Of a stretch of 64,000 bases of DNA, positions 1 to 64,000 are shown in pieces. A model generated the notes under the pieces. It was given only the letters and a program-made list of their open reading frames with translations, was not told the DNA's origin and searched no databases. Position numbers and translations under genes: made by a program. Position 1 is the stretch's first letter. Each line of letters opens with the position of its first letter. This DNA comes from Candidatus Sulfotelmatobacter sp. Lineage in GTDB: Bacteria > Acidobacteriota > Terriglobia > Terriglobales > Acidobacteriaceae. Location of the stretch: the NCBI GenBank assembly GCA_030041215.1, contig JASHOH010000169.1, forward strand, positions 1 to 64,000, written 5' to 3'.

Positions 1-879
1 CCGGTGGCGCGATTGAAATCCGGCGACATTATCGACACCAACACGCTCGACTGCTTCGGCAACGTGTTGCGCAAGCCCGGCGATACGCTGAGCATGGTGA
101 AAGGAGACAACCCGCTGACCGGACCGTTTTACGTGGAGGGCGCCGAGCCCGGCGACACGCTGGCCGTGAAGATATTGCAGCTCGATGTCGATGGCGACAC
201 AGGAGTGGGCGCGTTCGCTCCGGGATTCGGAGCCATCAACGAAACGAATTACACGCCCATGCTGCACGCGCCCCTGCCCGAGCGCATTTGGTTTTATCAC
301 ATCGACCATGCTGCGAATCAGGCGACATTCAAAGCGCTCGATTCAGATTTCTCCGTGAAGATTCCCCTGCACCCCTTTTTCGGATGCATAGGAGTCGCTC
401 CCGCGGAAGGTGAAGCGCGCAGTTCAGTCGTCCCCGCGGAATTCGGCGGCAACATGGATTCACCCGAAGCCAGCGTGGGCAACACAGTTTATTTTCCCGT
501 AAACGTGAAGGGCGGACTTTTCTACATTGGCGACGGGCACGCCGCCATGGGCGATGGAGAGATCGCCGGCACTGCCATCGAGGTTCCGTTGAAGGCGCGG
601 GTGCAGTTGAGCGTGATCAAAGGGCGCACCATCGCGTGGCCACAATTTGAGAACGATGATGCCATCATGACCGTTGGCGCTTATCGTCCGTTGGACGATG
701 CGCTGCGCATCGCTTTCACCGAACTCGTCCACTGGATCCAGAAAGACTATGGTCTCTCGGAGCTCGACGCTTACGAGCTGCTATCGCAGGTCGCGAAGAT
801 TCATCTCAACGAGATGGTGGATCCGAATTATGTAGTCGTGGCTTCGATAGAGAAGAAGTATTTGCCGCCGAAGAAGTGA
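1..879 (+). CDS. Acetamidase/formamidase family protein (5' partial, probably starts upstream of window)
   Basis: ORF 4..879; motifs GDIIDTNTLDCFGN, GPFYVEGAEPGDTLAVKI, HPFFGCIGVAP, GGNMDS typical of FmdA/AmdA family. Confidence 0.85.
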   Translation, partial: PVARLKSGDIIDTNTLDCFGNVLRKPGDTLSMVKGDNPLTGPFYVEGAEPGDTLAVKILQLDVDGDTGVGAFAPGFGAINETNYTPMLHAPLPERIWFYHIDHAANQATFKALDSDFSVKIPLHPFFGCIGVAPAEGEARSSVVPAEFGGNMDSPEASVGNTVYFPVNVKGGLFYIGDGHAAMGDGEIAGTAIEVPLKARVQLSVIKGRTIAWPQFENDDAIMTVGAYRPLDDALRIAFTELVHWIQKDYGLSELDAYELLSQVAKIHLNEMVDPNYVVVASIEKKYLPPKK

Positions 880-930
880 AGGCTCGCCTTGGGAAACGAG
901 AGCTCGGAGTCCTGGTAAAGCCGGAATATA

Positions 931-1626
931 ATGCCGGGCAGGAAGATGGTAGGGGCACTTGCAAACGGCGACGGCGGCAAGAGGAATCCGATCTTAGTCG
1001 GACTGCTCCTCCTAGTGAGCGGACCAGTCCTGAACTACCTACTCGAGCGCCACAACATTTTCAAGCTTTGGGAGAACTCCAGCTATCCGATATCCTGGGC
1101 CGACCTATTCTATCCGCCACTGTGTGTTTTTCTGTCGCTGACAGGCTTTGCCTTCGTCATCAGTGGTGGTGGGACGACCGGCCCCAGCTATCGACGAACA
1201 CTAAGGCGCGCTTTCGTGATTCCATTAACCGTTCTCTACACTTTGTCCATCTTCGCTATGCAGTTTATGCAGACGGGAGCCGACCGCTTGGGCGAGTGTC
1301 CCGGTCTCAACCAGGCTGCCCCTGCCTCCAACGTGATACCCATGTCTGAGCTGAGGCCAGATTACCCAGCTGTCGGTTGCGCAGTAGAGAGGCGGGGTAT
1401 TTTTCTCTCTTACTACAACTATCTTTGGGTCTATGGCGTAACCGACGCGGCGGCGCAGCAGCGTGTTCTGGACGGGATATCCGAGCACTTTCGGCAGGCG
1501 CATACGCATCCTGTGCAAGTAATGTTCTACGACAAGGAGAACTGGTCGGTCCGCCAATTGGAAAATGGGAGGACCGCCATATCAGGGCGTCCTAGCAAGC
1601 TGCTTCGCGTTGTGAACATAGGATAA
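931..1626 (+). CDS. Hypothetical membrane protein
   Basis: 231-aa ORF with several hydrophobic segments; no recognised family. Confidence 0.5.
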   Translation: MPGRKMVGALANGDGGKRNPILVGLLLLVSGPVLNYLLERHNIFKLWENSSYPISWADLFYPPLCVFLSLTGFAFVISGGGTTGPSYRRTLRRAFVIPLTVLYTLSIFAMQFMQTGADRLGECPGLNQAAPASNVIPMSELRPDYPAVGCAVERRGIFLSYYNYLWVYGVTDAAAQQRVLDGISEHFRQAHTHPVQVMFYDKENWSVRQLENGRTAISGRPSKLLRVVNIG

Positions 1627-1637
1627 GTCGGTAAAAC

Positions 1638-2549
1638 ATGGCCGCACAGTCCAATCCGGACCAGAACTCGTGGCCTGAACTACCGCTCGAGGCCTGGCAA
1701 GATACTTACGCCACGCTGCACATGTGGACGCAAGTGGTCGGCAAGGTGCGGCTTGCGCTGCCCCCGCTGGTCAATCATTGGTGGGAGGTTCCCTTCTACG
1801 TTACCGCTCGCGGCCTGACGACTTCTGCCATTCCTTACGACGATCGAGTCTTCGACATAGAATTCGATTTCATCGATCATAAGCTTGACATTCGCACGAG
1901 CTGGGGGACCTCGAAGACGCTCGCGCTAAAGCCGAAGTCAGTGGCTGAATTTTATTCCGCGTTCATGTCCGCGTTGCAGTCGCTTGGCATCGCCGTGAAA
2001 ATCCGGACCATGCCGGTCGAGGTGCCAAACCCCATTCGCTTCGAGCTCGACACGCAGCATGCCTCCTACGATCCCGAATATGCGCACCGTTTCTGGCAAA
2101 TCCTGATTTCGTCTCAGAACATTTTTTATGAGTTTCGGGCCGGCTTTATCGGCAAGAACAGTCCCGTGCATTTTTTCTGGGGAAGCTTCGATCTGGCGGT
2201 GACCCGCTTTTCCGGACGGCGCGCCCCGGAACGCCCAGGGGCTGATCGCGTTACCCGCGAGGCGTACTCCCATGAAGTAATCAGCGCGGGATTCTGGCCG
2301 GGCGGAGGCGACGTGAAAGGCCCAGCGTATTACGCCTATGCCGCGCCCGAACCGGCTGGATTTGCTGAACAGAAAGTGAAACCGGCAGAAGCTTTCTATC
2401 ATCCTCAACTGAAAGAATTTCTGCTGACGTACGACGATGTGCGCCGTGCCGCATCGCCGCGTCAGGCTTTGCTCGATTTTCTTGAGAGCACGTACGAAGT
2501 TGGCGCAAATCTGGGCAACTGGAATCGCAAAGAACTGGAGAGGGCTTGA
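1638..2549 (+). CDS. DUF5996-like protein
   Basis: 303-aa ORF; WPELPLEAWQDTYATLHMWTQVVGKVRLAL...NHWWEVPFYVTARGLTTSAIPY pattern. Confidence 0.7.
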   Translation: MAAQSNPDQNSWPELPLEAWQDTYATLHMWTQVVGKVRLALPPLVNHWWEVPFYVTARGLTTSAIPYDDRVFDIEFDFIDHKLDIRTSWGTSKTLALKPKSVAEFYSAFMSALQSLGIAVKIRTMPVEVPNPIRFELDTQHASYDPEYAHRFWQILISSQNIFYEFRAGFIGKNSPVHFFWGSFDLAVTRFSGRRAPERPGADRVTREAYSHEVISAGFWPGGGDVKGPAYYAYAAPEPAGFAEQKVKPAEAFYHPQLKEFLLTYDDVRRAASPRQALLDFLESTYEVGANLGNWNRKELERA

Positions 2550-2589
2550 ACAGCAAAGTTCGCAAAAGGCTCGACTTTTGGAGGGATCG

Positions 2590-2862
2590 ATGTCGAAAAA
2601 GTGCACACATCTGAATCAGATCAAAGTGACCACGACTGACACGCACGTTTGCGAAGAATGCGTCAAAATGGGCGACACTTGGGTCCATCTACGCATGTGT
2701 ATGGTGTGCGGGAACGTGGGCTGCTGCGATTCGTCGAAGAACAAGCACGCGACCAAGCATTTTCGTCAGATCCACCATCCGGTGATGCGCTCGATCGAAC
2801 CGGGAGAAGACTGGATCTGGTGCTATGTGGACGAGATGATCGCAGGCGAGGTCGCAGCTTAG
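2590..2862 (+). CDS. UBP-type zinc finger domain protein
   Basis: MSKKCTHLNQI...CEECVKMGDTWVHLRMCMVCGNVGCCDSSKNKHATKHF; Cys/His pattern of the ZnF-UBP fold. Confidence 0.8.
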   Translation: MSKKCTHLNQIKVTTTDTHVCEECVKMGDTWVHLRMCMVCGNVGCCDSSKNKHATKHFRQIHHPVMRSIEPGEDWIWCYVDEMIAGEVAA

Positions 2863-3498
2863 GATCCGCTGGTCTGAAAAACAGAATCTTAACCGCCGAA
2901 TTCGCTGAGAAGTGCTGCGGAGATCGCAGAGAAGATCTTCGAGGTTTTGCGTTTAGAAAGTTAAGAAACCGAAAAGTAGGTAAAAAGGTAAAGGGCCGTG
3001 ACATTGGTTATGCTCTAGCCGCCACCTCCTGCGAGGGAGGTAACAGCGTGGATGCATGTACCATCACAGCCCCTTGATGTAACCACTGCTTTCGCAGTCC
3101 CAAACCCCAACTCTTCCTCGCAGAACGGTCGGTTTTTTCAGGTTTGGCTGCCCAGCGAGTTGCCTCACCAAGCTGGTCACCCAGTCTACTTCGGGCCAGC
3201 AAGTGGTTAGTTCACTGGTCCCTTTCAACCGTCGACGCCAGCAACCTTAACAGAGCATTCATAAATGTCAACGCAAACTATTGGTGCAATGCGCCATCGC
3301 CCAATTGTGAATCTATCTCTCCGTAAATAATTAAAATTAAAGAGGTTACCGAGAGAACCTTTCGTCTCATCCCATTTTTGCACAGAAAAATGCACAGATC
3401 CGTGAATCACAGAATATCCTCAGGCCGAACCAAATATTCGGCTTGACGGGGAAACATTCTCGGAGCATCTTTGCTACTAACACTCTTAAGAGCCGGGA

Positions 3499-3900
3499 AT
3501 GTCGGAACTTGTGGCCTATGTGGACGGTGGCTCCCTGGGAAACCCGGGACCGTCGGGCATTGGGGTTGTCATTGACGGCGGCGCTAGCGGCCCCATCCGC
3601 ATCGCCAAATGGATCGGCCATCAAGATAACAATGTCGCCGAATATGTGGCGCTGATGGAAGCGCTGCAATACGCGGTTTCCAGTAAAGCCAGGGCCCTGC
3701 ACGTTTATTCCGATTCGGAAGTGGTCGTTCGCCAGATGCGCGGAGAATACATCTGCCGCAGCTCCCGCCTCTACTCGCTGCACTGGACCTGCCGCAAACT
3801 GGCGCGCGCTCTGAGCTTTTCGATTTCCCACGTTCCGCGGGAAGACAATGCCGAGGCCAATCGCTTGGCCAATAGCGCCGTGCGAGAGCGCGTGGGATAA
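3499..3900 (+). CDS. Ribonuclease H-like (RNase HI family) protein
   Basis: YVDGGSLGNPGPSGIGVVI...NNVAEYVALMEAL...YSDSEVVVRQMRGEY...VPREDNAEANRLAN: RNase HI core motifs. Confidence 0.85.
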   Translation: MSELVAYVDGGSLGNPGPSGIGVVIDGGASGPIRIAKWIGHQDNNVAEYVALMEALQYAVSSKARALHVYSDSEVVVRQMRGEYICRSSRLYSLHWTCRKLARALSFSISHVPREDNAEANRLANSAVRERVG

Positions 3901-4032
3901 AGCCGGGGCTGATGCAGAAGCTTTTGTACTTCGCGCTGTTCGGCGAACCGAGTAACCGACCACGCAAGAAATACCGTCAGGCACGTTCCCAACAACTAGA
4001 ATATCCAAGGCAGACATTCTGGGAGGTCAACA

Positions 4033-4656
4033 ATGCGCCTTCGCCCGAAAATGCTGCTTACAACTGCGCTTCTTCTCGCCGCGTCAAGTGCGATTGCTCA
4101 GAAGCTGGAGCGCTCCATTGATCCTGAACTGATGGCTCGGCTTTCCTATGACAATTCAGCACCTGTGCGACAAGGAGATGTGCGCCACATATGCATTGCC
4201 GTTTTTCGTGATGGGGAATATCGAATTGTGCGCGGGTGGGATAACGGCCGCACTCAGCGGCTGCATGGCAAGATGGCGAAGGAAGAATCTCGTCAGCTAT
4301 TCAAGCTGCTTGAATCTGCTGAATTCCGAGATCTCTCAGGGACTCATGAAGGTTTGATTCGGCAAGAGGCCGAACGCTTTGCGGCGGAGATTCCGTCAGG
4401 CGACGGCTCGCGCGCCGATGGAAACACTGACGGAACCAACGACGGGATGAAAGACCAGCTCGAACACGAAGCATGGCGTTTGCAGTGGTTGAACGGAGAC
4501 GGCGAGAATCCGTTTCCAGCTTCGGTTGCAAAAGTAGTGGGTTGGCTGCAGCGTTTTCACCCGAAGGGTGGGAAAGCGTTTGATTTCGCTGAGTACCCAG
4601 ACGTATGTCCTTCCGGAGGACTTCGTTTTCTGCAACCGTCTTTGGCTGAAAATTAG
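4033..4656 (+). CDS. Hypothetical secreted protein
   Basis: N-terminal signal-like MRLRPKMLLTTALLLAASSAIAQ; no family recognised. Confidence 0.5.
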   Translation: MRLRPKMLLTTALLLAASSAIAQKLERSIDPELMARLSYDNSAPVRQGDVRHICIAVFRDGEYRIVRGWDNGRTQRLHGKMAKEESRQLFKLLESAEFRDLSGTHEGLIRQEAERFAAEIPSGDGSRADGNTDGTNDGMKDQLEHEAWRLQWLNGDGENPFPASVAKVVGWLQRFHPKGGKAFDFAEYPDVCPSGGLRFLQPSLAEN

Positions 4657-4683
4657 AGCCTGTCGGATAAATTGCTGATCGCC

Positions 4684-5220
4684 TCAGGCCTGGAATTCTG
4701 AGGCTTCGGGGAAGCGCAAGTTACACTTGGCCAGCGCCAGCGTGAGGAGTTCTTCTATCTTCGATTCTTCGCAGTTGCGCGACATGGCGATTTCGCTGAC
4801 CAGCAGGTAGCGGGCACGTTCCAGCATCTTCTTTTCCCGGAAAGAGAGCGGCTTGTCCTGATGCAGGGCGATCAGGCTCTTGAGCACTCCGGCGACCTCC
4901 AGCAGCGAGCCGGTCCGCATGCGGTCGGAGTTTTCCTTGAAACGGTCTTTCCAGTCGGCAACGTTGTGGCCGTTGCTCACGGAGAGAAAGTCGAGAATTT
5001 TCTGTACCTCGCCGTTGCGTACCACCCGCCGAATGCCAACGCTGCCCACGTTGTGGCAGGGCACCATGACCTTGAGGCTGCTGGCCTTGATATTAAGAAG
5101 ATAGAACTTTTCGACGGTTGTGCCGACCTGCCGGCTGCTGATTTGTTCGATAACACCCACCCCATGATTGGGGTAGACGACCTTGTCGCCGACGTGAAAA
5201 TTCAGGTCCGTACCACTCAT
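4684..5220 (-). CDS. CarD family transcriptional regulator
   Basis: FHVGDKVVYPNHGVGVIEQISSR...FYLLNIKASSLKVMVP; CarD/CdnL N-terminal domain. Confidence 0.9.
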   Translation of the reverse strand: MSGTDLNFHVGDKVVYPNHGVGVIEQISSRQVGTTVEKFYLLNIKASSLKVMVPCHNVGSVGIRRVVRNGEVQKILDFLSVSNGHNVADWKDRFKENSDRMRTGSLLEVAGVLKSLIALHQDKPLSFREKKMLERARYLLVSEIAMSRNCEESKIEELLTLALAKCNLRFPEASEFQA

Positions 5221-5446
5221 AAAGCACCCAGGGCAGGCAAGAAACGGGTTTTAGTGGGGGAAGCGCTTACGGTTACTAGAAATATACTATCCCGAAATGG
5301 GAAGGAAAGCAAGGAGGGATAGGCTGCGGGCGAACCGATCCTTGCGTCATTCCGAAGCCCCGCGCTTGCACCAGCCGGGCGAAGAATCTTACACCCAATG
5401 ACCTATGGCGAGGAGATCTTTCGCTCCGCCTGACGAACGGCTGCGC

Positions 5447-6046
5447 TCAGGACGACGGCGTGGAACGGTTTTGGCGGGAATCCATAAAGCCTTGCAGGAT
5501 CAGTACCGCGGCCATTCGGTCTACCGCCTTGGCGCGTTTCTCAATTGATAACTCCGTCTGCCGGAGGAGGCGGTTCGCTTCGACCGAGGTGAGGCGCTCA
5601 TCCCACAAATGAACCGGCAGACCGAAACGCCCCCGAAGGTCATCGGCAAAAGCCTTTATTTTTTCGGACTGCGAGCTTTCTTCCCCGCTCAGGCGCAAGG
5701 GAAGGCCGACCACGACCTCCTGAACGTCGTATTGCCTGATGATCTGCTCGAGCGCAGCCAGATCGTGACGTTTGTTGCGGCGCTGCAAGGTTTCCAGACC
5801 TTGAGCCGTAATGCCGAGAGGATCAGATACAGCGATTCCAATTCTCCTCAGACCGACATCGAGGCCCAGAATCCTGCCATGCGGGTTTTCACTGTCGGAG
5901 TTCAAGGCGCGATTATAAGCGGGCCGCGCAAGCGTTAAGTGAACCGAATCCGCCTTCGGAGGGACCTGACCATGCGCGCTCATCGCCAGCGGCACGTGAA
6001 AGAATGTTTCGGGTGCATGCCCCTGATCAGTTCCCGTCCGCTGCAC
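5447..6046 (-). CDS. ruvX: Holliday junction resolvase RuvX/YqgF (start uncertain, perhaps 5983)
   Basis: RILGLDVGLRRIGIAVSDPLGITAQGLETL...VVGLPLRLSGEES...LPVHLWDERLTSVEANRLL. Confidence 0.9.
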   Translation of the reverse strand: MQRTGTDQGHAPETFFHVPLAMSAHGQVPPKADSVHLTLARPAYNRALNSDSENPHGRILGLDVGLRRIGIAVSDPLGITAQGLETLQRRNKRHDLAALEQIIRQYDVQEVVVGLPLRLSGEESSQSEKIKAFADDLRGRFGLPVHLWDERLTSVEANRLLRQTELSIEKRAKAVDRMAAVLILQGFMDSRQNRSTPSS

Positions 6047-6130
6047 GAATCCTGCCGGCTGACGTAAGGTCCCTCTCGCGGCTTTCGCCGCCTTCGGGAT
6101 GACATCGACGTTGCTAGTGGAGGATTCGCG

Positions 6131-7216
6131 TTACTGTCCCCCCATGGCATGACGGTATGCGGCGACGTTCTTATTGTGTTCTTCGATCGTGCGGGAGAAG
6201 CGGTGGTGCCCCTGGGCGTCGGCGACGAAATAGTAGTACTCGGTTTGCGCCGGATGCATCGCCGCCTCAAGTGCGCTTTTGCCCGGGTTGCCGATCGGGC
6301 CGGGAGGAAGTCCGGCGTATTTGTAAGTGTTGTAGCGCGAATCGAAGCGCATGTCGTTATGGTGCAGCGCGCCAGAATAGGTCCCGGCCAGCAGTTCGCC
6401 ATAAATAATACTCGGATCGGCATCAAGGGCAATGTGCTTCGCCAGCCGGTTGTAATAAACGCTGGCCACCAGCGGACGCTCTCCCGGAACCGCTGTTTCT
6501 TTCTCAACGATCGATGCCATGGTCACAATCTTCTCGATATCTACCGGCGGCGGCGCGGCATTGCTAGAATCCACCCCCGCATTATCGGCCGTAACTGAAA
6601 TCGCTGTTAAGCTCGATTCAGCGCCATTCGCTCCTCCCATCGGCGCCTGTGTCAGTCTGATCTGCCGCGCCACCTGGCGAAATTGCCGGACCATGGCTGC
6701 AGCCATATCCTGCATCGTCATCATGCGCGTGAATTCATACGTATCCGGGAAAAGATATCCTTCAAGCGAAGGCGCGCCGGGCGCAATGTCGCTGATCATC
6801 GCGGTATCGTTCTGGGCAACTTTCAAAAAATCATCGGCAGGGCCAAGCCCAGCGGCTTGAATGGCGCGCGCAATGTCAAACATCGTAAAGCCTTCCGGCA
6901 CCACGACGGTGTGGAAGTATACGTCTCCCCGTCGCAGGCGTTTCTGAATGTCGATGATGCTTGCAGGTTTTTCGAAGAGATATTCGCCGGCTTTAAGGGA
7001 ACGCCGATGACTGAGATAACGCCACAAAATGAACGCATCTTCACTGCGAATCACGCCGGCGGACTTCAATTCTGAAGCAATTCGCCGCGTGGAGTACCCG
7101 GGGCGAAGCATGACAAGGGTTTGCGCCGCGGGCTGAACTGGCGTCAGCACGGCCCAGGCAAACCAGCCTGCGGCCGCGAGGGCCGACATGAAAAGCAACC
7201 AGAAAAGTTTGCGCAC
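6131..7216 (-). CDS. mltG: Endolytic murein transglycosylase MltG
   Basis: PSLEGYLFPDTYEF...MASIVEKETAVPGERPLVASVYYNRL...DPSIIYG...YNTYKYAGLPPGPIGNPGKSALEAAMHP. Confidence 0.95.
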   Translation of the reverse strand: MRKLFWLLFMSALAAAGWFAWAVLTPVQPAAQTLVMLRPGYSTRRIASELKSAGVIRSEDAFILWRYLSHRRSLKAGEYLFEKPASIIDIQKRLRRGDVYFHTVVVPEGFTMFDIARAIQAAGLGPADDFLKVAQNDTAMISDIAPGAPSLEGYLFPDTYEFTRMMTMQDMAAAMVRQFRQVARQIRLTQAPMGGANGAESSLTAISVTADNAGVDSSNAAPPPVDIEKIVTMASIVEKETAVPGERPLVASVYYNRLAKHIALDADPSIIYGELLAGTYSGALHHNDMRFDSRYNTYKYAGLPPGPIGNPGKSALEAAMHPAQTEYYYFVADAQGHHRFSRTIEEHNKNVAAYRHAMGGQ

Positions 7217-7563
7217 TATGGCGTAAGTTTAGATGATAAAGCCGAGCCGCGCGTAGCTGACTTTAGTAAGCGGTTCGGCTCCAGTTGCATTCTGGCGCGA
7301 GCCGGCATTCCCGGCGATGGCTATTGAATCCGGAAAAACACGTCATTCCGGAGGGCTGTGTTTTCATCAGCGGGCCAAGGGATCCCAGAGGGAACGATTG
7401 GTCTATGGGAGATGCTTTGCTCCGCCTGAAAAACGGCTACGCTCAGGATGATGCCGCAGGTGGGACCAGGTAGTCGAACTAAACGTCACCTTGCAGCCCC
7501 TGGCAATTCCGCAACCTTTTGCGCGAGTTATACTCAAATGATTGGAGATGACTTTATTCCCGC

Positions 7564-8505
7564 ATGAGACGTGTTCCGCCTTTTTTTGCAGTTGGAATGT
7601 TCTTGCTGCTACTGCCGACTACCGGCTGCCTCTTCCGCACGCGGCCCGTGGAAGAAACTTACTCCAAAGTTCCCCTGCAAGAGGCCTCCCAATCCGATCT
7701 GATCAACATCATTAATCTACAGGCGCAGAAACTCCGTTCTCTTCAGGCGACAGTGGATATTGACACCTCCGCCGGCGGGGTGAAGAAAGGCCACGTCACC
7801 GACTACAAAGAAATTCGTGGATATGTGCTCGCCCGCCAGCCCGACATGCTGCACATGATCGGTCTGACGCCCATCGTTCGCACCACGGCCTTCGATATGG
7901 TCAGCAACGGACAGGACTTCAAGCTCTGGATCCCGCCCAAGAACCGTTTTGTAATCGGGAAGAGCGAAATAAAGACCCGCGATCCTGAACACCCGATGGA
8001 GAACATCCGGCCGCAGGACATTTACGAGGCGCTAATTATCAAGCCCATTGAGCCGCCCGAAATCGCCGTTCGCGAAAAAGGTCAGGAAATTCTTCACGAT
8101 GCCAAAGGTCATCGCGTCCTGCAGGAGGATTACGAACTGATCGTGTTTCGTAAGAAGGGTGAGAACGAGGGCGTTCTGACTCGCAAGATTGTTTTCAGCA
8201 GGGTCGATCTTCTGCCGCACCGTCAATTCATCTATGACGAGGAAGGCAATCTCATTACCGATGCCCGCTACGCGAACTATAAGGAGTTCGACGCCGTTGC
8301 CTATCCGACCCGCATCGAAATCTACCGGCCGCAGGAAGAGTACGATATTATCCTCAATATTTTGAAACTGGAGATGAACAAGCAATTGAAAGATGAGCAG
8401 TTTACGCTCGAGCAACCATCGGGCGCCATCGTGGTTCATCTGGACAAGCCGCAGTCGAGTTCAGCGCAGCCGCCAATTTCCGAAGTGGGACACGACAGGC
8501 GCTGA
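7564..8505 (+). CDS. Outer-membrane lipoprotein, DUF4292/LolA-like
   Basis: Lipobox LLPTTGC; LRSLQATVDIDTSAGG...FKLWIPPKNRFVIG. Confidence 0.65.
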   Translation: MRRVPPFFAVGMFLLLLPTTGCLFRTRPVEETYSKVPLQEASQSDLINIINLQAQKLRSLQATVDIDTSAGGVKKGHVTDYKEIRGYVLARQPDMLHMIGLTPIVRTTAFDMVSNGQDFKLWIPPKNRFVIGKSEIKTRDPEHPMENIRPQDIYEALIIKPIEPPEIAVREKGQEILHDAKGHRVLQEDYELIVFRKKGENEGVLTRKIVFSRVDLLPHRQFIYDEEGNLITDARYANYKEFDAVAYPTRIEIYRPQEEYDIILNILKLEMNKQLKDEQFTLEQPSGAIVVHLDKPQSSSAQPPISEVGHDRR

Positions 8506-8616
8506 ATGCTCGCACTTGGCAATTGGCAATTAGCATTTGGCCAGCAAGCTCCCGTTCAGATCGCCAATATATTCAGGATTAAGAACGAAGTGCTAAGTGC
8601 TAACTGCTGATTGCCC

Positions 8617-9723
8617 ATGATGAACAAAATGGTTGTCGCCAACCTGATTCACCGTCCGATCCGGTCCCTGATCAGTATCGTTGCCATCGCTCTGGAAGTA
8701 ACGCTGATACTGCTGATCGTCGGTTTGTCGCTGGGAATGCTGAACGACTCACGCCAAAGGCAGGCCGGTATTGGCGCCGACGTGATAGTCATGCCCCCGG
8801 GCTCGTCGTTCATCGTGGGACTGACAGGCGCTCCCATGTCGATCAAAGTTGGAGACATCCTGGCGAAACTGCCGCACGTGGTTACGGTGGCTCCCGTGGT
8901 GACCTCAGTTTCAACTGCCGGCGCCATCGAAGTGATCGCCGGAATTGACCTGAACAGCTACGAGAAGCTTTCCGGTCCATTTCGTTTCGTGGCAGGCGGG
9001 CCGTTCCAAAGTCCAAATGACGTGATGGTCGATGATCTGTTTGCCAAAGCCAAACACGTAAAAGTGGGCGAAACTACGGAGATCTTCAATCACACGTTTC
9101 GCATCTGTGGCATCGTCGAGGCTGGCAAGGGCGCCCGCAAGTTTCTACAGATCAGCGTCATGCAGGATTTGATCGGGGCGCAGGGCAAAGCTTCGATTTT
9201 CTATCTGAAGCTCGACAAGCCCAACCAGGCCGATGAAGTGGTCGACGAAATCAAGCATGTGCCTGGCATGGAACGATACGTGGCGACGTCCATGTCCTAC
9301 TATCTCTCCATGATGACGCCGACCAACTATCCGGGCCTTTCCATCTTTATCAATGTGGTCATTGGAATCGCGGTTGTGATCGGGTTCATTGTCATCTTCC
9401 AGGCGATGTACGCGGCCGTTCACGAGCGCACGCGCGAAATCGGGATTCTGAAATCGTTGGGCGCTTCGAAGTTTTACATCGTGGATGCCGTCCTTCGCGA
9501 AACAGTGCTGCTTGCCATTGGCGGAATCATTCTGGGGATCTTGACCAGTCTGGCTGCGCGTCTGGGCATTAGCAACCACTTTCCCACTATGCGCGTGATT
9601 ATCAGCGGCCACTGGATTCTGCGAGCCACGATCATAGCGATAGTCGGCTCAATCCTGGGAGGTTTGTATCCCGCCTATAAAGCGGCCCAGAAGGATCCCA
9701 TTGACGCCTTGGCATATGAATGA
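8617..9723 (+). CDS. ABC transporter permease, FtsX-like/MacB-type
   Basis: AMYAAVHERTREIGILKSLGASKFYIVDAVLRETVLLAIGGIILG...GGLYPAYKAAQKDPIDALAYE. Confidence 0.9.
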   Translation: MMNKMVVANLIHRPIRSLISIVAIALEVTLILLIVGLSLGMLNDSRQRQAGIGADVIVMPPGSSFIVGLTGAPMSIKVGDILAKLPHVVTVAPVVTSVSTAGAIEVIAGIDLNSYEKLSGPFRFVAGGPFQSPNDVMVDDLFAKAKHVKVGETTEIFNHTFRICGIVEAGKGARKFLQISVMQDLIGAQGKASIFYLKLDKPNQADEVVDEIKHVPGMERYVATSMSYYLSMMTPTNYPGLSIFINVVIGIAVVIGFIVIFQAMYAAVHERTREIGILKSLGASKFYIVDAVLRETVLLAIGGIILGILTSLAARLGISNHFPTMRVIISGHWILRATIIAIVGSILGGLYPAYKAAQKDPIDALAYE

Positions 9724-9856
9724 TGTTGGATCGATTACGGGGTCTTCCACCCAGTTCTGACGAACTACCCGGGAACTTTCTGCTGCTTTTTTCGTATCAT
9801 CCATTGCTCACCGAACTGGATTGTGCCCGTCTATTCAGGCAAGTGGAGATCAGGCA

Positions 9857-10450
9857 ATGAAAACAACAGCTTGGGGATGGTTAACGGCTGGTGTTCTGGC
9901 TCTCGGCCTGAATGGCTTCTATCAGGATGGCGGCGCAGCCTGGCTGCACCGCGCAGTTGAACAAGTACGGGCTGAGGTTGCGCATGGTTCGGGCCTGCTG
10001 GCAGATTTAGCGACCGGCAAGATTGACCGCTTCATGTTGCGGGCCAACATCTTACAGGCGCGAACCCAGACAGCAGCCTCATGCCGCGCATCTGTCGCCA
10101 CGGCCAAAGTGCAAGGCAAAATTGCACGTACCCAGGGCCAGCTCGCCCACTTTGAAGTAATGTCAGCGCGGCAGCGAGCGGCCTTTGCCAGAATGGAAGC
10201 CAGGCGGGCTGAGATGGAAGCGAAACTCGCAGATATGCAGTTTACGCCGTATGAATTTGAAAGTTCGACTCCTGTTTGTCGACGTATAGTCGTTCACGTT
10301 CCTCAAGTGCACGTACGTGTTCCTGAAGTGCACGTAAATGTTCCTGAGGTGCATGTAAGTGTTCCGCGGATCACGGTTCACCAACCTGCGGTCAAGGTTG
10401 AGGTGCCAGCGGTGCACGTTGAGGTACCCGAAGTCACCGCACCAATCTAA
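9857..10450 (+). CDS. Hypothetical secreted/anchored protein with C-terminal VPxVHVx repeats
   Basis: ATG 9857; hydrophobic N-terminus; tail VVHVPQVHVRVPEVHVNVPEVHVSVPRITVHQPAVKVEVPAVHVEVPEV. Confidence 0.6.
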   Translation: MKTTAWGWLTAGVLALGLNGFYQDGGAAWLHRAVEQVRAEVAHGSGLLADLATGKIDRFMLRANILQARTQTAASCRASVATAKVQGKIARTQGQLAHFEVMSARQRAAFARMEARRAEMEAKLADMQFTPYEFESSTPVCRRIVVHVPQVHVRVPEVHVNVPEVHVSVPRITVHQPAVKVEVPAVHVEVPEVTAPI

Positions 10451-10471
10451 AGGCCTCCATTAACTCCTCCG

Positions 10472-10506
10472 GCGGACGCGAAAACCTCGGTCGCGTCCGT
10501 TTTTTC
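10472..10506 (+). terminator. Rho-independent terminator-like hairpin
   Basis: GGACGCGA-AAACCTCGG-TCGCGTCC followed by GTTTTTT. Confidence 0.7.
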
Positions 10507-10677
10507 TCTTGTCATCCTGGGCAAGCTTCCTTTTCAACCACCACCTAATTTCTTCCCCATGATGTTCAATCCGGTTCCTCCCTGTGCAAAAGTACCAACA
10601 TTTTGTCTATCGCTAGTCTCAAAATGACGCTATAGTTTGAACGCTCAGCGATTCCTCTCGACAACTGACCTGAACTG

Positions 10678-12039
10678 ATGGCGCGGAAAAGCGGTTCCAC
10701 CATCGTGCAGGAAGAGTTGTACCCAGCCGGCGCAAACTATCAGCGCGAAGATTCGCCGCGCGAAGAACTCGACGACGCGCGCCTGATCGATCTCGATGTG
10801 GATGAGGAATCTCCCTTTCTGCGCGGGCAAAGGCGCATCCCAGCCCGCCGAAGTTCGCTTCCGAAAAAAACCGCAACCCGATTGCTGTGGAGTGCGGCAG
10901 CGGCGGCGATTGTGTGCGCCGCCGGATTGGCCGCCGCCGGCCTTTATCGCTACGGCGAGCGCTCCTGGCGTTTCCGCGTGGAATCGAGCGACGACATCGA
11001 GGTTACGGGCACGCAGAACGTGACCAAGGCGCAAATCATGGAAGTGATGGGCGCCGACATCGGCCGCAATATTTTCTTTGTTCCGCTGGCGCAGCAAAAA
11101 GCCCAACTGGAGGAGATTCCATGGGTCGAATCGGCCAGCGTAATGCGGTTCGTGCCCAATCGGCTCAAGATTCAAATTCACGAGCGCACTCCCATAGCGT
11201 TCGCGCGCGTAGGATCGCGAATTTTTCTGATCGATGCCGGCGGCACGCTGATGGAACTGCCTCCGAAGCGGAAGTATTCGTTTCCCGTGATTTTGGGGAT
11301 GAATCCGAGCGAGCCGCTTTCGACCCGCGCCCCGCGAATGAAGGTTTACATGCAGATGGTGCGCGAACTGGATGCCGGCGGCGCGCGCTATTCGCAGGAT
11401 TTGAGTGAAGTTGATCTTTCGGATCTGGAAGATGTGAAAGTACGGGTGAACGATCCAGTGGGCGATGTGCTGGTGCATCTGGGGTCGTCCGACTTTCTCG
11501 AGCGGTACAAGATTTATGTGACTCACGCCCAAGGCTGGCGGCAGCAGTTCCAGAAACTGGAGTCCGTCGATCTGCGCTATGAGAACCAGATCATTGTGAA
11601 TCCCGATGTGCCGCATGTGGCAAAGGCGACGCCGCTGAATCCGGCTGCGGCGAAAGCGGCTGCAGCCGCGGGCGTGAAGCCGGCGGCATTGATCACGCAC
11701 TTGCCCCATGACAAAGCCGTGCCCAAACCTGCCTTTGAGTTGAGCGAGAAGAAGCTCGACCCGAAAGCTGGGAGCAAGCTGCGAGTAAGGAAAGCCCTGG
11801 CGCATGCGGTTCGTTCCGGTAGCGCCGGCGTCCCGCCGAGTGTAGCGAAAGCGTCCTTGCCCTCAACGGGGCGGGCGAGACGCCCGTCCGAAAGCCGCCC
11901 AGATGGCGGCGCTACATCGGTTGCTCCGGCGGCCAAATCCGCGCCGGCTAAGCCGGCGGTCAGCGAGCAAAAACCAGCACCCGGTCAGAAACCAAGTCCG
12001 GCAATTGGCAAAGATCAGGCAGGATTATCGAGCCACTGA
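10678..12039 (+). CDS. ftsQ: Cell division protein FtsQ with a long Ala/Pro-rich tail
   Basis: POTRA-like IEVTGTQNVTKAQIMEVMGADIGRNIFFVPLAQQKAQLEEIPWVESASVMRFVPNRLKIQIHERTPIAF; upstream of ftsA and ftsZ. Confidence 0.9.
   Translation: MARKSGSTIVQEELYPAGANYQREDSPREELDDARLIDLDVDEESPFLRGQRRIPARRSSLPKKTATRLLWSAAAAAIVCAAGLAAAGLYRYGERSWRFRVESSDDIEVTGTQNVTKAQIMEVMGADIGRNIFFVPLAQQKAQLEEIPWVESASVMRFVPNRLKIQIHERTPIAFARVGSRIFLIDAGGTLMELPPKRKYSFPVILGMNPSEPLSTRAPRMKVYMQMVRELDAGGARYSQDLSEVDLSDLEDVKVRVNDPVGDVLVHLGSSDFLERYKIYVTHAQGWRQQFQKLESVDLRYENQIIVNPDVPHVAKATPLNPAAAKAAAAAGVKPAALITHLPHDKAVPKPAFELSEKKLDPKAGSKLRVRKALAHAVRSGSAGVPPSVAKASLPSTGRARRPSESRPDGGATSVAPAAKSAPAKPAVSEQKPAPGQKPSPAIGKDQAGLSSH
11819..11915. 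repeat. Palindromic repeat inside the ftsQ coding sequence (family E)
   Basis: GTAGCGCCG (11819-11827) and CGGCGCTAC (11907-11915) as terminal inverted repeats; internal GGGCG...CGCCC stem. Confidence 0.6.
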
Positions 12040-12075
12040 GATTGTGAAATTTATCTTGATTTTGGGATTGTTTCA

Positions 12076-13308
12076 GTGTTCAGGGACTCTCAACTGATGG
12101 CGAATCAGCAGGGAAGTTTTCTAACAGCAATTGATGTGGGCAGCGCCAAGACTTGTGCCGTAATGGTCGAGGTCACTGACAATGGCCTGCGCTATCGCGG
12201 ACACGGCGTGGCCGAATCGCGCGGTTCGCGCAAAGGCGTCATTGTCGAGTTGGACAAGGCAGTGGCCGCAATTCAAAAGTCAGTCGAAACCGCCGAAGAC
12301 GTCGCCGGTGCTGCCGTCGAACACGCAATCGTTGGTATCGGTGGAGCACACGTTCGCGGGGCGAACAGCCATGGCGGCATTACTCTCGGCACCCGTCCTC
12401 GTGAAATCGGGAAGGACGAGATCAAGCAGGCAGTCGAGCGCGCCCGGGCCATTCCTTTGCCCGCTGATCGCGAAGTGCTCCATCTGTTGCCACAGGAATT
12501 CATTTTGGACGACCAGCCCGGCGTGCATGACCCGCTGGGAATGATGGCGGCACGCCTGGAAGTGCGAGTTCATCTTGTCACAGCCGCGGCCAGCGCAACC
12601 CAAAACGTAATCACGGCAGTCAACCGAGCGAGCGTGCATGTCGATGACACGGTGTTCGAGCCTCTCGCAGCAGCCGATTCGGTGTTGCGAACTGACGAGC
12701 GTGAGTTGGGTGTCTGCCTCGCTGACATCGGCGCGGGGTCGACCGAACTGATGGTGTTCATTCAAGGCGCAGTCGCCTTCACGGGCGTAATTCCAATTGG
12801 CGGCGATCACTTTACCAGCGATCTATCGGTTGGAATGTGTACGCCCCTTGCCGAAGCGGAGAAGATCAAGAAGGCGCACGGCAACGCGATCGTCACCTTG
12901 ATTCCGGAAGGGAACGAAGTTGAAGTGCCCTCAGTCGGAGATCGTCCGTCGCGCCTGCTGCCGCAGCGGCTCGTCGCGGAAATTCTCGAGCCGCGTGCGC
13001 GCGAGCTGTTTGAAATGATGCGCGACACTTTGCGGCAAAGTGGCACGTTCGACTCTTGCCTGGCAGGCTTTGTTCTTTGCGGAGGCGGCTCCCGGCTGCC
13101 GGGAATTTTCGATGTGGCTGAATCGGCGTTGCGGCGTCCTGTGCGTTTGTCGTGGCCTACACCGTTGGCGAAAATGCCCGCCGCCCTCGCAGAACCGGAA
13201 TTTGCGACCGTGCTTGGCATGGTTGCGTACGGACAGCGCGCGCGTATGGCCCGCGGCTTTCAGGCCGACCGTTGGGGATCGAAATTGAAAGCGATATTAG
13301 TGGGATAG
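12076..13308 (+). CDS. ftsA: Cell division protein FtsA
   Basis: TAIDVGSAKTCAVMVE...LADIGAGSTELMVFIQGAVAFTGVIPIGGDHFTSDLS...GFVLCGGGSRLPGI. Confidence 0.97.
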   Translation: MFRDSQLMANQQGSFLTAIDVGSAKTCAVMVEVTDNGLRYRGHGVAESRGSRKGVIVELDKAVAAIQKSVETAEDVAGAAVEHAIVGIGGAHVRGANSHGGITLGTRPREIGKDEIKQAVERARAIPLPADREVLHLLPQEFILDDQPGVHDPLGMMAARLEVRVHLVTAAASATQNVITAVNRASVHVDDTVFEPLAAADSVLRTDERELGVCLADIGAGSTELMVFIQGAVAFTGVIPIGGDHFTSDLSVGMCTPLAEAEKIKKAHGNAIVTLIPEGNEVEVPSVGDRPSRLLPQRLVAEILEPRARELFEMMRDTLRQSGTFDSCLAGFVLCGGGSRLPGIFDVAESALRRPVRLSWPTPLAKMPAALAEPEFATVLGMVAYGQRARMARGFQADRWGSKLKAILVG

Positions 13309-13383
13309 TCGCGAGCTGCGAGTTTGGAGTGCGAGCACCGAGTTTCGGTTTTCTCGGCCTGCTTTGCAGACGTTCTTTTCGTT

Positions 13384-13422
13384 CTCTGCGGTCTAAGATT
13401 TTCAACTTCTTAAACCGCAGAG
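13384..13422. repeat. Inverted repeat of family D between ftsA and ftsZ
   Basis: CTCTGCGGT (13384-13392) / ACCGCAGAG (13414-13422). Confidence 0.6.
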
Positions 13423-13483
13423 GCCGCCAAGAACCGCCGCAAAGATCGCAAAGCGGAGGCCAATCTAAGCCGTTTGGAGAATT

Positions 13484-14743
13484 ATGAAAAACGATTCCAG
13501 CATTCGCATCAGCTTCAACGAGGAGCCAATTAACGACGCCAAGATCAAAGTACTCGGAGTTGGCGGCGGTGGCGGCAATGCGGTCAATCGCATGATCGAT
13601 GCCGGGGTTGAAGGCATCGAGTTCATCGCGGCCAATACCGACCTGCAGGCGCTGCGCCTGTCGCGCGCGCCGATGAAGCTCCAGCTCGGGGTGAAGCTGA
13701 CGAATGGCCTGGGCGCAGGTGCCAATCCCGAAGTCGGGCGCAAGGCGGCGCTTGAAGACTCCGACAAGATCATTGAGGCGCTCGAGGGCGCTGACATGGT
13801 TTTTGTCACGACCGGCCTCGGCGGCGGTACCGGCACAGGCGCTGCCCCGATCATTGCGTCCCTCGCCAGTGAAATGGGCGCGCTCACCGTGGCCGTTGTT
13901 ACCAAGCCATTTTCCTTCGAAGGCAAGCGCCGCATGAAGCAGGCCGAGAAAGGCATCGAAGAGCTGATGGAATCGGTCGACACCACCATCGTAATTCCCA
14001 ACGAAAAGCTCCTCGCGGTAGCCGAGAATGCGGGCTTCTTCGAATCGTTCCGCATCGCCGACGACATTCTGCGGCAGGGTGTGCAGGGAATCTCCGACAT
14101 CATCACCATTCCCGGCATCATCAATCGCGACTTCGCCGATGTAAAGACCATCATGGCCCGCATGGGTTATGCCGTTATGGGCACGGCGACCGCCAGCGGA
14201 AAAGACCGCGCCATCGAGGCCGCGCAGCGGGCCATTGCGTCTCCGCTGCTGGAAGCGGGCGCGATCGATGGTGCGCGCGGCATTTTGATCAACATCACTG
14301 GTTCGGCATCGCTGAAGCTGGCCGAAGTGCAGCAGGCCTGTACCATTATCCAAACCGCCGCGCATGAGGACGCGAACATTATTTTCGGCGCGGTCATGGA
14401 CGAGAAAATGAAAGATGCGGTCAAGATCACCGTAATTGCGACCGGCTTCCGCGAAGTGGAACGGCACCAGTTCAGGCGCGAAGAATCTCACGCGTCATTC
14501 GCAAACAGTCACGACGATGCCATGAGTTTTCCCGAGACTGTGCCGGCCCAAGAATTTCCCGAATCCGCAGATCCTATGCCCATCGAAGAACGGCCGGCTA
14601 CGAATGCGAACCCATTTGCAACGGCTCATCCGGAGGCCGAGGTGATTACCCTCGATACCATGCGCAGCTCCATGGTAGCGAACTTCGAGCAGGACGACCT
14701 GGATGTGCCTGCATTCATGCGCAAACGCGGCGATGTGATGTGA
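13484..14743 (+). CDS. ftsZ: Cell division protein FtsZ
   Basis: [18 protein letters not shown]...[22 protein letters not shown]-terminal [12 protein letters not shown]. Confidence 0.98.
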
Positions 14744-15136
14744 ACACAACGATGGATTCACCGCGGAATCATAGAATGTTCTAACCGTTGGAACGTGCAC
14801 GTGCGAATGTTGAGCGTGAAAAGTGCAAGGTTTTGGTCGACAACCTGAGCCAAAAGGCGCAAAAGTTTGCGCATTGCCCGTATCTTTTTGGTTAAGGTGG
14901 AACTGTTACGGCAGCCTGTTAGACTAAAGTGATTTGCGAGTAAGTGCTTGTTTCTTAATAAATTAGTTTGGAAGCCTAAGTTTTATCAAAGAATTACTTT
15001 CTTGTTGCCTGAAACGGCGCAACTCCAGTACTATCGCGGAGTTGGCCGGGTTTGACGGCGTGGGGCAACGGCTGGCATTGTTCTTGCATTTAGTTTAGAG
15101 AAATCCGGGAACCCGGGGTCGAGGGAACACTCGAAC

Positions 15137-16372
15137 ATGGTGGGGAATCGCCTTCTTCGTCTTGTTGCGCCGGCGGTGGTTTTTTGGTTGGCTCCGGCTG
15201 TTTGGGCAGCGCACGTCGACACTCGGGCGCTCACCACGCACAAAGCCAAATCCACAAAATTAAGTGAGACGCAGCGCACGCGGCGACACATGCGCCATTT
15301 GGCCAGCAGCCGGCGCACGACGCAGACGGCGGCGCCGCATGCGACTTTGACACGCACCTCTGTACCCGCGCGCCGTCATGGTTATCATGAGCGATTTTTC
15401 ATGAGTTCCTTCGCCGACGGAATCGGAGCTGGCGACCTCAGCGAAGGCGAAGATCCGCTCGTGCGCCAGGCCGCGGTTGATGCCCTCGGAAACATGAATG
15501 GCACCGTGGTCGCGATCGAGCCCACCAGCGGCCGCGTTCTGGCCATGGTGAATCAGAAGCTGGCTCTATCGAGCGGAGCGCAGCCTTGCTCGACCATCAA
15601 GCTGGCCGTTGCCCTCGGGGCTTTGAATGAGGGGTTGATCTCGAAAGAAACCGAAGTTTCCCTTGGCGGGCGCAGCCGCATGAACCTGACCGATGCTCTG
15701 GCTCATTCGAACAACGCTTACTTTGAGTCCCTTGGCCGCAAGCTGGGATTCGAAAAGGTCGCCTACTATGCTCACGAGTATGGCCTGGGCGAACTTGCCG
15801 GCTACGACATTCCCGGCGAGCAGTTGGGCGAGTATCCCGAGGAAGTGATTCCAGAGAAGCTCGGCGGTGTCGGCAAAATGTGTTCATTTGGCGAAGGCAT
15901 TTCTATGACGCCTTTGCAGTTGGGTGCGCTCGTTTCAGCCATCGCCAACGGCGGAACGCTCTATTACCTCCAGCATCCGACCACTCCGGAAGAGGTCGCG
16001 AGTTTTCAGCCGCGCGTCAAGCGCCAACTCGATATCGCCCCTCTGATTCCTGAACTTTCAGACGGCATGGCCGGCGCTGTACTGTACGGTACTGCCCGAC
16101 GGCTCGGTCTAAACTTCAATGAAGAAGAAATTCTGGGCAAGACCGGAACTTGCTCCCATGAAGGCACACGCTTCGGTTGGTTCGCTTCCTACGCTAACAC
16201 CACAGTCGGCCGCATCGTAGTCGTCGTCTTCCTCGAGGGTGGGCGGCCCACGTTTGGTCCCAAGGCGGCTGAGATTGCCGGGCTGATGTATCGCAATCTC
16301 TACGACCACAATTTCTTTATGGCCGGAACACCGCAGCCTGTTGAGACGAAAGCGGTCGGCACCAGCCAGTAA
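15137..16372 (+). CDS. Penicillin-binding transpeptidase domain protein
   Basis: STIK (SxxK), SNN (SxN), KTGTC (KTG) motifs; GEGISMTPLQLGALVSAIANGG. Confidence 0.85.
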   Translation: MVGNRLLRLVAPAVVFWLAPAVWAAHVDTRALTTHKAKSTKLSETQRTRRHMRHLASSRRTTQTAAPHATLTRTSVPARRHGYHERFFMSSFADGIGAGDLSEGEDPLVRQAAVDALGNMNGTVVAIEPTSGRVLAMVNQKLALSSGAQPCSTIKLAVALGALNEGLISKETEVSLGGRSRMNLTDALAHSNNAYFESLGRKLGFEKVAYYAHEYGLGELAGYDIPGEQLGEYPEEVIPEKLGGVGKMCSFGEGISMTPLQLGALVSAIANGGTLYYLQHPTTPEEVASFQPRVKRQLDIAPLIPELSDGMAGAVLYGTARRLGLNFNEEEILGKTGTCSHEGTRFGWFASYANTTVGRIVVVVFLEGGRPTFGPKAAEIAGLMYRNLYDHNFFMAGTPQPVETKAVGTSQ

Positions 16373-16577
16373 CCTGCCTTCTTTGTCAGGGCCGTCCTTA
16401 ATCTCATCCACGGCACGCCGGGACCCACTTCATCGGTCTCGCCCGGCCTGTGCCATTTCCCCTTCCCGAAATTACAGACTTCTCACACAGAAAATTCCAA
16501 CCCTGCCGATTATCTAACCTGGGGAATTATGTCCGCAGGAAACCCTGTGGCCCCATTCGTCCAGTGTCGAGAGCTGC

Positions 16578-18080
16578 ATGCCACCGGCTTCCCTCATCCT
16601 ATCGGACAGATTCCACGCTGCCGGGCAAATCTACATCGGAGCGGCCATTATCGCAGCGCTAGTATTCTCTTTACTTGCTCTCAAGAAGTTAGGAAACAGC
16701 ACGGCAATTGCCTCATTACTTGCCGGCAAATTCAGAGATCTTCGAAAAAGCGATCACGGCAACACTGCCCGCGAACGCGAGTTGTACTTCCAGTCCATGG
16801 CTGAAGCTGCACCCGACATCATCTGGACCGCGACGCCCGATGGTTCCGACGACTACTTTAACCAAAGAATGTTCGATTACACCGGGATGACCCTTGAGCA
16901 ATTGCGCGGTTCCGGCTGGACTGCAATCGTCCATCTCGATGATTTGCAGACGTGTCTGACCAAGTGGGAAAATGCGCGCCGCATGGGCACTCCCTACGAC
17001 ATGGAATATCGTTTGCGCCGGGCAGATGGCAACTACCGCTGGTTCATCGTGCGCGGCAACCCCATTCGCAATTCCGAGGGCAAAATCGTGAAATGGTTCG
17101 GCACTTGCACCGACATCGAAAACCAGAAGCAGAACCAGCAGATTCTGGAGGAGCAGGTCCTTGAACGAACCATGCAATTGGAAGACATGAACCGGCGGCT
17201 GCAGGATGAAATGGCGGAGAAAGACTTCGCTCGCCATCAGTTCGACGAGCAGAACGCAATCATGATGAGCGACCTGGAAAAACGCTCGGAGCGGGCAACC
17301 CTGCTGGCCAAAATGGGAGAGTTGCTGCAAAGTTGCGTAAGCCGTGATGAGGTGATCAAGGTCGCCTTGGGTTTTGCCCCCAAGATATTCCCCTCTGCCC
17401 GTGGGTTGCTAGCCTTGCTGAATTCTGCCCGGAACCTGGCCCAGGTAATAGGTTCGTGGAACGAATGCCAAATCTCCGCCTCCGAGTTTGACAGCAGCGC
17501 ATGTTGGGCATTGCGCACGACCCACCCGCATCTGGTGCCGGCAGGGGACGCCACGGCGCGCTGCCCTCATGCCTCAGGGATATCGGGGTCATACATCTGC
17601 ATCCCGATCCTGGCGCAGGGAGAAACCTTGGGCATTCTCCATCTTCAAGCCACGACGGATGGTCAGCTGGAATCGGCGGAGCTCTCATTTAGAACTACGT
17701 TCGCAGGGCAAGTGGGGTTGTCCATTGCCAACATCCGCCTTCAGGAAAAACTCCTCATTCAATCCGTGCGGGATCCCTTGACAGGCCTCTATAACCGGCG
17801 CCACATGGACGAGTTGCTGGAGCGGGAAGTGCGGCGTGCCAGCCGTGGCGGCTATTCATTGGGTATTCTCATGATCGATCTCGATCATTTCAAGAATTTC
17901 AATGACACTTACGGTCACGAGGCTGGCGACGCCATTTTGCGCGAGACCGCTTCCCTGCTTGTCAGGTGTGTGAGAGCTGAGGACTTCATTTTCCGCTTTG
18001 GGGGAGAAGAATTTGTAAACCTGCTGCCTACCGCAAATCTGCGAGCCTCACAGAAACGAGAGGGGAACACTTGCGCATAA
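16578..18080 (+). CDS. PAS-GAF-GGDEF diguanylate cyclase, N-terminal part (frame breaks inside GGDEF)
   Basis: PAS (DIIWTATPDGSDDYFNQRMFDYTGMT), GAF, and DPLTGLYNRRHMDELLEREVRRA...LMIDLDHFKNFNDTYGHEAGD...FRFGGEEFVNLLP. Confidence 0.85.
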   Translation: MPPASLILSDRFHAAGQIYIGAAIIAALVFSLLALKKLGNSTAIASLLAGKFRDLRKSDHGNTARERELYFQSMAEAAPDIIWTATPDGSDDYFNQRMFDYTGMTLEQLRGSGWTAIVHLDDLQTCLTKWENARRMGTPYDMEYRLRRADGNYRWFIVRGNPIRNSEGKIVKWFGTCTDIENQKQNQQILEEQVLERTMQLEDMNRRLQDEMAEKDFARHQFDEQNAIMMSDLEKRSERATLLAKMGELLQSCVSRDEVIKVALGFAPKIFPSARGLLALLNSARNLAQVIGSWNECQISASEFDSSACWALRTTHPHLVPAGDATARCPHASGISGSYICIPILAQGETLGILHLQATTDGQLESAELSFRTTFAGQVGLSIANIRLQEKLLIQSVRDPLTGLYNRRHMDELLEREVRRASRGGYSLGILMIDLDHFKNFNDTYGHEAGDAILRETASLLVRCVRAEDFIFRFGGEEFVNLLPTANLRASQKREGNTCA

Positions 18081-18331
18081 GAATGAAAGAACTCACAGTA
18101 GTTCATCAGGGCACATCAATGGGAATGCTAACGATTTCCGTGGGCGTGGCTGTGTTTCCTCAAGATGGCATGTCGCCCAAAGAGTTGATGACTGCCGTCG
18201 ATGCCGCGTTGTATGAGGCGAAGCGGGCCGGCCGGGACCAGGTTGCAGTCGCTTCGCCCAACACGGCTCAGGAGTCGCCCCCGCCTGCGGCAGGAAGTGC
18301 GTCGGCAATCGGGATTACTACACAAATCTAA
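18071..18331 (+). pseudogene. C-terminal end of the GGDEF domain in another frame
   Basis: LRIRMKELTVVHQGTSMGMLTISVGVAVFPQDGMSPKELMTAVDAALYEAKRAGRDQVAVA is the normal end of a GGDEF domain. Confidence 0.8.
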
Positions 18332-18403
18332 TTCTTGGCTTTGCGCTCGTCACGTTCAACGACCCCATCCTTGATATGGACGATGCGGTGCGCGTTCCCC
18401 GCA
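18331..18403 (-). pseudogene. 3'-terminal remnant of an ABC transporter ATPase gene
   Basis: Minus-strand reading [21 protein letters not shown]; 57/63 nt identity with the 3' end of the ATPase gene at 20019-20081. Confidence 0.75.
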
Positions 18404-18411
18404 CCCCGCCT

Positions 18412-19998
18412 CTAATCCCATATCTTGAAGTGCGGCCACGCTTCCGCTAGCGGCGCTTTGAGGCCGTGGCAGACGAGAATGGTGTAGTGCTCCCAGCCCA
18501 TCGTAAACGGCTGATCAACTTTTGGGCCCTGCTCAACGCTGCTGCACGAGTATTGCGCGTCGTCGAGATTCCAATTCAGCATGATCAGGCTCTCACCGTT
18601 GTACTGGCGAAATCCCCAGTAATAGTAATTCTGGTGAGCGCTAATTGATTTGGGCAATCCGTAACGGGACCCGAAGAAGTCGATGGCGCCAGCGGAGCCG
18701 TAATTCCCCGCGAGAATCGCGGTTTTGGCGCGCTCGTCCGGCGGCATGGCGTTGTAAACCTGGGCGACCTGAGCCACCATCTCCGGCCAGCCGAACTCGT
18801 CCGCAAAGTGCTGCGGTAACTCGCTGCTCATGTGAGTTTCGGTTCGAGTGAGGCCGACACCCAGAGCGTCCATGTAAGCAGCTATCTTAGCGGGTGGAAG
18901 AATCGGCAGAACCAGTGGGGCGGCTATGGTTCCGAGCATGGCGAGGGCGATTGGGAACGCAACTTTCGCCCAGCGCAGGCGCGCATGCAGATCGATGAAT
19001 TTCTCCCAGAACACTCCGCCGGCGGCGAACAGCATGGGGTAGATGGGGGCGAGGTAATAGTCCTTAGCATGAAGAGCCATCATGATGGCCAGAAACACCA
19101 GGTAGGTAGTGCCCAATACGCGGTAGCGGCGGCCGTCCCGGTGAAAGAGCACGAAGCCCAGTCCGGCAATCCAAACTAACGCGCTAAGCGGCAACAGCAT
19201 CATGATTTGCTGCTTCAAGAACGGCAGCGGTGGCAACTCGACATTCTTGTGAATTTTTCTCACGTTGCTCAGATCGACCCACGTAGCGAAACCGTGCCGA
19301 TATTGCCAGATGAGATTGGGCACACTGAGCAGAAAAATGATGCCCGCCGCCATCCAGAGCCAGCGCGTGCGAAACAGCCTCCGCCCTGAAGTCAACAGCA
19401 GACCCGCGAGCAAAGCGATCAGGAAAAATGCTGTGGAGTGCTTGTTCTCGAGACCTAATCCCATGAGCACTCCGACCCAAATGAGCAGTTCGGGCCGCGA
19501 CAGATTGTTCGCGCGCAGCAGCAAGTAGACTGTGCCCATCCAGAAGAGGGGCTCGAAAGGATTCATCGAGAAGCGTGTTGCGTTGCCCAGGATGACGGGA
19601 GCTACAAGCACTGATAGAGACGCCAGTAAGACTGCGAAGAGTTTGCCGCCCAGCTCTTGGGCGATCAATCCGGTGATCAGGATTTCGAGGGCGAACGCCA
19701 GTGCGGGGAAGAATCGAATTGCGTGTAGTGAATATCCGAACAGAAATGTTTGTACGTGGAGGAGAAACGGCGCCAAAGGCGCGAGGTCGACATACCCCCA
19801 ATCAAGATGATGTGAGAGCGCCAAATAGTAAAGTTCGTCGCGAAAATATCCATATCCGCCGTTGGTGACCATCTGCACGGCGATGGCGACAGCCGCCAAT
19901 AGCCACGCGGGTAAAATATCTGAGGAAAACCAGGAAAGGTTGGTTGAGTCAAGCCCGAGCGCTGCCGGGATGAGATCTGGATGTTCTCCAGCGTTCAT
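18412..19998 (-). CDS. Glycosyltransferase family 39-like (ArnT/PMT) membrane protein
   Basis: YGYFRDELYYLALSHHLDWGYVDLAPLAPFLL...; many TM segments; ATG at 19998. Confidence 0.85.
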   Translation of the reverse strand: MNAGEHPDLIPAALGLDSTNLSWFSSDILPAWLLAAVAIAVQMVTNGGYGYFRDELYYLALSHHLDWGYVDLAPLAPFLLHVQTFLFGYSLHAIRFFPALAFALEILITGLIAQELGGKLFAVLLASLSVLVAPVILGNATRFSMNPFEPLFWMGTVYLLLRANNLSRPELLIWVGVLMGLGLENKHSTAFFLIALLAGLLLTSGRRLFRTRWLWMAAGIIFLLSVPNLIWQYRHGFATWVDLSNVRKIHKNVELPPLPFLKQQIMMLLPLSALVWIAGLGFVLFHRDGRRYRVLGTTYLVFLAIMMALHAKDYYLAPIYPMLFAAGGVFWEKFIDLHARLRWAKVAFPIALAMLGTIAAPLVLPILPPAKIAAYMDALGVGLTRTETHMSSELPQHFADEFGWPEMVAQVAQVYNAMPPDERAKTAILAGNYGSAGAIDFFGSRYGLPKSISAHQNYYYWGFRQYNGESLIMLNWNLDDAQYSCSSVEQGPKVDQPFTMGWEHYTILVCHGLKAPLAEAWPHFKIWD

Positions 19999-20011
19999 TT
20001 TCCTGGAGAAG

Positions 20012-20782
20012 TTACTTCTTGCGCTCGTCGCGCTCGACGACCCCATCCTTGATATGGACGATGCGGTGCGCATACTCCGCAATATCGTGCTCGTGAGTGA
20101 CCAGCACGATCGTGTTCCCCTCGGCGTGTAAGCGGTCAAACAGGGCCATGATCTCGTTGCCAGTGGTCGAATCGAGATTACCCGTTGGTTCGTCGGCCAG
20201 GATGATTGAAGGCCGGTTGACCAGGGCGCGAGCAATGGCAACGCGCTGGCGTTGTCCGCCGGAAAGCTCATTGGGCTTGTGCGTCATGCGGTCCTCCATA
20301 CCGACGGCTTTCAAGGCAACCTTGGCCCGCTCGATGCGCTCCTCGGTGGGAACTCCCGCGTAGATCAGTGGCAGTTCCACATTGTGAAGGGCCGTGGCGC
20401 GGGCCAGCAAATTGAACGTCTGAAAAACGAATCCGATTTCCTTATTCCGAATGTGTGCCAGTTCATCGTCGTCGAGTTCGCTGACCAGTTGGCCGTTCAG
20501 CCAGTACTCGCCCTTGGTGGGAGTATCAAGGCAGCCGATCAGGTTCATCAGCGTGGATTTGCCCGAACCTGAAGGCCCCATAATCGCTACGTACTCGCCT
20601 CGTCCTATCCGGAGATTCACGCCCCGCAGCGCCTGCACCTGCTGCTCCGAGCCCATGTCGTAGGTCTTCCACAGGTCTTCGGCAGCAATCATGCATGATT
20701 GCGGTGGCGACACGGGAACAGCGTTGACGGGCATGCTGATTACTTCGGCGGTTGCCATATTTTTCTCCTGCTCCGCTGCCAC
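20012..20782 (-). CDS. ABC transporter ATP-binding protein (MacB/LolD type)
   Basis: Walker [10 protein letters not shown], signature [15 protein letters not shown], Walker [14 protein letters not shown]. Confidence 0.97.
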
Positions 20783-20894
20783 TAGTTTCTCCCCGGTAAA
20801 ATTTCGACTCCGAGAGCTGCTTTATGTATTGCCAAGAACCCCTGATCACGACCCGTATCCGGCTTACCGTTTGGACGCATCAAGCTCGCTAAAG

Positions 20895-22403
20895 TTATGT
20901 CTGCTCCTCTTTCTTGGGAACAGAGTTATCAATTTTGACGCTGCTCCCAGAACGCAGCGTGCGCAACACCTTGTAGCTGCCGGTAATAATTTCGTCCCCT
21001 TGTTTCAATCCGCTTACCACTTCGATGTCACTGGTTCCAGTGATGCCGGTGGTCACAGGCACGAACTCCGCTTTCTTGTTACGGATTACAAATACGCCTT
21101 GAATTTCCTCTTTCTGATCCTTTTCGTTGGATGCTGCTTCTTTCGGCGTGGGCGCCGCGGCATGTACCGAACCCGAGTTGGAGTGTTCCTGTGCCAATTG
21201 CTCCTTCGTTCGGACAGAAAGCGCCTGGATCGGAATGGACAAGACGTTGCTGCGGGAAGCGGTCGTGATTTTGGCGGTTGTAGAGAGGCCGGGGCGCAGA
21301 TCGGCCGGCGCATCGGTCAGCGTGACCACTACTTTGAAATCCTTTGCTTCCTCGCTCGTGCTGGTCTGCTGCGAGGTAGCAACGCCCGTCGATCGCACAA
21401 TGGCGTTGTCTCCGATTTCAGAAACCGTGCCGTGGAAAGTTTTCTTCGGAATCGCGTCGATAGTGACCTCGGCAGGTTGCCCCAGGCGCACGTTTACGAT
21501 GTCGGTTTCGTCGATCTTTACTTCGCCGGTGATCACCGACATATCGGCGAGCGTCATCAGCGTGCTGCCGGGTGAATTCTGAATGCCGATCACCACGGTC
21601 TCGCCCTCGCGTACAGGCAGATTGGTGATGACGCCATCGAAGGGCGCGGAGTAGCTGGCTTTTTGGAGTACATCGTTAAAGCGGATCAGCGTCGCGCGAT
21701 TCTGCGCGACATGCTTATCGGCGGAATCCTTTTGCGCTTTGGCCTGTGCCACTCGCGCCTGCGCCTGACCCAGGCCGGCTTCGGCGGTGGCCCAGGCATC
21801 CCGCCGGCTGTCGAAATCGGATTTTGCAATCAGACCGTCCTGAAATAGACTTTGCGCCCGCTCCCAATCGAGCTTATTGCGGTCGTAGTCGGCTTGGGCG
21901 CGGCGGAGATCGGCTTCAGCGGTCCTTAAGGCGGCATCGGCGGCGACAGCATCCGTTTCGGCTGCCTGCAAGGACGCTTCATTGGCGTTCACATCCGCCG
22001 AGGACTGCACGTTTTCAAGTTGCGCCAGCAATTGGCCCTTCTTGACGTGGTCGCCCTCTTTCACATAGAGGTGTGTGATCTTGCCGAAAGCGTTCGCGCC
22101 GATGTTGACGTAGGTTTTAGGCTTGATTTCACCCGAGCCGCTTACGATCGAGGTCAAATCTTCGCGCTGGGCTTTGGCGGTCTGCACCGTTACCACATTT
22201 TTCCCGCTTTGGTATACCGTTATCCCGACAATTACGGCCAACAGAAGCAGGACGCCAACGCCAATTAAGATTTTCTTCCAGGTCTTCATCGTGTGCGCCG
22301 CCATTCGGGGCTGCCGCCATTCTTTGATGGTAGTGGCTCTAACCGGGACGCCTTCATGCTGGGCTTTGTACGTCTCCGACACTTCGCAGGATGACGGGCA
22401 CAC
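20895..22403 (-). CDS. Efflux periplasmic adaptor subunit (MacA/HlyD family); start may be internal
   Basis: VQTAKAQREDLTSIVSGSGEIKPKTYVNIGANAFGKITHLYVKEGDHVKKGQLLAQLE. Confidence 0.9.
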   Translation of the reverse strand: MCPSSCEVSETYKAQHEGVPVRATTIKEWRQPRMAAHTMKTWKKILIGVGVLLLLAVIVGITVYQSGKNVVTVQTAKAQREDLTSIVSGSGEIKPKTYVNIGANAFGKITHLYVKEGDHVKKGQLLAQLENVQSSADVNANEASLQAAETDAVAADAALRTAEADLRRAQADYDRNKLDWERAQSLFQDGLIAKSDFDSRRDAWATAEAGLGQAQARVAQAKAQKDSADKHVAQNRATLIRFNDVLQKASYSAPFDGVITNLPVREGETVVIGIQNSPGSTLMTLADMSVITGEVKIDETDIVNVRLGQPAEVTIDAIPKKTFHGTVSEIGDNAIVRSTGVATSQQTSTSEEAKDFKVVVTLTDAPADLRPGLSTTAKITTASRSNVLSIPIQALSVRTKEQLAQEHSNSGSVHAAAPTPKEAASNEKDQKEEIQGVFVIRNKKAEFVPVTTGITGTSDIEVVSGLKQGDEIITGSYKVLRTLRSGSSVKIDNSVPKKEEQT

Positions 22404-22722
22404 ATTCAGGGGTACGATCCTGCCAACAGGAAAGTTCCAGTCTGGAATGGAGTGCTAAGCCTCTGGAAATACGTAGGTAAAACCGCCTCGACGACACCAG
22501 TCTAGCACTGAAAATTATATCTTGGACTCGAATGGGCTCCAAAAGTATTCAGGAAACCCTCCGGGCAACTCGGCGAAAGGGCCGCCGCGTCCAAGACGTA
22601 GGGCTTGCGGGGCTTCAATTTGTTCTAACGCCGTGACTTAACCTTGCTTTAGCCCAGTTGAGGGCCTAAAATAAACTAACGAACGTTTCGTCGAAGAGTT
22701 CGTTGTAGCAGGAGTCCCTCTC

Positions 22723-24498
22723 ATGTTCCGGGTTGGTTCAAGGTCTTTCATTTCATTTATTGTTCTGGCTTTAGTCACAGCTTCGCCGGGTCAGGCTAGA
22801 GCTCAGAATGATAAAGCTGCTGGCGCCAACAACGCCCAGTCCGCGACTCCGTCCAACGCCCAGTCCGGAACTCCCTCCGGTGTTCAGCAACAACCCTCCG
22901 ACCAGCCCGACCCGCTTAAGCGCCAGCCCACCGCAAAGCAAAAAAGGGAGCAGAAGAGGGCCCTGAACGTCGAGCTCAGCAAAGTCTACAAGAAGTGGCT
23001 GAATGAGGACGTGGTCTGGATTATTACCGACGAGGAACGGGCCGCATTTAAGCAGCTCTCGAACGACGAAGAACGAGACAATTTTATCGAGGCTTTCTGG
23101 CAGCGCCGCGATCCTACCCCGGATACGGAAGAAAACGAATACAAAGAAGAACACTATCGCCGGATTGCCTATGCGAACGAACACTTCGCCGCCGGCATTC
23201 CCGGCTGGAAGACTGACCGCGGCCGCATTTACATCATGTATGGCCCTGCGGACGAAGTTGAGTCGCATCCCTCCGGCGGCACTTACGAGCGGCCCATGGA
23301 AGAGGGCGGCGGCGAGACTTCGACTTACCCATTTGAGCAGTGGCGCTATCGGTACCTTGAGGGCATCGGCCAGGAAATCATCATCGAGTTCGTCGATACC
23401 TGCATGTGCGGCGAGTACCACATGACCATCGACCGTTCAGAGAAAGACGCGTTGAAGTACACGCCCAACGCGGGCCTGACTCTCTACGAGCAAATGGGTA
23501 TGGCGAACAAAGCCTCTCGCTTCAGCAACGGAGGGCTCGAGCAGCTCGGAGCCGGCCCGAATAGTTCGATGCTGGCTGCCAAGGAATTCGATCGCCTCGA
23601 GCAGTACGCCAAACTGCAAGCGCCTCCTCCGATCAAGTACAAGGACCTGGAAGAAGTCGTAAATACGAAGATCATTACTAACCTGATGCCCTTCGATGTC
23701 CGCACGGACTTCGTGAAGGTCACGGGCGATACGGTGCTGGTGCCCATCACGATCCAGATGAAATACCGCGACATCACCTTCGTCAACAAGGACGGAGTGC
23801 AGCGCGGAACGGTAAACATCTTTGGCCGGATTACCACTCTGACCGGGCGCGTTGTGCAGGTCTTCGAAGATCCTGCTCAGGTCGATGTGCCAGCCGAGTT
23901 GTTGCCCCGCGTGGCGGAAAACTCGTCTGTATATTGGAAGGCAGTCCCGCTGCGTCCCGGACGCTACAAAATCGATATCGCGGTCAAAGACGTAAATGGA
24001 GACCGCAAGGGCGTTTGGAGCCGCGGCATTCAGGTGCCCGAGTATTCCGACGACAAGCTGGCGACCTCGACGCTGATCGTGGCTGATGTGATGGAGCCGG
24101 TTCCAACCAAGGATGTAAGCTCAGGCAGCTTTGTGATTGGATTGAATAAAGTTCGGCCCCGAGTGGCACCGGCCAATGGCAAGCCGGCGGTGTTCAAGCG
24201 TGGGCGCGATCCCAAAATCAACTTCTGGATGCAGGTCTACAATCTGGGTGTGGACGAGAAGACGCACAAGGCTTCAGCCACGTTCGAGTACGACATCGTA
24301 AACATCGCGACCAACAAGGCGGTGGTGCAGAAATCCGAATCCACCGACACCATGGGCAATGTCGGCGACCAGATAACGCTGCAGAAATCGATTGCCTTGG
24401 CCAATCTGGAGCCTGGTGTCTACAAGATAGAAATTAAAGTGAACGACAATATCTCCAAGCAGACTGTTGATCCCTCAGCCACGTTTGCTGTAGAGTAA
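22723..24498 (+). CDS. GWxTD domain-containing protein
   Basis: FIEAFWQRRDPTPDTEENEYKEEHYRRIAYANEHFAAGIPGWKTDRGRIYIMYGPADEVESHPSG. Confidence 0.9.
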   Translation: MFRVGSRSFISFIVLALVTASPGQARAQNDKAAGANNAQSATPSNAQSGTPSGVQQQPSDQPDPLKRQPTAKQKREQKRALNVELSKVYKKWLNEDVVWIITDEERAAFKQLSNDEERDNFIEAFWQRRDPTPDTEENEYKEEHYRRIAYANEHFAAGIPGWKTDRGRIYIMYGPADEVESHPSGGTYERPMEEGGGETSTYPFEQWRYRYLEGIGQEIIIEFVDTCMCGEYHMTIDRSEKDALKYTPNAGLTLYEQMGMANKASRFSNGGLEQLGAGPNSSMLAAKEFDRLEQYAKLQAPPPIKYKDLEEVVNTKIITNLMPFDVRTDFVKVTGDTVLVPITIQMKYRDITFVNKDGVQRGTVNIFGRITTLTGRVVQVFEDPAQVDVPAELLPRVAENSSVYWKAVPLRPGRYKIDIAVKDVNGDRKGVWSRGIQVPEYSDDKLATSTLIVADVMEPVPTKDVSSGSFVIGLNKVRPRVAPANGKPAVFKRGRDPKINFWMQVYNLGVDEKTHKASATFEYDIVNIATNKAVVQKSESTDTMGNVGDQITLQKSIALANLEPGVYKIEIKVNDNISKQTVDPSATFAVE

Positions 24499-24525
24499 CG
24501 GTCTCCTTGTTCCCCGGGGGTTGGA

Positions 24526-26199
24526 GTGAAACTTCGCCAGCTCGGATTTTGGGCGGTGACACTTGCACTATCGCTTCCTGCATGGGCGGCAGAGAAGCCG
24601 GGCGAGATTTCTGGCTATGTGCGTGACGCGGCCGGTCTCCCTCAGATGGGTGCCGTTGTCGAAATTGCCAGTTCGACCTCGCGAGTCCTGACCGTATTCA
24701 CCGACGTTGCCGGTTTCTATTCCGCCAAGGACCTGATCCCCGGATACTACTACGTTAAAGTTTCAGCTCCCGCATTCCTCCCCGCACTGCGCGAAAAGAT
24801 AGGCTTGCGTACCGGTTCCAGCGTTCGTGTGAATGTCACGCTGAACACGTTGTGGGACGCGATGCGGATTGGACCCCGCCGCAACGGCGCCGATGAGGAC
24901 GACTGGAAGTGGACATTGCGGTCAGCAGCCAATCGGCCAGTACTGCGGGTTTTCGATGATCCCACAGCTCCTGAGCAGCAAAGCCACGACATGAAAGCCA
25001 GTGTGTCGTTTCTGGCCGGTTCAGCGGCAACTGGATACGGCAGCGGCTCTGACATGAGCACAACGTTCTCCGTGGAGCGTTCAATTTTCGCTGCCGATCG
25101 CGTGGGGTTGAGCGGGAACGTCGGCTATGGCGATGGGCTGCCTTCGGCTGTTTTGCGCGGTGCGTATTCTCACCGCGAGCCGGATGGTTCCGGACCGTCG
25201 ATGGCCGTCACCATGCGCCGCTTCGCGCCCTCTGATCCCAACCTGCACTATGCGGCCTTGCAGGCACTCGCGCTAAATGCCGGCGACGACTTCGCCATCG
25301 GCGATGTTCTAGAGTTGAAGTTCGGCAGTGAACTTCAGGCCATTCAATTCCTCGGGCACGTGACTGCATTCCGGCCCTACGGTTCAGTAGATTTCCACGC
25401 CACGCCCAACACAGTTTTCTCATATGAGTACGCCACATCGCTGCCGCAGACGCGCCTGGAAAAAGGCTTCGATTCTGCCCCTGCCGACCTGAGCGAGGCC
25501 GATCCTCGGGTCAGCATGACTAACTTTACTACCCGGGTGGAGAATGCCCGCCATCAGGAAATCAGCATTTCGCGCCGCATCGGCGAAAACAGCCTTCAGC
25601 TTGCGGCCTTCCGCGATCGTGTGGCAAACACGGCATTGCTCGGCACCGGAGAAGTAACCGCCGCTGGCGGTTTCCTGCTGCCCGACGTGGATTCTGAAAC
25701 CTTCAGCTACACCGGGAACAATCTCGATACCAACGGACTGCGGGTTGTGCTTGAGCGCAAGTTCTGCTCTGACCTGACGGGAACGCTTGACTATGCCTTC
25801 GGTGGAACTCTGGACCTAACCAAACCCGATGTCGCAATTCAGAATGCCCAGCAGTGGATAGACACCGAACGCCGTCACGCCTTGGCCGCCAACTTGAGCG
25901 GCAAGATTCCGCACTCTCACACGCGCTGGATCGCTTCTTACCGCTGGGTGAACGGTACTGCCTTGACGCCGGTCGATATGTTCAACGCATCGCCGGGCCA
26001 GAGTGATCCTTACCTGAATCTTTTCATCCGCCAGCCCATTCCGACTCTCGGTTTCCTGCCCGCTCATATGGACGCGGTGGTAGATATCCGCAATCTGCTG
26101 GCTCAAGGCTACGTCCCGATCGTAGCCCAGGACGGCCAGACAGTCTATCTCGTCCAGGCCGCACGCTCCCTGCGCGGCGGTGTCACCATCACCTTCTAG
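24526..26199 (+). CDS. Carboxypeptidase regulatory-like domain / TonB-receptor-like outer membrane protein
   Basis: GTG start; GEISGYVRDAAGLPQMGAVVEIASSTSRVLTVFTDVAGFYSAKDLIPGYYYVKVSAPAFLP then beta-rich sequence. Confidence 0.75.
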   Translation: MKLRQLGFWAVTLALSLPAWAAEKPGEISGYVRDAAGLPQMGAVVEIASSTSRVLTVFTDVAGFYSAKDLIPGYYYVKVSAPAFLPALREKIGLRTGSSVRVNVTLNTLWDAMRIGPRRNGADEDDWKWTLRSAANRPVLRVFDDPTAPEQQSHDMKASVSFLAGSAATGYGSGSDMSTTFSVERSIFAADRVGLSGNVGYGDGLPSAVLRGAYSHREPDGSGPSMAVTMRRFAPSDPNLHYAALQALALNAGDDFAIGDVLELKFGSELQAIQFLGHVTAFRPYGSVDFHATPNTVFSYEYATSLPQTRLEKGFDSAPADLSEADPRVSMTNFTTRVENARHQEISISRRIGENSLQLAAFRDRVANTALLGTGEVTAAGGFLLPDVDSETFSYTGNNLDTNGLRVVLERKFCSDLTGTLDYAFGGTLDLTKPDVAIQNAQQWIDTERRHALAANLSGKIPHSHTRWIASYRWVNGTALTPVDMFNASPGQSDPYLNLFIRQPIPTLGFLPAHMDAVVDIRNLLAQGYVPIVAQDGQTVYLVQAARSLRGGVTITF

Positions 26200-26577
26200 G
26201 CGCAAGTCCCGAGCCGCGAGTCCGTTCACGACGGACAGCCGCCCTCGTGTCCAGGGATCAAAGCTCCCGGGGTCTCTGAATGCTTACGACCCAGGAGTCG
26301 CCACTCGCAACCGCATTGCGCTCGAGACTCGCAATTCTGCACTCAATACTGTGCCTTTGGGTTATTACCGCGCAGTTACGTCATTCGTAAAATCTATTGT
26401 CTGCATCACAACTCCGTGGTTGACTCTTGAGATGGGCTTCCGATAGTGTGTGGCCTGTGCGGCGGGCCTTGCATGTTGTTATCGTGCAAGGAATTGTATG
26501 CCCTCCCAGCAGTTCCCATAAGGCGCTGTCGCGCACGGTATACGATTCCAAAACCAAACAAGTTCGAGGAGACGTTA

Positions 26578-29500
26578 TGAGCGCGCGCACCCTTCTGGTC
26601 TTTGTGCTTATGGCTGCCATCGGCCTCTCTGCACAGACGTTCCGTGGAACCATCCTAGGCACCGTTACCGACCCATCAGGCGCCGTCGTCGCTGGTGCCA
26701 AAGTGACGGTTAAGAACGTAGCCACAGGATTGGAGCGCTCCACCGAAACCAGCGCCGACGGCAGCTACGCGCTTCCGGAACTTCCGATCGGCACGTACAC
26801 CGTGACCATTAGCGGCCCGAATTTTCAAACGTTCGTGGCAAAGGATGTGGTAGTTGATGTCTCTAGCGAGCGACGAGTGAACGCGGCAATGAAGCCGGGA
26901 CAGGTCTCAACCCAAGTGACCGTCGCGGGCGACTTGTTGCCGCAAGTAGAGACCACGTCGACCGAGATCGGAGGTACCCTTACAGCCGAGACAATCGAAT
27001 CACTTCCGGTTAACGGACGCGACTATCAGAAACTCATTTTCATGAACCCAGGGGTTGCTGGGTCGCCTGATCAGATCTCAGACTCACCAGGTTCCTACGG
27101 AATTTTTTCCATGAATGGTTCGCGAGGCCGCTCGAATAACTTTTTATTAGACGGCACCGACATGAACGATGGGTACCGCAATGATCCTGCGATCAATGAG
27201 GCAGGCGTTTTCGGCGATCCTGCAACCATTTTGCCGCTCGATGCCGTGGCCGAATTGAGGGTGATCTCGAACTATGAAGCTGAATATGGCCGAAACAGCG
27301 GTGCGGTGATCAATATCGTCACCAAGAGCGGCACTAATTCACTACATGGGGCAGCCCTTGAATATTTGCGCACAAATAACTTAGGCGCGCGGAATTATTT
27401 CAACAACGTGGGGGGCGAGAATCCATTTCATAACAATCAGTTTGGGGCGGCGCTTGGCGGCCCGATTGTGAAAGACCACACGTTCTTTTTCTTTGACTAT
27501 GAGGGCCAGCGCGAAACCGGCGCACAGGGCGGACTCAGCTGCGTGCCTGACCCACTGGACATCGCGGCAGACGAGGCCGTCAATGGGCCGGCGAACAGTG
27601 TGTCGCAGGCGTTGTTGAATCGCGACCCCTGGCCTGCTCCAACCTTTCCGTTGCCGGCAGACACACCTGCCTTGGAACTGGGACCCGGCAACGCGGCCGA
27701 TACAGGTTGCCCCAACGGTCCTAACCTTTCCACAGCCACACTGTTCAGTAATGACGTCGACAGTCTGATCGCAAAAGTTGATCACAACTTCGCATCAGGT
27801 ATTCTGACTGGCCGCTATTACTACGGAAACAGTACCCAGAGCTTCCCCTTCGCTCAGCTTGCCGCTGGTCTCCTACCCGGATTTAACACTGTGACGCCCA
27901 CGCGCGTGCAGCTGGTTTCCATTTCCTATGTGAAGAATGTGAATGCGTCTCAGGTGAACGAGGCGCGCCTGGGATGGAACCGTTTTGCCGAGGGTTTTTT
28001 CCCCCAGGATAGGAGCTTCAATCCGAACTCTATCGGGCTGGATACGGGCGTAACTAATCCATATGACTTTGGCCTTCCAGGGATCACCGTAGAGGGCTTT
28101 TCACCGATTGGAGCGACGAGTTCGGTGCCACGCTCCCGCGTAGACTCGAACTGGCACTTCATCGACAATTACTCGTGGAAAATGGGGCGGCACAACATCA
28201 AGTTCGGTTATGAATTCCGCCGCACTACGATCCAACTGATCCAGGACAATACATTCCGGGGCAAACTGGTATTCGACGACTTGAGCGATTTCCTGTTGGG
28301 AACTGCAGATCCGTCACTCAGCACGATCAATGGCGGCGACACGTTGCGTCATACAGCCGAGAACAACCACGGCCTCTATCTGCAGGACGAGTTTCGCCTG
28401 ACCCCGAAGCTCACCGTGAACTATGGGATCCGGTGGGATTACTTCGGCGTGGTACACGAGAAAAACAATCTCTTTTACCAGATGTCGCCCGCCAATGGCG
28501 GGACCGAGGTGCAAATCGGCAGCCCCGGTGGTCCCGGCGGTCTATACAACTCCGACTACCACAACTTCGGCCCCCGCATCGGCGTGGCTTACGACGTAAC
28601 GGGCAAAGGTCAGACAGTAGTTCGCGCAGGATGGGGACTGTTCTACGACGCCTTTTCTCAGGATATTTTCCTGGGCCACGTTCCTTATAATTGTCCCTTT
28701 TGCCCCGGTCCTGCCTACGCGGGAGTTGGATCAGAAGCGATTTATACCGAGTCATTGTTCGCCCCGGCGCTTGGCGCTGGGCCCATATTCGGCACTCCCT
28801 CGCCATTGGATAATTTCTTCGGCGCTTCGCCCAACATCCGAACCCCGTATGTACAGAACTTCAACCTGAATCTGCAGCAGCAGCTCACCGGAAAGATGGT
28901 CCTGCAGGTCGGCTATGTCGGGTCAATCGGAACGAAGCTGTTCCGCTTCCGTGACATCAACCAGCCCACGCAGGCGCAAATCACAGCCTATGACCTAAGC
29001 TGTCCTCTGGGCGGCACGCCTCCGAACTGCCCCATTGCTGGATTCGATAATGTAAGTGCCGTTGCCCGGACCAACTTCCCGAACTTCGACTATGTGAACC
29101 AGGAGGAGACCACCGCGAACTCCAACTACAACGCCCTGCAAACCAGCTTGCGGGTGAATGGCTGGCGCGGAGTGACCTCGCAGGCGAATTTCGTGTGGTC
29201 GCACTCCATCGACAATGCCAGCGACAGCGATGATTTCATTCCCAATGCCTCACAGCCGAACAACAGCTACAACACCGCGGCCGAGCGCGGCAATTCCAAT
29301 TTCGATATTCGCCGCCGCTTCAGTTGGCAGCTTGGGTACGCGCTGCCCAAACGTGGCGGAAACTTGGCGAAGTTAAAAGATGGCTGGGGAGTGGACAGCG
29401 CAGTGACTTTGCAGGATGGTCAACCCTTCACTCTGAATTACAACTTCGAGGGCGACTACTCCGGTGGCGGTGAAGGTTTCGACCGCCCGGATGTGGCGGG

Positions 29501-29993
29501 CCCGATTCAGTATGGAAGCGCTCCGTACAACTTCCTCAATCTGGGCTCGTTCGCTGTGCCATGCACCTTTGGCAACACGAGCGCCGTTTCTACTTCAGGC
29601 GACAGCAACTGCCTCGCCGGCACCCGGCACTTCGGAGACCTGGGAAGGAATCAGTTAGTGGCAACAAGCTTTAAGGAATGGAATTTCGCCGTATTCAAAA
29701 ACACGCCTATTACGGAGCGCGTTCAGCTGCAGCTTCGAGCGGAGTTCTTCAATTTCCTGAATCACCCCAACTTCTCGAATCCAGAATTGCCAGGCTACAT
29801 CGCAGACCCCGGAAGCGCCGGCATTTCCAGCATTTTCAACCAAGTCACCGGCAATCCCTGTAACGGAGTCGGCTTTGGGCGCGGCTGCGGCTATTATGCT
29901 CTGACCGCCACGGGCGACGTGGGCATTGGTAACCCGTTTCTCGGTGGCGGCGGTCCGCGCGGGGTTCAGTTTGTAGGCAAGTTTACTTTCTGA
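26578..29993 (+). CDS. TonB-dependent receptor, Oar-like
   Basis: GTILGTVTDPSGAVVAGAKVTVKNVATGLERSTETSADGSYALPELPIGTYTVTI...LPVNGRDYQKLIFMNPGV...terminal GVQFVGKFTF. Confidence 0.92.
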
Positions 29994-30005
29994 TTTATCA
30001 TGTGC

Positions 30006-30040
30006 AAAGCCCCGGCCGGTAGCGGCAGGGCTTTCTGTTC
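30006..30040 (+). terminator. Terminator-like hairpin after TonB receptor
   Basis: AAAGCCC...GGGCTTT stem followed by CTGTT. Confidence 0.45.
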
Positions 30041-30215
30041 CAGCCTGGAACGTCGATCAACAGCTTCCTTGAGTGCGCGGACATGAGTGCGCGCTACACT
30101 CGGAGGGTGCCACACTCCCCGCCCGTCCTACGTCTTCCGTCACTAACTCCCTTGGTTACCTTGATGTTACGCTGCCTTGGTCATTCCTCCCCAAGTGAGT
30201 TTTTCGGAGACATCC

Positions 30216-31679
30216 ATGCGTCGCCTTCTTTTCGTCGTTTTCGCCATGTTCGTCCTGGCTCTGTGCCGTGTCGCGCCGACTTATGCCCATCACATCAAGC
30301 AGTCCGCCTCGCCCACGATGCCGGTCACAACTTCTTCGCCGCAGGCGCGCGCACTTTACCTCAGGGGCATGCATGACTATGAGAATCTTTATCTCGAGCG
30401 CTGCAATGACGACTGGCGCGCCGCCGTGAAAGCCGACCCCAATCTGGCTGTCGCCTGGGCCTGGATCGCTTTCAACAGCACGAATCCCAAGGAAATCAGT
30501 GAGGCCCGCAACTACGCCAAATTCTTCGCACTCAAAGGATCGCTGGGCGAGCAACTCATGGTTTCCTGGATCGTAAAGGTCCAGGAAGGTGATTTCATCG
30601 GCGGCATTTCCGCCATGAACGACATGCTCGAAATGTTCCCCAAAGACAAGCACGTTTATTATCTGGCTGCGAATTGGCTGATGGGCGAAAACGGCGACGA
30701 TCAGGCGCAAAGACTTCTTGAGCACGCGCTTGCGCTAGACAAAAATTTCCCCCCCGCGCTGAACGATCTGGCTTACGTCTACGCCCGTCATCGCCAATTC
30801 ACCAAGGCCTTCGCCGTCATGGAGAACTATGTTGATCTGCTGCCGTCAGAGCCCAACCCCGAAGACTCCTATGGCGAGCTCAAGCGTATGGCGGGCGAGT
30901 TCGAGAGTTCGCTCAGGCACTACCGGGCCGCTCTGAAAATCGACCCCGATTTCGTAACTTCCCAACTCGGCTTGGGCGACACCTACGCGCTCATGGGCAA
31001 CCAACAAAAGGCCCGTGTTGAATATGAAAAAGCCATTCGCTTCGCCCACAATGAGGCCGACCGCTTGACCTACAGCATGCAATCGGCAATGACCTGGGTT
31101 CGTGAGGGCAAATTCGCCGAAGCAGACAAGCAATTCCAGGAGATCGCTCAGACTGCTCACTCCAAAGAGCAGGACCTGCAGGAGGCGCAGGCCTATCGCC
31201 ATCTGGTCGAGTATCAGACCGACGATAATACCGCGCTAAAATATTTGGATTTGGCGGAAGGTGCGCTCCTCCATCGCGCCACGATTTCGAGGTCAGACAA
31301 GGACGAAGAACTTTCCCGCATCCTGCGCAATCGCGCCGTGCGCGCCGCTCATGCCAATAATCAGGAATTGGCTGACAAGGCTCTCAAACAGCTCGAAGCC
31401 ATGGCTTCCGATAGCCGAAATCGCGTGATTCAAAGCTCGTACAATGGCGCGGCCGGCACGCTGCTGATGGACCAGAAAAAGTGCCAGGAAGCGATCAGCT
31501 ATCTCGAGGAAGACCAGGACAATCCTTTCACCTTGGAACTGCTGGTACAGGCTTACTATCAGACCAATCAGTCTGACAAACTGCACGAAGCCGAAGCCCG
31601 CCTGCGCGGCACAAACGTTCCGACCATGGAACAGGCGATCGTCGTACCCGCAGCGCGCTCACGCCGCCCGCAGATTTGA
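30216..31679 (+). CDS. TPR repeat protein
   Basis: Signal-like N-terminus; repeated helical units e.g. ALALDKNFPPALNDLAYVYARHRQFTKAFAVMENYVDL. Confidence 0.8.
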   Translation: MRRLLFVVFAMFVLALCRVAPTYAHHIKQSASPTMPVTTSSPQARALYLRGMHDYENLYLERCNDDWRAAVKADPNLAVAWAWIAFNSTNPKEISEARNYAKFFALKGSLGEQLMVSWIVKVQEGDFIGGISAMNDMLEMFPKDKHVYYLAANWLMGENGDDQAQRLLEHALALDKNFPPALNDLAYVYARHRQFTKAFAVMENYVDLLPSEPNPEDSYGELKRMAGEFESSLRHYRAALKIDPDFVTSQLGLGDTYALMGNQQKARVEYEKAIRFAHNEADRLTYSMQSAMTWVREGKFAEADKQFQEIAQTAHSKEQDLQEAQAYRHLVEYQTDDNTALKYLDLAEGALLHRATISRSDKDEELSRILRNRAVRAAHANNQELADKALKQLEAMASDSRNRVIQSSYNGAAGTLLMDQKKCQEAISYLEEDQDNPFTLELLVQAYYQTNQSDKLHEAEARLRGTNVPTMEQAIVVPAARSRRPQI

Positions 31680-31706
31680 AAGATCAGCTTAATTGGGAAC
31701 ATCGTA

Positions 31707-31737
31707 ATCGGTCAGCATAGTCCGCTGACCGATTTTC
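31707..31737. terminator. Bidirectional terminator-like hairpin between convergent genes
   Basis: AATCGGTCAGC-ATAGTCC-GCTGACCGATT followed by TTCTATTT. Confidence 0.6.
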
Positions 31738-32339
31738 TATTTGAACCAGTGGTAAGCGATGCTGACCTGCACGCCGTTAAATTCGTAATTCTCCACTCCG
31801 AGATTTGCATTTGAGATGTGCGACCAATGGACTCCGATGTCGAAGGCTTGCCGCGCTCTTGTGCGGTAATAGATTCCGCCGCCGCCCTTGGCCATGAAAT
31901 TGAAACTGGAAGTGTTCCCTGGAGGCAGATTTACCGGAGTGCTCACCGCTCCTCCGCTCAGCTCGATGTAAGGCGAAATGCGGTTCTTGCGCAGTGCGGA
32001 GTTCCACCGCAGAATGACCGGATCGAAACCGAAGCCGTGAGTGCGTTGGTTGCCGTAAGTCTCAAATACCGGCATCACGTCGCAGGCAAATTCAAGCCTT
32101 CCCCGCCGCCAGCCGTGACCAACCTCGTCTGTGAGCATTCGGCCGGCGAATATTCCAGCGGACCAGATTTGTGCTTCCGCGAAGGAGTTGGTGATTTCTT
32201 CCCCAGTTTCGCCAGCAACCCAAACGCCGAGGTCCCATTTGGCGTGTTCTGTTTCCGAGCCGCGAACCTGTGAGTAGGCCGGAGCTGAAATCAGCAGGAT
32301 AGTAAAGGCCAACACCCAGTGGAAGCCAGATGTTAGCAT
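31737..32339 (-). CDS. Acyloxyacyl hydrolase / PagL-like lipid A deacylase
   Basis: YIELSGGAVSTPVNLPPGNTSSFNFMAKGGGGIYYRTRARQAFDIGVHWSHISNANLG; small beta-barrel with PagL-like motif. Confidence 0.75.
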   Translation of the reverse strand: MLTSGFHWVLAFTILLISAPAYSQVRGSETEHAKWDLGVWVAGETGEEITNSFAEAQIWSAGIFAGRMLTDEVGHGWRRGRLEFACDVMPVFETYGNQRTHGFGFDPVILRWNSALRKNRISPYIELSGGAVSTPVNLPPGNTSSFNFMAKGGGGIYYRTRARQAFDIGVHWSHISNANLGVENYEFNGVQVSIAYHWFK

Positions 32340-32453
32340 TCCTGATTTTTCCTTGAAGAAGGATGACTCCCAACCATAATTTCGTGAGGCAATCTCTCAG
32401 TGTGCAGACAATCTAAATTGAATCGAGGCACTGCGGCGCTTGCTTCCATGGAT

Positions 32454-33413
32454 TTAGCGCTGAACGGAACTCCAATCCCCGACATCTCGAGCACGGAACC
32501 AGGGCTTATTGCCGTGCAAAATGTTAGCGCCGCCGCGAATAGGATTGAATATACAGCGAACCGTGTCGACCCAGAAGTGGCTGGTAGTATTACGCTCGAC
32601 CCTGCGGACGATAGCCTTATCCACCCAGTCTTCTGCCAGCTCCCAGCCCAAACCACCGACTGGTGTCATGACTAAATTGACCTTCCCGACACCCCAATAG
32701 CAGGTCTTGGTATCGCATGGAAATGTCCCGTTCGCATTCCAGGGCTGGCGGTCGTTAGAGCCATATTTTTCGACCGTCATTTCGCTGATGGGTCCGATGC
32801 TCCACTGCGTGCTATAAACCCCGTTCCATATAGTGGCCTTGACCCTGCTGACCCAATAGGCCTTGCTCTTGGAAAATTCGAGACTGCGGCTTTTGGGATC
32901 ATTTTGAATTTGAATATAGCCGGTAATTGCTCCCTGAATGGGATGGCCGACGTAGTTATACATAGGATTCTCGCCCGCGCTCCATCCAGCTTCCCACCAC
33001 CTCGAGAGTGACTGCTTGTAATCCCGCCAATAATGGTTAAAAGGTATACCGTTCTCCGAAACCACCCAACGAAAATCTGTGTGCACAACCCACGCCTGCT
33101 CAATCAAAAGAAATGTACCCGACTCCTTCAATGCCCGAGCCCAGTGAAAACCCTCCTTCAGGCCTTCGGAAGAACCGCCGGCATTATTAGCGTCGACTAG
33201 GCGTGAACCGGCAGGAAGCGCGCTTGAGTCTGGAGCCGACGGCAGCAGTTCGTCAGAAGACGATTCAGGAAATGCAATACCCGGTGAACTGCTGGAGACC
33301 TGTGAGGTCTGAAGTGGAACGCAGTCTAAGTCAGCATCGCAACGGAGAGACTGTGCGAAAACCCTTGCCGACAGCAGTAGCGCAAAGATGGCAAAGCCAA
33401 AGCGGAAGCGCAT
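32454..33413 (-). CDS. Hypothetical secreted protein (DUF3943-like)
   Basis: Signal peptide; YNYVGHPIQGAITGYIQIQNDPKSR...TPVGGLGWELAEDWVDK. Confidence 0.6.
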   Translation of the reverse strand: MRFRFGFAIFALLLSARVFAQSLRCDADLDCVPLQTSQVSSSSPGIAFPESSSDELLPSAPDSSALPAGSRLVDANNAGGSSEGLKEGFHWARALKESGTFLLIEQAWVVHTDFRWVVSENGIPFNHYWRDYKQSLSRWWEAGWSAGENPMYNYVGHPIQGAITGYIQIQNDPKSRSLEFSKSKAYWVSRVKATIWNGVYSTQWSIGPISEMTVEKYGSNDRQPWNANGTFPCDTKTCYWGVGKVNLVMTPVGGLGWELAEDWVDKAIVRRVERNTTSHFWVDTVRCIFNPIRGGANILHGNKPWFRARDVGDWSSVQR

Positions 33414-33583
33414 GGGCGTGGAAAGAAATCATACCATTGCTTACAACTGTTAGCATCCCACTCGGGAACGAGGCGCACGATCGATTCTCCAGTGCCTTGC
33501 CAGCAAACAGATCGGTCCATCATGCTGACAAAATGTGTTCCAACATCCCCGCGACCCGTTCACAAGATGCTAAAGTGCAACAT

Positions 33584-34219
33584 ATGGTTTGTCAGACCTG
33601 GGGAAAAATTTTGATCAGTGCTGGTAAAGGCCAATGTCGCCAAACTTTCATCAAAATCGTATTAGCAGCTTCCATTTTCTCGTTGTTAATAAGCGCCGCC
33701 ACCGCACAGAATCTCAGTGCCAACAATGTTTTTGTGGGATATTCCTTCATTGCGGATAATCTTTTTTCCGGCCAGCACGCCGATTTGAACGGATGGAATG
33801 TATCGGCGGAGAAGAAGTATTTGCCCTTCTTTGGCGTCGTCGGCGACTTGGCCGGGTTTTACGGATCCGCGGGCCCTCCGAGCAGCGCTTACTGCGCGTC
33901 CATTCCCGCGTCAAGATGTCTGGCTCATAGCACCGTAAGCCAATACAGCTTTCAGGTTGGCATCCGCGGATCGTATGCGACGTCGACCATCCGGCCGTTT
34001 GGCGAAGCATTGTTCGGCGAGATTCATACCACCGAAAGCGGGCTGGGAATATCGAACGTTAGTAACAATTTTTCCGCAATGCTAGGTACGGGAATCGACT
34101 GCCGCTTGACTCGTATGCTGGGATGCCGGTTGGTCGTCGACTACATTGTCACAGGCAACTTCACTATCGCGAGGCAGAATAGCATCCGTGCCTCCACGGG
34201 CCTGGTATTTCGTTTCTAA
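33584..34219 (+). CDS. Outer membrane beta-barrel-like protein, paralog 1
   Basis: NLSANNVFVGYSFIADNLFSGQHADLNGWNVSAEKKYLPFFGVVGDLAG...RASTGLVFRF. Confidence 0.7.
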   Translation: MVCQTWGKILISAGKGQCRQTFIKIVLAASIFSLLISAATAQNLSANNVFVGYSFIADNLFSGQHADLNGWNVSAEKKYLPFFGVVGDLAGFYGSAGPPSSAYCASIPASRCLAHSTVSQYSFQVGIRGSYATSTIRPFGEALFGEIHTTESGLGISNVSNNFSAMLGTGIDCRLTRMLGCRLVVDYIVTGNFTIARQNSIRASTGLVFRF

Positions 34220-34221
34220 GT

Positions 34222-34815
34222 ATGCAATGCAGAGGGCCGAGTGGCTTACTGAGAAATTCAGCTCTCGAAATCATCTTCTCGTGTTTGCTGGCTACGATGG
34301 GCGCCGCGCAAAGCCTCAACTCAAACAATGTTTTTGCTGGATACTCTTTCACGGAAGCCAACGTTTTTTCTGGTCAGCATCCAAAGCTCAACGGCTGGAA
34401 TGCGTCGCTCGAGAAACGATATTTTCCCTCCTTCGGCATCGTGCTGGATTTAAGCGGCCATTACGGGTCCACTGGCATCCTTAAGCCGGCCTGCACGACG
34501 ACCTTGCCATCCGGATGTCTGGTTAATAGCAGCGTGAATGAGTACCTATTTCAATTTGGGGTTCGGGCAGGCTATGCGGGCCGCAGATTCAGGCCGTTTG
34601 GCGAGATTCTTTTCGGCGCCGCAGTAATCGGTCAGAACGGCCCGGGGGTGACGGATCGCTGGAGTGTTCTTGCCGAAACGCTTGGCGGCGGCATTGACGT
34701 TCGCATACGCCGGCGGCTGGCATGGCGGCTCGATGCCGGCATGGTTCAGAGCGGTGCTTTTGTGGCGCAGAGTCGCAGTCTGCGGGCCTCCAGCGGGCTG
34801 GTGGTCCACTTCTAA
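34222..34815 (+). CDS. Outer membrane beta-barrel-like protein, paralog 2
   Basis: SLNSNNVFAGYSFTEANVFSGQHPKLNGWNASLEKRYFPSFGIVLDLSG...RASSGLVVHF; same architecture as the preceding ORF. Confidence 0.7.
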   Translation: MQCRGPSGLLRNSALEIIFSCLLATMGAAQSLNSNNVFAGYSFTEANVFSGQHPKLNGWNASLEKRYFPSFGIVLDLSGHYGSTGILKPACTTTLPSGCLVNSSVNEYLFQFGVRAGYAGRRFRPFGEILFGAAVIGQNGPGVTDRWSVLAETLGGGIDVRIRRRLAWRLDAGMVQSGAFVAQSRSLRASSGLVVHF

Positions 34816-34904
34816 ATCTTGGACATCCTGCCATTTAGGTGGCCACAAAAAAGTTCATCGACTTTGGCCACCCTTGCCTTTACAATATTCCCTAGCATCA
34901 CCCG

Positions 34905-35858
34905 ATGCGCACAGGCTCTATCCGGCAAGCCGGAGGGGCACTGGAGGACAACATGAGTCTCACCCCGCTCGGCGGTCGTCCGCATGACGATCTCCGCCAG
35001 AAGGTAACTGTAGCTTCCCTGCGCGAATACAAACTCCGTCACGAACCCATCACCTGTTTAACCGCTTACGATTACCCCTCGGCGCGTCTCGTCGATGAAG
35101 CCGGAATTGAGATGATCCTGGTTGGTGACTCGCTCGCCCAGGCCGTGCTCGGTTACGAAAACACGCTCTCCGTCACGGTCGACGAGATGCTGCATCACGT
35201 CAAAGCCGTCCGCCGCGGCGTAAAGCATGCACTTCTACTCGCCGACATGCCTTTCGGCTCGTACCATCTTGACGCTGAAACCGCTCTGCGCAACGCGACC
35301 CGTTTCGTGAAGGAAGGCGGCGCGGAGGTGGTCAAGATCGAGGGCGGCGAGAAACGCGCCGACCTGATTCGCCGCATCATCGACGCCGAAATTCCAGTTT
35401 GCGGCCACATCGGACTCACTCCTCAATCCGTAAATGTAATGGGCGGCTACAAAGTGCAAGGCAAAAGCCTGAGCGGCATCGAGCAGCTCATGCGTGATGC
35501 CGTCGCGCTCGACCGCGCCGGTGTCTGCTGCCTTGTGCTCGAAGGCATTCCGCGGGAAGTTGCGGCGATGATCACTGCGGAGGTTTCTACGCCGACCATC
35601 GGCATCGGCGCGGGCCCCGACTGCGACGGCCAGGTGCTGGTGTTCCACGACATTTTGAATCTGACGTTTGCACCGGCCGCAAAATTCGTGCGGCGCTATG
35701 GCGACGCGGCCGAGCTCATCACCAAAGCCGTACAGAACTTCCGCGCGGACGTAAAGTCGCAGCAGTATCCGCGGGATGAAGAGTCCTATCATCTTCCGAG
35801 GGAAACAAAAGCAGGGCTGGATACGGTGCTGGCGCGAAAGCGAGCCATGCGAGGATAG
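34905..35858 (+). CDS. panB: 3-methyl-2-oxobutanoate hydroxymethyltransferase
   Basis: ITCLTAYDYPSARLVDEAGIEMILVGDSLAQAVLGYENTLSVTVDEM...CGHIGLTPQSVN...GYKVQGK. Confidence 0.97.
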   Translation: MRTGSIRQAGGALEDNMSLTPLGGRPHDDLRQKVTVASLREYKLRHEPITCLTAYDYPSARLVDEAGIEMILVGDSLAQAVLGYENTLSVTVDEMLHHVKAVRRGVKHALLLADMPFGSYHLDAETALRNATRFVKEGGAEVVKIEGGEKRADLIRRIIDAEIPVCGHIGLTPQSVNVMGGYKVQGKSLSGIEQLMRDAVALDRAGVCCLVLEGIPREVAAMITAEVSTPTIGIGAGPDCDGQVLVFHDILNLTFAPAAKFVRRYGDAAELITKAVQNFRADVKSQQYPRDEESYHLPRETKAGLDTVLARKRAMRG

Positions 35859-36071
35859 ACAATCTGCGCCAAGCGCTGAAAAGGAAACCATTGCACAAAA
35901 GATTTGTTTTTCTTTGCGTTCTTCGCGAGACCTTTGCGTCCTTTGCGTTTTAAGATTTTCGCTGTTTACTCGAAAAATAAAACCGCCTTACTCCAAAGAG
36001 TGATCGCTGACAGTACTCGCTACCAACCGACGGGATTACAGTGCTAGGCTATCTTTAGGAGGCTGTTCCTT

Positions 36072-36278
36072 ATGATTTACCTCCCGGCGTTTTTCTTCCC
36101 AATCTTCGGCTTCGGCTTTGTGATGTACTTCCTGCCTTCCATCATTGCCATCGCACGCAGCAAGCGGGACATTGCCGGTATCGTTCTGCTGAATTTTTTC
36201 CTCGGCTGGACCATGATCGGCTGGGTGGTCGCGCTGGTTTGGGCGGTGAAAACCGACGTGCCCGTGGTTGCGCGGTGA
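36072..36278 (+). CDS. Superinfection immunity (Imm) family small membrane protein
   Basis: MIYLPAFFFPIFGFGFVMYFLPSIIAIARSKRDIAGIVLLNFFLGWTMIGWVVALVWAVK. Confidence 0.8.
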   Translation: MIYLPAFFFPIFGFGFVMYFLPSIIAIARSKRDIAGIVLLNFFLGWTMIGWVVALVWAVKTDVPVVAR

Positions 36279-36739
36279 GATTGTTTCTCTCCTGGGCTGA
36301 AGCGAGGATTCCCACACGAGCACTTGGCGTTTTCTTATTCACCATCTTCGCGGCGTGCTCGCGCCAGAGTGCTACGCCGCCTGACAGCACCGCGCTTTTA
36401 CGCACAATCTCGCCCGCTGATCCGGCAAAGTACGCAGGCTCACATGAGGCAAAGCACTGGGCGAACCCTTATCTCGTGATTCGTCCTGAAGCCGTGGCCC
36501 TGCTCACCTCAGTCAAGCCCAACGAAGAACAAATCCTGAAGCCGGAGCAGGTCTTGAACACCTTGGCGCAGTTGCCCACATCGGCATGGCCTTATGGCCG
36601 AGTGGTGGCGATTCTTCTTGATGAGAAGCCGGCATCCTCCGAAGCAGACAAAATAGCCATTCGGCGCAACCGGGGTATTGTCGAAGCAGATTTGCGAAGC
36701 GCAGCAGTAGAAATCTACTCTGTAGGCGGGTTGCAATAA
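36275..36739 (+). CDS. Hypothetical lipoprotein
   Basis: GTG at 36275 overlaps the previous stop (GTGA); LFTIFAACSRQ lipobox. Confidence 0.5.
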   Translation: MRLFLSWAEARIPTRALGVFLFTIFAACSRQSATPPDSTALLRTISPADPAKYAGSHEAKHWANPYLVIRPEAVALLTSVKPNEEQILKPEQVLNTLAQLPTSAWPYGRVVAILLDEKPASSEADKIAIRRNRGIVEADLRSAAVEIYSVGGLQ

Positions 36740-36753
36740 ATAGTCGCAATCGA

Positions 36754-37593
36754 ATGAAAATCTGCAGGTCAATTGAAGAAATGCGCGCTGCCTGCCGTGC
36801 TCTGCGCAAAGCGGGTAAGCGGCTGGGGTTCGTCCCAACGATGGGGGCGCTTCATGACGGCCACTTCTCTCTTGTACGAGCAGCTAGAAATTCGTGCGAG
36901 GGTGTAGCCGTATCGATTTTCGTCAATCCCACCCAGTTTGGACCCAACGAGGACTTGGCCAAGTATCCACGCACCTTCGATCGCGACCGGGAGATGCTGA
37001 AGAAGGAAGGCATCAATTTGCTGTTTGCTCCGTCGGCCGAGGAAATGTATCCGCCCGGTGGCGTGACATGGGTCACCGTCGAAGGATTGAGCGAAAAACT
37101 CGATGGACGCTCCCGTCCCGGCCATTTTCGTGGCGTCACGACCATCATCGCCAAGCTGTTTCACATAATTGAACCGGATGTCGCGTTCTTCGGCCAGAAA
37201 GACGCCGCCCAGCTCGCCGTGATTCGTCAAATGGCACGCAATTTAAACTTCGCCGTCGAAATTGTTGCCTGCCCGATTGTGCGCGAGCCGGATGGCCTAG
37301 CCATGAGCTCGCGAAATCGTTACCTCGATCCCGCGCAAAGAAAGCAGGCATTGATATTGCATCGTTCGCTCACGCGCGTAAAGGCGTTGTGGGAGGCCGG
37401 CGAGCGAGACGCCGCAAGGTTGGCCGCAGCAGGAAAGGAGGAAATACAAAAAGAATCCGCCGTGCGCCTCGATTACTTTGAAATCGTAAATCCCGACACA
37501 CTCGATGCGATTTCAACTGCGTCAGACGGCGCACTCGTCGCCGTCGCCGCATTCGTTGGATCGACACGCCTCATCGATAACATCCTGCTCTAA
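36754..37593 (+). CDS. panC: Pantothenate synthetase
   Basis: GFVPTMGALHDGHFSLVRAAR...VSIFVNPTQFGPNEDLAKYPRTFDRD...FFGQKDAAQLAVIRQMARNLN. Confidence 0.98.
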   Translation: MKICRSIEEMRAACRALRKAGKRLGFVPTMGALHDGHFSLVRAARNSCEGVAVSIFVNPTQFGPNEDLAKYPRTFDRDREMLKKEGINLLFAPSAEEMYPPGGVTWVTVEGLSEKLDGRSRPGHFRGVTTIIAKLFHIIEPDVAFFGQKDAAQLAVIRQMARNLNFAVEIVACPIVREPDGLAMSSRNRYLDPAQRKQALILHRSLTRVKALWEAGERDAARLAAAGKEEIQKESAVRLDYFEIVNPDTLDAISTASDGALVAVAAFVGSTRLIDNILL

Positions 37594-37628
37594 TCAACGT
37601 AGCTCTGGCGCTCCTTGCGACCCACTTC

Positions 37629-38429
37629 CTAGGGAAGAGTCACGGAAGCAGGCGTCGCAGAGGATGTAGTTGAATAGTTGTTGCCCGGCATCAGGCGCTC
37701 ACGAACCATCTCTTCAATCTGCGACCACAGGCGCGGATCGCATTCGCTCTGCACGTGTCCCCGAGTGAAAACCCAATCCGCCCACGAGGCGTTCGGGCAC
37801 TCGATAGGATTCTTCTTATAATCGGTCAAATAATTGCCAATGATGCGCGTTTTCGCCGGATCGGCCGCCGTAATCTCGGGTTCGCCACGGAGAATTCCAT
37901 GCGGTTGATAAAAGTTCACCGCGGCTGCCACATTGTCAGGGATGACGGAATCCTTCTGCCACATCTTAGCAATGCTGTCGATTTGCACCGTCAGCATCAC
38001 CGGAACTCCCTGCCGCCGCAGTTCGCGGGCAAGCAGGACTGCCGCAGCGCCTCCCCAACTGTGCCCAAACAAAATGATACGGGCGCGCGCTTTTTCCTCG
38101 GACGAAAGAACGCCGTCGCCGTCGCTATCGAGCAGGCGAAGAATCTCAGCATAGGCCTGCTTTCGCCGCCGGTTCTCGAAAACTTTGACGTACGTTCCTT
38201 GCGGAAGCGCGCGCCGAATTCGCTCGGCAAACTGGACCGATCCATGGTGGCGGTTGTTGTGGGCCACGAAACCTCCCACAAATCCAATCACAATCGTGCT
38301 AGTGGAGGTTGCAGTTTCAACGTGGACGGATTCGCCATCCGCGGCATTCGCGACGTAAGGAAGGGTCAGAGTGATAAAGATCAAGACGCCAACTGCGCAG
38401 CGAGATAGAGCAGGCGCAAGCACGATCAT
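37629..38429 (-). CDS. Secreted alpha/beta-hydrolase-like protein
   Basis: Signal peptide; ILFGHSWGGAAAVLLARELRRQGVPV (GxSxG). Confidence 0.65.
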   Translation of the reverse strand: MIVLAPALSRCAVGVLIFITLTLPYVANAADGESVHVETATSTSTIVIGFVGGFVAHNNRHHGSVQFAERIRRALPQGTYVKVFENRRRKQAYAEILRLLDSDGDGVLSSEEKARARIILFGHSWGGAAAVLLARELRRQGVPVMLTVQIDSIAKMWQKDSVIPDNVAAAVNFYQPHGILRGEPEITAADPAKTRIIGNYLTDYKKNPIECPNASWADWVFTRGHVQSECDPRLWSQIEEMVRERLMPGNNYSTTSSATPASVTLP

Positions 38430-38562
38430 TCCTGCTAATTGGGATGATTTACCACCGCATCAGGATGCCGCAAAATTATTTCCGGCGCGACATCCCACCA
38501 AAAGCCCTTAGCGGAGCGGCATTTGCCCCGTTCGCCAGTCTACACCCGTTGTCAAGCAGGGA

Positions 38563-39201
38563 TCAGCTGATTGCCCGCAGTTTCCCACCCGAGACGAATG
38601 GGTTTCCCTCCAGAACAAACCGCAACGGCTCTTCGGCAGCTTTTGTGATCCCAATCCGCGGAGTAACAACAATCGGCCCGGCACGAAACCCATCCTTCGC
38701 AATCCGAAGACTGGAGCTTTTGCTGATAAGATCGCAACCGTTGTCCCGCGCTCGCGTGATGCCAAATGCCTGCGCCAAACGCCCTGGACCACTGGTGAGT
38801 TTCCTTAAGTCTCTCGCTCCGGCCCGCGCGATGCCTCGATTCCGCGCCATATACTCGATTCCCTGTAACGGTTCCAGCGCCCGGATTAACACGCCTCCCC
38901 CGTTGCCCTCACACGACACGTTCAGACAGTAATGATTGCCGTAAATGAAATAAACATACGCGTGGCCGGGTGGGCCGAACAGAACCGAAGTGCGGGCAGT
39001 ATTTCCCGCTGCCGCGTGCGCCGCAGGATCGTCCTCGCCCAGATATGCCTCAGTTTCAACGATCCGCCCGGTGAGGAATTCCGTGTTGGTGCGCCGCACC
39101 AGCACTTTGCCCAGCAACTCGCGGGCAACCCGTTGTGGACGACGGGAGAAAAAGGCGCGATCAAGTGCCCGAAGGCCCGCAACTCGGCTAGAAGCCATCA
39201 C
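38563..39201 (-). CDS. 3-methyladenine DNA glycosylase (AAG/MPG family)
   Basis: ARELLGKVLVRR...GRIVETEAYLGEDDPAAHAAAGNTARTSVLFGPPGHAYVYFIYGNHYCLNVSCE. Confidence 0.95.
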   Translation of the reverse strand: MMASSRVAGLRALDRAFFSRRPQRVARELLGKVLVRRTNTEFLTGRIVETEAYLGEDDPAAHAAAGNTARTSVLFGPPGHAYVYFIYGNHYCLNVSCEGNGGGVLIRALEPLQGIEYMARNRGIARAGARDLRKLTSGPGRLAQAFGITRARDNGCDLISKSSSLRIAKDGFRAGPIVVTPRIGITKAAEEPLRFVLEGNPFVSGGKLRAIS

Positions 39202-39228
39202 TCAAATGGAGTGAACATCCTCGGCCCT

Positions 39229-39705
39229 TCACGCCGCCCCTTTCACCGACTCTTTCAAATATGCCAGCACTTCCAGCGCGTGGCCTTCCGGCTTGACCTT
39301 GGGGAAGATGTGCTGAATTCTGCCGTCCGGCCCAATGACGAACGTTGTCCGCACAATCCCCATCACTTTCTTGCCGTACATGTTCTTTTCCTGCAGAACG
39401 CCGAACGCGTCCGCAACTTTCTTATCGGCGTCGGCCAACAATGAAAACGGCAGCTTGTATTTGTCCTGAAATTTCTTCTGTGCCTGCGGTGTATCGGGCG
39501 AGATGCCGAGTAACACCGCGCCGGTTTTCTGCATCTTTTTGTATGTATCCCGAAACTCGCAGGCCTCGATGGTGCATCCCGGAGTATCCGCGCGCGGATA
39601 GAAATACAGCACAACCTGTTTGCCCCGAAGATCCTTCAGCGAGATCTCCTTCCCGTTCTCGTCCTGCAAAGTGAACTCGGGAGCTTTATCATTGATATTG
39701 AGCAT
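39229..39705 (-). CDS. bcp: Thioredoxin-dependent peroxiredoxin (Bcp/PrxQ)
   Basis: LNINDKAPEFTLQDENGKEISLKDLRGKQVVLYFYPRADTPGCTIEACEFRD. Confidence 0.95.
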   Translation of the reverse strand: MLNINDKAPEFTLQDENGKEISLKDLRGKQVVLYFYPRADTPGCTIEACEFRDTYKKMQKTGAVLLGISPDTPQAQKKFQDKYKLPFSLLADADKKVADAFGVLQEKNMYGKKVMGIVRTTFVIGPDGRIQHIFPKVKPEGHALEVLAYLKESVKGAA

Positions 39706-39814
39706 GAGCGCCTCTCTTCCACAAAAGCGGTGTTTGGCAGGGCCTTCCTGGCCTTACCCTGTGATACCCCGTATTAAGGGTCTTTTGCCGGGTTCTCGTC
39801 GTACAGCAAGAACC

Positions 39815-41254
39815 ATGTCCAACAAGCTCTTATACCGCAGATCAGGCCTGCCAGTCATTATCGCCCTGCTCGTTTTCGCAATCGGGCTGCCCGGCTTTGC
39901 CCAAATGCCGCAGCTCAAACGTCCACATGACGAAACCGAAGAGAAGCCGCCCATACCCAAGAAAGTCAAAAAAGTAAAAGGTCCTCGCGCCCTGGCACTC
40001 CTTCAGACCGCAAGCTCTGGAAAGACGACCCTTATTCCGGTTGCAATCCTAGTCGAGGGCAAATTTTACGACGCCAGCGTGTATAAGGCTGAACCGGTGC
40101 CCATGGCGTTGGAATCCGGCACCATATACGAAGTCGAACGCGGCGGAAGCTCTGAAGGCCTGTTCACAGTAAACCTGGCGCTGCATAGCAAAGCGCCCGG
40201 AAGCGCTCATCCTTGGGTTGGAACGGGATCTTTTGTCGCCAACGGCACTGAAACCGCCAGGAACACGCGCAAAGCCGAAGATGTTCCCAGAGGAATGGAT
40301 AACACTGGCGACGCGCCACCACGTTTAATGAGAGCCACAGCTTCTTCCTCTTCAGCTCCAGCCGCGAATCCCACCGGTTCCGATAAGAACGCACCGCCCT
40401 CTACATCGCCTGACAAGTCCTCGGCAGGTTCCGCTGGTCCCAGTGCCGCGCCATCTGCCTCCTCCACTCAGGCGGAGCAAGCTCAGGCATCTTCCGCCAA
40501 ACCGAGCGGTCAACCGCAGGAATCCTCCAACTATTACCGCCCGACGCTGCGCCGCGGCAAGCCCACGAGTCAGGCCCCACCCCAAGAGGAAGAGGAGCCG
40601 CAGGCGTCGAAGCCTGAGTCGAAAGGAAAAGCCGCAAATGCAGACGCGAGCCCGCCTCAGCTCGTTCCAGCAATCTCCGACGAAGGAGGTCCCGATCCGC
40701 GCTCCTATAAATTTTTCTGGAAGCCCGGCGAAGAAGAAGAGCGCCGCAATCAGATGCAGGCCCTCGCGACCAACGAAGTCAAGGCCTACGTAGCCGCACT
40801 CGAGAAAAATCGCATTGGCGCGCAACCTGCGGCAGCAAAAAAGCCCGCGCCCCGCAAATCCGTGCCAAAACCTGTGCAGCCCGAATTCGAAAACATACAT
40901 TTTCAGGGATTCGATGTCTGGAACAACAACCAGCCTGTGATGGTCTTCACCGCCGAGGCGCACATACCGGCAGCCTCCGCCTTGAATAACCCGCCCGAAA
41001 CGTACAATGTCACTCTGGTCGCACACCCTGACATCTATGGCGATCTGCGCAAGCTCTATTCAGGAGTCACCGACCGCTTTCACCTCGACGTGACACCGCG
41101 GCTCGAACTGATCGATGTAGTCGATGCCGATGGCGACGGGCGCGGAGAGTTGCTGTTCAAGGAGACGACAGATGCGGGCAGCGGCTACATAATTTATCGC
41201 GCGACTGCCGACAAATTATGGAAATTGTTCGACAGCCTGGGCGGCGGCGCTTAA
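39815..41254 (+). CDS. Hypothetical secreted protein with low-complexity Ser/Pro/Ala linker
   Basis: ATG 39815, signal-like N-terminus; C-terminal DVVDADGDGRGELLFKETTDAGSGYIIYRATADKLWKLFDSLGG. Confidence 0.65.
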   Translation: MSNKLLYRRSGLPVIIALLVFAIGLPGFAQMPQLKRPHDETEEKPPIPKKVKKVKGPRALALLQTASSGKTTLIPVAILVEGKFYDASVYKAEPVPMALESGTIYEVERGGSSEGLFTVNLALHSKAPGSAHPWVGTGSFVANGTETARNTRKAEDVPRGMDNTGDAPPRLMRATASSSSAPAANPTGSDKNAPPSTSPDKSSAGSAGPSAAPSASSTQAEQAQASSAKPSGQPQESSNYYRPTLRRGKPTSQAPPQEEEEPQASKPESKGKAANADASPPQLVPAISDEGGPDPRSYKFFWKPGEEEERRNQMQALATNEVKAYVAALEKNRIGAQPAAAKKPAPRKSVPKPVQPEFENIHFQGFDVWNNNQPVMVFTAEAHIPAASALNNPPETYNVTLVAHPDIYGDLRKLYSGVTDRFHLDVTPRLELIDVVDADGDGRGELLFKETTDAGSGYIIYRATADKLWKLFDSLGGGA

Positions 41255-41407
41255 AGGGCCATGTAGGGGCAGCCGCCTTAGCCTGCCCTGAGCGACCCCG
41301 AACGCAGAGAGGGGGAGTCGAACGGGGCTGTCCAGTCGAGCGAAGCTCGACAAAAAGACCGGACGGAAATAGAGTGTTGCCCCGTCTGAGCAGTACCCGG
41401 TTAGCGG

Positions 41408-42130
41408 CTACGTCTCAATTCCAACGTAGGAAATGCGCCCCACCAGGTAATCCGAAACCGTCTTCCCCTCATCCATCGCAATGATTTCGACCGGGTACGC
41501 CTGGTTCTGCGGACGCAAAATCAAATTCCGGTTCGCGGTTTCCACATAACTCACCGTGCAGCTTCCATCCTTGAGCACGGCATACATGTTGTTTTCGCCT
41601 CTGCGATAGGGCTTCAGCGAGTTGTAGTGCCGGTCGATCAGCAGCGTCGCACCGGGCATCAGCCGCGGATACATGCTCATCCCCTCAGTCGGATTGGCTT
41701 TGATTACCACAAACCGCTCCCATTGCTCGCGGTTTCCACTGCCTTCAATCTCCGGCCGCAGCCGTTTCAGAAAGCTCTTTTTGAACTTCAGGATTTCTTT
41801 CACATCCATACTGATAATCAGAGGATGCGTCGCGGCAATCGTCGGCTCAGCCACAATGACATTCTCAAACTCGTCATTGCTCGGCGGCATGATCGATGCC
41901 CGCTTGTTGACCTCATTCGGATCCAGCAGATCAAGCACCGAAAGATGCTGGGTAGTCAGCACCTTGTCCATCCCTTCCAGGCTCAGCCCGCGTTTCCGAT
42001 TCAGAAAGTTCGAGATATGCGCCTGTTTGAACCCTGTCTCCTGCGCCAGCCTCAACCCAGTGAGGTCGCCCTCCTGAATGCGCTGCCACAAAGTGTTTCG
42101 CAGATTCTCTTGCAGTAAACGAAATTTCAT
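41408..42130 (-). CDS. HTH (XRE) + S24/LexA-like C-terminal domain, phage-repressor-like
   Basis: GLRLAQETGFKQAHISNFLNRKRGLSLEGMDKVL and NPTEGMSMYPRLMPGATLLIDRHYNSLKPYRRGENNMYAVL. Confidence 0.8.
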   Translation of the reverse strand: MKFRLLQENLRNTLWQRIQEGDLTGLRLAQETGFKQAHISNFLNRKRGLSLEGMDKVLTTQHLSVLDLLDPNEVNKRASIMPPSNDEFENVIVAEPTIAATHPLIISMDVKEILKFKKSFLKRLRPEIEGSGNREQWERFVVIKANPTEGMSMYPRLMPGATLLIDRHYNSLKPYRRGENNMYAVLKDGSCTVSYVETANRNLILRPQNQAYPVEIIAMDEGKTVSDYLVGRISYVGIET

Positions 42131-42176
42131 GCACGCAAGTATAACAGATATATAGCCTTGCGCTAACTAGAAAAGT

Positions 42177-42216
42177 TTTCCACAGTCACTTTGGTATATG
42201 GACTTGACTGTGGAAA
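42177..42216. promoter_or_regulatory. Candidate operator: perfect 12-bp inverted repeat
   Basis: TTTCCACAGTCA (42177-42188) / TGACTGTGGAAA (42205-42216), 16-bp spacer, between divergent repressor and cassette ORF. Confidence 0.55.
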
Positions 42217-42506
42217 TTTACGGCTATACGATCGCGCCAATGTATAACCAATTGTCCCAACCATCGTCCGCCGCTCATGCTCAAACCAGCGGCGACGACG
42301 AGAAAGATTTCGTGGAATTCCGCCGTAAAGTCAGAGGCGCCGAAGTGCTCTCGGCGGCCATGGAGCGCCTGCTGCGCTCGGTCAAATTCAGCGGGCGAAT
42401 CTGCGTGGTGGTGCAAAATGGCCGAGTCTTGAAGTCAGGCTATGAAGAAGGCTTTTTTCGCCATCGTCAGTCGCTTGTCGAACAGGGCATCTCCATGGAG
42501 CCCTAG
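42198..42506 (+). CDS. Hypothetical small protein, first gene divergent to repressor (start may be 42240)
   Basis: 102-aa ORF; position and spacing only. Confidence 0.5.
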   Translation: MDLTVEIYGYTIAPMYNQLSQPSSAAHAQTSGDDEKDFVEFRRKVRGAEVLSAAMERLLRSVKFSGRICVVVQNGRVLKSGYEEGFFRHRQSLVEQGISMEP

Positions 42507-42517
42507 GCGCCTCGCGT

Positions 42518-42605
42518 TTCTGTCATCCCGAGAGCAGAATTGCCCCCTTTCAGCAATTCTGCGTAGTCGAGAGCCTGCCCTGAGCAACCGACCAAAGGGA
42601 GGGCG
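42518..42605. repeat. Family B dispersed repeat (TCATCCCGAG... type)
   Basis: CTGTCATCCCGAGAGCAGAATTGC...GCAATTCTGCGTAGTCGAGAGCCTGCCCTGAGC. Confidence 0.55.
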
Positions 42606-42696
42606 TCGAATGGGACCTTGGGTTTTGCCGGGGCTAATCAACCGTCATTGTGGTAACTAAAACTGAATAGCTCAAGCAGGTCATCGTAAGAAAAAC

Positions 42697-42751
42697 GAGC
42701 CCTGCGTTCAGTGGCCTTCACCGGGCCGCTGGCGCAGGGCTTTTTGTTTCA
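42697..42751 (+). terminator. Terminator-like hairpin
   Basis: AGCCCTGCG...CGCAGGGCT followed by TTTTTG. Confidence 0.65.
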
Positions 42752-42841
42752 GGTCTACATTTCCGCGTCGAAAGTTCCCAATCTCAGCGCGGTTCGGAAC
42801 CTCACTCCAACCGGGCCTCCGGGTCCAGAAGGGCATAAACG

Positions 42842-43105
42842 ATGAAGTCGAGTAGAGAAATTGCTCATGACGAAGTGCAACTTGAACTGAAGTATTGCGA
42901 ACGTTGCGGAGGGCTTTGGCTGCGTCCCGCAGAATCGGGCGAAGTCTATTGTTCGCGCTGTACGCCTGAGATGGCCGAACTCCCCGCCGTGATCGGCAGG
43001 CGCACAAAGAAAAGAAAGATTACCGCCCAACGAGACAGCGGAAATCTTCCCTATCCCGGACAGAACAATGTTCTGGATCTCGAGGCGATGGGAGGTCTGG
43101 CATGA
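42842..43105 (+). CDS. Small zinc-ribbon-like protein
   Basis: YCERCGGLWLRPAESGEVYCSRC (CxxC...CxxC); ATGA overlap with next ORF. Confidence 0.55.
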   Translation: MKSSREIAHDEVQLELKYCERCGGLWLRPAESGEVYCSRCTPEMAELPAVIGRRTKKRKITAQRDSGNLPYPGQNNVLDLEAMGGLA

Positions 43106-43713
43106 GCAGCTTCGTCGAATGGATTGCCGCCGAAGGCCTGGATCAGAACCCCCTCGCCAACCCCGCGATCGGAAACCCGCTGAACGAAATCCCGCCGAAA
43201 AAATCCGGCCGGACATCGCGGGAAATTCCCCTGGAAAGGTTAATCGCGCACAATTTCCCGGCAGGCGCGGCCAATCCAGCGGCTTCGCCGAAAAACGCGC
43301 CGCATCCCGACTTCGAGCCCGATCCCGATCTCTGGCTCTACCGCAACAAAACCATCTCCGTGCTTCGCCGTTATATGCGGTGGTCGCTCGAGGCTGGTCG
43401 CGTGCCCTCGCTCCTGGGGCGGGAAATTTTTCGTTCCCGCATTACCTCCTACAGCGCGAGCACCTTTGAAGACAAGATAATCTTCCTGTACGATGTCGAA
43501 CGCTGTCTCGACCGCCTGGACGAATTCGACCAGCAAATCATCGCGCGGTCCATCTTGCAGGAACATACCCATGAAGCCACTGCCCGGCTTCTTCACTGCA
43601 CGCGCAAAACGGTAGAGCGCCGCTTGCCCGATCTGTTGGACGAGCTGAGCGACGCCTTTCTTCGCGCAGAGCTAATAGTGCCGCTCCCCAAAACCCATGA
43701 AGAACGCGAATGA
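43102..43713 (+). CDS. Sigma-70 region 4-like regulator
   Basis: C-terminal LDEFDQQIIARSILQEHTHEATARLLHCTRKTVERRLPDLLDELSDAFL. Confidence 0.6.
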   Translation: MSSFVEWIAAEGLDQNPLANPAIGNPLNEIPPKKSGRTSREIPLERLIAHNFPAGAANPAASPKNAPHPDFEPDPDLWLYRNKTISVLRRYMRWSLEAGRVPSLLGREIFRSRITSYSASTFEDKIIFLYDVERCLDRLDEFDQQIIARSILQEHTHEATARLLHCTRKTVERRLPDLLDELSDAFLRAELIVPLPKTHEERE

Positions 43714-43992
43714 ACACACGACCGTCTCTCAGCCGTCATCCCGAAGCCCCGCGCTTTCACCAGCGGGGCGAGGGATCTCGCTTGGCAGGGGCCTATCGCC
43801 CCGGGCTGGCAGGGCCGCATATCGCATATTCCGCAAATCCACAAACAAACAAAAATCATGTCAAGTCCCGAACATGCAAGTTATTAGTGCAAGTAATTGA
43901 AAATTCAGCAAACAAATTTTTCTTAGTATGTCCCATTTACCCGTATTCACGTGCTATAAAGCTTAGAAATTAGCAATGTAGGTCTTCAGCGG

Positions 43993-44022
43993 CGCGTCTC
44001 ACGACGCGCCTTCGGTTTTTTT
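43993..44022 (+). terminator. Terminator-like hairpin upstream of 44041
   Basis: GGCGCGTC-TCAC-GACGCGCC TTCGG TTTTTTT. Confidence 0.55.
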
Positions 44023-44040
44023 ACGGGGCAGTTTCTAGGC

Positions 44041-44607
44041 ATGAGGAACAGGGCGGGAGATAAGGACAAGAAGGCAGACAACGACGGCCAGGCTAAGAAC
44101 GACAACGCGGATGAGAAACAGAAGAAAATCGACAAGCTGCTGGAAGACTTGCTCAACAGTCCACTGGTCGACTTCGGCAGCGCGCGCAAGAACGTTCACA
44201 AGCTGGCTCGCGGCTCAGTCGTAGAAATCACCAAGAAAATCGCGGCCGCGGCAATCGGGGGCAATCTGCCTGCGGCGAAGTACCTGTTCGAAATGTCGGG
44301 CATCTATCCCATCTCAGATCAGGACGCCGACGGCATCGAAGAAGGCTCTCTGGCGGAAACTCTGCTGAAGTATCTCGGCCTCCCGACCACGCTCAAATCT
44401 GACGACGATGACGCCCCTGCACCGGCGCAGCCAGACCAGGAAGAAGACGAAACCGAGAACGACCCTCCCACCGGTGCCGAGCAAGATTCGAATAGCGAAC
44501 CCGAGGAAGAACAGCGGAAGGAAGATCGTCAAAAGAAAGACGGGCAGGAAGCAGGAGTTTCCGGCACCTCCGCGCTGCCCAACATTCGTGAAATGCAAAG
44601 CTCATGA
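44041..44607 (+). CDS. Hypothetical highly charged protein, phage-cassette associated
   Basis: Lys/Asp-rich N-terminus, central ARGSVVEITKKIAAAAIGGNLPAAKYLFEMSGI, acidic tail. Confidence 0.5.
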   Translation: MRNRAGDKDKKADNDGQAKNDNADEKQKKIDKLLEDLLNSPLVDFGSARKNVHKLARGSVVEITKKIAAAAIGGNLPAAKYLFEMSGIYPISDQDADGIEEGSLAETLLKYLGLPTTLKSDDDDAPAPAQPDQEEDETENDPPTGAEQDSNSEPEEEQRKEDRQKKDGQEAGVSGTSALPNIREMQSS

Positions 44608-44868
44608 AATCACATGACCGCAACCGGATTAGGTTCCCTGTGCTCCTCTGTGCCCTCTGTGTTGAAAATCTCTAACGCGAAGAAAATCTCCCCGCCGAGA
44701 TACCGTAGAATGGAAACTGTAAATCGAGTGCACACAGCGGCAACTGCCGTGCTCTCGATCTCACCACAAGTGGGAAGGCGCCGGGGAGAGCCTGTCCCAC
44801 CGCCGGATTTGGGGAATAAGATTCCAGATCTGGCAACCAAATTTCGCAGCACAGGACACATAACACGG

Positions 44869-45321
44869 ATGGACATAACGTGGGTCACCGACCGCATTGC
44901 GGTCGGCGGAGGCATCTGGAATGCCGACAATATGGCGGAGGTCGCCCGTGCAGGAATCACGCACATCATCGACATGCAGATCGAGTTCGATGACACGCCG
45001 CTCGCCGAACCCCACGGCATTGAAGTCTGCTGGAATCCCGTCGACGATGATTTTGAACCCAAGTCCCGCGACGTTTTCGAGCGGGGTGTCGAGTTTGCCC
45101 TCGCTGCTCTCGACGAAGGCCAAGCCAAGCTGTTTATCCACTGCGCCGCGGGAGTGCACCGCGCCCCGATGATGACCCTGGCGCTGCTGGCGGTCATGGG
45201 CTGGTCGGTTGACGACGCCATGGATCTCATCGAAGCCCGCCGCCCTGCCGCGGATTTCGCCGACGTCTACGTCAAAAGCGTAGAAAGATTCTTAAAAACG
45301 CGAAAGCTGAATGTCGGCTAA
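44869..45321 (+). CDS. Dual-specificity protein phosphatase-like
   Basis: FIHCAAGVHRAPMMTLALLAVMGWSVDDAMDLIEARRP: CX5R active site. Confidence 0.85.
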   Translation: MDITWVTDRIAVGGGIWNADNMAEVARAGITHIIDMQIEFDDTPLAEPHGIEVCWNPVDDDFEPKSRDVFERGVEFALAALDEGQAKLFIHCAAGVHRAPMMTLALLAVMGWSVDDAMDLIEARRPAADFADVYVKSVERFLKTRKLNVG

Positions 45322-45474
45322 AACGTACCGATTTTCTCTGCGACCTCCGCGGAAGTTCTCTGCGATCTCTGCGATCTAAGATTTTGCTTTTGTCTGCTCG
45401 CGCAACCGCAAGCGTAAACTCAACCCATCTGTTCCTAAAAACTGTTGCCCCTTAATCGAGTTTGAGGAGGAAGC

Positions 45475-48400
45475 ATGTCTCAGCGACGCCGCCTGGCGTG
45501 GATTCACTGGCTGCTGACTGGAGTCTTCATAATCTCCGGCGCCTCGCAGATATTACGCGCAGCTCCCGCCGCAAAATCGCCAATATCCTCCGGTTCTCCC
45601 AAACCGCCCGCAGCCACTGCCACTTCGCCAACTCCTCAAACCGGACCGGCGCTGACCACCATCTCTGACACCGTCTATCTAGCGAATGGCACCCCCGCGC
45701 AAGGCGTCCTCATCATCACCTGGCCGGCATTCGTCACGGCCAGCGGCACAGCAGTTGCTCCCGGAGACGTCCAAGTCACGCTCGGCACCAACGGTGCGTT
45801 AAACGTTCAGTTGGCTCCAAATGCAGGCGCAACTCCTCCGGGAGTTTATTATACGGTGGTCTACCAACTTCAACCAGACGAAGTCCGCACCGAGTACTGG
45901 GTCGTCCCCACAACTTCTCCCGCGACCTTGGCGCAAGTAAGAACCACTCCCGGCTCCGGTAGCGCCGCACAGCCAGTCTCGATGCAGTATGTGAACACGC
46001 AACTGGCCGCCAAAGCCAATGACGATGCCGTTGTTCACCTCGCCAACGCCGAAACCATCACGGGCGTAAAGAGCTTCACCGTCCCTCCCAACGTGCCGAC
46101 ACCGGTAAACACGGACGATGTCGCGAACAAGTCGTACGTCGACAACGCCGTGGCAACCGTAGGAGCCGGAAATTATCTTCCCCTAGCCGGCGGCACCATG
46201 ACCGGCCCACTGACTCTGAGCGGCACCCCAACCGCGCCGCTCCAGGCCACCCCTAAACAATATGTGGATCTATCAGTGGCGACGAAGGCCAATCTGATTG
46301 ATGGCCTGGTTCCAACGAATGAACTCGGCACCGGCACTGCATCCGCAACGAATTGTCTTTTGGGAAATGGGACTTGGGGCGCATGCGGCTCCAGCGCCAA
46401 CGCCACCGAGATTCAGAGTGTTCCCGTAGCATCAACGGTTCCCTCAAATGGGCAGGTACTCGCGTACTCGTCGACGGCGGCACAGTACCTGCCCACCTCC
46501 CTTCCCGGCGGCGTCGGAGGCGTTTCCGTCAGCCCCTCCGTCAGCCAGAACATCGCCCAGCCGGCAGGGACGCAATTTTCGAGCAACAATCTCGCCAACA
46601 TTCGCTACGTCACTGCAAGCTGGAACTGGCTTCAATCGCCCACCGACAATCTTTCCACTCCCGGTGCTCAGACCATTCACCTGAGCCCCTGCCCGCTCGG
46701 CATTGATACAAATTCCGCAGCCAACTACTACGTCTATGCGGTTTATATTGCCGGGACCGGAATTCCAGAAGCCGTTCCGGTTACAGGCGGCAGTTGTGCG
46801 CCCGGCACGACGAGCGGCACGATCAACGTAACCACGAATTATGCCCACGGCGCGGGCTACACCGTCGGCTCGGCCAGCAGCGGCATTCAGGAAGCCTGGA
46901 ACGATGGCTGGATCAGCGACGTCCAGACGGAAAGTTCGCCTAACGTCAAACTCGCCTCAAACACGGTGTATAACGTCTATTCCGCCGTGTATCTCCGCAG
47001 CCGCGGCGGGTTTTTCGACGGCGGCGGGTCCATGGTCAACTGCTTCACCCGCGACCGCTGCTTCTACATCGGAATCACCGAGGCCCACCCCTACACTAGC
47101 TATCACAAAGTCTTCGGCCTCACGCTGATCCCTCAGCTCAGCATCGACGGCGTGCAAGTCTCCAGTGTCAGCGCCAGTTCCGGAACTTACACTCTCATCA
47201 CTGCCACAAACCACCCCTTCGTAGTGGGCGACACCATCGACTGCGAATATCATTCGCAAACCTCAGACCAGCACTGGGCTTCCATCGTACAAAGCGTTCC
47301 GAACGGTACAACGTTCACTGTTCAATTTGGCTCAGCTTCATTCTCAGCAGGCGCGAGCACCTTCGGTTTCTGCGCCCTGCTCAACGCCGGCATCGAAGAC
47401 AACTCTGACCACGTCTCGCTACAAGATTTCAACATCGCGGGTTTTTCAGGCCAGTTCACTTACGGGATCGTCAACGACAATGACGAGCAGTTCATCATCG
47501 AGCGCGCCGGCAACCGCGCTACACAGACCATTCTGAGCACCGCAAACTTTCCCATCGGCTCCTTTTTATATCAGCGCACAGATCAGGGCAATGCCGGCAT
47601 CACTTACATCCACAACACCGAGCTGACCAACGTGAACTGCGCCACCGGCGGCGGCAACGGATTCGTCTTTACTGACTCCGTCTGCCAGGGATTCCCCACC
47701 TTCGGCGTCCGTTATTTCGGCGGCTATCAACCTGCAACCATCGAAAACGTCTATCAGGAATCCACCGGCGCCAGCATTAATCCTCTGTACGGCTCTCTCG
47801 CCGCCCAGGCTGGTTACATACTTCAGGGCGGAACGGGGACAAAGATTCTCGGCACATTTCCCACTCAGGGCTACCCTCCAGTCTTCGCGACCGGCGGCGG
47901 GACAGCCGCCGAGCGAACATATTTTGTTGTCCCGCGCAGCTCGACGCAGGGCTACGGCCCGGTTCTGTTCATCGGCTCCGCGGAACCTTCCAGCAGCAGC
48001 GTCAGCATTCCACTGACCTGGCCTTCGGTGGAACTGCTGAACGCCGGCACGCTCACATGGGATGTTCTCGTCACCACGGGACTGTCGGCCACTGCCCCTT
48101 ACGGCACCGGCATGTATGCCATTGCCACCAACATCTCCGGCTCCTGTGGCGCCAACGGCATATGCTCCTTTACTGACACGCAAGCCGCCCCCTCTTCCTA
48201 CACGGTCAGCCCTCAGCAGTTCATTCCCACATTCTGGTTCTGGCCCGTCGGCATTGCGATTAATAACTCGGTCATCTTTGCGGACGAAATCGGTACCGAC
48301 GTCTCCGCAGTCGCCAGTCAGGGAACTCTCGGCGTCTCCATCGTCGCCGATCAATGCCAGGCCGCCGGCCCGCCGCAGCAACGAACTCCCATCTGGATGA

Positions 48401-50490
48401 GTTGTGTCGCCACCAGCAGCGCAAACGGCGCGCCCTTCATGTCGACCGTCTTGCAGGAACAGGACTACTCCAACAACGGCCCGCCCGCCAACTATAAAGG
48501 CCGTCTGAATTTCGCCAAGCCGCTCAATAACGTTCCCAACGATCTCATCACTTTGCAGGATTCAAACTTCGTCAAAACCATCGCAACTCCCGGCGAGCGC
48601 CCCACGAACGATGCCGGCGATATGGCAATCGGAATTGATCAGATCGGCGGCCTTTCCCTTCGCGCCGCCACTTCGATCTCTTCTTACATCAACGTCATCC
48701 CCAACGGGTCGAACTTCCTCGAGCGCCTGACCGCGACCTCGAAGACCTTCAACGTTCCGGTAACGATCAACGGCAATCTCAACCTGACCGGAACCTGCAC
48801 GGGTTGCGGAGGCGGCGGCTCAGGCACCGTAAACAACGGCTCAGCCACACAACTGGCCATGTATTCGGCCAACGGCACGGCCGTGAGCGGCGATAGCGCT
48901 CTCACAGATAACGGCTCAACTTTGACCTACTCCGGAAGCAGCGGAATCTCAGCCGCAGCCGGAACATTCAGCGGCAATGTAACTATCAACGGCCAATTGC
49001 TCGTAGCCGGCCCCTGGTTAGTCAGTTCCCCAATTCCCGGCACTGGGATGGGTCCAGCAAGCGCGGGAGAGTCTTCCCTCGGCATCTCCAACGACGGCAA
49101 CTTTTATATCTCTGCCAACTCAGGCACTCCGCAGAAAATCGCTACCACCACAACCAGTTCTTATTTCTCAAATCTCTTTCAAGAAGACGCCAACGACATC
49201 GGCGAGTACAACGGCACGAACCCGCAGAACTTGCACGTCTATTCGAGCTATACAAACAGCTCAACCTGGACGCGCACTTCCGTCGGCTACGACGCGACCG
49301 ATAACTACTCAGTCCTCCGCAGCGAAAGCTCGCCGTCCGGCTCGGCCCCCGGCCTTGGCTTCTGGCTCAACAACGGTTTGAAATGGGTCATCGACGCGAG
49401 CAGTAACTTCAAGCCCTGGACCGATCAGTCCTACAACATTGGTTCATTCAATAGCTCAAGCGGAAGCGGCCTGCGTCCCGCAACTATCTACGTCGCAGGA
49501 AATTCCACCAGCGGCAGTGGCCTCGAACTCGGCAAATTTGCCAACGAGAGTTATGAGCTGTGCAATGACACGACTACTGGAACGGTTATCAATGGATTGG
49601 CCCTGCTTTCTTCTGCGGGATGCGCCATCAAGCCCTCCAGCGCACTCACCAACGGCGCCATCGGAGTCGTGATTGCCAATGCTGGTACGAGCGGAACTGC
49701 CACGCTTGCAAAATCCGGTTCGGCTTATTGCAGCTTTGATGGCACCGCGACGGTCATCGGCGATTATGTGGTGCCCTCGAGCACCACGGGGTCTTTTTAT
49801 CTCTGCCACGACGCAGGATCGACCCGCCCCACCGGCACGCAAATTCTCGGCCGTGTTCTCCAAGCCAGCTCCGGCAGCACCACCGTACAGATGTTTCTCG
49901 ACATGCCGGGATCAAACGTCAGCAACGCTCCAGTCGGAACCGGCAGCTGCACCAACCAAGCCGTGACTGCGGTGAACAGCGGCCCTCCAACTTGCTCAAC
50001 GATCACGTCGGCCTACGTCGACAGCTCAATCGCGCCGACAGCATCGCCGAGCTTCACCGGCACTCCCCTCGCACCTACGCCAAGCGCGGGCGACAATTCG
50101 ACAAAACTCGCCACCACCGCCTACGTCAAGAACGAAACCCAATTTGCCTGGAGCTGCCCCGTTGCCGGCTCCACTTCCGTCTCGCAAAACTGCAATTGGA
50201 CCCTGCCCGCCGCGCTCACCATCACCGGCTTCGACTTCGCTGCCAATACCGCGCCCGCTGGCTGCACTACCTATGCCACCGTTCAACTGTGGGATGGCAC
50301 CGCGTCGGCTGAAGTCGGCAGTTACTCGATCACAATTAGCTCCGGCACGAATTTCTATACGCAGGTCACCGGCAGCACAAACGTTGCCTCCGGACACCTG
50401 CTGCGCGTGAAAGTCATCACCGCCGCCTCCGGCTGCACCACCAACGCCGGCGGCATGGTCGCAACTGTGACCTATCAAATGCAGAACTAG
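45475..50490 (+). CDS. Very large (1671 aa) phage tail-fibre-like protein with N-terminal signal sequence
   Basis: NYLPLAGGTMTGPLTLSGTPTAPLQATPKQYVDLSVATKA; TASPSFTGTPLAPTPSAGDNSTKLATTAYVKNETQ; DDVANKSYVDNAVA; N-terminus RRRLAWIHWLLTGVFIISGASQILRAAPA. Confidence 0.85.
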   Translation: MSQRRRLAWIHWLLTGVFIISGASQILRAAPAAKSPISSGSPKPPAATATSPTPQTGPALTTISDTVYLANGTPAQGVLIITWPAFVTASGTAVAPGDVQVTLGTNGALNVQLAPNAGATPPGVYYTVVYQLQPDEVRTEYWVVPTTSPATLAQVRTTPGSGSAAQPVSMQYVNTQLAAKANDDAVVHLANAETITGVKSFTVPPNVPTPVNTDDVANKSYVDNAVATVGAGNYLPLAGGTMTGPLTLSGTPTAPLQATPKQYVDLSVATKANLIDGLVPTNELGTGTASATNCLLGNGTWGACGSSANATEIQSVPVASTVPSNGQVLAYSSTAAQYLPTSLPGGVGGVSVSPSVSQNIAQPAGTQFSSNNLANIRYVTASWNWLQSPTDNLSTPGAQTIHLSPCPLGIDTNSAANYYVYAVYIAGTGIPEAVPVTGGSCAPGTTSGTINVTTNYAHGAGYTVGSASSGIQEAWNDGWISDVQTESSPNVKLASNTVYNVYSAVYLRSRGGFFDGGGSMVNCFTRDRCFYIGITEAHPYTSYHKVFGLTLIPQLSIDGVQVSSVSASSGTYTLITATNHPFVVGDTIDCEYHSQTSDQHWASIVQSVPNGTTFTVQFGSASFSAGASTFGFCALLNAGIEDNSDHVSLQDFNIAGFSGQFTYGIVNDNDEQFIIERAGNRATQTILSTANFPIGSFLYQRTDQGNAGITYIHNTELTNVNCATGGGNGFVFTDSVCQGFPTFGVRYFGGYQPATIENVYQESTGASINPLYGSLAAQAGYILQGGTGTKILGTFPTQGYPPVFATGGGTAAERTYFVVPRSSTQGYGPVLFIGSAEPSSSSVSIPLTWPSVELLNAGTLTWDVLVTTGLSATAPYGTGMYAIATNISGSCGANGICSFTDTQAAPSSYTVSPQQFIPTFWFWPVGIAINNSVIFADEIGTDVSAVASQGTLGVSIVADQCQAAGPPQQRTPIWMSCVATSSANGAPFMSTVLQEQDYSNNGPPANYKGRLNFAKPLNNVPNDLITLQDSNFVKTIATPGERPTNDAGDMAIGIDQIGGLSLRAATSISSYINVIPNGSNFLERLTATSKTFNVPVTINGNLNLTGTCTGCGGGGSGTVNNGSATQLAMYSANGTAVSGDSALTDNGSTLTYSGSSGISAAAGTFSGNVTINGQLLVAGPWLVSSPIPGTGMGPASAGESSLGISNDGNFYISANSGTPQKIATTTTSSYFSNLFQEDANDIGEYNGTNPQNLHVYSSYTNSSTWTRTSVGYDATDNYSVLRSESSPSGSAPGLGFWLNNGLKWVIDASSNFKPWTDQSYNIGSFNSSSGSGLRPATIYVAGNSTSGSGLELGKFANESYELCNDTTTGTVINGLALLSSAGCAIKPSSALTNGAIGVVIANAGTSGTATLAKSGSAYCSFDGTATVIGDYVVPSSTTGSFYLCHDAGSTRPTGTQILGRVLQASSGSTTVQMFLDMPGSNVSNAPVGTGSCTNQAVTAVNSGPPTCSTITSAYVDSSIAPTASPSFTGTPLAPTPSAGDNSTKLATTAYVKNETQFAWSCPVAGSTSVSQNCNWTLPAALTITGFDFAANTAPAGCTTYATVQLWDGTASAEVGSYSITISSGTNFYTQVTGSTNVASGHLLRVKVITAASGCTTNAGGMVATVTYQMQN

Positions 50491-50499
50491 ACACGCCTT

Positions 50500-50570
50500 G
50501 TATCAGGGCACGCCTTCAGGCGTGCCGTAGAAAAGAACATTCCGGCACGGCTTAAGCCGTGCCCTGATAC
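50500..50570. repeat. Composite palindromic element downstream of the tail-fibre gene
   Basis: Perfect 13-bp TIR GTATCAGGGCACG/CGTGCCCTGATAC enclosing GGCACGCCTTCAGGCGTGCC and GGCACGGCTTAAGCCGTGCC hairpins. Confidence 0.75.
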
Positions 50571-50600
50571 GAATCGCACACCTATTCTTGGAGAACAATA

Positions 50601-50810
50601 ATGAGCACTCAAATCAATCCCGAATCCGCTCAACCCACAACCGTGCAATCCTTCGAGCAAAGCGATCGCAATCCCCCAGTGAACAACTGGGAAGGCGATG
50701 GCGGACAAATTCCCGCTCCTGCCTCTTCCGAAAGCCGCGTCACGCCCTCAAGTTCGCCCGACCCCAATGCCGGCCTGCAAGACTACAACACCGGCGACGT
50801 CGAGCAATAA
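50601..50810 (+). CDS. Hypothetical small protein
   Basis: 69-aa ORF preceded by ggagaa; low-complexity. Confidence 0.4.
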   Translation: MSTQINPESAQPTTVQSFEQSDRNPPVNNWEGDGGQIPAPASSESRVTPSSSPDPNAGLQDYNTGDVEQ

Positions 50811-50819
50811 CCGCATTGC

Positions 50820-50890
50820 TTTGAAGGGGCGCGGCTTTCAACCGCGCCATAAAGTCACCGAAAACAATCCAGGGGCTTTAGCCCCAGAAG
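50820..50890. repeat. Family A palindromic repeat (TTTGAAGGGGCGCGGCTT... type)
   Basis: GGGGCGCGGCTTTCAACCGCGCC and AGGGGCTTTAGCCCC hairpins; related copies at 52186 and 59437. Confidence 0.6.
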
Positions 50891-50913
50891 TACTCAGCCG
50901 CATTCGAGAACCC

Positions 50914-51411
50914 ATGCGACGAATTCTCTACATTCCGCTTCTGATCGCGCTCTTGCGCGCACTGGCTCCAGCCACGACGTATTACGTCCGCTCAAGTTCC
51001 GGCAGCGACAGCAACAGCGGTACTTCATCGAGCGCCGCCTGGCAAACCATCGCGCACGTCAACGCGCAAACGTTTCAGCCCGGCGACTCCATCCTCTTCA
51101 AGCGCGGCGACGTCTGGAATGAAAGCCTGGTTCCTCCCTCTTCAGGGACCTCCGGCAATCCAATCACGTTTGACGCCTACGGCACCGGGGCACCGCCGAA
51201 CCTGACGGGCTATTACCCGGTGCCGTCTTCTTCCTGGATCTTCGTCTCCGGCAACGCCTGGAAAGCCCCGCTCCCTGCAACTTACAGCACTGTCAACTTC
51301 TGCCTCTTCGGCTCGATCTGGGGACAAAAGGTTTCCGCCGTTTCGACAAACCTGACTGCACAATGGGACTTCTACTTCGCCAACGGCTACGTATATGTTT
51401 ATCCGCTGTAA
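50914..51411 (+). pseudogene. N-terminal fragment of a right-handed beta-helix / pectate-lyase-like secreted protein
   Basis: TTYYVRSSSGSDSNSGTSSSAAWQTIAHVNAQTFQPGDSILFKRGDVWNESLVPPSSGTSGNPITFDAYGTG then ends at FANGYVYVYPL*. Confidence 0.65.
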
Positions 51412-51554
51412 CGGTGAAGTAAAAGAGCCATTCAGCAGTCAGCAGCGAGCCGTCAGCAGTCGGCTTAAGCCCTCGCGCTCAACATTTTGCTTTTGTCGTT
51501 CCGAACTGCCGCGAAGCGGCGGTGAGAAACCTGCTTTCTTGGAGAACCTTGCAC

Positions 51555-51821
51555 ATGGCCGTGAACGACCGCGAACTTGCGTTCCGCACGCTCGACCTCG
51601 AATTCGCCCGCGAAGTCCTCGACAAACTCGTGCGCCTCGAAACCAAAATGGATACGCTGATCGGCAATGGCCAGCCCGGGCGCATGAAGCTGGTCGAAGA
51701 CAAAGTCGCGATTCTCGAAAAGCATGACCTGCGCAACAGCTTCTACAACCGCGCCGTCAACGCCGCCATCAGCGCCGCGATCAGCATCGCCATCGCCCTG
51801 CACAAATTGTGGATGAAGTAA
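51555..51821 (+). CDS. XhlA-like coiled coil + TM small protein (phage lysis-associated type)
   Basis: VLDKLVRLETKMDTLIGNGQPGRMKLVEDKVAILEKHDLRNSFYNRAVNAAISAAISIAIALHKLWMK. Confidence 0.55.
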   Translation: MAVNDRELAFRTLDLEFAREVLDKLVRLETKMDTLIGNGQPGRMKLVEDKVAILEKHDLRNSFYNRAVNAAISAAISIAIALHKLWMK

Positions 51822-51843
51822 GACAAAAATCAGCTCTCAGCCG

Positions 51844-51906
51844 TCAGCTCTCAGCTAAACCGCCCTGCGACGCGTGAGGGGCTGAAAGCTGATAGCTGAG
51901 AGCTGA
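51844..51906. repeat. Inverted repeat of family C (AGCTCTCAGC type)
   Basis: TCAGCTCTCAGCTA (51844-51857) / TAGCTGAGAGCTGA (51893-51906). Confidence 0.75.
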
Positions 51907-51932
51907 ACGCTTGAAACCAAGGAGAAAACACC

Positions 51933-52163
51933 ATGGGCACGCCAAGCACCACTATCGTTACAAACCTGAAGGGTCTGTCCGCGCCCACTGCCAACACACT
52001 TTCTGATGCCCACGCCGAAGGTATCGACATGCCGGGCATGTTGGCACTGGCATTGACCAAAGCCTACGAATTGAAGACTTGTCTCACGCTGCTCGCCAAC
52101 CACACCGACAGCGCCGATCCCAACCTTACAACGCTGAACAATGTGCTGGCGAGCCTGAGCTAG
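51933..52163 (+). CDS. Hypothetical small phage-cassette protein
   Basis: 76-aa ORF with RBS-like aaggaga upstream. Confidence 0.5.
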   Translation: MGTPSTTIVTNLKGLSAPTANTLSDAHAEGIDMPGMLALALTKAYELKTCLTLLANHTDSADPNLTTLNNVLASLS

Positions 52164-52183
52164 CCGGGCACGAACAGCTTGTG

Positions 52184-52320
52184 GTTTGAAAGGGCGCGGC
52201 TTCAGCCGCGCCAACGCTGGCGGAGATTCGTACCAGGGGCACGCCTTTCAGAGCCTGCCCTGAGCGAAGTCGAAGGGCGTGCCACAGAGATCAGCAAAGG
52301 ATCAGCACGCCTTCAGGCGC
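52184..52320. repeat. Nested dispersed repeats (families A and others)
   Basis: GTTTGAAAGGGCGCGGCTTCAGCCGCGCC; GGCACGCCTTTCAGAGCCTGCCCTGAGCGAAGTCGAAGGGCGTGCC. Confidence 0.6.
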
Positions 52321-52350
52321 TGCGGTTCCAGCCCAAGGAGGGAGCTACTT

Positions 52351-52638
52351 ATGGCCTTTCTCAATCAACTTTTGCGCGGAATCTCGTTCATCCCCGCGCT
52401 TGTTCAAGGGATAGAGGGTTTGTTCGGCAACAAGCCCGGATCAGAGAAAAAAGACGCAGCCATGTCTTTCCTCGAAAACGCGCTCAGCATGGCAGACGCG
52501 ATCTCGCAACGCGACATCGTCGATCCAGAGAAATTTAAGGAGGGAATTTCTCAGATCATTGATGGAGTCGTCGAGTGTTTGAATGCCTCCACGTGGGCGA
52601 AAGCGGCCTCCGCTCCCACCCAGCAGCCATCCGCCTGA
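52351..52638 (+). CDS. Small phage-like protein
   Basis: MAFLNQLLRGISFIPALVQGIEGLFGNKPGSEKKDAAMSFLENALSMADAI...; preceded by ggagggagc. Confidence 0.5.
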   Translation: MAFLNQLLRGISFIPALVQGIEGLFGNKPGSEKKDAAMSFLENALSMADAISQRDIVDPEKFKEGISQIIDGVVECLNASTWAKAASAPTQQPSA

Positions 52639-52640
52639 TC

Positions 52641-53963
52641 TTACCCGATGTCCTCGCTCCAGTTCTCCAGGTTCTTCTTCACCTGCGCCATGAACTGGTC
52701 GGCGACGGCGCCGTCGATCAGGCGGTGATCATAGCCGAGCGTGAGGTGTACGACCGATCGGATGGCAATCGAATCGTTGCCGTCTTTATCGGTCACGACC
52801 AGCGGCATTTTCATGATTCCGCCCACGCCCATGATCGCGGAGTTCGGCTGATTGATGATCGGCAGTCCAAACACTGCACCGAATTGCCCGGGATTGGTCA
52901 CTGTGAAAGTTGACCCTTCCACATCTTCTGGCTTCAGCTTTTTGGTGCGCGCGCGCTCGCCCAGATCGGTGATGCCCCGCTGCAATCCGAGGAAGTTGAG
53001 ATCGCCGGCATTTTTGAGCACAGGAACGATCAATCCCCAATCGAGGGCAACCGCGATCCCAATATTGATGTTGCGGTGATAGCGGATGTTCTCTCCTTCG
53101 ATATTGGCGTTGACAATCGGCCACTGCTGAATCGCGATAATCGCCGCTCGCACAAAAAATGGCATGAAGGTCAGGCGCACGCCGTGACGCTGCTCGAATC
53201 CTGCTTTGAGCTTGTTGCGCAGATTCACGATGCGGGTGAAGTCGACCTCGTACATGCAGTGAACGTGCGCGCTGGTGCGCCGCGACTCGATCATGTGTTT
53301 GGCGATCAGCTTGCGCATCTGCGTCACTGGCACAAGATCGCCGGGATAAGGCGCAGGAGTTGCGGGCCGGGCCGGCGCTGAAGTCGCGGGAGCCTGCGCG
53401 GCCGAAGCAGGTGCCGAAGCCGCTGCCGGCGCTGATCCCTGGTGCGCGATGAACCCCATAATGTCCTGCTTGGTGATGCGGCCGCCGAGTCCGGTGCCGG
53501 AAACCTGCGACAAACTGATCCCATGCTCGTGTGCGATCTTGCGCACCAGCGGCGATGAGCGAGCTTCCTCTTCTTCTTCGGCCGGAGGCGCCGCCGGGAC
53601 AGAAACCGCTTGCGGAGGCGCAGCTTTCTTTTCTTCTTTGGGTGCTGCTGGTGGTTGCGGAACGGCAGCTTGCGGCGCTGGCGGTTGAGCTGTAGGCGCG
53701 GCCTTTGGTGCCGCCGCAGACTCGCCATCCACAGCAATCGTTCCCAGCACCGTGTTCACTCCAACCGTTGTTCCCTCTCCGATCTTGATTTCCTGCAAGA
53801 CTCCTGACGCGGGGGCAGGGATTTCCGCGTCGACCTTGTCAGTAGAAATCTCAAACAGCGGCTCGTCGCGCTGCACCTTGTCGCCGGGTTTCTTCAGCCA
53901 TTTGGTAATCGTGCCTTCCACGATGGACTCGCCCATCTGCGGCATGACGATGTCGGTTGGCAT
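52641..53963 (-). CDS. 2-oxoacid dehydrogenase E2 (dihydrolipoamide acyltransferase)
   Basis: Lipoyl domain FEISTDKVDAEIPAPASGVLQEI; E3-binding KIAHEHGISLSQVSGTGLGGRITKQDI; catalytic LTLGYDHRLIDGAVADQFM. Confidence 0.96.
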   Translation of the reverse strand: MPTDIVMPQMGESIVEGTITKWLKKPGDKVQRDEPLFEISTDKVDAEIPAPASGVLQEIKIGEGTTVGVNTVLGTIAVDGESAAAPKAAPTAQPPAPQAAVPQPPAAPKEEKKAAPPQAVSVPAAPPAEEEEEARSSPLVRKIAHEHGISLSQVSGTGLGGRITKQDIMGFIAHQGSAPAAASAPASAAQAPATSAPARPATPAPYPGDLVPVTQMRKLIAKHMIESRRTSAHVHCMYEVDFTRIVNLRNKLKAGFEQRHGVRLTFMPFFVRAAIIAIQQWPIVNANIEGENIRYHRNINIGIAVALDWGLIVPVLKNAGDLNFLGLQRGITDLGERARTKKLKPEDVEGSTFTVTNPGQFGAVFGLPIINQPNSAIMGVGGIMKMPLVVTDKDGNDSIAIRSVVHLTLGYDHRLIDGAVADQFMAQVKKNLENWSEDIG

Positions 53964-54292
53964 AAGTTTCCTTCCACGCGGCTACAGCTTGAACCGCAGC
54001 CTGCACGCAAACGAATATTATAGCGAGTCAGAGAGCGGAGCGAATTCATTCGGTCCGATCCAAGCGCTGCTCGAACTCATGATCAAGGCCGTTCGCTGCG
54101 CTCGCGGGGCCGACGACTGCGCCCGCCCCCACATGTACACACACGTATCCCCGGACGCATTCGTCCGGGGTGCGCGCAGCGCGCAACAGGCAATCGTGTG
54201 AATAGATGGTCCAGCCTCGCTCGACCGGACAGCCTTCGACTTCGCTCGGGGCAGGATAAGGCGGCCGTTCCCTACGGGGCCTGTAATGGCCT

Positions 54293-54877
54293 TCACATCG
54301 GCTTGGGCAACGGCTTTTCTTCTTCCTCTCCAGTCGGTGGTTCGGCTCCGAAATTCTTCTTCCAATACTCCTGCACAGCGGGCGGCAGCTTCTCCATGTT
54401 CACGAGAAAGCTGGTCAGCTTCCACATGTCCTGCTCGCTGAGAGTTTTGTCCCAGGCAGGCATTCCCGTGTAACGCACGCCGGTGCGGATGGTGTAGAAC
54501 GTGTGCCACTCGGGATCATCGGGCGGATGCGAAATCAGATTCGGCGCCGGCGGATAAAACGATGGCCCCAGGTTTGTGGGTTTACGGTCGAGTCCGCCGT
54601 GGCAGAGAGCACAGTTCATGGTGTAGAGCTTCATCGCGTCTTCATAGTTTTGGTCGGTGGGCGGCACAGGATTGTTGATGTGAGGCGCATGCCGCTCCAT
54701 CGACGCATCCATGGCGCTGTTGGCGAAATGAACCTCCCATTGTCTCGGTGGCTTATTTGCAGCCGTGGGGATGAATCCAAGCATTGCCATGCCGAGAAAT
54801 CCCAAGATGAGTATGAGAAGAGTGACGATGACGCCGAGTAGGAACTTGCCCATGAGTCCTCCGGTTTGAGGTCGCAA
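54293..54877 (-). CDS. c-type cytochrome
   Basis: NCALCHGG (CxxCH) and RYTGMPAWDKTLSEQDMWKLTSFL; one N-terminal TM. Confidence 0.9.
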   Translation of the reverse strand: MRPQTGGLMGKFLLGVIVTLLILILGFLGMAMLGFIPTAANKPPRQWEVHFANSAMDASMERHAPHINNPVPPTDQNYEDAMKLYTMNCALCHGGLDRKPTNLGPSFYPPAPNLISHPPDDPEWHTFYTIRTGVRYTGMPAWDKTLSEQDMWKLTSFLVNMEKLPPAVQEYWKKNFGAEPPTGEEEEKPLPKPM

Positions 54878-54956
54878 ATTGCAACCTCAAAGATCAGGAG
54901 CAAATATTGTGGCAGAATGCGGCATAATCTCGCTACTTGAGAAACCGTAGTGCGGC

Positions 54957-55006
54957 GTCATCCCGAGCGGGCCCGCCGGTGAAAACGCGGGCCTTCGGAA
55001 TGACGC
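54957..55006. repeat. Family B short repeat
   Basis: CGTCATCCCGAGCGGGCCCGCC...GCGGGCCTTCGGAATGACG; near copy at 61613-61664. Confidence 0.7.
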
Positions 55007-55033
55007 CCCAATTAGGTTGCGGACTGAACTTCC

Positions 55034-56005
55034 CTAATACGCCTTCAGCCTTCTCGCCTCGCGCACCACGTCTTCCACCTTCGGCAGATAATACTCTTCC
55101 TGTGGCGGAGAAAACGGAATCGCGGAATCGAGTCCCGCAATCCTTACAATCGGCCCATCGAGATCATCGAATGCTTCTTCATTAATAATCGCTGCGATCT
55201 CGCCCGCCAGGCCACCCGTACGCGAGTGCTCGTGCAAGATGATTACTTTGTTCGTCTTCTTCACCGTCTGCGCGATGGCTTCACGATCGAGCGGCGAGAC
55301 GGTTCGTAGATCAATAATTTCGAGATCGATTCCTTCCTTACTCAGAATTTCCGCAGCTTCCAGCGCGCTGTGCACCATGGCCGCATAAGTAATGATGCTG
55401 AGATCGTGGCCCTCCCGCGCCAGCCGCGCCTTTCCGATCGGCACGACGTAATCTTCGGCCGGAACTTCTTCTTTAATGCGCCGGTAAAGATATTTGTGCT
55501 CGAAAAACACGCAGGGATTGTTGTCGCGAATCGCGGCCTTGATCAGTCCTTTGGCGTCGTACGGCGTGGCCGGGCAAATCACTTTGAGCCCGGGATTGTG
55601 CACGAACCACATCTCGGGATTCTGCGAGTGGAAGGGGCCGCCGTGGACGTATCCGCCGCTGGGGCCGCGCAGCACGAGCGGCGCTGGTGCGCCCCACAGA
55701 TAATGCGTCTTGGCGACCATGTTGGAAATTTGGTTCATGGCACAGCCGATGAAATCCATGAACTGAAATTCGGCGACCGGCCGCATGCCGGTGAGCGACG
55801 CGCCAAACGCCGCGCCCACGATGGCGGACTCGGCGATGGGCGTGTCGATGACGCGCTCGGGGCCGAAGCGGTCGATGAAACCGTCGGTGACTTTAAACGC
55901 GCCCCCGTAAATGCCGATGTCTTCGCCGAGGCAGAAGACGGTTGGGTCGCGCTCCATTTCTTCCCAGATTCCCTGGCGGATGGCTTCGAGGTAAGTGAGT
56001 TGCAT
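55034..56005 (-). CDS. 2-oxoacid dehydrogenase E1 component, beta subunit
   Basis: MQLTYLEAIRQGIWEEMERDPTVFCLGEDIGIYGGAFKVTDG...FGPERVIDTPIAESAIVGAAFGASLTGMRPVAEFQFMDF. Confidence 0.97.
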   Translation of the reverse strand: MQLTYLEAIRQGIWEEMERDPTVFCLGEDIGIYGGAFKVTDGFIDRFGPERVIDTPIAESAIVGAAFGASLTGMRPVAEFQFMDFIGCAMNQISNMVAKTHYLWGAPAPLVLRGPSGGYVHGGPFHSQNPEMWFVHNPGLKVICPATPYDAKGLIKAAIRDNNPCVFFEHKYLYRRIKEEVPAEDYVVPIGKARLAREGHDLSIITYAAMVHSALEAAEILSKEGIDLEIIDLRTVSPLDREAIAQTVKKTNKVIILHEHSRTGGLAGEIAAIINEEAFDDLDGPIVRIAGLDSAIPFSPPQEEYYLPKVEDVVREARRLKAY

Positions 56006-56096
56006 GGGTTGAGCTGCCTTATGATTGGGCTTGATACAAATTGTACAAAATGTTACTATGTTACGTTACGGACAACCAACGAGAGGGAGACTCGAA

Positions 56097-56342
56097 ATGC
56101 TCGACAAGCTCACCGCCAGCGAAGCACGCCAGAACTTCTCAGATATTCTAAACCGGGCTGCGTTCGGGCGGGAAAGAGTGATCATTCATCGTGGGAAAAA
56201 GGCCGTGGCCGCAATCATACCAATCGAGGACTACAACCTTCTTGAACAACTGGAGGATCGTATCGATGTTCGGGAAGCACGCAAACGGCGGAATGAACCG
56301 ACGATTCCCTGGAAAAAGATAAAGAAAGATCTAGGTCTGTAA
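56097..56342 (+). CDS. Type II antitoxin, Phd/YefM family
   Basis: LTASEARQNFSDILNRAAFGRERVIIHRGKKAVAAIIPIEDYNLLEQLED. Confidence 0.9.
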   Translation: MLDKLTASEARQNFSDILNRAAFGRERVIIHRGKKAVAAIIPIEDYNLLEQLEDRIDVREARKRRNEPTIPWKKIKKDLGL

Positions 56343-56351
56343 TCCCTTTCA

Positions 56352-56615
56352 GTGCCCACGCGCTATGTTCTTGAATTCACGACGTCCGCTGCCCGGGAAC
56401 TTCGTGACCTCGACAGGCAACATCAGCGGCGCATCACCGAAAAAGTTATCGCGCTCTGCGAGGATCCGTTTCCGCCTGGCAGCAAGAAGCTCAAAGGCCA
56501 ACCTGAGCATTTTCGGATTCGCGTGGGCGACTATCGCGTGATATACCGGATCGATGGCAAACGAGTGGTGATTGTGATCGTGCGGATCGGACATCGGCGG
56601 GAGGTGTATCGGTAG
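56352..56615 (+). CDS. Type II toxin, RelE/ParE family
   Basis: YVLEFTTSAARELRDLDRQHQRRITEKVIALCEDPFPPGSKKLKGQPEHFRIRVGDYRVIYRIDGKRVVIVIVRIGHRREVY. Confidence 0.95.
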   Translation: MPTRYVLEFTTSAARELRDLDRQHQRRITEKVIALCEDPFPPGSKKLKGQPEHFRIRVGDYRVIYRIDGKRVVIVIVRIGHRREVYR

Positions 56616-56817
56616 CCTATTAAAGGCGCTTATGCTCCGCGCTTTGCTCGCCCACGCCCTCGCGGCCGATAAGACGTCCTCACTTATGAAGGCCCGCTCC
56701 CGCAGCAGTTCCGAGGCATCAAAAAGCGCTTTAAGCTTTTCTTTCGAAAGGGCATCGTTGCGGTTGTTGAAGGTCGTGCGTTGAGCACATCCATTGCACA
56801 AGCATCCGTTTCAATCG

Positions 56818-56922
56818 TGTCATCCCGAGCGAGGACGCTCGTTCACGTAGTGAACGAGCACCGCAGTCGAGGGACCTTGTGTTTCGCTGGCGTACCAATC
56901 CGCTGCTCCGCTCGGGATGACA
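56818..56922. repeat. Family B element with terminal inverted repeats (MITE-like)
   Basis: TGTCATCCCGAGCG...CGCTCGGGATGACA; internal CTCGTTCACGTAGTGAACGAG hairpin; CGAGGGACCTTGT core. Confidence 0.8.
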
Positions 56923-56931
56923 ATGAATTGG

Positions 56932-57005
56932 GAGCATCGCAGAAGAGCAAACTGGCTGTATGTGAGAATTGTCACATCGAAATCCACAAGACGCAGCTTA
57001 ATTAA
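56932..57005 (+). pseudogene. Possible C-terminal fragment of an HNH endonuclease
   Basis: SQKSKLAVCENCHIEIHKTQLN*: CxxCH..IH typical of HNH C-termini. Confidence 0.4.
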
Positions 57006-57010
57006 GACGC

Positions 57011-58408
57011 TTACTTCAAATGCACTGCCGCTTCGGTCTCTTTATACTCGCCGGCGCTCTTCTTCACTTTCGGCATTCCATACTTCGGTTTGATCGCGTG
57101 GCAGCCTTCTTCGCAGAAGACGCCGCCTTCGGCTGATTCCGGCGTCGGCATCGGAGAGTTCACCGCGATCTCGCGCTCTTCTTCTATCACCCGCTCGACA
57201 TCCGCAATCAATTCCGCGTTTTGCTGGCTGGCCAGCCATTTCTTTTCTTTCACCAGATAATTCTCAAAGCGTGCAATCGGGTCGCGCTTCTTCCAGAAGT
57301 CGAACAGCGCTTTCGGCACATACGCCGCCGCATCGTGAATGGCGTGGCCTTTCATGCGCATCATCTTCGCTTCAATCATCGTGGGACCCTCGCCACGGTG
57401 GGCGCGTTCAACAGCTTCATGCGCCGCGTCGTAGACCTGGCATGCGTCGGTGCCATCGACAATCACTGCCGGAATGCCATATCCAATGGCGCGCTCAGCG
57501 AGATCTTTGCAGCGGTACTGCATCTCCGACGGAGTCGAATACGCCCACTCGTTGCTCTCGACCACAAGCACCAGCCCAAGATTCTGCACGGCGGCGAAGT
57601 TGATACCCTCGTAGGTGACGCCGGTCGACTGGCCTCCGTCGCCGATGTAGGTCATGACTGCGATGTTGCGTCCCTGCAGGCGTGCACCCACTGCCACGCC
57701 CGCCATCACGGGAATCAGGTCGCCGAGCATGGAAATCGGCGAAACCATGTTGCGCTTTTCGATGTCGCCGAAGTGCGAGGTGCCGTCGCGGCCTTTGGTT
57801 GGCGAATCGGCCTTGGCCATGTACTGCATCATTACGTCCGACGGATGAAAGCCGCGCACCAGCAGCGACCCCTGATTGCGAATCATGGGCGCGAACCAGT
57901 CGTCTTTGTCGAGCGCGTAGGCCGAGGCGCACGAGCAGGCCTCCTGGCCGAGGCCGAAATAAACTCCTCCGACCACTTTGCCCTGCTTGTAGAGATTTTC
58001 GAGCGCAGTCTCCATTTTGCGGTTGAGCAGCATGTAGCGGTAAATCTCGATTGCCTGCTGCTTGCTGAGATATTTGGAGTCGCGAATCGGAGGCACGGCT
58101 GCGCTCAGATCGCCTTCGACTTCGTAACGTACGTGGCCGTCTTTCTCCGTGGCCTGGCGGACGATGTAGTTCGGGTGCTCGAGGCGGTAGTCGGGGATGG
58201 AGTAAGTGCGGAGAGAATGGTCATGTGGGGACAGCCGCCCTCGGCTGTCCGGCCGAGCGGAACTCGACTGACCCTCTTGGGGTGCCCCATTTCTCGCCGC
58301 TTTTGCGAGAAGTGGGGCCTTTGGCCCGTTGCGCGGGCGGTTGCCGTTCGAGTTCGCTTTGGATTTTGTTTTTTTGTTGGGCATATGAATGCGGCGCGGA
58401 AGGCGCAA
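57011..58408 (-). CDS. 2-oxoacid dehydrogenase E1 component, alpha subunit (ATG likely at 58384)
   Basis: QGKVVGGVYFGLGQEACSCASAYALDKDDWFAPMIRNQGSLLVRG...YIGDGGQSTGVTYEGINFAAVQNLGLVLVVESNEWAYST. Confidence 0.95.
   Translation of the reverse strand: MRLPRRIHMPNKKTKSKANSNGNRPRNGPKAPLLAKAARNGAPQEGQSSSARPDSRGRLSPHDHSLRTYSIPDYRLEHPNYIVRQATEKDGHVRYEVEGDLSAAVPPIRDSKYLSKQQAIEIYRYMLLNRKMETALENLYKQGKVVGGVYFGLGQEACSCASAYALDKDDWFAPMIRNQGSLLVRGFHPSDVMMQYMAKADSPTKGRDGTSHFGDIEKRNMVSPISMLGDLIPVMAGVAVGARLQGRNIAVMTYIGDGGQSTGVTYEGINFAAVQNLGLVLVVESNEWAYSTPSEMQYRCKDLAERAIGYGIPAVIVDGTDACQVYDAAHEAVERAHRGEGPTMIEAKMMRMKGHAIHDAAAYVPKALFDFWKKRDPIARFENYLVKEKKWLASQQNAELIADVERVIEEEREIAVNSPMPTPESAEGGVFCEEGCHAIKPKYGMPKVKKSAGEYKETEAAVHLK
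58229..58318. repeat. Two-hairpin palindromic repeat inside the E1-alpha coding sequence
   Basis: GGACAGCCGCCCTCGGCTGTCC (58229-58250) and GCCCCATTTCTCGC/GCGAGAAGTGGGGC (58284-58318). Confidence 0.75.
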
Positions 58409-58527
58409 TGTATTGATGGTATCGCGAGAAGCGGAATAGGGCTAGGGTTCGTGGGGAGTAGGTGGGCAAGGGTATGAGAATTTTTCGCTCGATCAGTCCA
58501 ATTCCCGAGAAACCACAGGGTCAACAT

Positions 58528-58887
58528 TCACCGTGGACTAAATGTGCCCGGCTTGTCCTTTTTTACTCGTACCTTTGCGGCCGGAGAGAATGCCGCCGCC
58601 GATACGAATACGTCGTAGAAGCTGGCCGGCACCGTTGCGGAATATCCCCCGTTTGTATCTGTCATGACGCTGACATCGGAGTCGATGCCGATTTTGTCGG
58701 TCAGCCCGACCTTGCTTCCGGCGGGGTCCCAGTGGACGAGGACTCTCGCATTGGCAATCACCGCGCCTTCTACGTGGCGGACTATGCCGGAGATTCCGGG
58801 CTTGGTTTGGGAGACGGCCGGGAGCGAAAGACGGCTGAACAGTAACAAACAGATGGCGATCCTTCTCATTAAGACTCCTCTGTTCAT
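58528..58887 (-). CDS. Hypothetical secreted carboxypeptidase-regulatory-like domain protein
   Basis: Signal peptide; GISGIVRHVEGAVIANARVLVHWDP...VMTDTNGGYSATVPASFYDVFVSAAAFSP; ATGA overlap with lipB. Confidence 0.7.
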   Translation of the reverse strand: MNRGVLMRRIAICLLLFSRLSLPAVSQTKPGISGIVRHVEGAVIANARVLVHWDPAGSKVGLTDKIGIDSDVSVMTDTNGGYSATVPASFYDVFVSAAAFSPAAKVRVKKDKPGTFSPR

Positions 58888-59969
58888 CCCCACGTGAGGC
58901 CTTCTTCTTTGTGAAGCTTGCGTAACTCCTCCGGCACTTGCATCGGCACGCCCACTGTTCTTCCCAACAGCGCGTCGACCGTATCGACCCACAGCATCTG
59001 GCTCTGGAAGACGACTCCGAAGTTGCGCGAGATGCATTCGGCAACGGCGTTGAGATCGAGCGCGCGGCCAAGCTCACACTGCATCGAGGTCACCGGCTTT
59101 GACGTGATGCCGCAGGGGATGATCAGGTCGAAGTAGCTGAGGTCGGTGTTGACGTTGAGTGCGAATCCGTGCGAGGTGACGAAGCGCGAGATGTGCACCC
59201 CGATGGCGGCGAGCTTAGCTTCCGCTGCCTCGCGCAACTTTACTTTTGTGCGCTCCTCTCTATTGTCATCCCGAGCGGAGAAGGACGATTCCGTTAGGAA
59301 TTGTCCTTCGTAGTCGAGGGACCTTGTCTTTGCTGGTCGCGCCGTCGACGCAGGGTTCCTCGACTCCAGAGAACTTGATTCGCTTCGCGAATCGTTCTCT
59401 TCCGCTCGGGATGACAATTCTTTCGTGTCGGTTGCAGCGCGACTGAAGTCGCGCCCCTTCAAAGCTATGTCGTCCGTCCAGACACCGGTCAGGCCGGGGA
59501 TGCGCTTGGTTGCGATGCCGAAATCGGCGCAGGTGCGCATCAGGACTTCTTCAAGGCCGCGCACGAAATCGACGGCGCCGAGGTGCTTGCGGGCAACCCC
59601 AAGGTCCCTCGACTCGCCGTCGCTTTCGCTCCGGCTTGCTCGGGATGACAATGAGTTGGAGTTCGTTGAGGAACGAGCAAAGCCGCGCAGATCGAAAATC
59701 GGATAGCCGACGATCTGGCCGGGGCCATGAAAAGTCACGTCGCCGCCTCTGTCACAGTCGAAGAGCTCGACTCCGCGCTGGGCGATCCGTTCCCGCGACG
59801 CGATCACGTTGGCAGCTTTGGCATTGTGGCCCAGCGTGATGACCGGCTTGTGCTCGAGCAGCAGAAGCACGTCGCCGATTTTTTCTTCTTTGCGCAAAGC
59901 GACGAGCTGCTGCTGCATGCGCAGCCCCATCGCGTAATCGACGGTGCCGAGTTGGACGACGGAGATCAA
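58884..59969 (-). CDS. lipB: Octanoyltransferase LipB, enlarged by repeat-derived insertions
   Basis: LLLEHKPVITLGHNAKAANVI...GGDVTFHGPGQIVGYPIFDLR...IPGLTGVWT...KLAAIGVHISRFVTSHGFALNVNTDLSYFDLIIPCGI. Confidence 0.93.
   Translation of the reverse strand: MISVVQLGTVDYAMGLRMQQQLVALRKEEKIGDVLLLLEHKPVITLGHNAKAANVIASRERIAQRGVELFDCDRGGDVTFHGPGQIVGYPIFDLRGFARSSTNSNSLSSRASRSESDGESRDLGVARKHLGAVDFVRGLEEVLMRTCADFGIATKRIPGLTGVWTDDIALKGRDFSRAATDTKELSSRAEENDSRSESSSLESRNPASTARPAKTRSLDYEGQFLTESSFSARDDNREERTKVKLREAAEAKLAAIGVHISRFVTSHGFALNVNTDLSYFDLIIPCGITSKPVTSMQCELGRALDLNAVAECISRNFGVVFQSQMLWVDTVDALLGRTVGVPMQVPEELRKLHKEEGLTWG
59263..59417. repeat. Family B element (155 bp) inside lipB
   Basis: Perfect 17-bp TIR TTGTCATCCCGAGCGGA/TCCGCTCGGGATGACAA plus internal hairpins AAGGAC..GTCCTT and AGAGAAC..GTTCTCT. 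Confidence 0.9.
59437..59463. repeat. Family A hairpin inside lipB
   Basis: Reverse complement TTTGAAGGGGCGCGACTTCAGTCGCGC matches copies at 50821 and 52186. Confidence 0.8.
59601..59650. repeat. Half family B element inside lipB
   Basis: AAGGTCCCTCGACT...GCTCGGGATGACA, reverse complement of the left half of the 59263-59417 element. Confidence 0.8.
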
Positions 59970-60003
59970 GTTCGTAACGGCGGATTTACGCGGACAAAAT
60001 CAT

Positions 60004-60111
60004 TTCACCACGGAGACACAGAGTCACGGAGAAAACAAATGCATAGATCCTTCGCTCCGCTCAGGATGGCAAGACCGATTTTTCTCCGTGACTCCGTGCC
60101 TCCGTGGTGAA
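60004..60111. repeat. Inverted repeat between lipB and lpd
   Basis: TTCACCACGGAG (60004-60015) / CTCCGTGGTGAA (60100-60111), inner GTCACGGAGAAAA / TTTCTCCGTGAC. Confidence 0.8.
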
Positions 60112-61527
60112 TTAGCCATTAATCGCGATCCCATACACGCTGTTCGCCGCGTCGAGCATGGCTTCAGACAAAGTCGGGTGCGCGTGGATCGTCCACATCA
60201 GATCTTCCACCGTGGCTTCAAGTTCCATGGCGGCTACGGCTTCGGCGATCAACTCTGTCGCCTGCGGGCCGATGATGTGCACGCCCAAAATTTCGTCGTA
60301 GTCGGCGTCGCTGACGATTTTGATGAAGCCTTCGTGCTGGCCGACGATCGACGCGCGCGAATTCGCAGTAAAGGGGAACTTGCCGATTTTCACATTGTAT
60401 CCAGCTTCGCGGGCTTTCGCTTCGGTCAGGCCGACGCTGCCGATTTCGGGATGACAGTACGTGCAGCCCGGAATGTGCTCGGGGTTGATTGGCTTGCCGG
60501 GCTTGCCGGCAATTTTCGCGACGGCGCATATCGCTTCCATCGCTCCGACGTGCGCCAGTTGCGGCGTGCCGAGCACGATATCGCCGACAGCGTAGATGCC
60601 CGGTTCGGCGGTTTGCATCCAGGAATCGGTTTTGATGAATTCGCGCTCGGGCTTGATTTTTGTGCGCTCGAGGCCGATGTTCGCAGTTCGCGGCTTGCGG
60701 CCAACGGCGATCAGAATCTTTTCGGCTTCGATTTTCTGCTGCTTGCTATCGACTGTGATCGTGACGGCCACCCCGGATTTTGTCTTATCGACTTTGTCGA
60801 CCTTTGCGCTGGTGTGAAAATTGATGCCGCGCTTGCGGAAGGCGCGGGCAAGTTCTTTTGAGACTTCTTCATCTTCGACTGGCACAAGCCGCGGCAGCAT
60901 TTCAATGATTGTCACTTCGCAATCGAACGAGCGATAGATCGAGGCGAACTCCACTCCCACTGCACCCGCTCCCACGATCACCAGCGATTTTGGAATCTCT
61001 TTCAGGCTGAGAATCTCGATGTTGGTGAGGACGCGGTCACTCGGTTCGAGTCCGGGGAGCATTCGTGCTTCCGAGCCGGTTGCGAGAATCACGTTTTTCG
61101 CCTTCACATGATTCGCTTTGCTATCAGCGACCACTTCCACGGTGAACACGCCGTTCTGCGCGCCGCCAGTGAGCTTGCCGTAGCCGCGAATGGTTTCGAC
61201 CTTGTTTTTCTTCATTAGAAATTCGAGGCCTTTGGCGTGTTTGGTCACGATTTTCTGTTTGCGCTCCTGAACGGCGGCCCAGTTGAGCTTGCGCGAATCG
61301 ACGCCTTCGATGCCGAATTCTTTCGCGTCTTTCAGGTGGTCCCAAAGCTCGGCGTTGAACAGCAGCGCCTTCGTAGGAATGCAGCCGACGTGCAGGCAGG
61401 TGCCACCGAGAACGTTATCTTTCTCGATCAGCGCGGTCTTCAGGCCCCATTGGCCGGCGCGGATGGCGGCGGTGTATCCGGCGGGACCGCTGCCGATGAT
61501 GGCGACATCGTAGATGGTTTCGGGCAA
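60112..61527 (-). CDS. lpdA: Dihydrolipoyl dehydrogenase (E3)
   Basis: YDVAIIGSGPAGYTAAIRAGQWGLKTALIEKDNVLGGTCLHVGCIPTKALL...HAHPTLSEAMLDAA. Confidence 0.98.
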   Translation of the reverse strand: MPETIYDVAIIGSGPAGYTAAIRAGQWGLKTALIEKDNVLGGTCLHVGCIPTKALLFNAELWDHLKDAKEFGIEGVDSRKLNWAAVQERKQKIVTKHAKGLEFLMKKNKVETIRGYGKLTGGAQNGVFTVEVVADSKANHVKAKNVILATGSEARMLPGLEPSDRVLTNIEILSLKEIPKSLVIVGAGAVGVEFASIYRSFDCEVTIIEMLPRLVPVEDEEVSKELARAFRKRGINFHTSAKVDKVDKTKSGVAVTITVDSKQQKIEAEKILIAVGRKPRTANIGLERTKIKPEREFIKTDSWMQTAEPGIYAVGDIVLGTPQLAHVGAMEAICAVAKIAGKPGKPINPEHIPGCTYCHPEIGSVGLTEAKAREAGYNVKIGKFPFTANSRASIVGQHEGFIKIVSDADYDEILGVHIIGPQATELIAEAVAAMELEATVEDLMWTIHAHPTLSEAMLDAANSVYGIAING

Positions 61528-61612
61528 AGTGATGCTCCTCTGTAAGGAAAGATGATGACGGGCAAACGAATGATTCTAGAACAGCAGGAAGTGGAGGGGC
61601 AAAATTGCAGGC

Positions 61613-61664
61613 GTCATCCCGAGCGGAGCCGCCGGTCAAGGCGCGTGGCTTCGGAATGACGCCA
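61613..61664. repeat. Family B short repeat between lpd and rpsA
   Basis: GCGTCATCCCGAGCGGAGCCGCCGGTCAAGGCGCGTGGCTTCGGAATGACGC. Confidence 0.7.
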
Positions 61665-61682
61665 TAGAGAAATAGTTGGAAT

Positions 61683-63563
61683 TTAATTCCCTTCGTTGCT
61701 GGCGCGCTTCCAGGAGATGAGCTCGCCAATCGTGGAGCTGGTGCTCGAGACCGGCTGCCTGTAAGCCTCGACTTCGGAGCGAGATGCCTCTTCGCCCACG
61801 GCGCGGATGCTGAGTCCGACTTTCTTATCGTCGGGGCTCATCTTGATGATCTTGAAGTCGTGCTCGAAGCCCGGCTCGAGATGCATGGGCTGGCCGTTGC
61901 CGTCGACTGCTTCGGATTTGTGGCACAGGCCTTCGACGCCATCTGCGATTTCGACAAACGCACCGAAGGCCGCTACACGCAAGACCTTTCCGTGCAGCAC
62001 GTCGCCAATGTGATGCATCTCGAAGAAAGTTTCCCAGACATCGGGCTGGAGTTGCTTTACTCCGAGAGATAGGCGGCGCTTGTCCGGCTCAATCGCCAGT
62101 ACAACCGCCTTCACGCGGTCGCCCTTTTTCAATACTTCCGAAGGATGCTTCACGCGCTTGGTCCAGCTCAGGTTGCTGACGTGAACCAGGCCATCGATGC
62201 CGTCTTCGATTTCAATGAACGCGCCGAAGTCGGTGAGGTTGCGCACGCGGCCTTCGACCGTGGCGCCCACGGGGAATTTGTCGTGCAGCGCATCCCAGGG
62301 ATTGGCGGCCAGTTGCCGCATTCCAAGCGATATGCGCCGCTCGGCGGGATTCACATTGAGCACCACGCACTCGACCTGGTCACCAACGTTGACCAGCTTC
62401 GAGGGATGCTTCATCCGCTTCGACCACGTCATCTCGCTGACGTGAACCAGGCCTTCGATGCCCTGTTCGAGTTCGATGAAGGCCCCGTAATCAGTCACGC
62501 TGATGACACGTCCAGAAACGTGCGCGCCCACCGGGTAGCGATGCTCCGCATCAAGCCAGGGATCGGGCGTGAGCTGCTTGAATCCGAGTGAAACGCGCTG
62601 CTTTTCTTTATCGTACTTCAGAACCTTGACCTGAATTTGATCGCCGACGTTGACCAGATCGCGCGGGTGAGTGAGGCGTCCCCAGGACATGTCGGTGATG
62701 TGCAGCAGGCCGTCGAGTCCGCCGAGATCGACGAATGCACCGTAGTCGGTGAGATTCTTTACTACACCAGTGAGCACGGCACCTTCTTCTAGGTGCTCGA
62801 GCGTCTTGGAGCGCTTCTCGTTCTGCTCGGCTTCAAGCAATTCCTTGCGCGAAACAACGATGTTGCCGCGCTTCTTGTTGACCTTGATCACACTCACGTC
62901 GATGGTGTGGCCGATCATGCCATCGAGATTGCGAATGGGGCGCAGATCGACCTGCGATCCGGGGAGAAATGCGCGCGCGCCGAGAATATCGACCGTCAGG
63001 CCGCCCTTGGTCCGCTCAATGACCTGAGCTTTGATGGGCTTTTTCTCGTGATGGGCCTTCTCGATCAGGTCCCAGGCATGAATGCGCGCGGCTTTCTGGT
63101 GGGATAGATTGACGTAGCCTTCCTCGGCCTCGCCCTTCTCGCGCATGACGTCGATTTCGTCGCCAGGACTGAACTTGGGCTTGCCCTCGTGATCGAGAAC
63201 TTCCGAGAGCGGCAACAGGCCTTCCAACTTCGCGCCAATATCGACGACGGCGTGGGTCGGCGTCAGTTTAAGAACAGTTCCCTTAATAACGCGGTCATCA
63301 GCCTCGGCCTCTTCGGTTTCCGTAGTGAAGCTCTCAAGCGCTGAAGCGAAATCTTCGCTGGCACCCTTGTCTTCAGCGGGTGGCGCAGATTGGGGCGGTT
63401 CTGCAGCGGCGTTTTGGGTTGAAGGCGATGCGGCTGGAGACTCCTGCAGAGCCGAAATTTGTTCGGGCGTGTTGTGATTGGTGGATGTGGCGGTCACCGG
63501 TTCTGTTTCGGTTGCGACTGCGGTGGATGTATCGGAATTATGGCTGGCGGTGTCTTCAAACAA
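61683..63563 (-). CDS. rpsA: 30S ribosomal protein S1
   Basis: Multiple S1 domains: GVVKNLTDYGAFVDLGGLDGLLHITDMSWGRLTHP..., GRVISVTDYGAFIELEQGIEGLVHVSEMTWSKRMKHPSKLVN... Confidence 0.97.
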   Translation of the reverse strand: MFEDTASHNSDTSTAVATETEPVTATSTNHNTPEQISALQESPAASPSTQNAAAEPPQSAPPAEDKGASEDFASALESFTTETEEAEADDRVIKGTVLKLTPTHAVVDIGAKLEGLLPLSEVLDHEGKPKFSPGDEIDVMREKGEAEEGYVNLSHQKAARIHAWDLIEKAHHEKKPIKAQVIERTKGGLTVDILGARAFLPGSQVDLRPIRNLDGMIGHTIDVSVIKVNKKRGNIVVSRKELLEAEQNEKRSKTLEHLEEGAVLTGVVKNLTDYGAFVDLGGLDGLLHITDMSWGRLTHPRDLVNVGDQIQVKVLKYDKEKQRVSLGFKQLTPDPWLDAEHRYPVGAHVSGRVISVTDYGAFIELEQGIEGLVHVSEMTWSKRMKHPSKLVNVGDQVECVVLNVNPAERRISLGMRQLAANPWDALHDKFPVGATVEGRVRNLTDFGAFIEIEDGIDGLVHVSNLSWTKRVKHPSEVLKKGDRVKAVVLAIEPDKRRLSLGVKQLQPDVWETFFEMHHIGDVLHGKVLRVAAFGAFVEIADGVEGLCHKSEAVDGNGQPMHLEPGFEHDFKIIKMSPDDKKVGLSIRAVGEEASRSEVEAYRQPVSSTSSTIGELISWKRASNEGN

Positions 63564-63956
63564 GGTTATGCCTCTCTGCTGTGCCTCGCACTGGGTGCGG
63601 GATGCGGGACCTGCTTAGCGGACTGCTGGAGTGAGTCGTTAGGTTGTGTTGGGCCCACCCTGGCGAGTGAACTCTAACAATCCCAGCTGCCGGACGTTTC
63701 ACAGAAACCCGCGTCCAAAGGGAACTTCTCGACTATAGCAATGGCTTGTGAACAGTGTCAAACCTAAATTCTCGCGCAGGTTAAAGGAGTGTTGCAGTGA
63801 AGAAATGTCATCTAATAGCAGTCGGCATTCAGCACTCAGCCTTCAGCTGTTTGAACTCTGAATTGCAATTCTGATGCTGATATTCGACTGTCCGTCGCCC
63901 AATGCTCACCACTCAGTGCTGACTGCCGGCATCCTCATCTGCTACTCTGCCGTGAA

Positions 63957-64000
63957 ATGGATTATCTTTGGACGCCGTGGCGCTATGCTTACGTCTCAAG
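63957..64000 (+). CDS. HIT family protein, N-terminal fragment truncated by window end
   Basis: ATG GAT TAT CTT TGG ACG CCG TGG CGC TAT GCT TAC GTC TCA = MDYLWTPWRYAYVS, typical HIT/Ap4A phosphorylase N-terminus. Confidence 0.55.
   Translation, partial: MDYLWTPWRYAYVS

Follow-up and report, generated by a model that had tools for sequence, protein, structure and literature searches.

In-frame palindromic repeats of several families at a predicted disordered turn of LipB in Candidatus Sulfotelmatobacter

Palindromic repeats read in frame within genes are known as REPs from Opitutus terrae, Thauera and Thioalkalivibrio and, as RPE, from Rickettsia (PMC3733652; for GTAG/GTGG REPs also PMC6006769). 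The only precedent for REPs at the same site noted in PMC3733652 is recB of two Xanthomonas species, and for an RPE-bearing guanylate kinase, Gmk, both translation and activity are documented (reviewed in PMC2229807). GTAG/GTGG REPs are defined by a tag 0-2 nt 5' of a hairpin with a basal stem of 7-20 bp and a loop of 2-5 nt (PMC6006769), and the CGTC REP or RPE-4,6 type by a CGTC/TGTC end, an AT opening the stem, a stem of 8-9 bp and a CCA tail (PMC3733652). We found no papers on such inserts in Acidobacteriota, in a literature search that largely leaves out subscription journals. Single in-frame cases are familiar, and the reuse of one spot by unrelated families across a genus looks new. In these soil and peat bacteria, hairpin-forming junk DNA would have been turned into floppy loops of LipB, which is an essential enzyme, and of other enzymes, and 'selfish palindromes in proteins' would pass from a Rickettsia curiosity to something countable: a natural experiment in insertion tolerance, with dozens of species, three conserved enzymes, known 3D folds and empty, filled and nested states, which bears on the origin of disordered loops, the spread of REPs and the treatment of such inserts by gene finders.

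The locus was recognised in a 64,000-nt stretch of DNA (the window, to which all coordinates refer), where a sequence-only reading had described a mobile palindromic element inserted in frame in lipB. The features concerned are as follows.

58884..59969, minus strand: lipB, lipoyl(octanoyl) transferase, 361 aa, sole copy found in the genome (Pfam/TIGR profiles, genome search)
59217..59474, minus strand: insert 2, 86 aa or 258 nt, comprising G hairpin, T unit and inverted T unit (ortholog comparison; pLDDT 36-60)
59351..59417, minus strand: T unit A, TTGTCATCCCGAGCGGA + hairpin + GGAGTCGAGGAACCCTG (sequence, inverted-repeat analysis)
59263..59326, plus strand: T unit B, which faces unit A, TTGTCATCCCGAGCGGA + hairpin + GTAGTCGAGGGACCTTG (sequence, inverted-repeat analysis)
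about 59436..59455, no strand assigned: G hairpin GCGCGACTGAAGTCGCGC, the family A of the earlier reading, present in insert 2
59595..59672, minus strand: insert 1, between DLRGFAR and RKHLGAVDF (ortholog comparison)
59600-59652, minus strand: third T unit, within insert 1 (sequence)
59214..59216, minus strand: codon of K252, first residue following insert 2 (aligned to 1w66, invariant in alignments)
59112..59114, minus strand: codon of C286, counterpart of the catalytic cysteine (aligned to 1w66, invariant in alignments)
58225..58239, plus strand: H element GTGGGGACAGCCGCC, in frame and reversed in the PdhA N-terminal extension (ARPDSRGRLSPHD) (repeat/ORF comparison)
56818..56922, no strand assigned: two T units facing each other, downstream of pdhA (pattern search of genome and window)

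The LipB core is continuous through the insert, as had been claimed: the reading frame runs for 361 codons without interruption, and the Pfam LplA-B_cat and TIGR00214 profiles both match it in two pieces. A second lipB was not found in the 5.03-Mb genome. This search and the substitution rates of the core (median dN 0.108, dS 0.98; dN/dS about 0.11, indicating purifying selection) speak against a pseudogene or a second lipB elsewhere, a finding that would have told against the original proposal. Insert 2 is flanked by GLTGVWT and K252LAAIG (KLAAIG) and ends directly before the catalytic lysine K252. In alignment with Mycobacterium tuberculosis LipB (1w66), whose catalytic dyad is K142/C176, K252 and C286 fall on the Lys and Cys, and both are invariant in the LipB alignments; the best PDB fold matches of the predicted protein are the LipB structures 2qhs and 1w66. 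The protein thus has the Lys/Cys dyad and, as modelled, the LplA-B fold of a LipB enzyme. An AlphaFold2 model built with 33 natural sequences places insert 2 between strands 160-165 and 252-256, with pLDDT mostly above 90 in the core, 50-65 in insert 1 and 36-60 in insert 2, the latter lacking secondary structure except for a short helix predicted where it begins; this agrees with the disordered loop that had been anticipated. Hence, given a core under purifying selection and an insert modelled as disordered, lipB is predicted to be a functional gene with a disordered loop. Between lpd and lipB lies a long near-perfect hairpin (TTTCACCACGGAGACACAGAG...CTCCGTGGTGAAA, 60003-60112) whose loop contains a T-like fragment. 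No Rfam family matched at the gathering score; a mir-999 hit to this hairpin scored below the cut-off and was taken as spurious.

The 17-bp perfect terminal inverted repeat on which the original proposal rested is present (59263-59279 and 59401-59417), embedded in arms of 30 nt with 90% complementarity; the hairpin beside it is there too. The '155-bp TIR element' that the inverted repeat was thought to delimit is, however, two T units facing each other. BLAST of the genome gave no further full copy, all other matches being half-length (53-73 bp), which excludes a single 155-bp mobile element; what repeats is the half of ~60 nt. The core of the inverted repeat, TGTCATCCCGAGCG, has 61 occurrences across the 5.03 Mb of the genome with at most one mismatch, the reversed pattern none, and with at most two mismatches it has 10 matches in the window against 0.86 expected, so the repeat structure in insert 2 is not due to chance. 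Each T unit consists of TGTCATCCCGAGCGGA, a hairpin and GNAGTCGAGGGACCT; the flanks are nearly constant and the stem is hypervariable. Across 20 distinct units from fetched loci the paired arms of one unit are 91% complementary, compared with 44% across units, figures affected by the choice of arms for best pairing; left arms share only 32% identity from unit to unit and flanks 93-99%, the latter partly by construction because the search pattern fixed part of the flanks. T-pattern copies number 2-168 per genome in all 45 genus genomes (reversed control 0 per strand), and many convergent pairs occur in another genome (G001) too. T is open in five of its six frames, a state matched by 3% of letter shuffles; a general 'design' of the repeats to be stop-free was rejected, H, V, G and E (below) being no more open than shuffled letters.

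Four further families accompany T: H (GTRG-GGACAGCCG-loop-CGGCTGTCC), V (GTRG-GGGCGGACG-CCCT-CGTCCGCCC), G (GGGCACGACTTCAGTCGTGCC and variants) and E (GCGGCTTTAGCCGC). Copies with the H/V pattern number 2-183 per genome, again in 45/45 genus genomes (reversed control 0-2 per strand). In H and V the tag lies directly 5' of the stem; in H it reads GTGG in 31 and GTAG in 14 of the fetched copies, most remaining letters at this position arising because palindromes were counted from both strands. With both strands included and the stem fixed by the search pattern, H has a 9-bp stem and a 3- or 4-nt loop in 94/100 contexts, and V a 9-bp stem and a 4-nt loop in 9/10. By tag, stem and loop, H and V can thus both be classed as GTAG/GTGG REPs, which they also resemble in being multi-copy, partly paired or clustered and in some cases in frame. 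T, by contrast, begins (T/C)GTCATCCCGAG and has no GTRG at its hairpin foot. Set against the CGTC REP type, it has the TGTC/CGTC end followed by AT, an outer stem of only ~4 bp, an inner stem of 11-13 bp and the tail CCT. Measured against MITEs, the T pair has the 17-bp TIR, and a target-site duplication was not evident by eye between filled and empty sites. Convergent T pairs with a spacer (59263-59417, 56818-56922) are arranged like REPIN/BIME dimers, from which T differs in lacking the GTRG tag. The likeness to Rickettsia palindromic elements drawn in the earlier reading holds, as far as published descriptions allow comparison, for palindromes that sit in frame within conserved enzymes and add peptides to them; RPE are, however, 105-150 bp long with one conserved peptide, whereas the units here span 24-65 nt, T stems are hypervariable, H and V are REP-type by tag and hairpin, and the host is an acidobacterial genus that is not, as far as known, an intracellular parasite.

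A locus search identified Candidatus Sulfotelmatobacter and other Terriglobales MAGs as the closest relatives, the named genus members all being MAGs. Our genus sample comprised 45 genomes: 36 with LipB readable across the site of insert 2 (site 2), four with split or partial genes and five without a match (G008, G013, G030, G031 and G068, where LipB may have been lost or the assembly may have a gap; G030 is 95% and G068 93% complete). Site 2 is filled in 33 of the 36, with 17-91 aa, and empty in three (4 aa in G005 and G067, 7 aa in G033). As had been supposed, LipB elsewhere has few residues here (in the sampled genomes, 6-15 in another family of the order and 4-18 elsewhere in the class), and orthologues outside the genus carry no homologous domain; the insertion is lineage-specific. 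Read from the DNA, the 33 filled sites contain T in 12, H in 12, V in five and H with an inverted T in one, the other three being diverged or unassigned, one of them resembling an eroded T. One turn is thus occupied by three or more unrelated families (T, H, V), sometimes with nested repeats. In all readable genus LipBs the inserts are multiples of three and stop-free, with no frame broken. The notion of one mobile family inserted once into lipB therefore stands for genomic palindromic repeats that leave the frame intact; it fails in that several families, rather than one element, have used the site repeatedly across the genus.

The tree built from the LipB core, inserts removed, requires at least 18 state changes at site 2 and at least 13 at the site of insert 1, counts that are approximate because the tree has weak nodes; sister rows include a filled and an empty member (L100 and L110; SH-aLRT 98). 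AU tests, each comparing two trees only, reject a single clade for T (1.3e-10), H (9e-6) and V (1.2e-3), and on these trees a single origin of each family at the turn is rejected. We regard it as highly probable that several REP-type families insert repeatedly into this turn and that in-frame insertions are tolerated as disordered loops. One old composite insert of T, H, G and E in the ancestor, its present variety produced by partial deletions and few new insertions, would account for the composites in L011, L042, L043, L059 and L064 and for junction spacers that resemble one another within a type (DPNP-LSSR..., DA...DAHVGTAA...); it is nevertheless distinctly unlikely in view of the AU tests, the empty members, the exactly unit-sized inserts, the V inserts and the unrelated palindromes at the LipB turn in L099, L100, L106 and the Granulicella MAG L112, to which the two orientations seen in LpxB and the nesting of REP in REP (below) may be added. 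E elements occur in the LipB inserts of L042, L059 and L064. Some of the apparently independent insertions could instead reflect gene conversion, or an old composite insert that was partly lost.

The same pattern recurs in other proteins. In the source genome of the window, tallied from fetched copies only, T or H is in frame in Pfam-recognised ORFs for an MTTase-like radical-SAM protein, agmatine deiminase, LpxB, an ABC exporter, a molybdopterin oxidoreductase, a UvrD-like helicase, a glutamyl-tRNA-synthetase-like protein and a WD40-like/S9-type protein; beyond LipB, LpxB and agmatine deiminase at least six further genes are affected. The pdhA gene (57011-58408) encodes a PdhA with an N-terminal extension that includes the reversed H. 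In LpxB, the loop EALRR..FFGVGG across 28 rows is empty in seven, holds H forward in five, H reverse in 14, both in one and other sequence in one, with 10 changes of state; sisters differ, as in L231 (forward) and L235 (reverse; 100/99) or L220 (reverse) and L238 (empty; 100/99). The agmatine deiminase loop likewise varies in state across the genus. Compared with known intragenic REPs, then, the same loops are filled genus-wide, by several families, in both orientations and with nesting. An adaptive LipB domain, serving for example partner binding or regulation, would suit an insert that almost all members of the genus carry, next to the catalytic lysine, but we consider it very improbable, since unrelated sequence replaces the insert between close relatives, G005, G033 and G067 lack it, it is predicted to be disordered and the same repeats lie in unrelated enzymes.

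Nesting takes a regular form. A 24-nt palindrome enlarges the H loop by exactly 24 nt in LipB and agmatine deiminase of some species, keeping the frame because its length is a multiple of three, and with LpxB (the L231 case, by eye) three enzymes are affected. Palindromes close to CTTCGACAAGCTCAGGGCAGGCTC sit in H hairpin loops at L061, L207 and L253 and, by eye, at L231, L254 and L262. It is conceivable, although unlikely, that these loops are true landing pads, insertion being directed to existing hairpins or to a site feature; a 24-nt unit entering a 4-nt H loop would then keep frame automatically, and protein loops would grow by a site-directed mobile system. We think repeated occupation best explained by the tolerance of the turn together with the tendency of REPs to form pairs and clusters.

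Under repeated insertion by several families, short palindromic repeats with a 5' tag and hairpin would multiply in Sulfotelmatobacter genomes and occasionally land inside genes, survivors being those that keep frame, are stop-free and fall in a solvent-exposed turn. In LipB the turn from strand 160-165 to the K252 strand would qualify, as would the loop following DLRGFA. Over the history of the genus, elements would have come and gone at these turns, replaced one another, paired up and nested, and the inserts are presumably translated in the cell as disordered loops on a catalytic core that stays unchanged, probably with effectively neutral consequences. Removal of the hairpin stretch from RNA, or its bypass in translation, leaving a protein without the insert, is hardly credible despite strong hairpins whose stems are conserved by pairing rather than sequence, for bypassing does not require inserts that are always multiples of three and stop-free, and no Rfam family matched at the gathering score.

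Genes like RAYT (TnpA_REP), with which GTAG/GTGG REPs are associated, are present in the genus as well, Y1_Tnp genes being found in 43/45 genomes. Among 36 Y1_Tnp loci examined none had H or V copies nearby, unlike RAYT-linked REPs, and only one had a T copy, more than 1 kilobase away, so that the link to a mobiliser is indirect and no mobiliser of T was found among these loci. A class-3 Y1 transposase, with its published CnGA foot, is only a lead for T. For the GTRG-tagged families, mobilisation by RAYT/Y1 transposases is likely, as H and V have the tag and hairpin of REPs, Y1_Tnp genes are nearly universal and one Y1_Tnp of the source genome (L094) is flanked by E-type repeats and GTGG-tagged hairpins in inverted arrangement. 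Around L094 (G000:C15, near 48504) repeated GGGTGGCGCAGCGG hairpins and GCGGCTTTAGCCGC elements appear, inverted downstream, in a REPtron-like layout.
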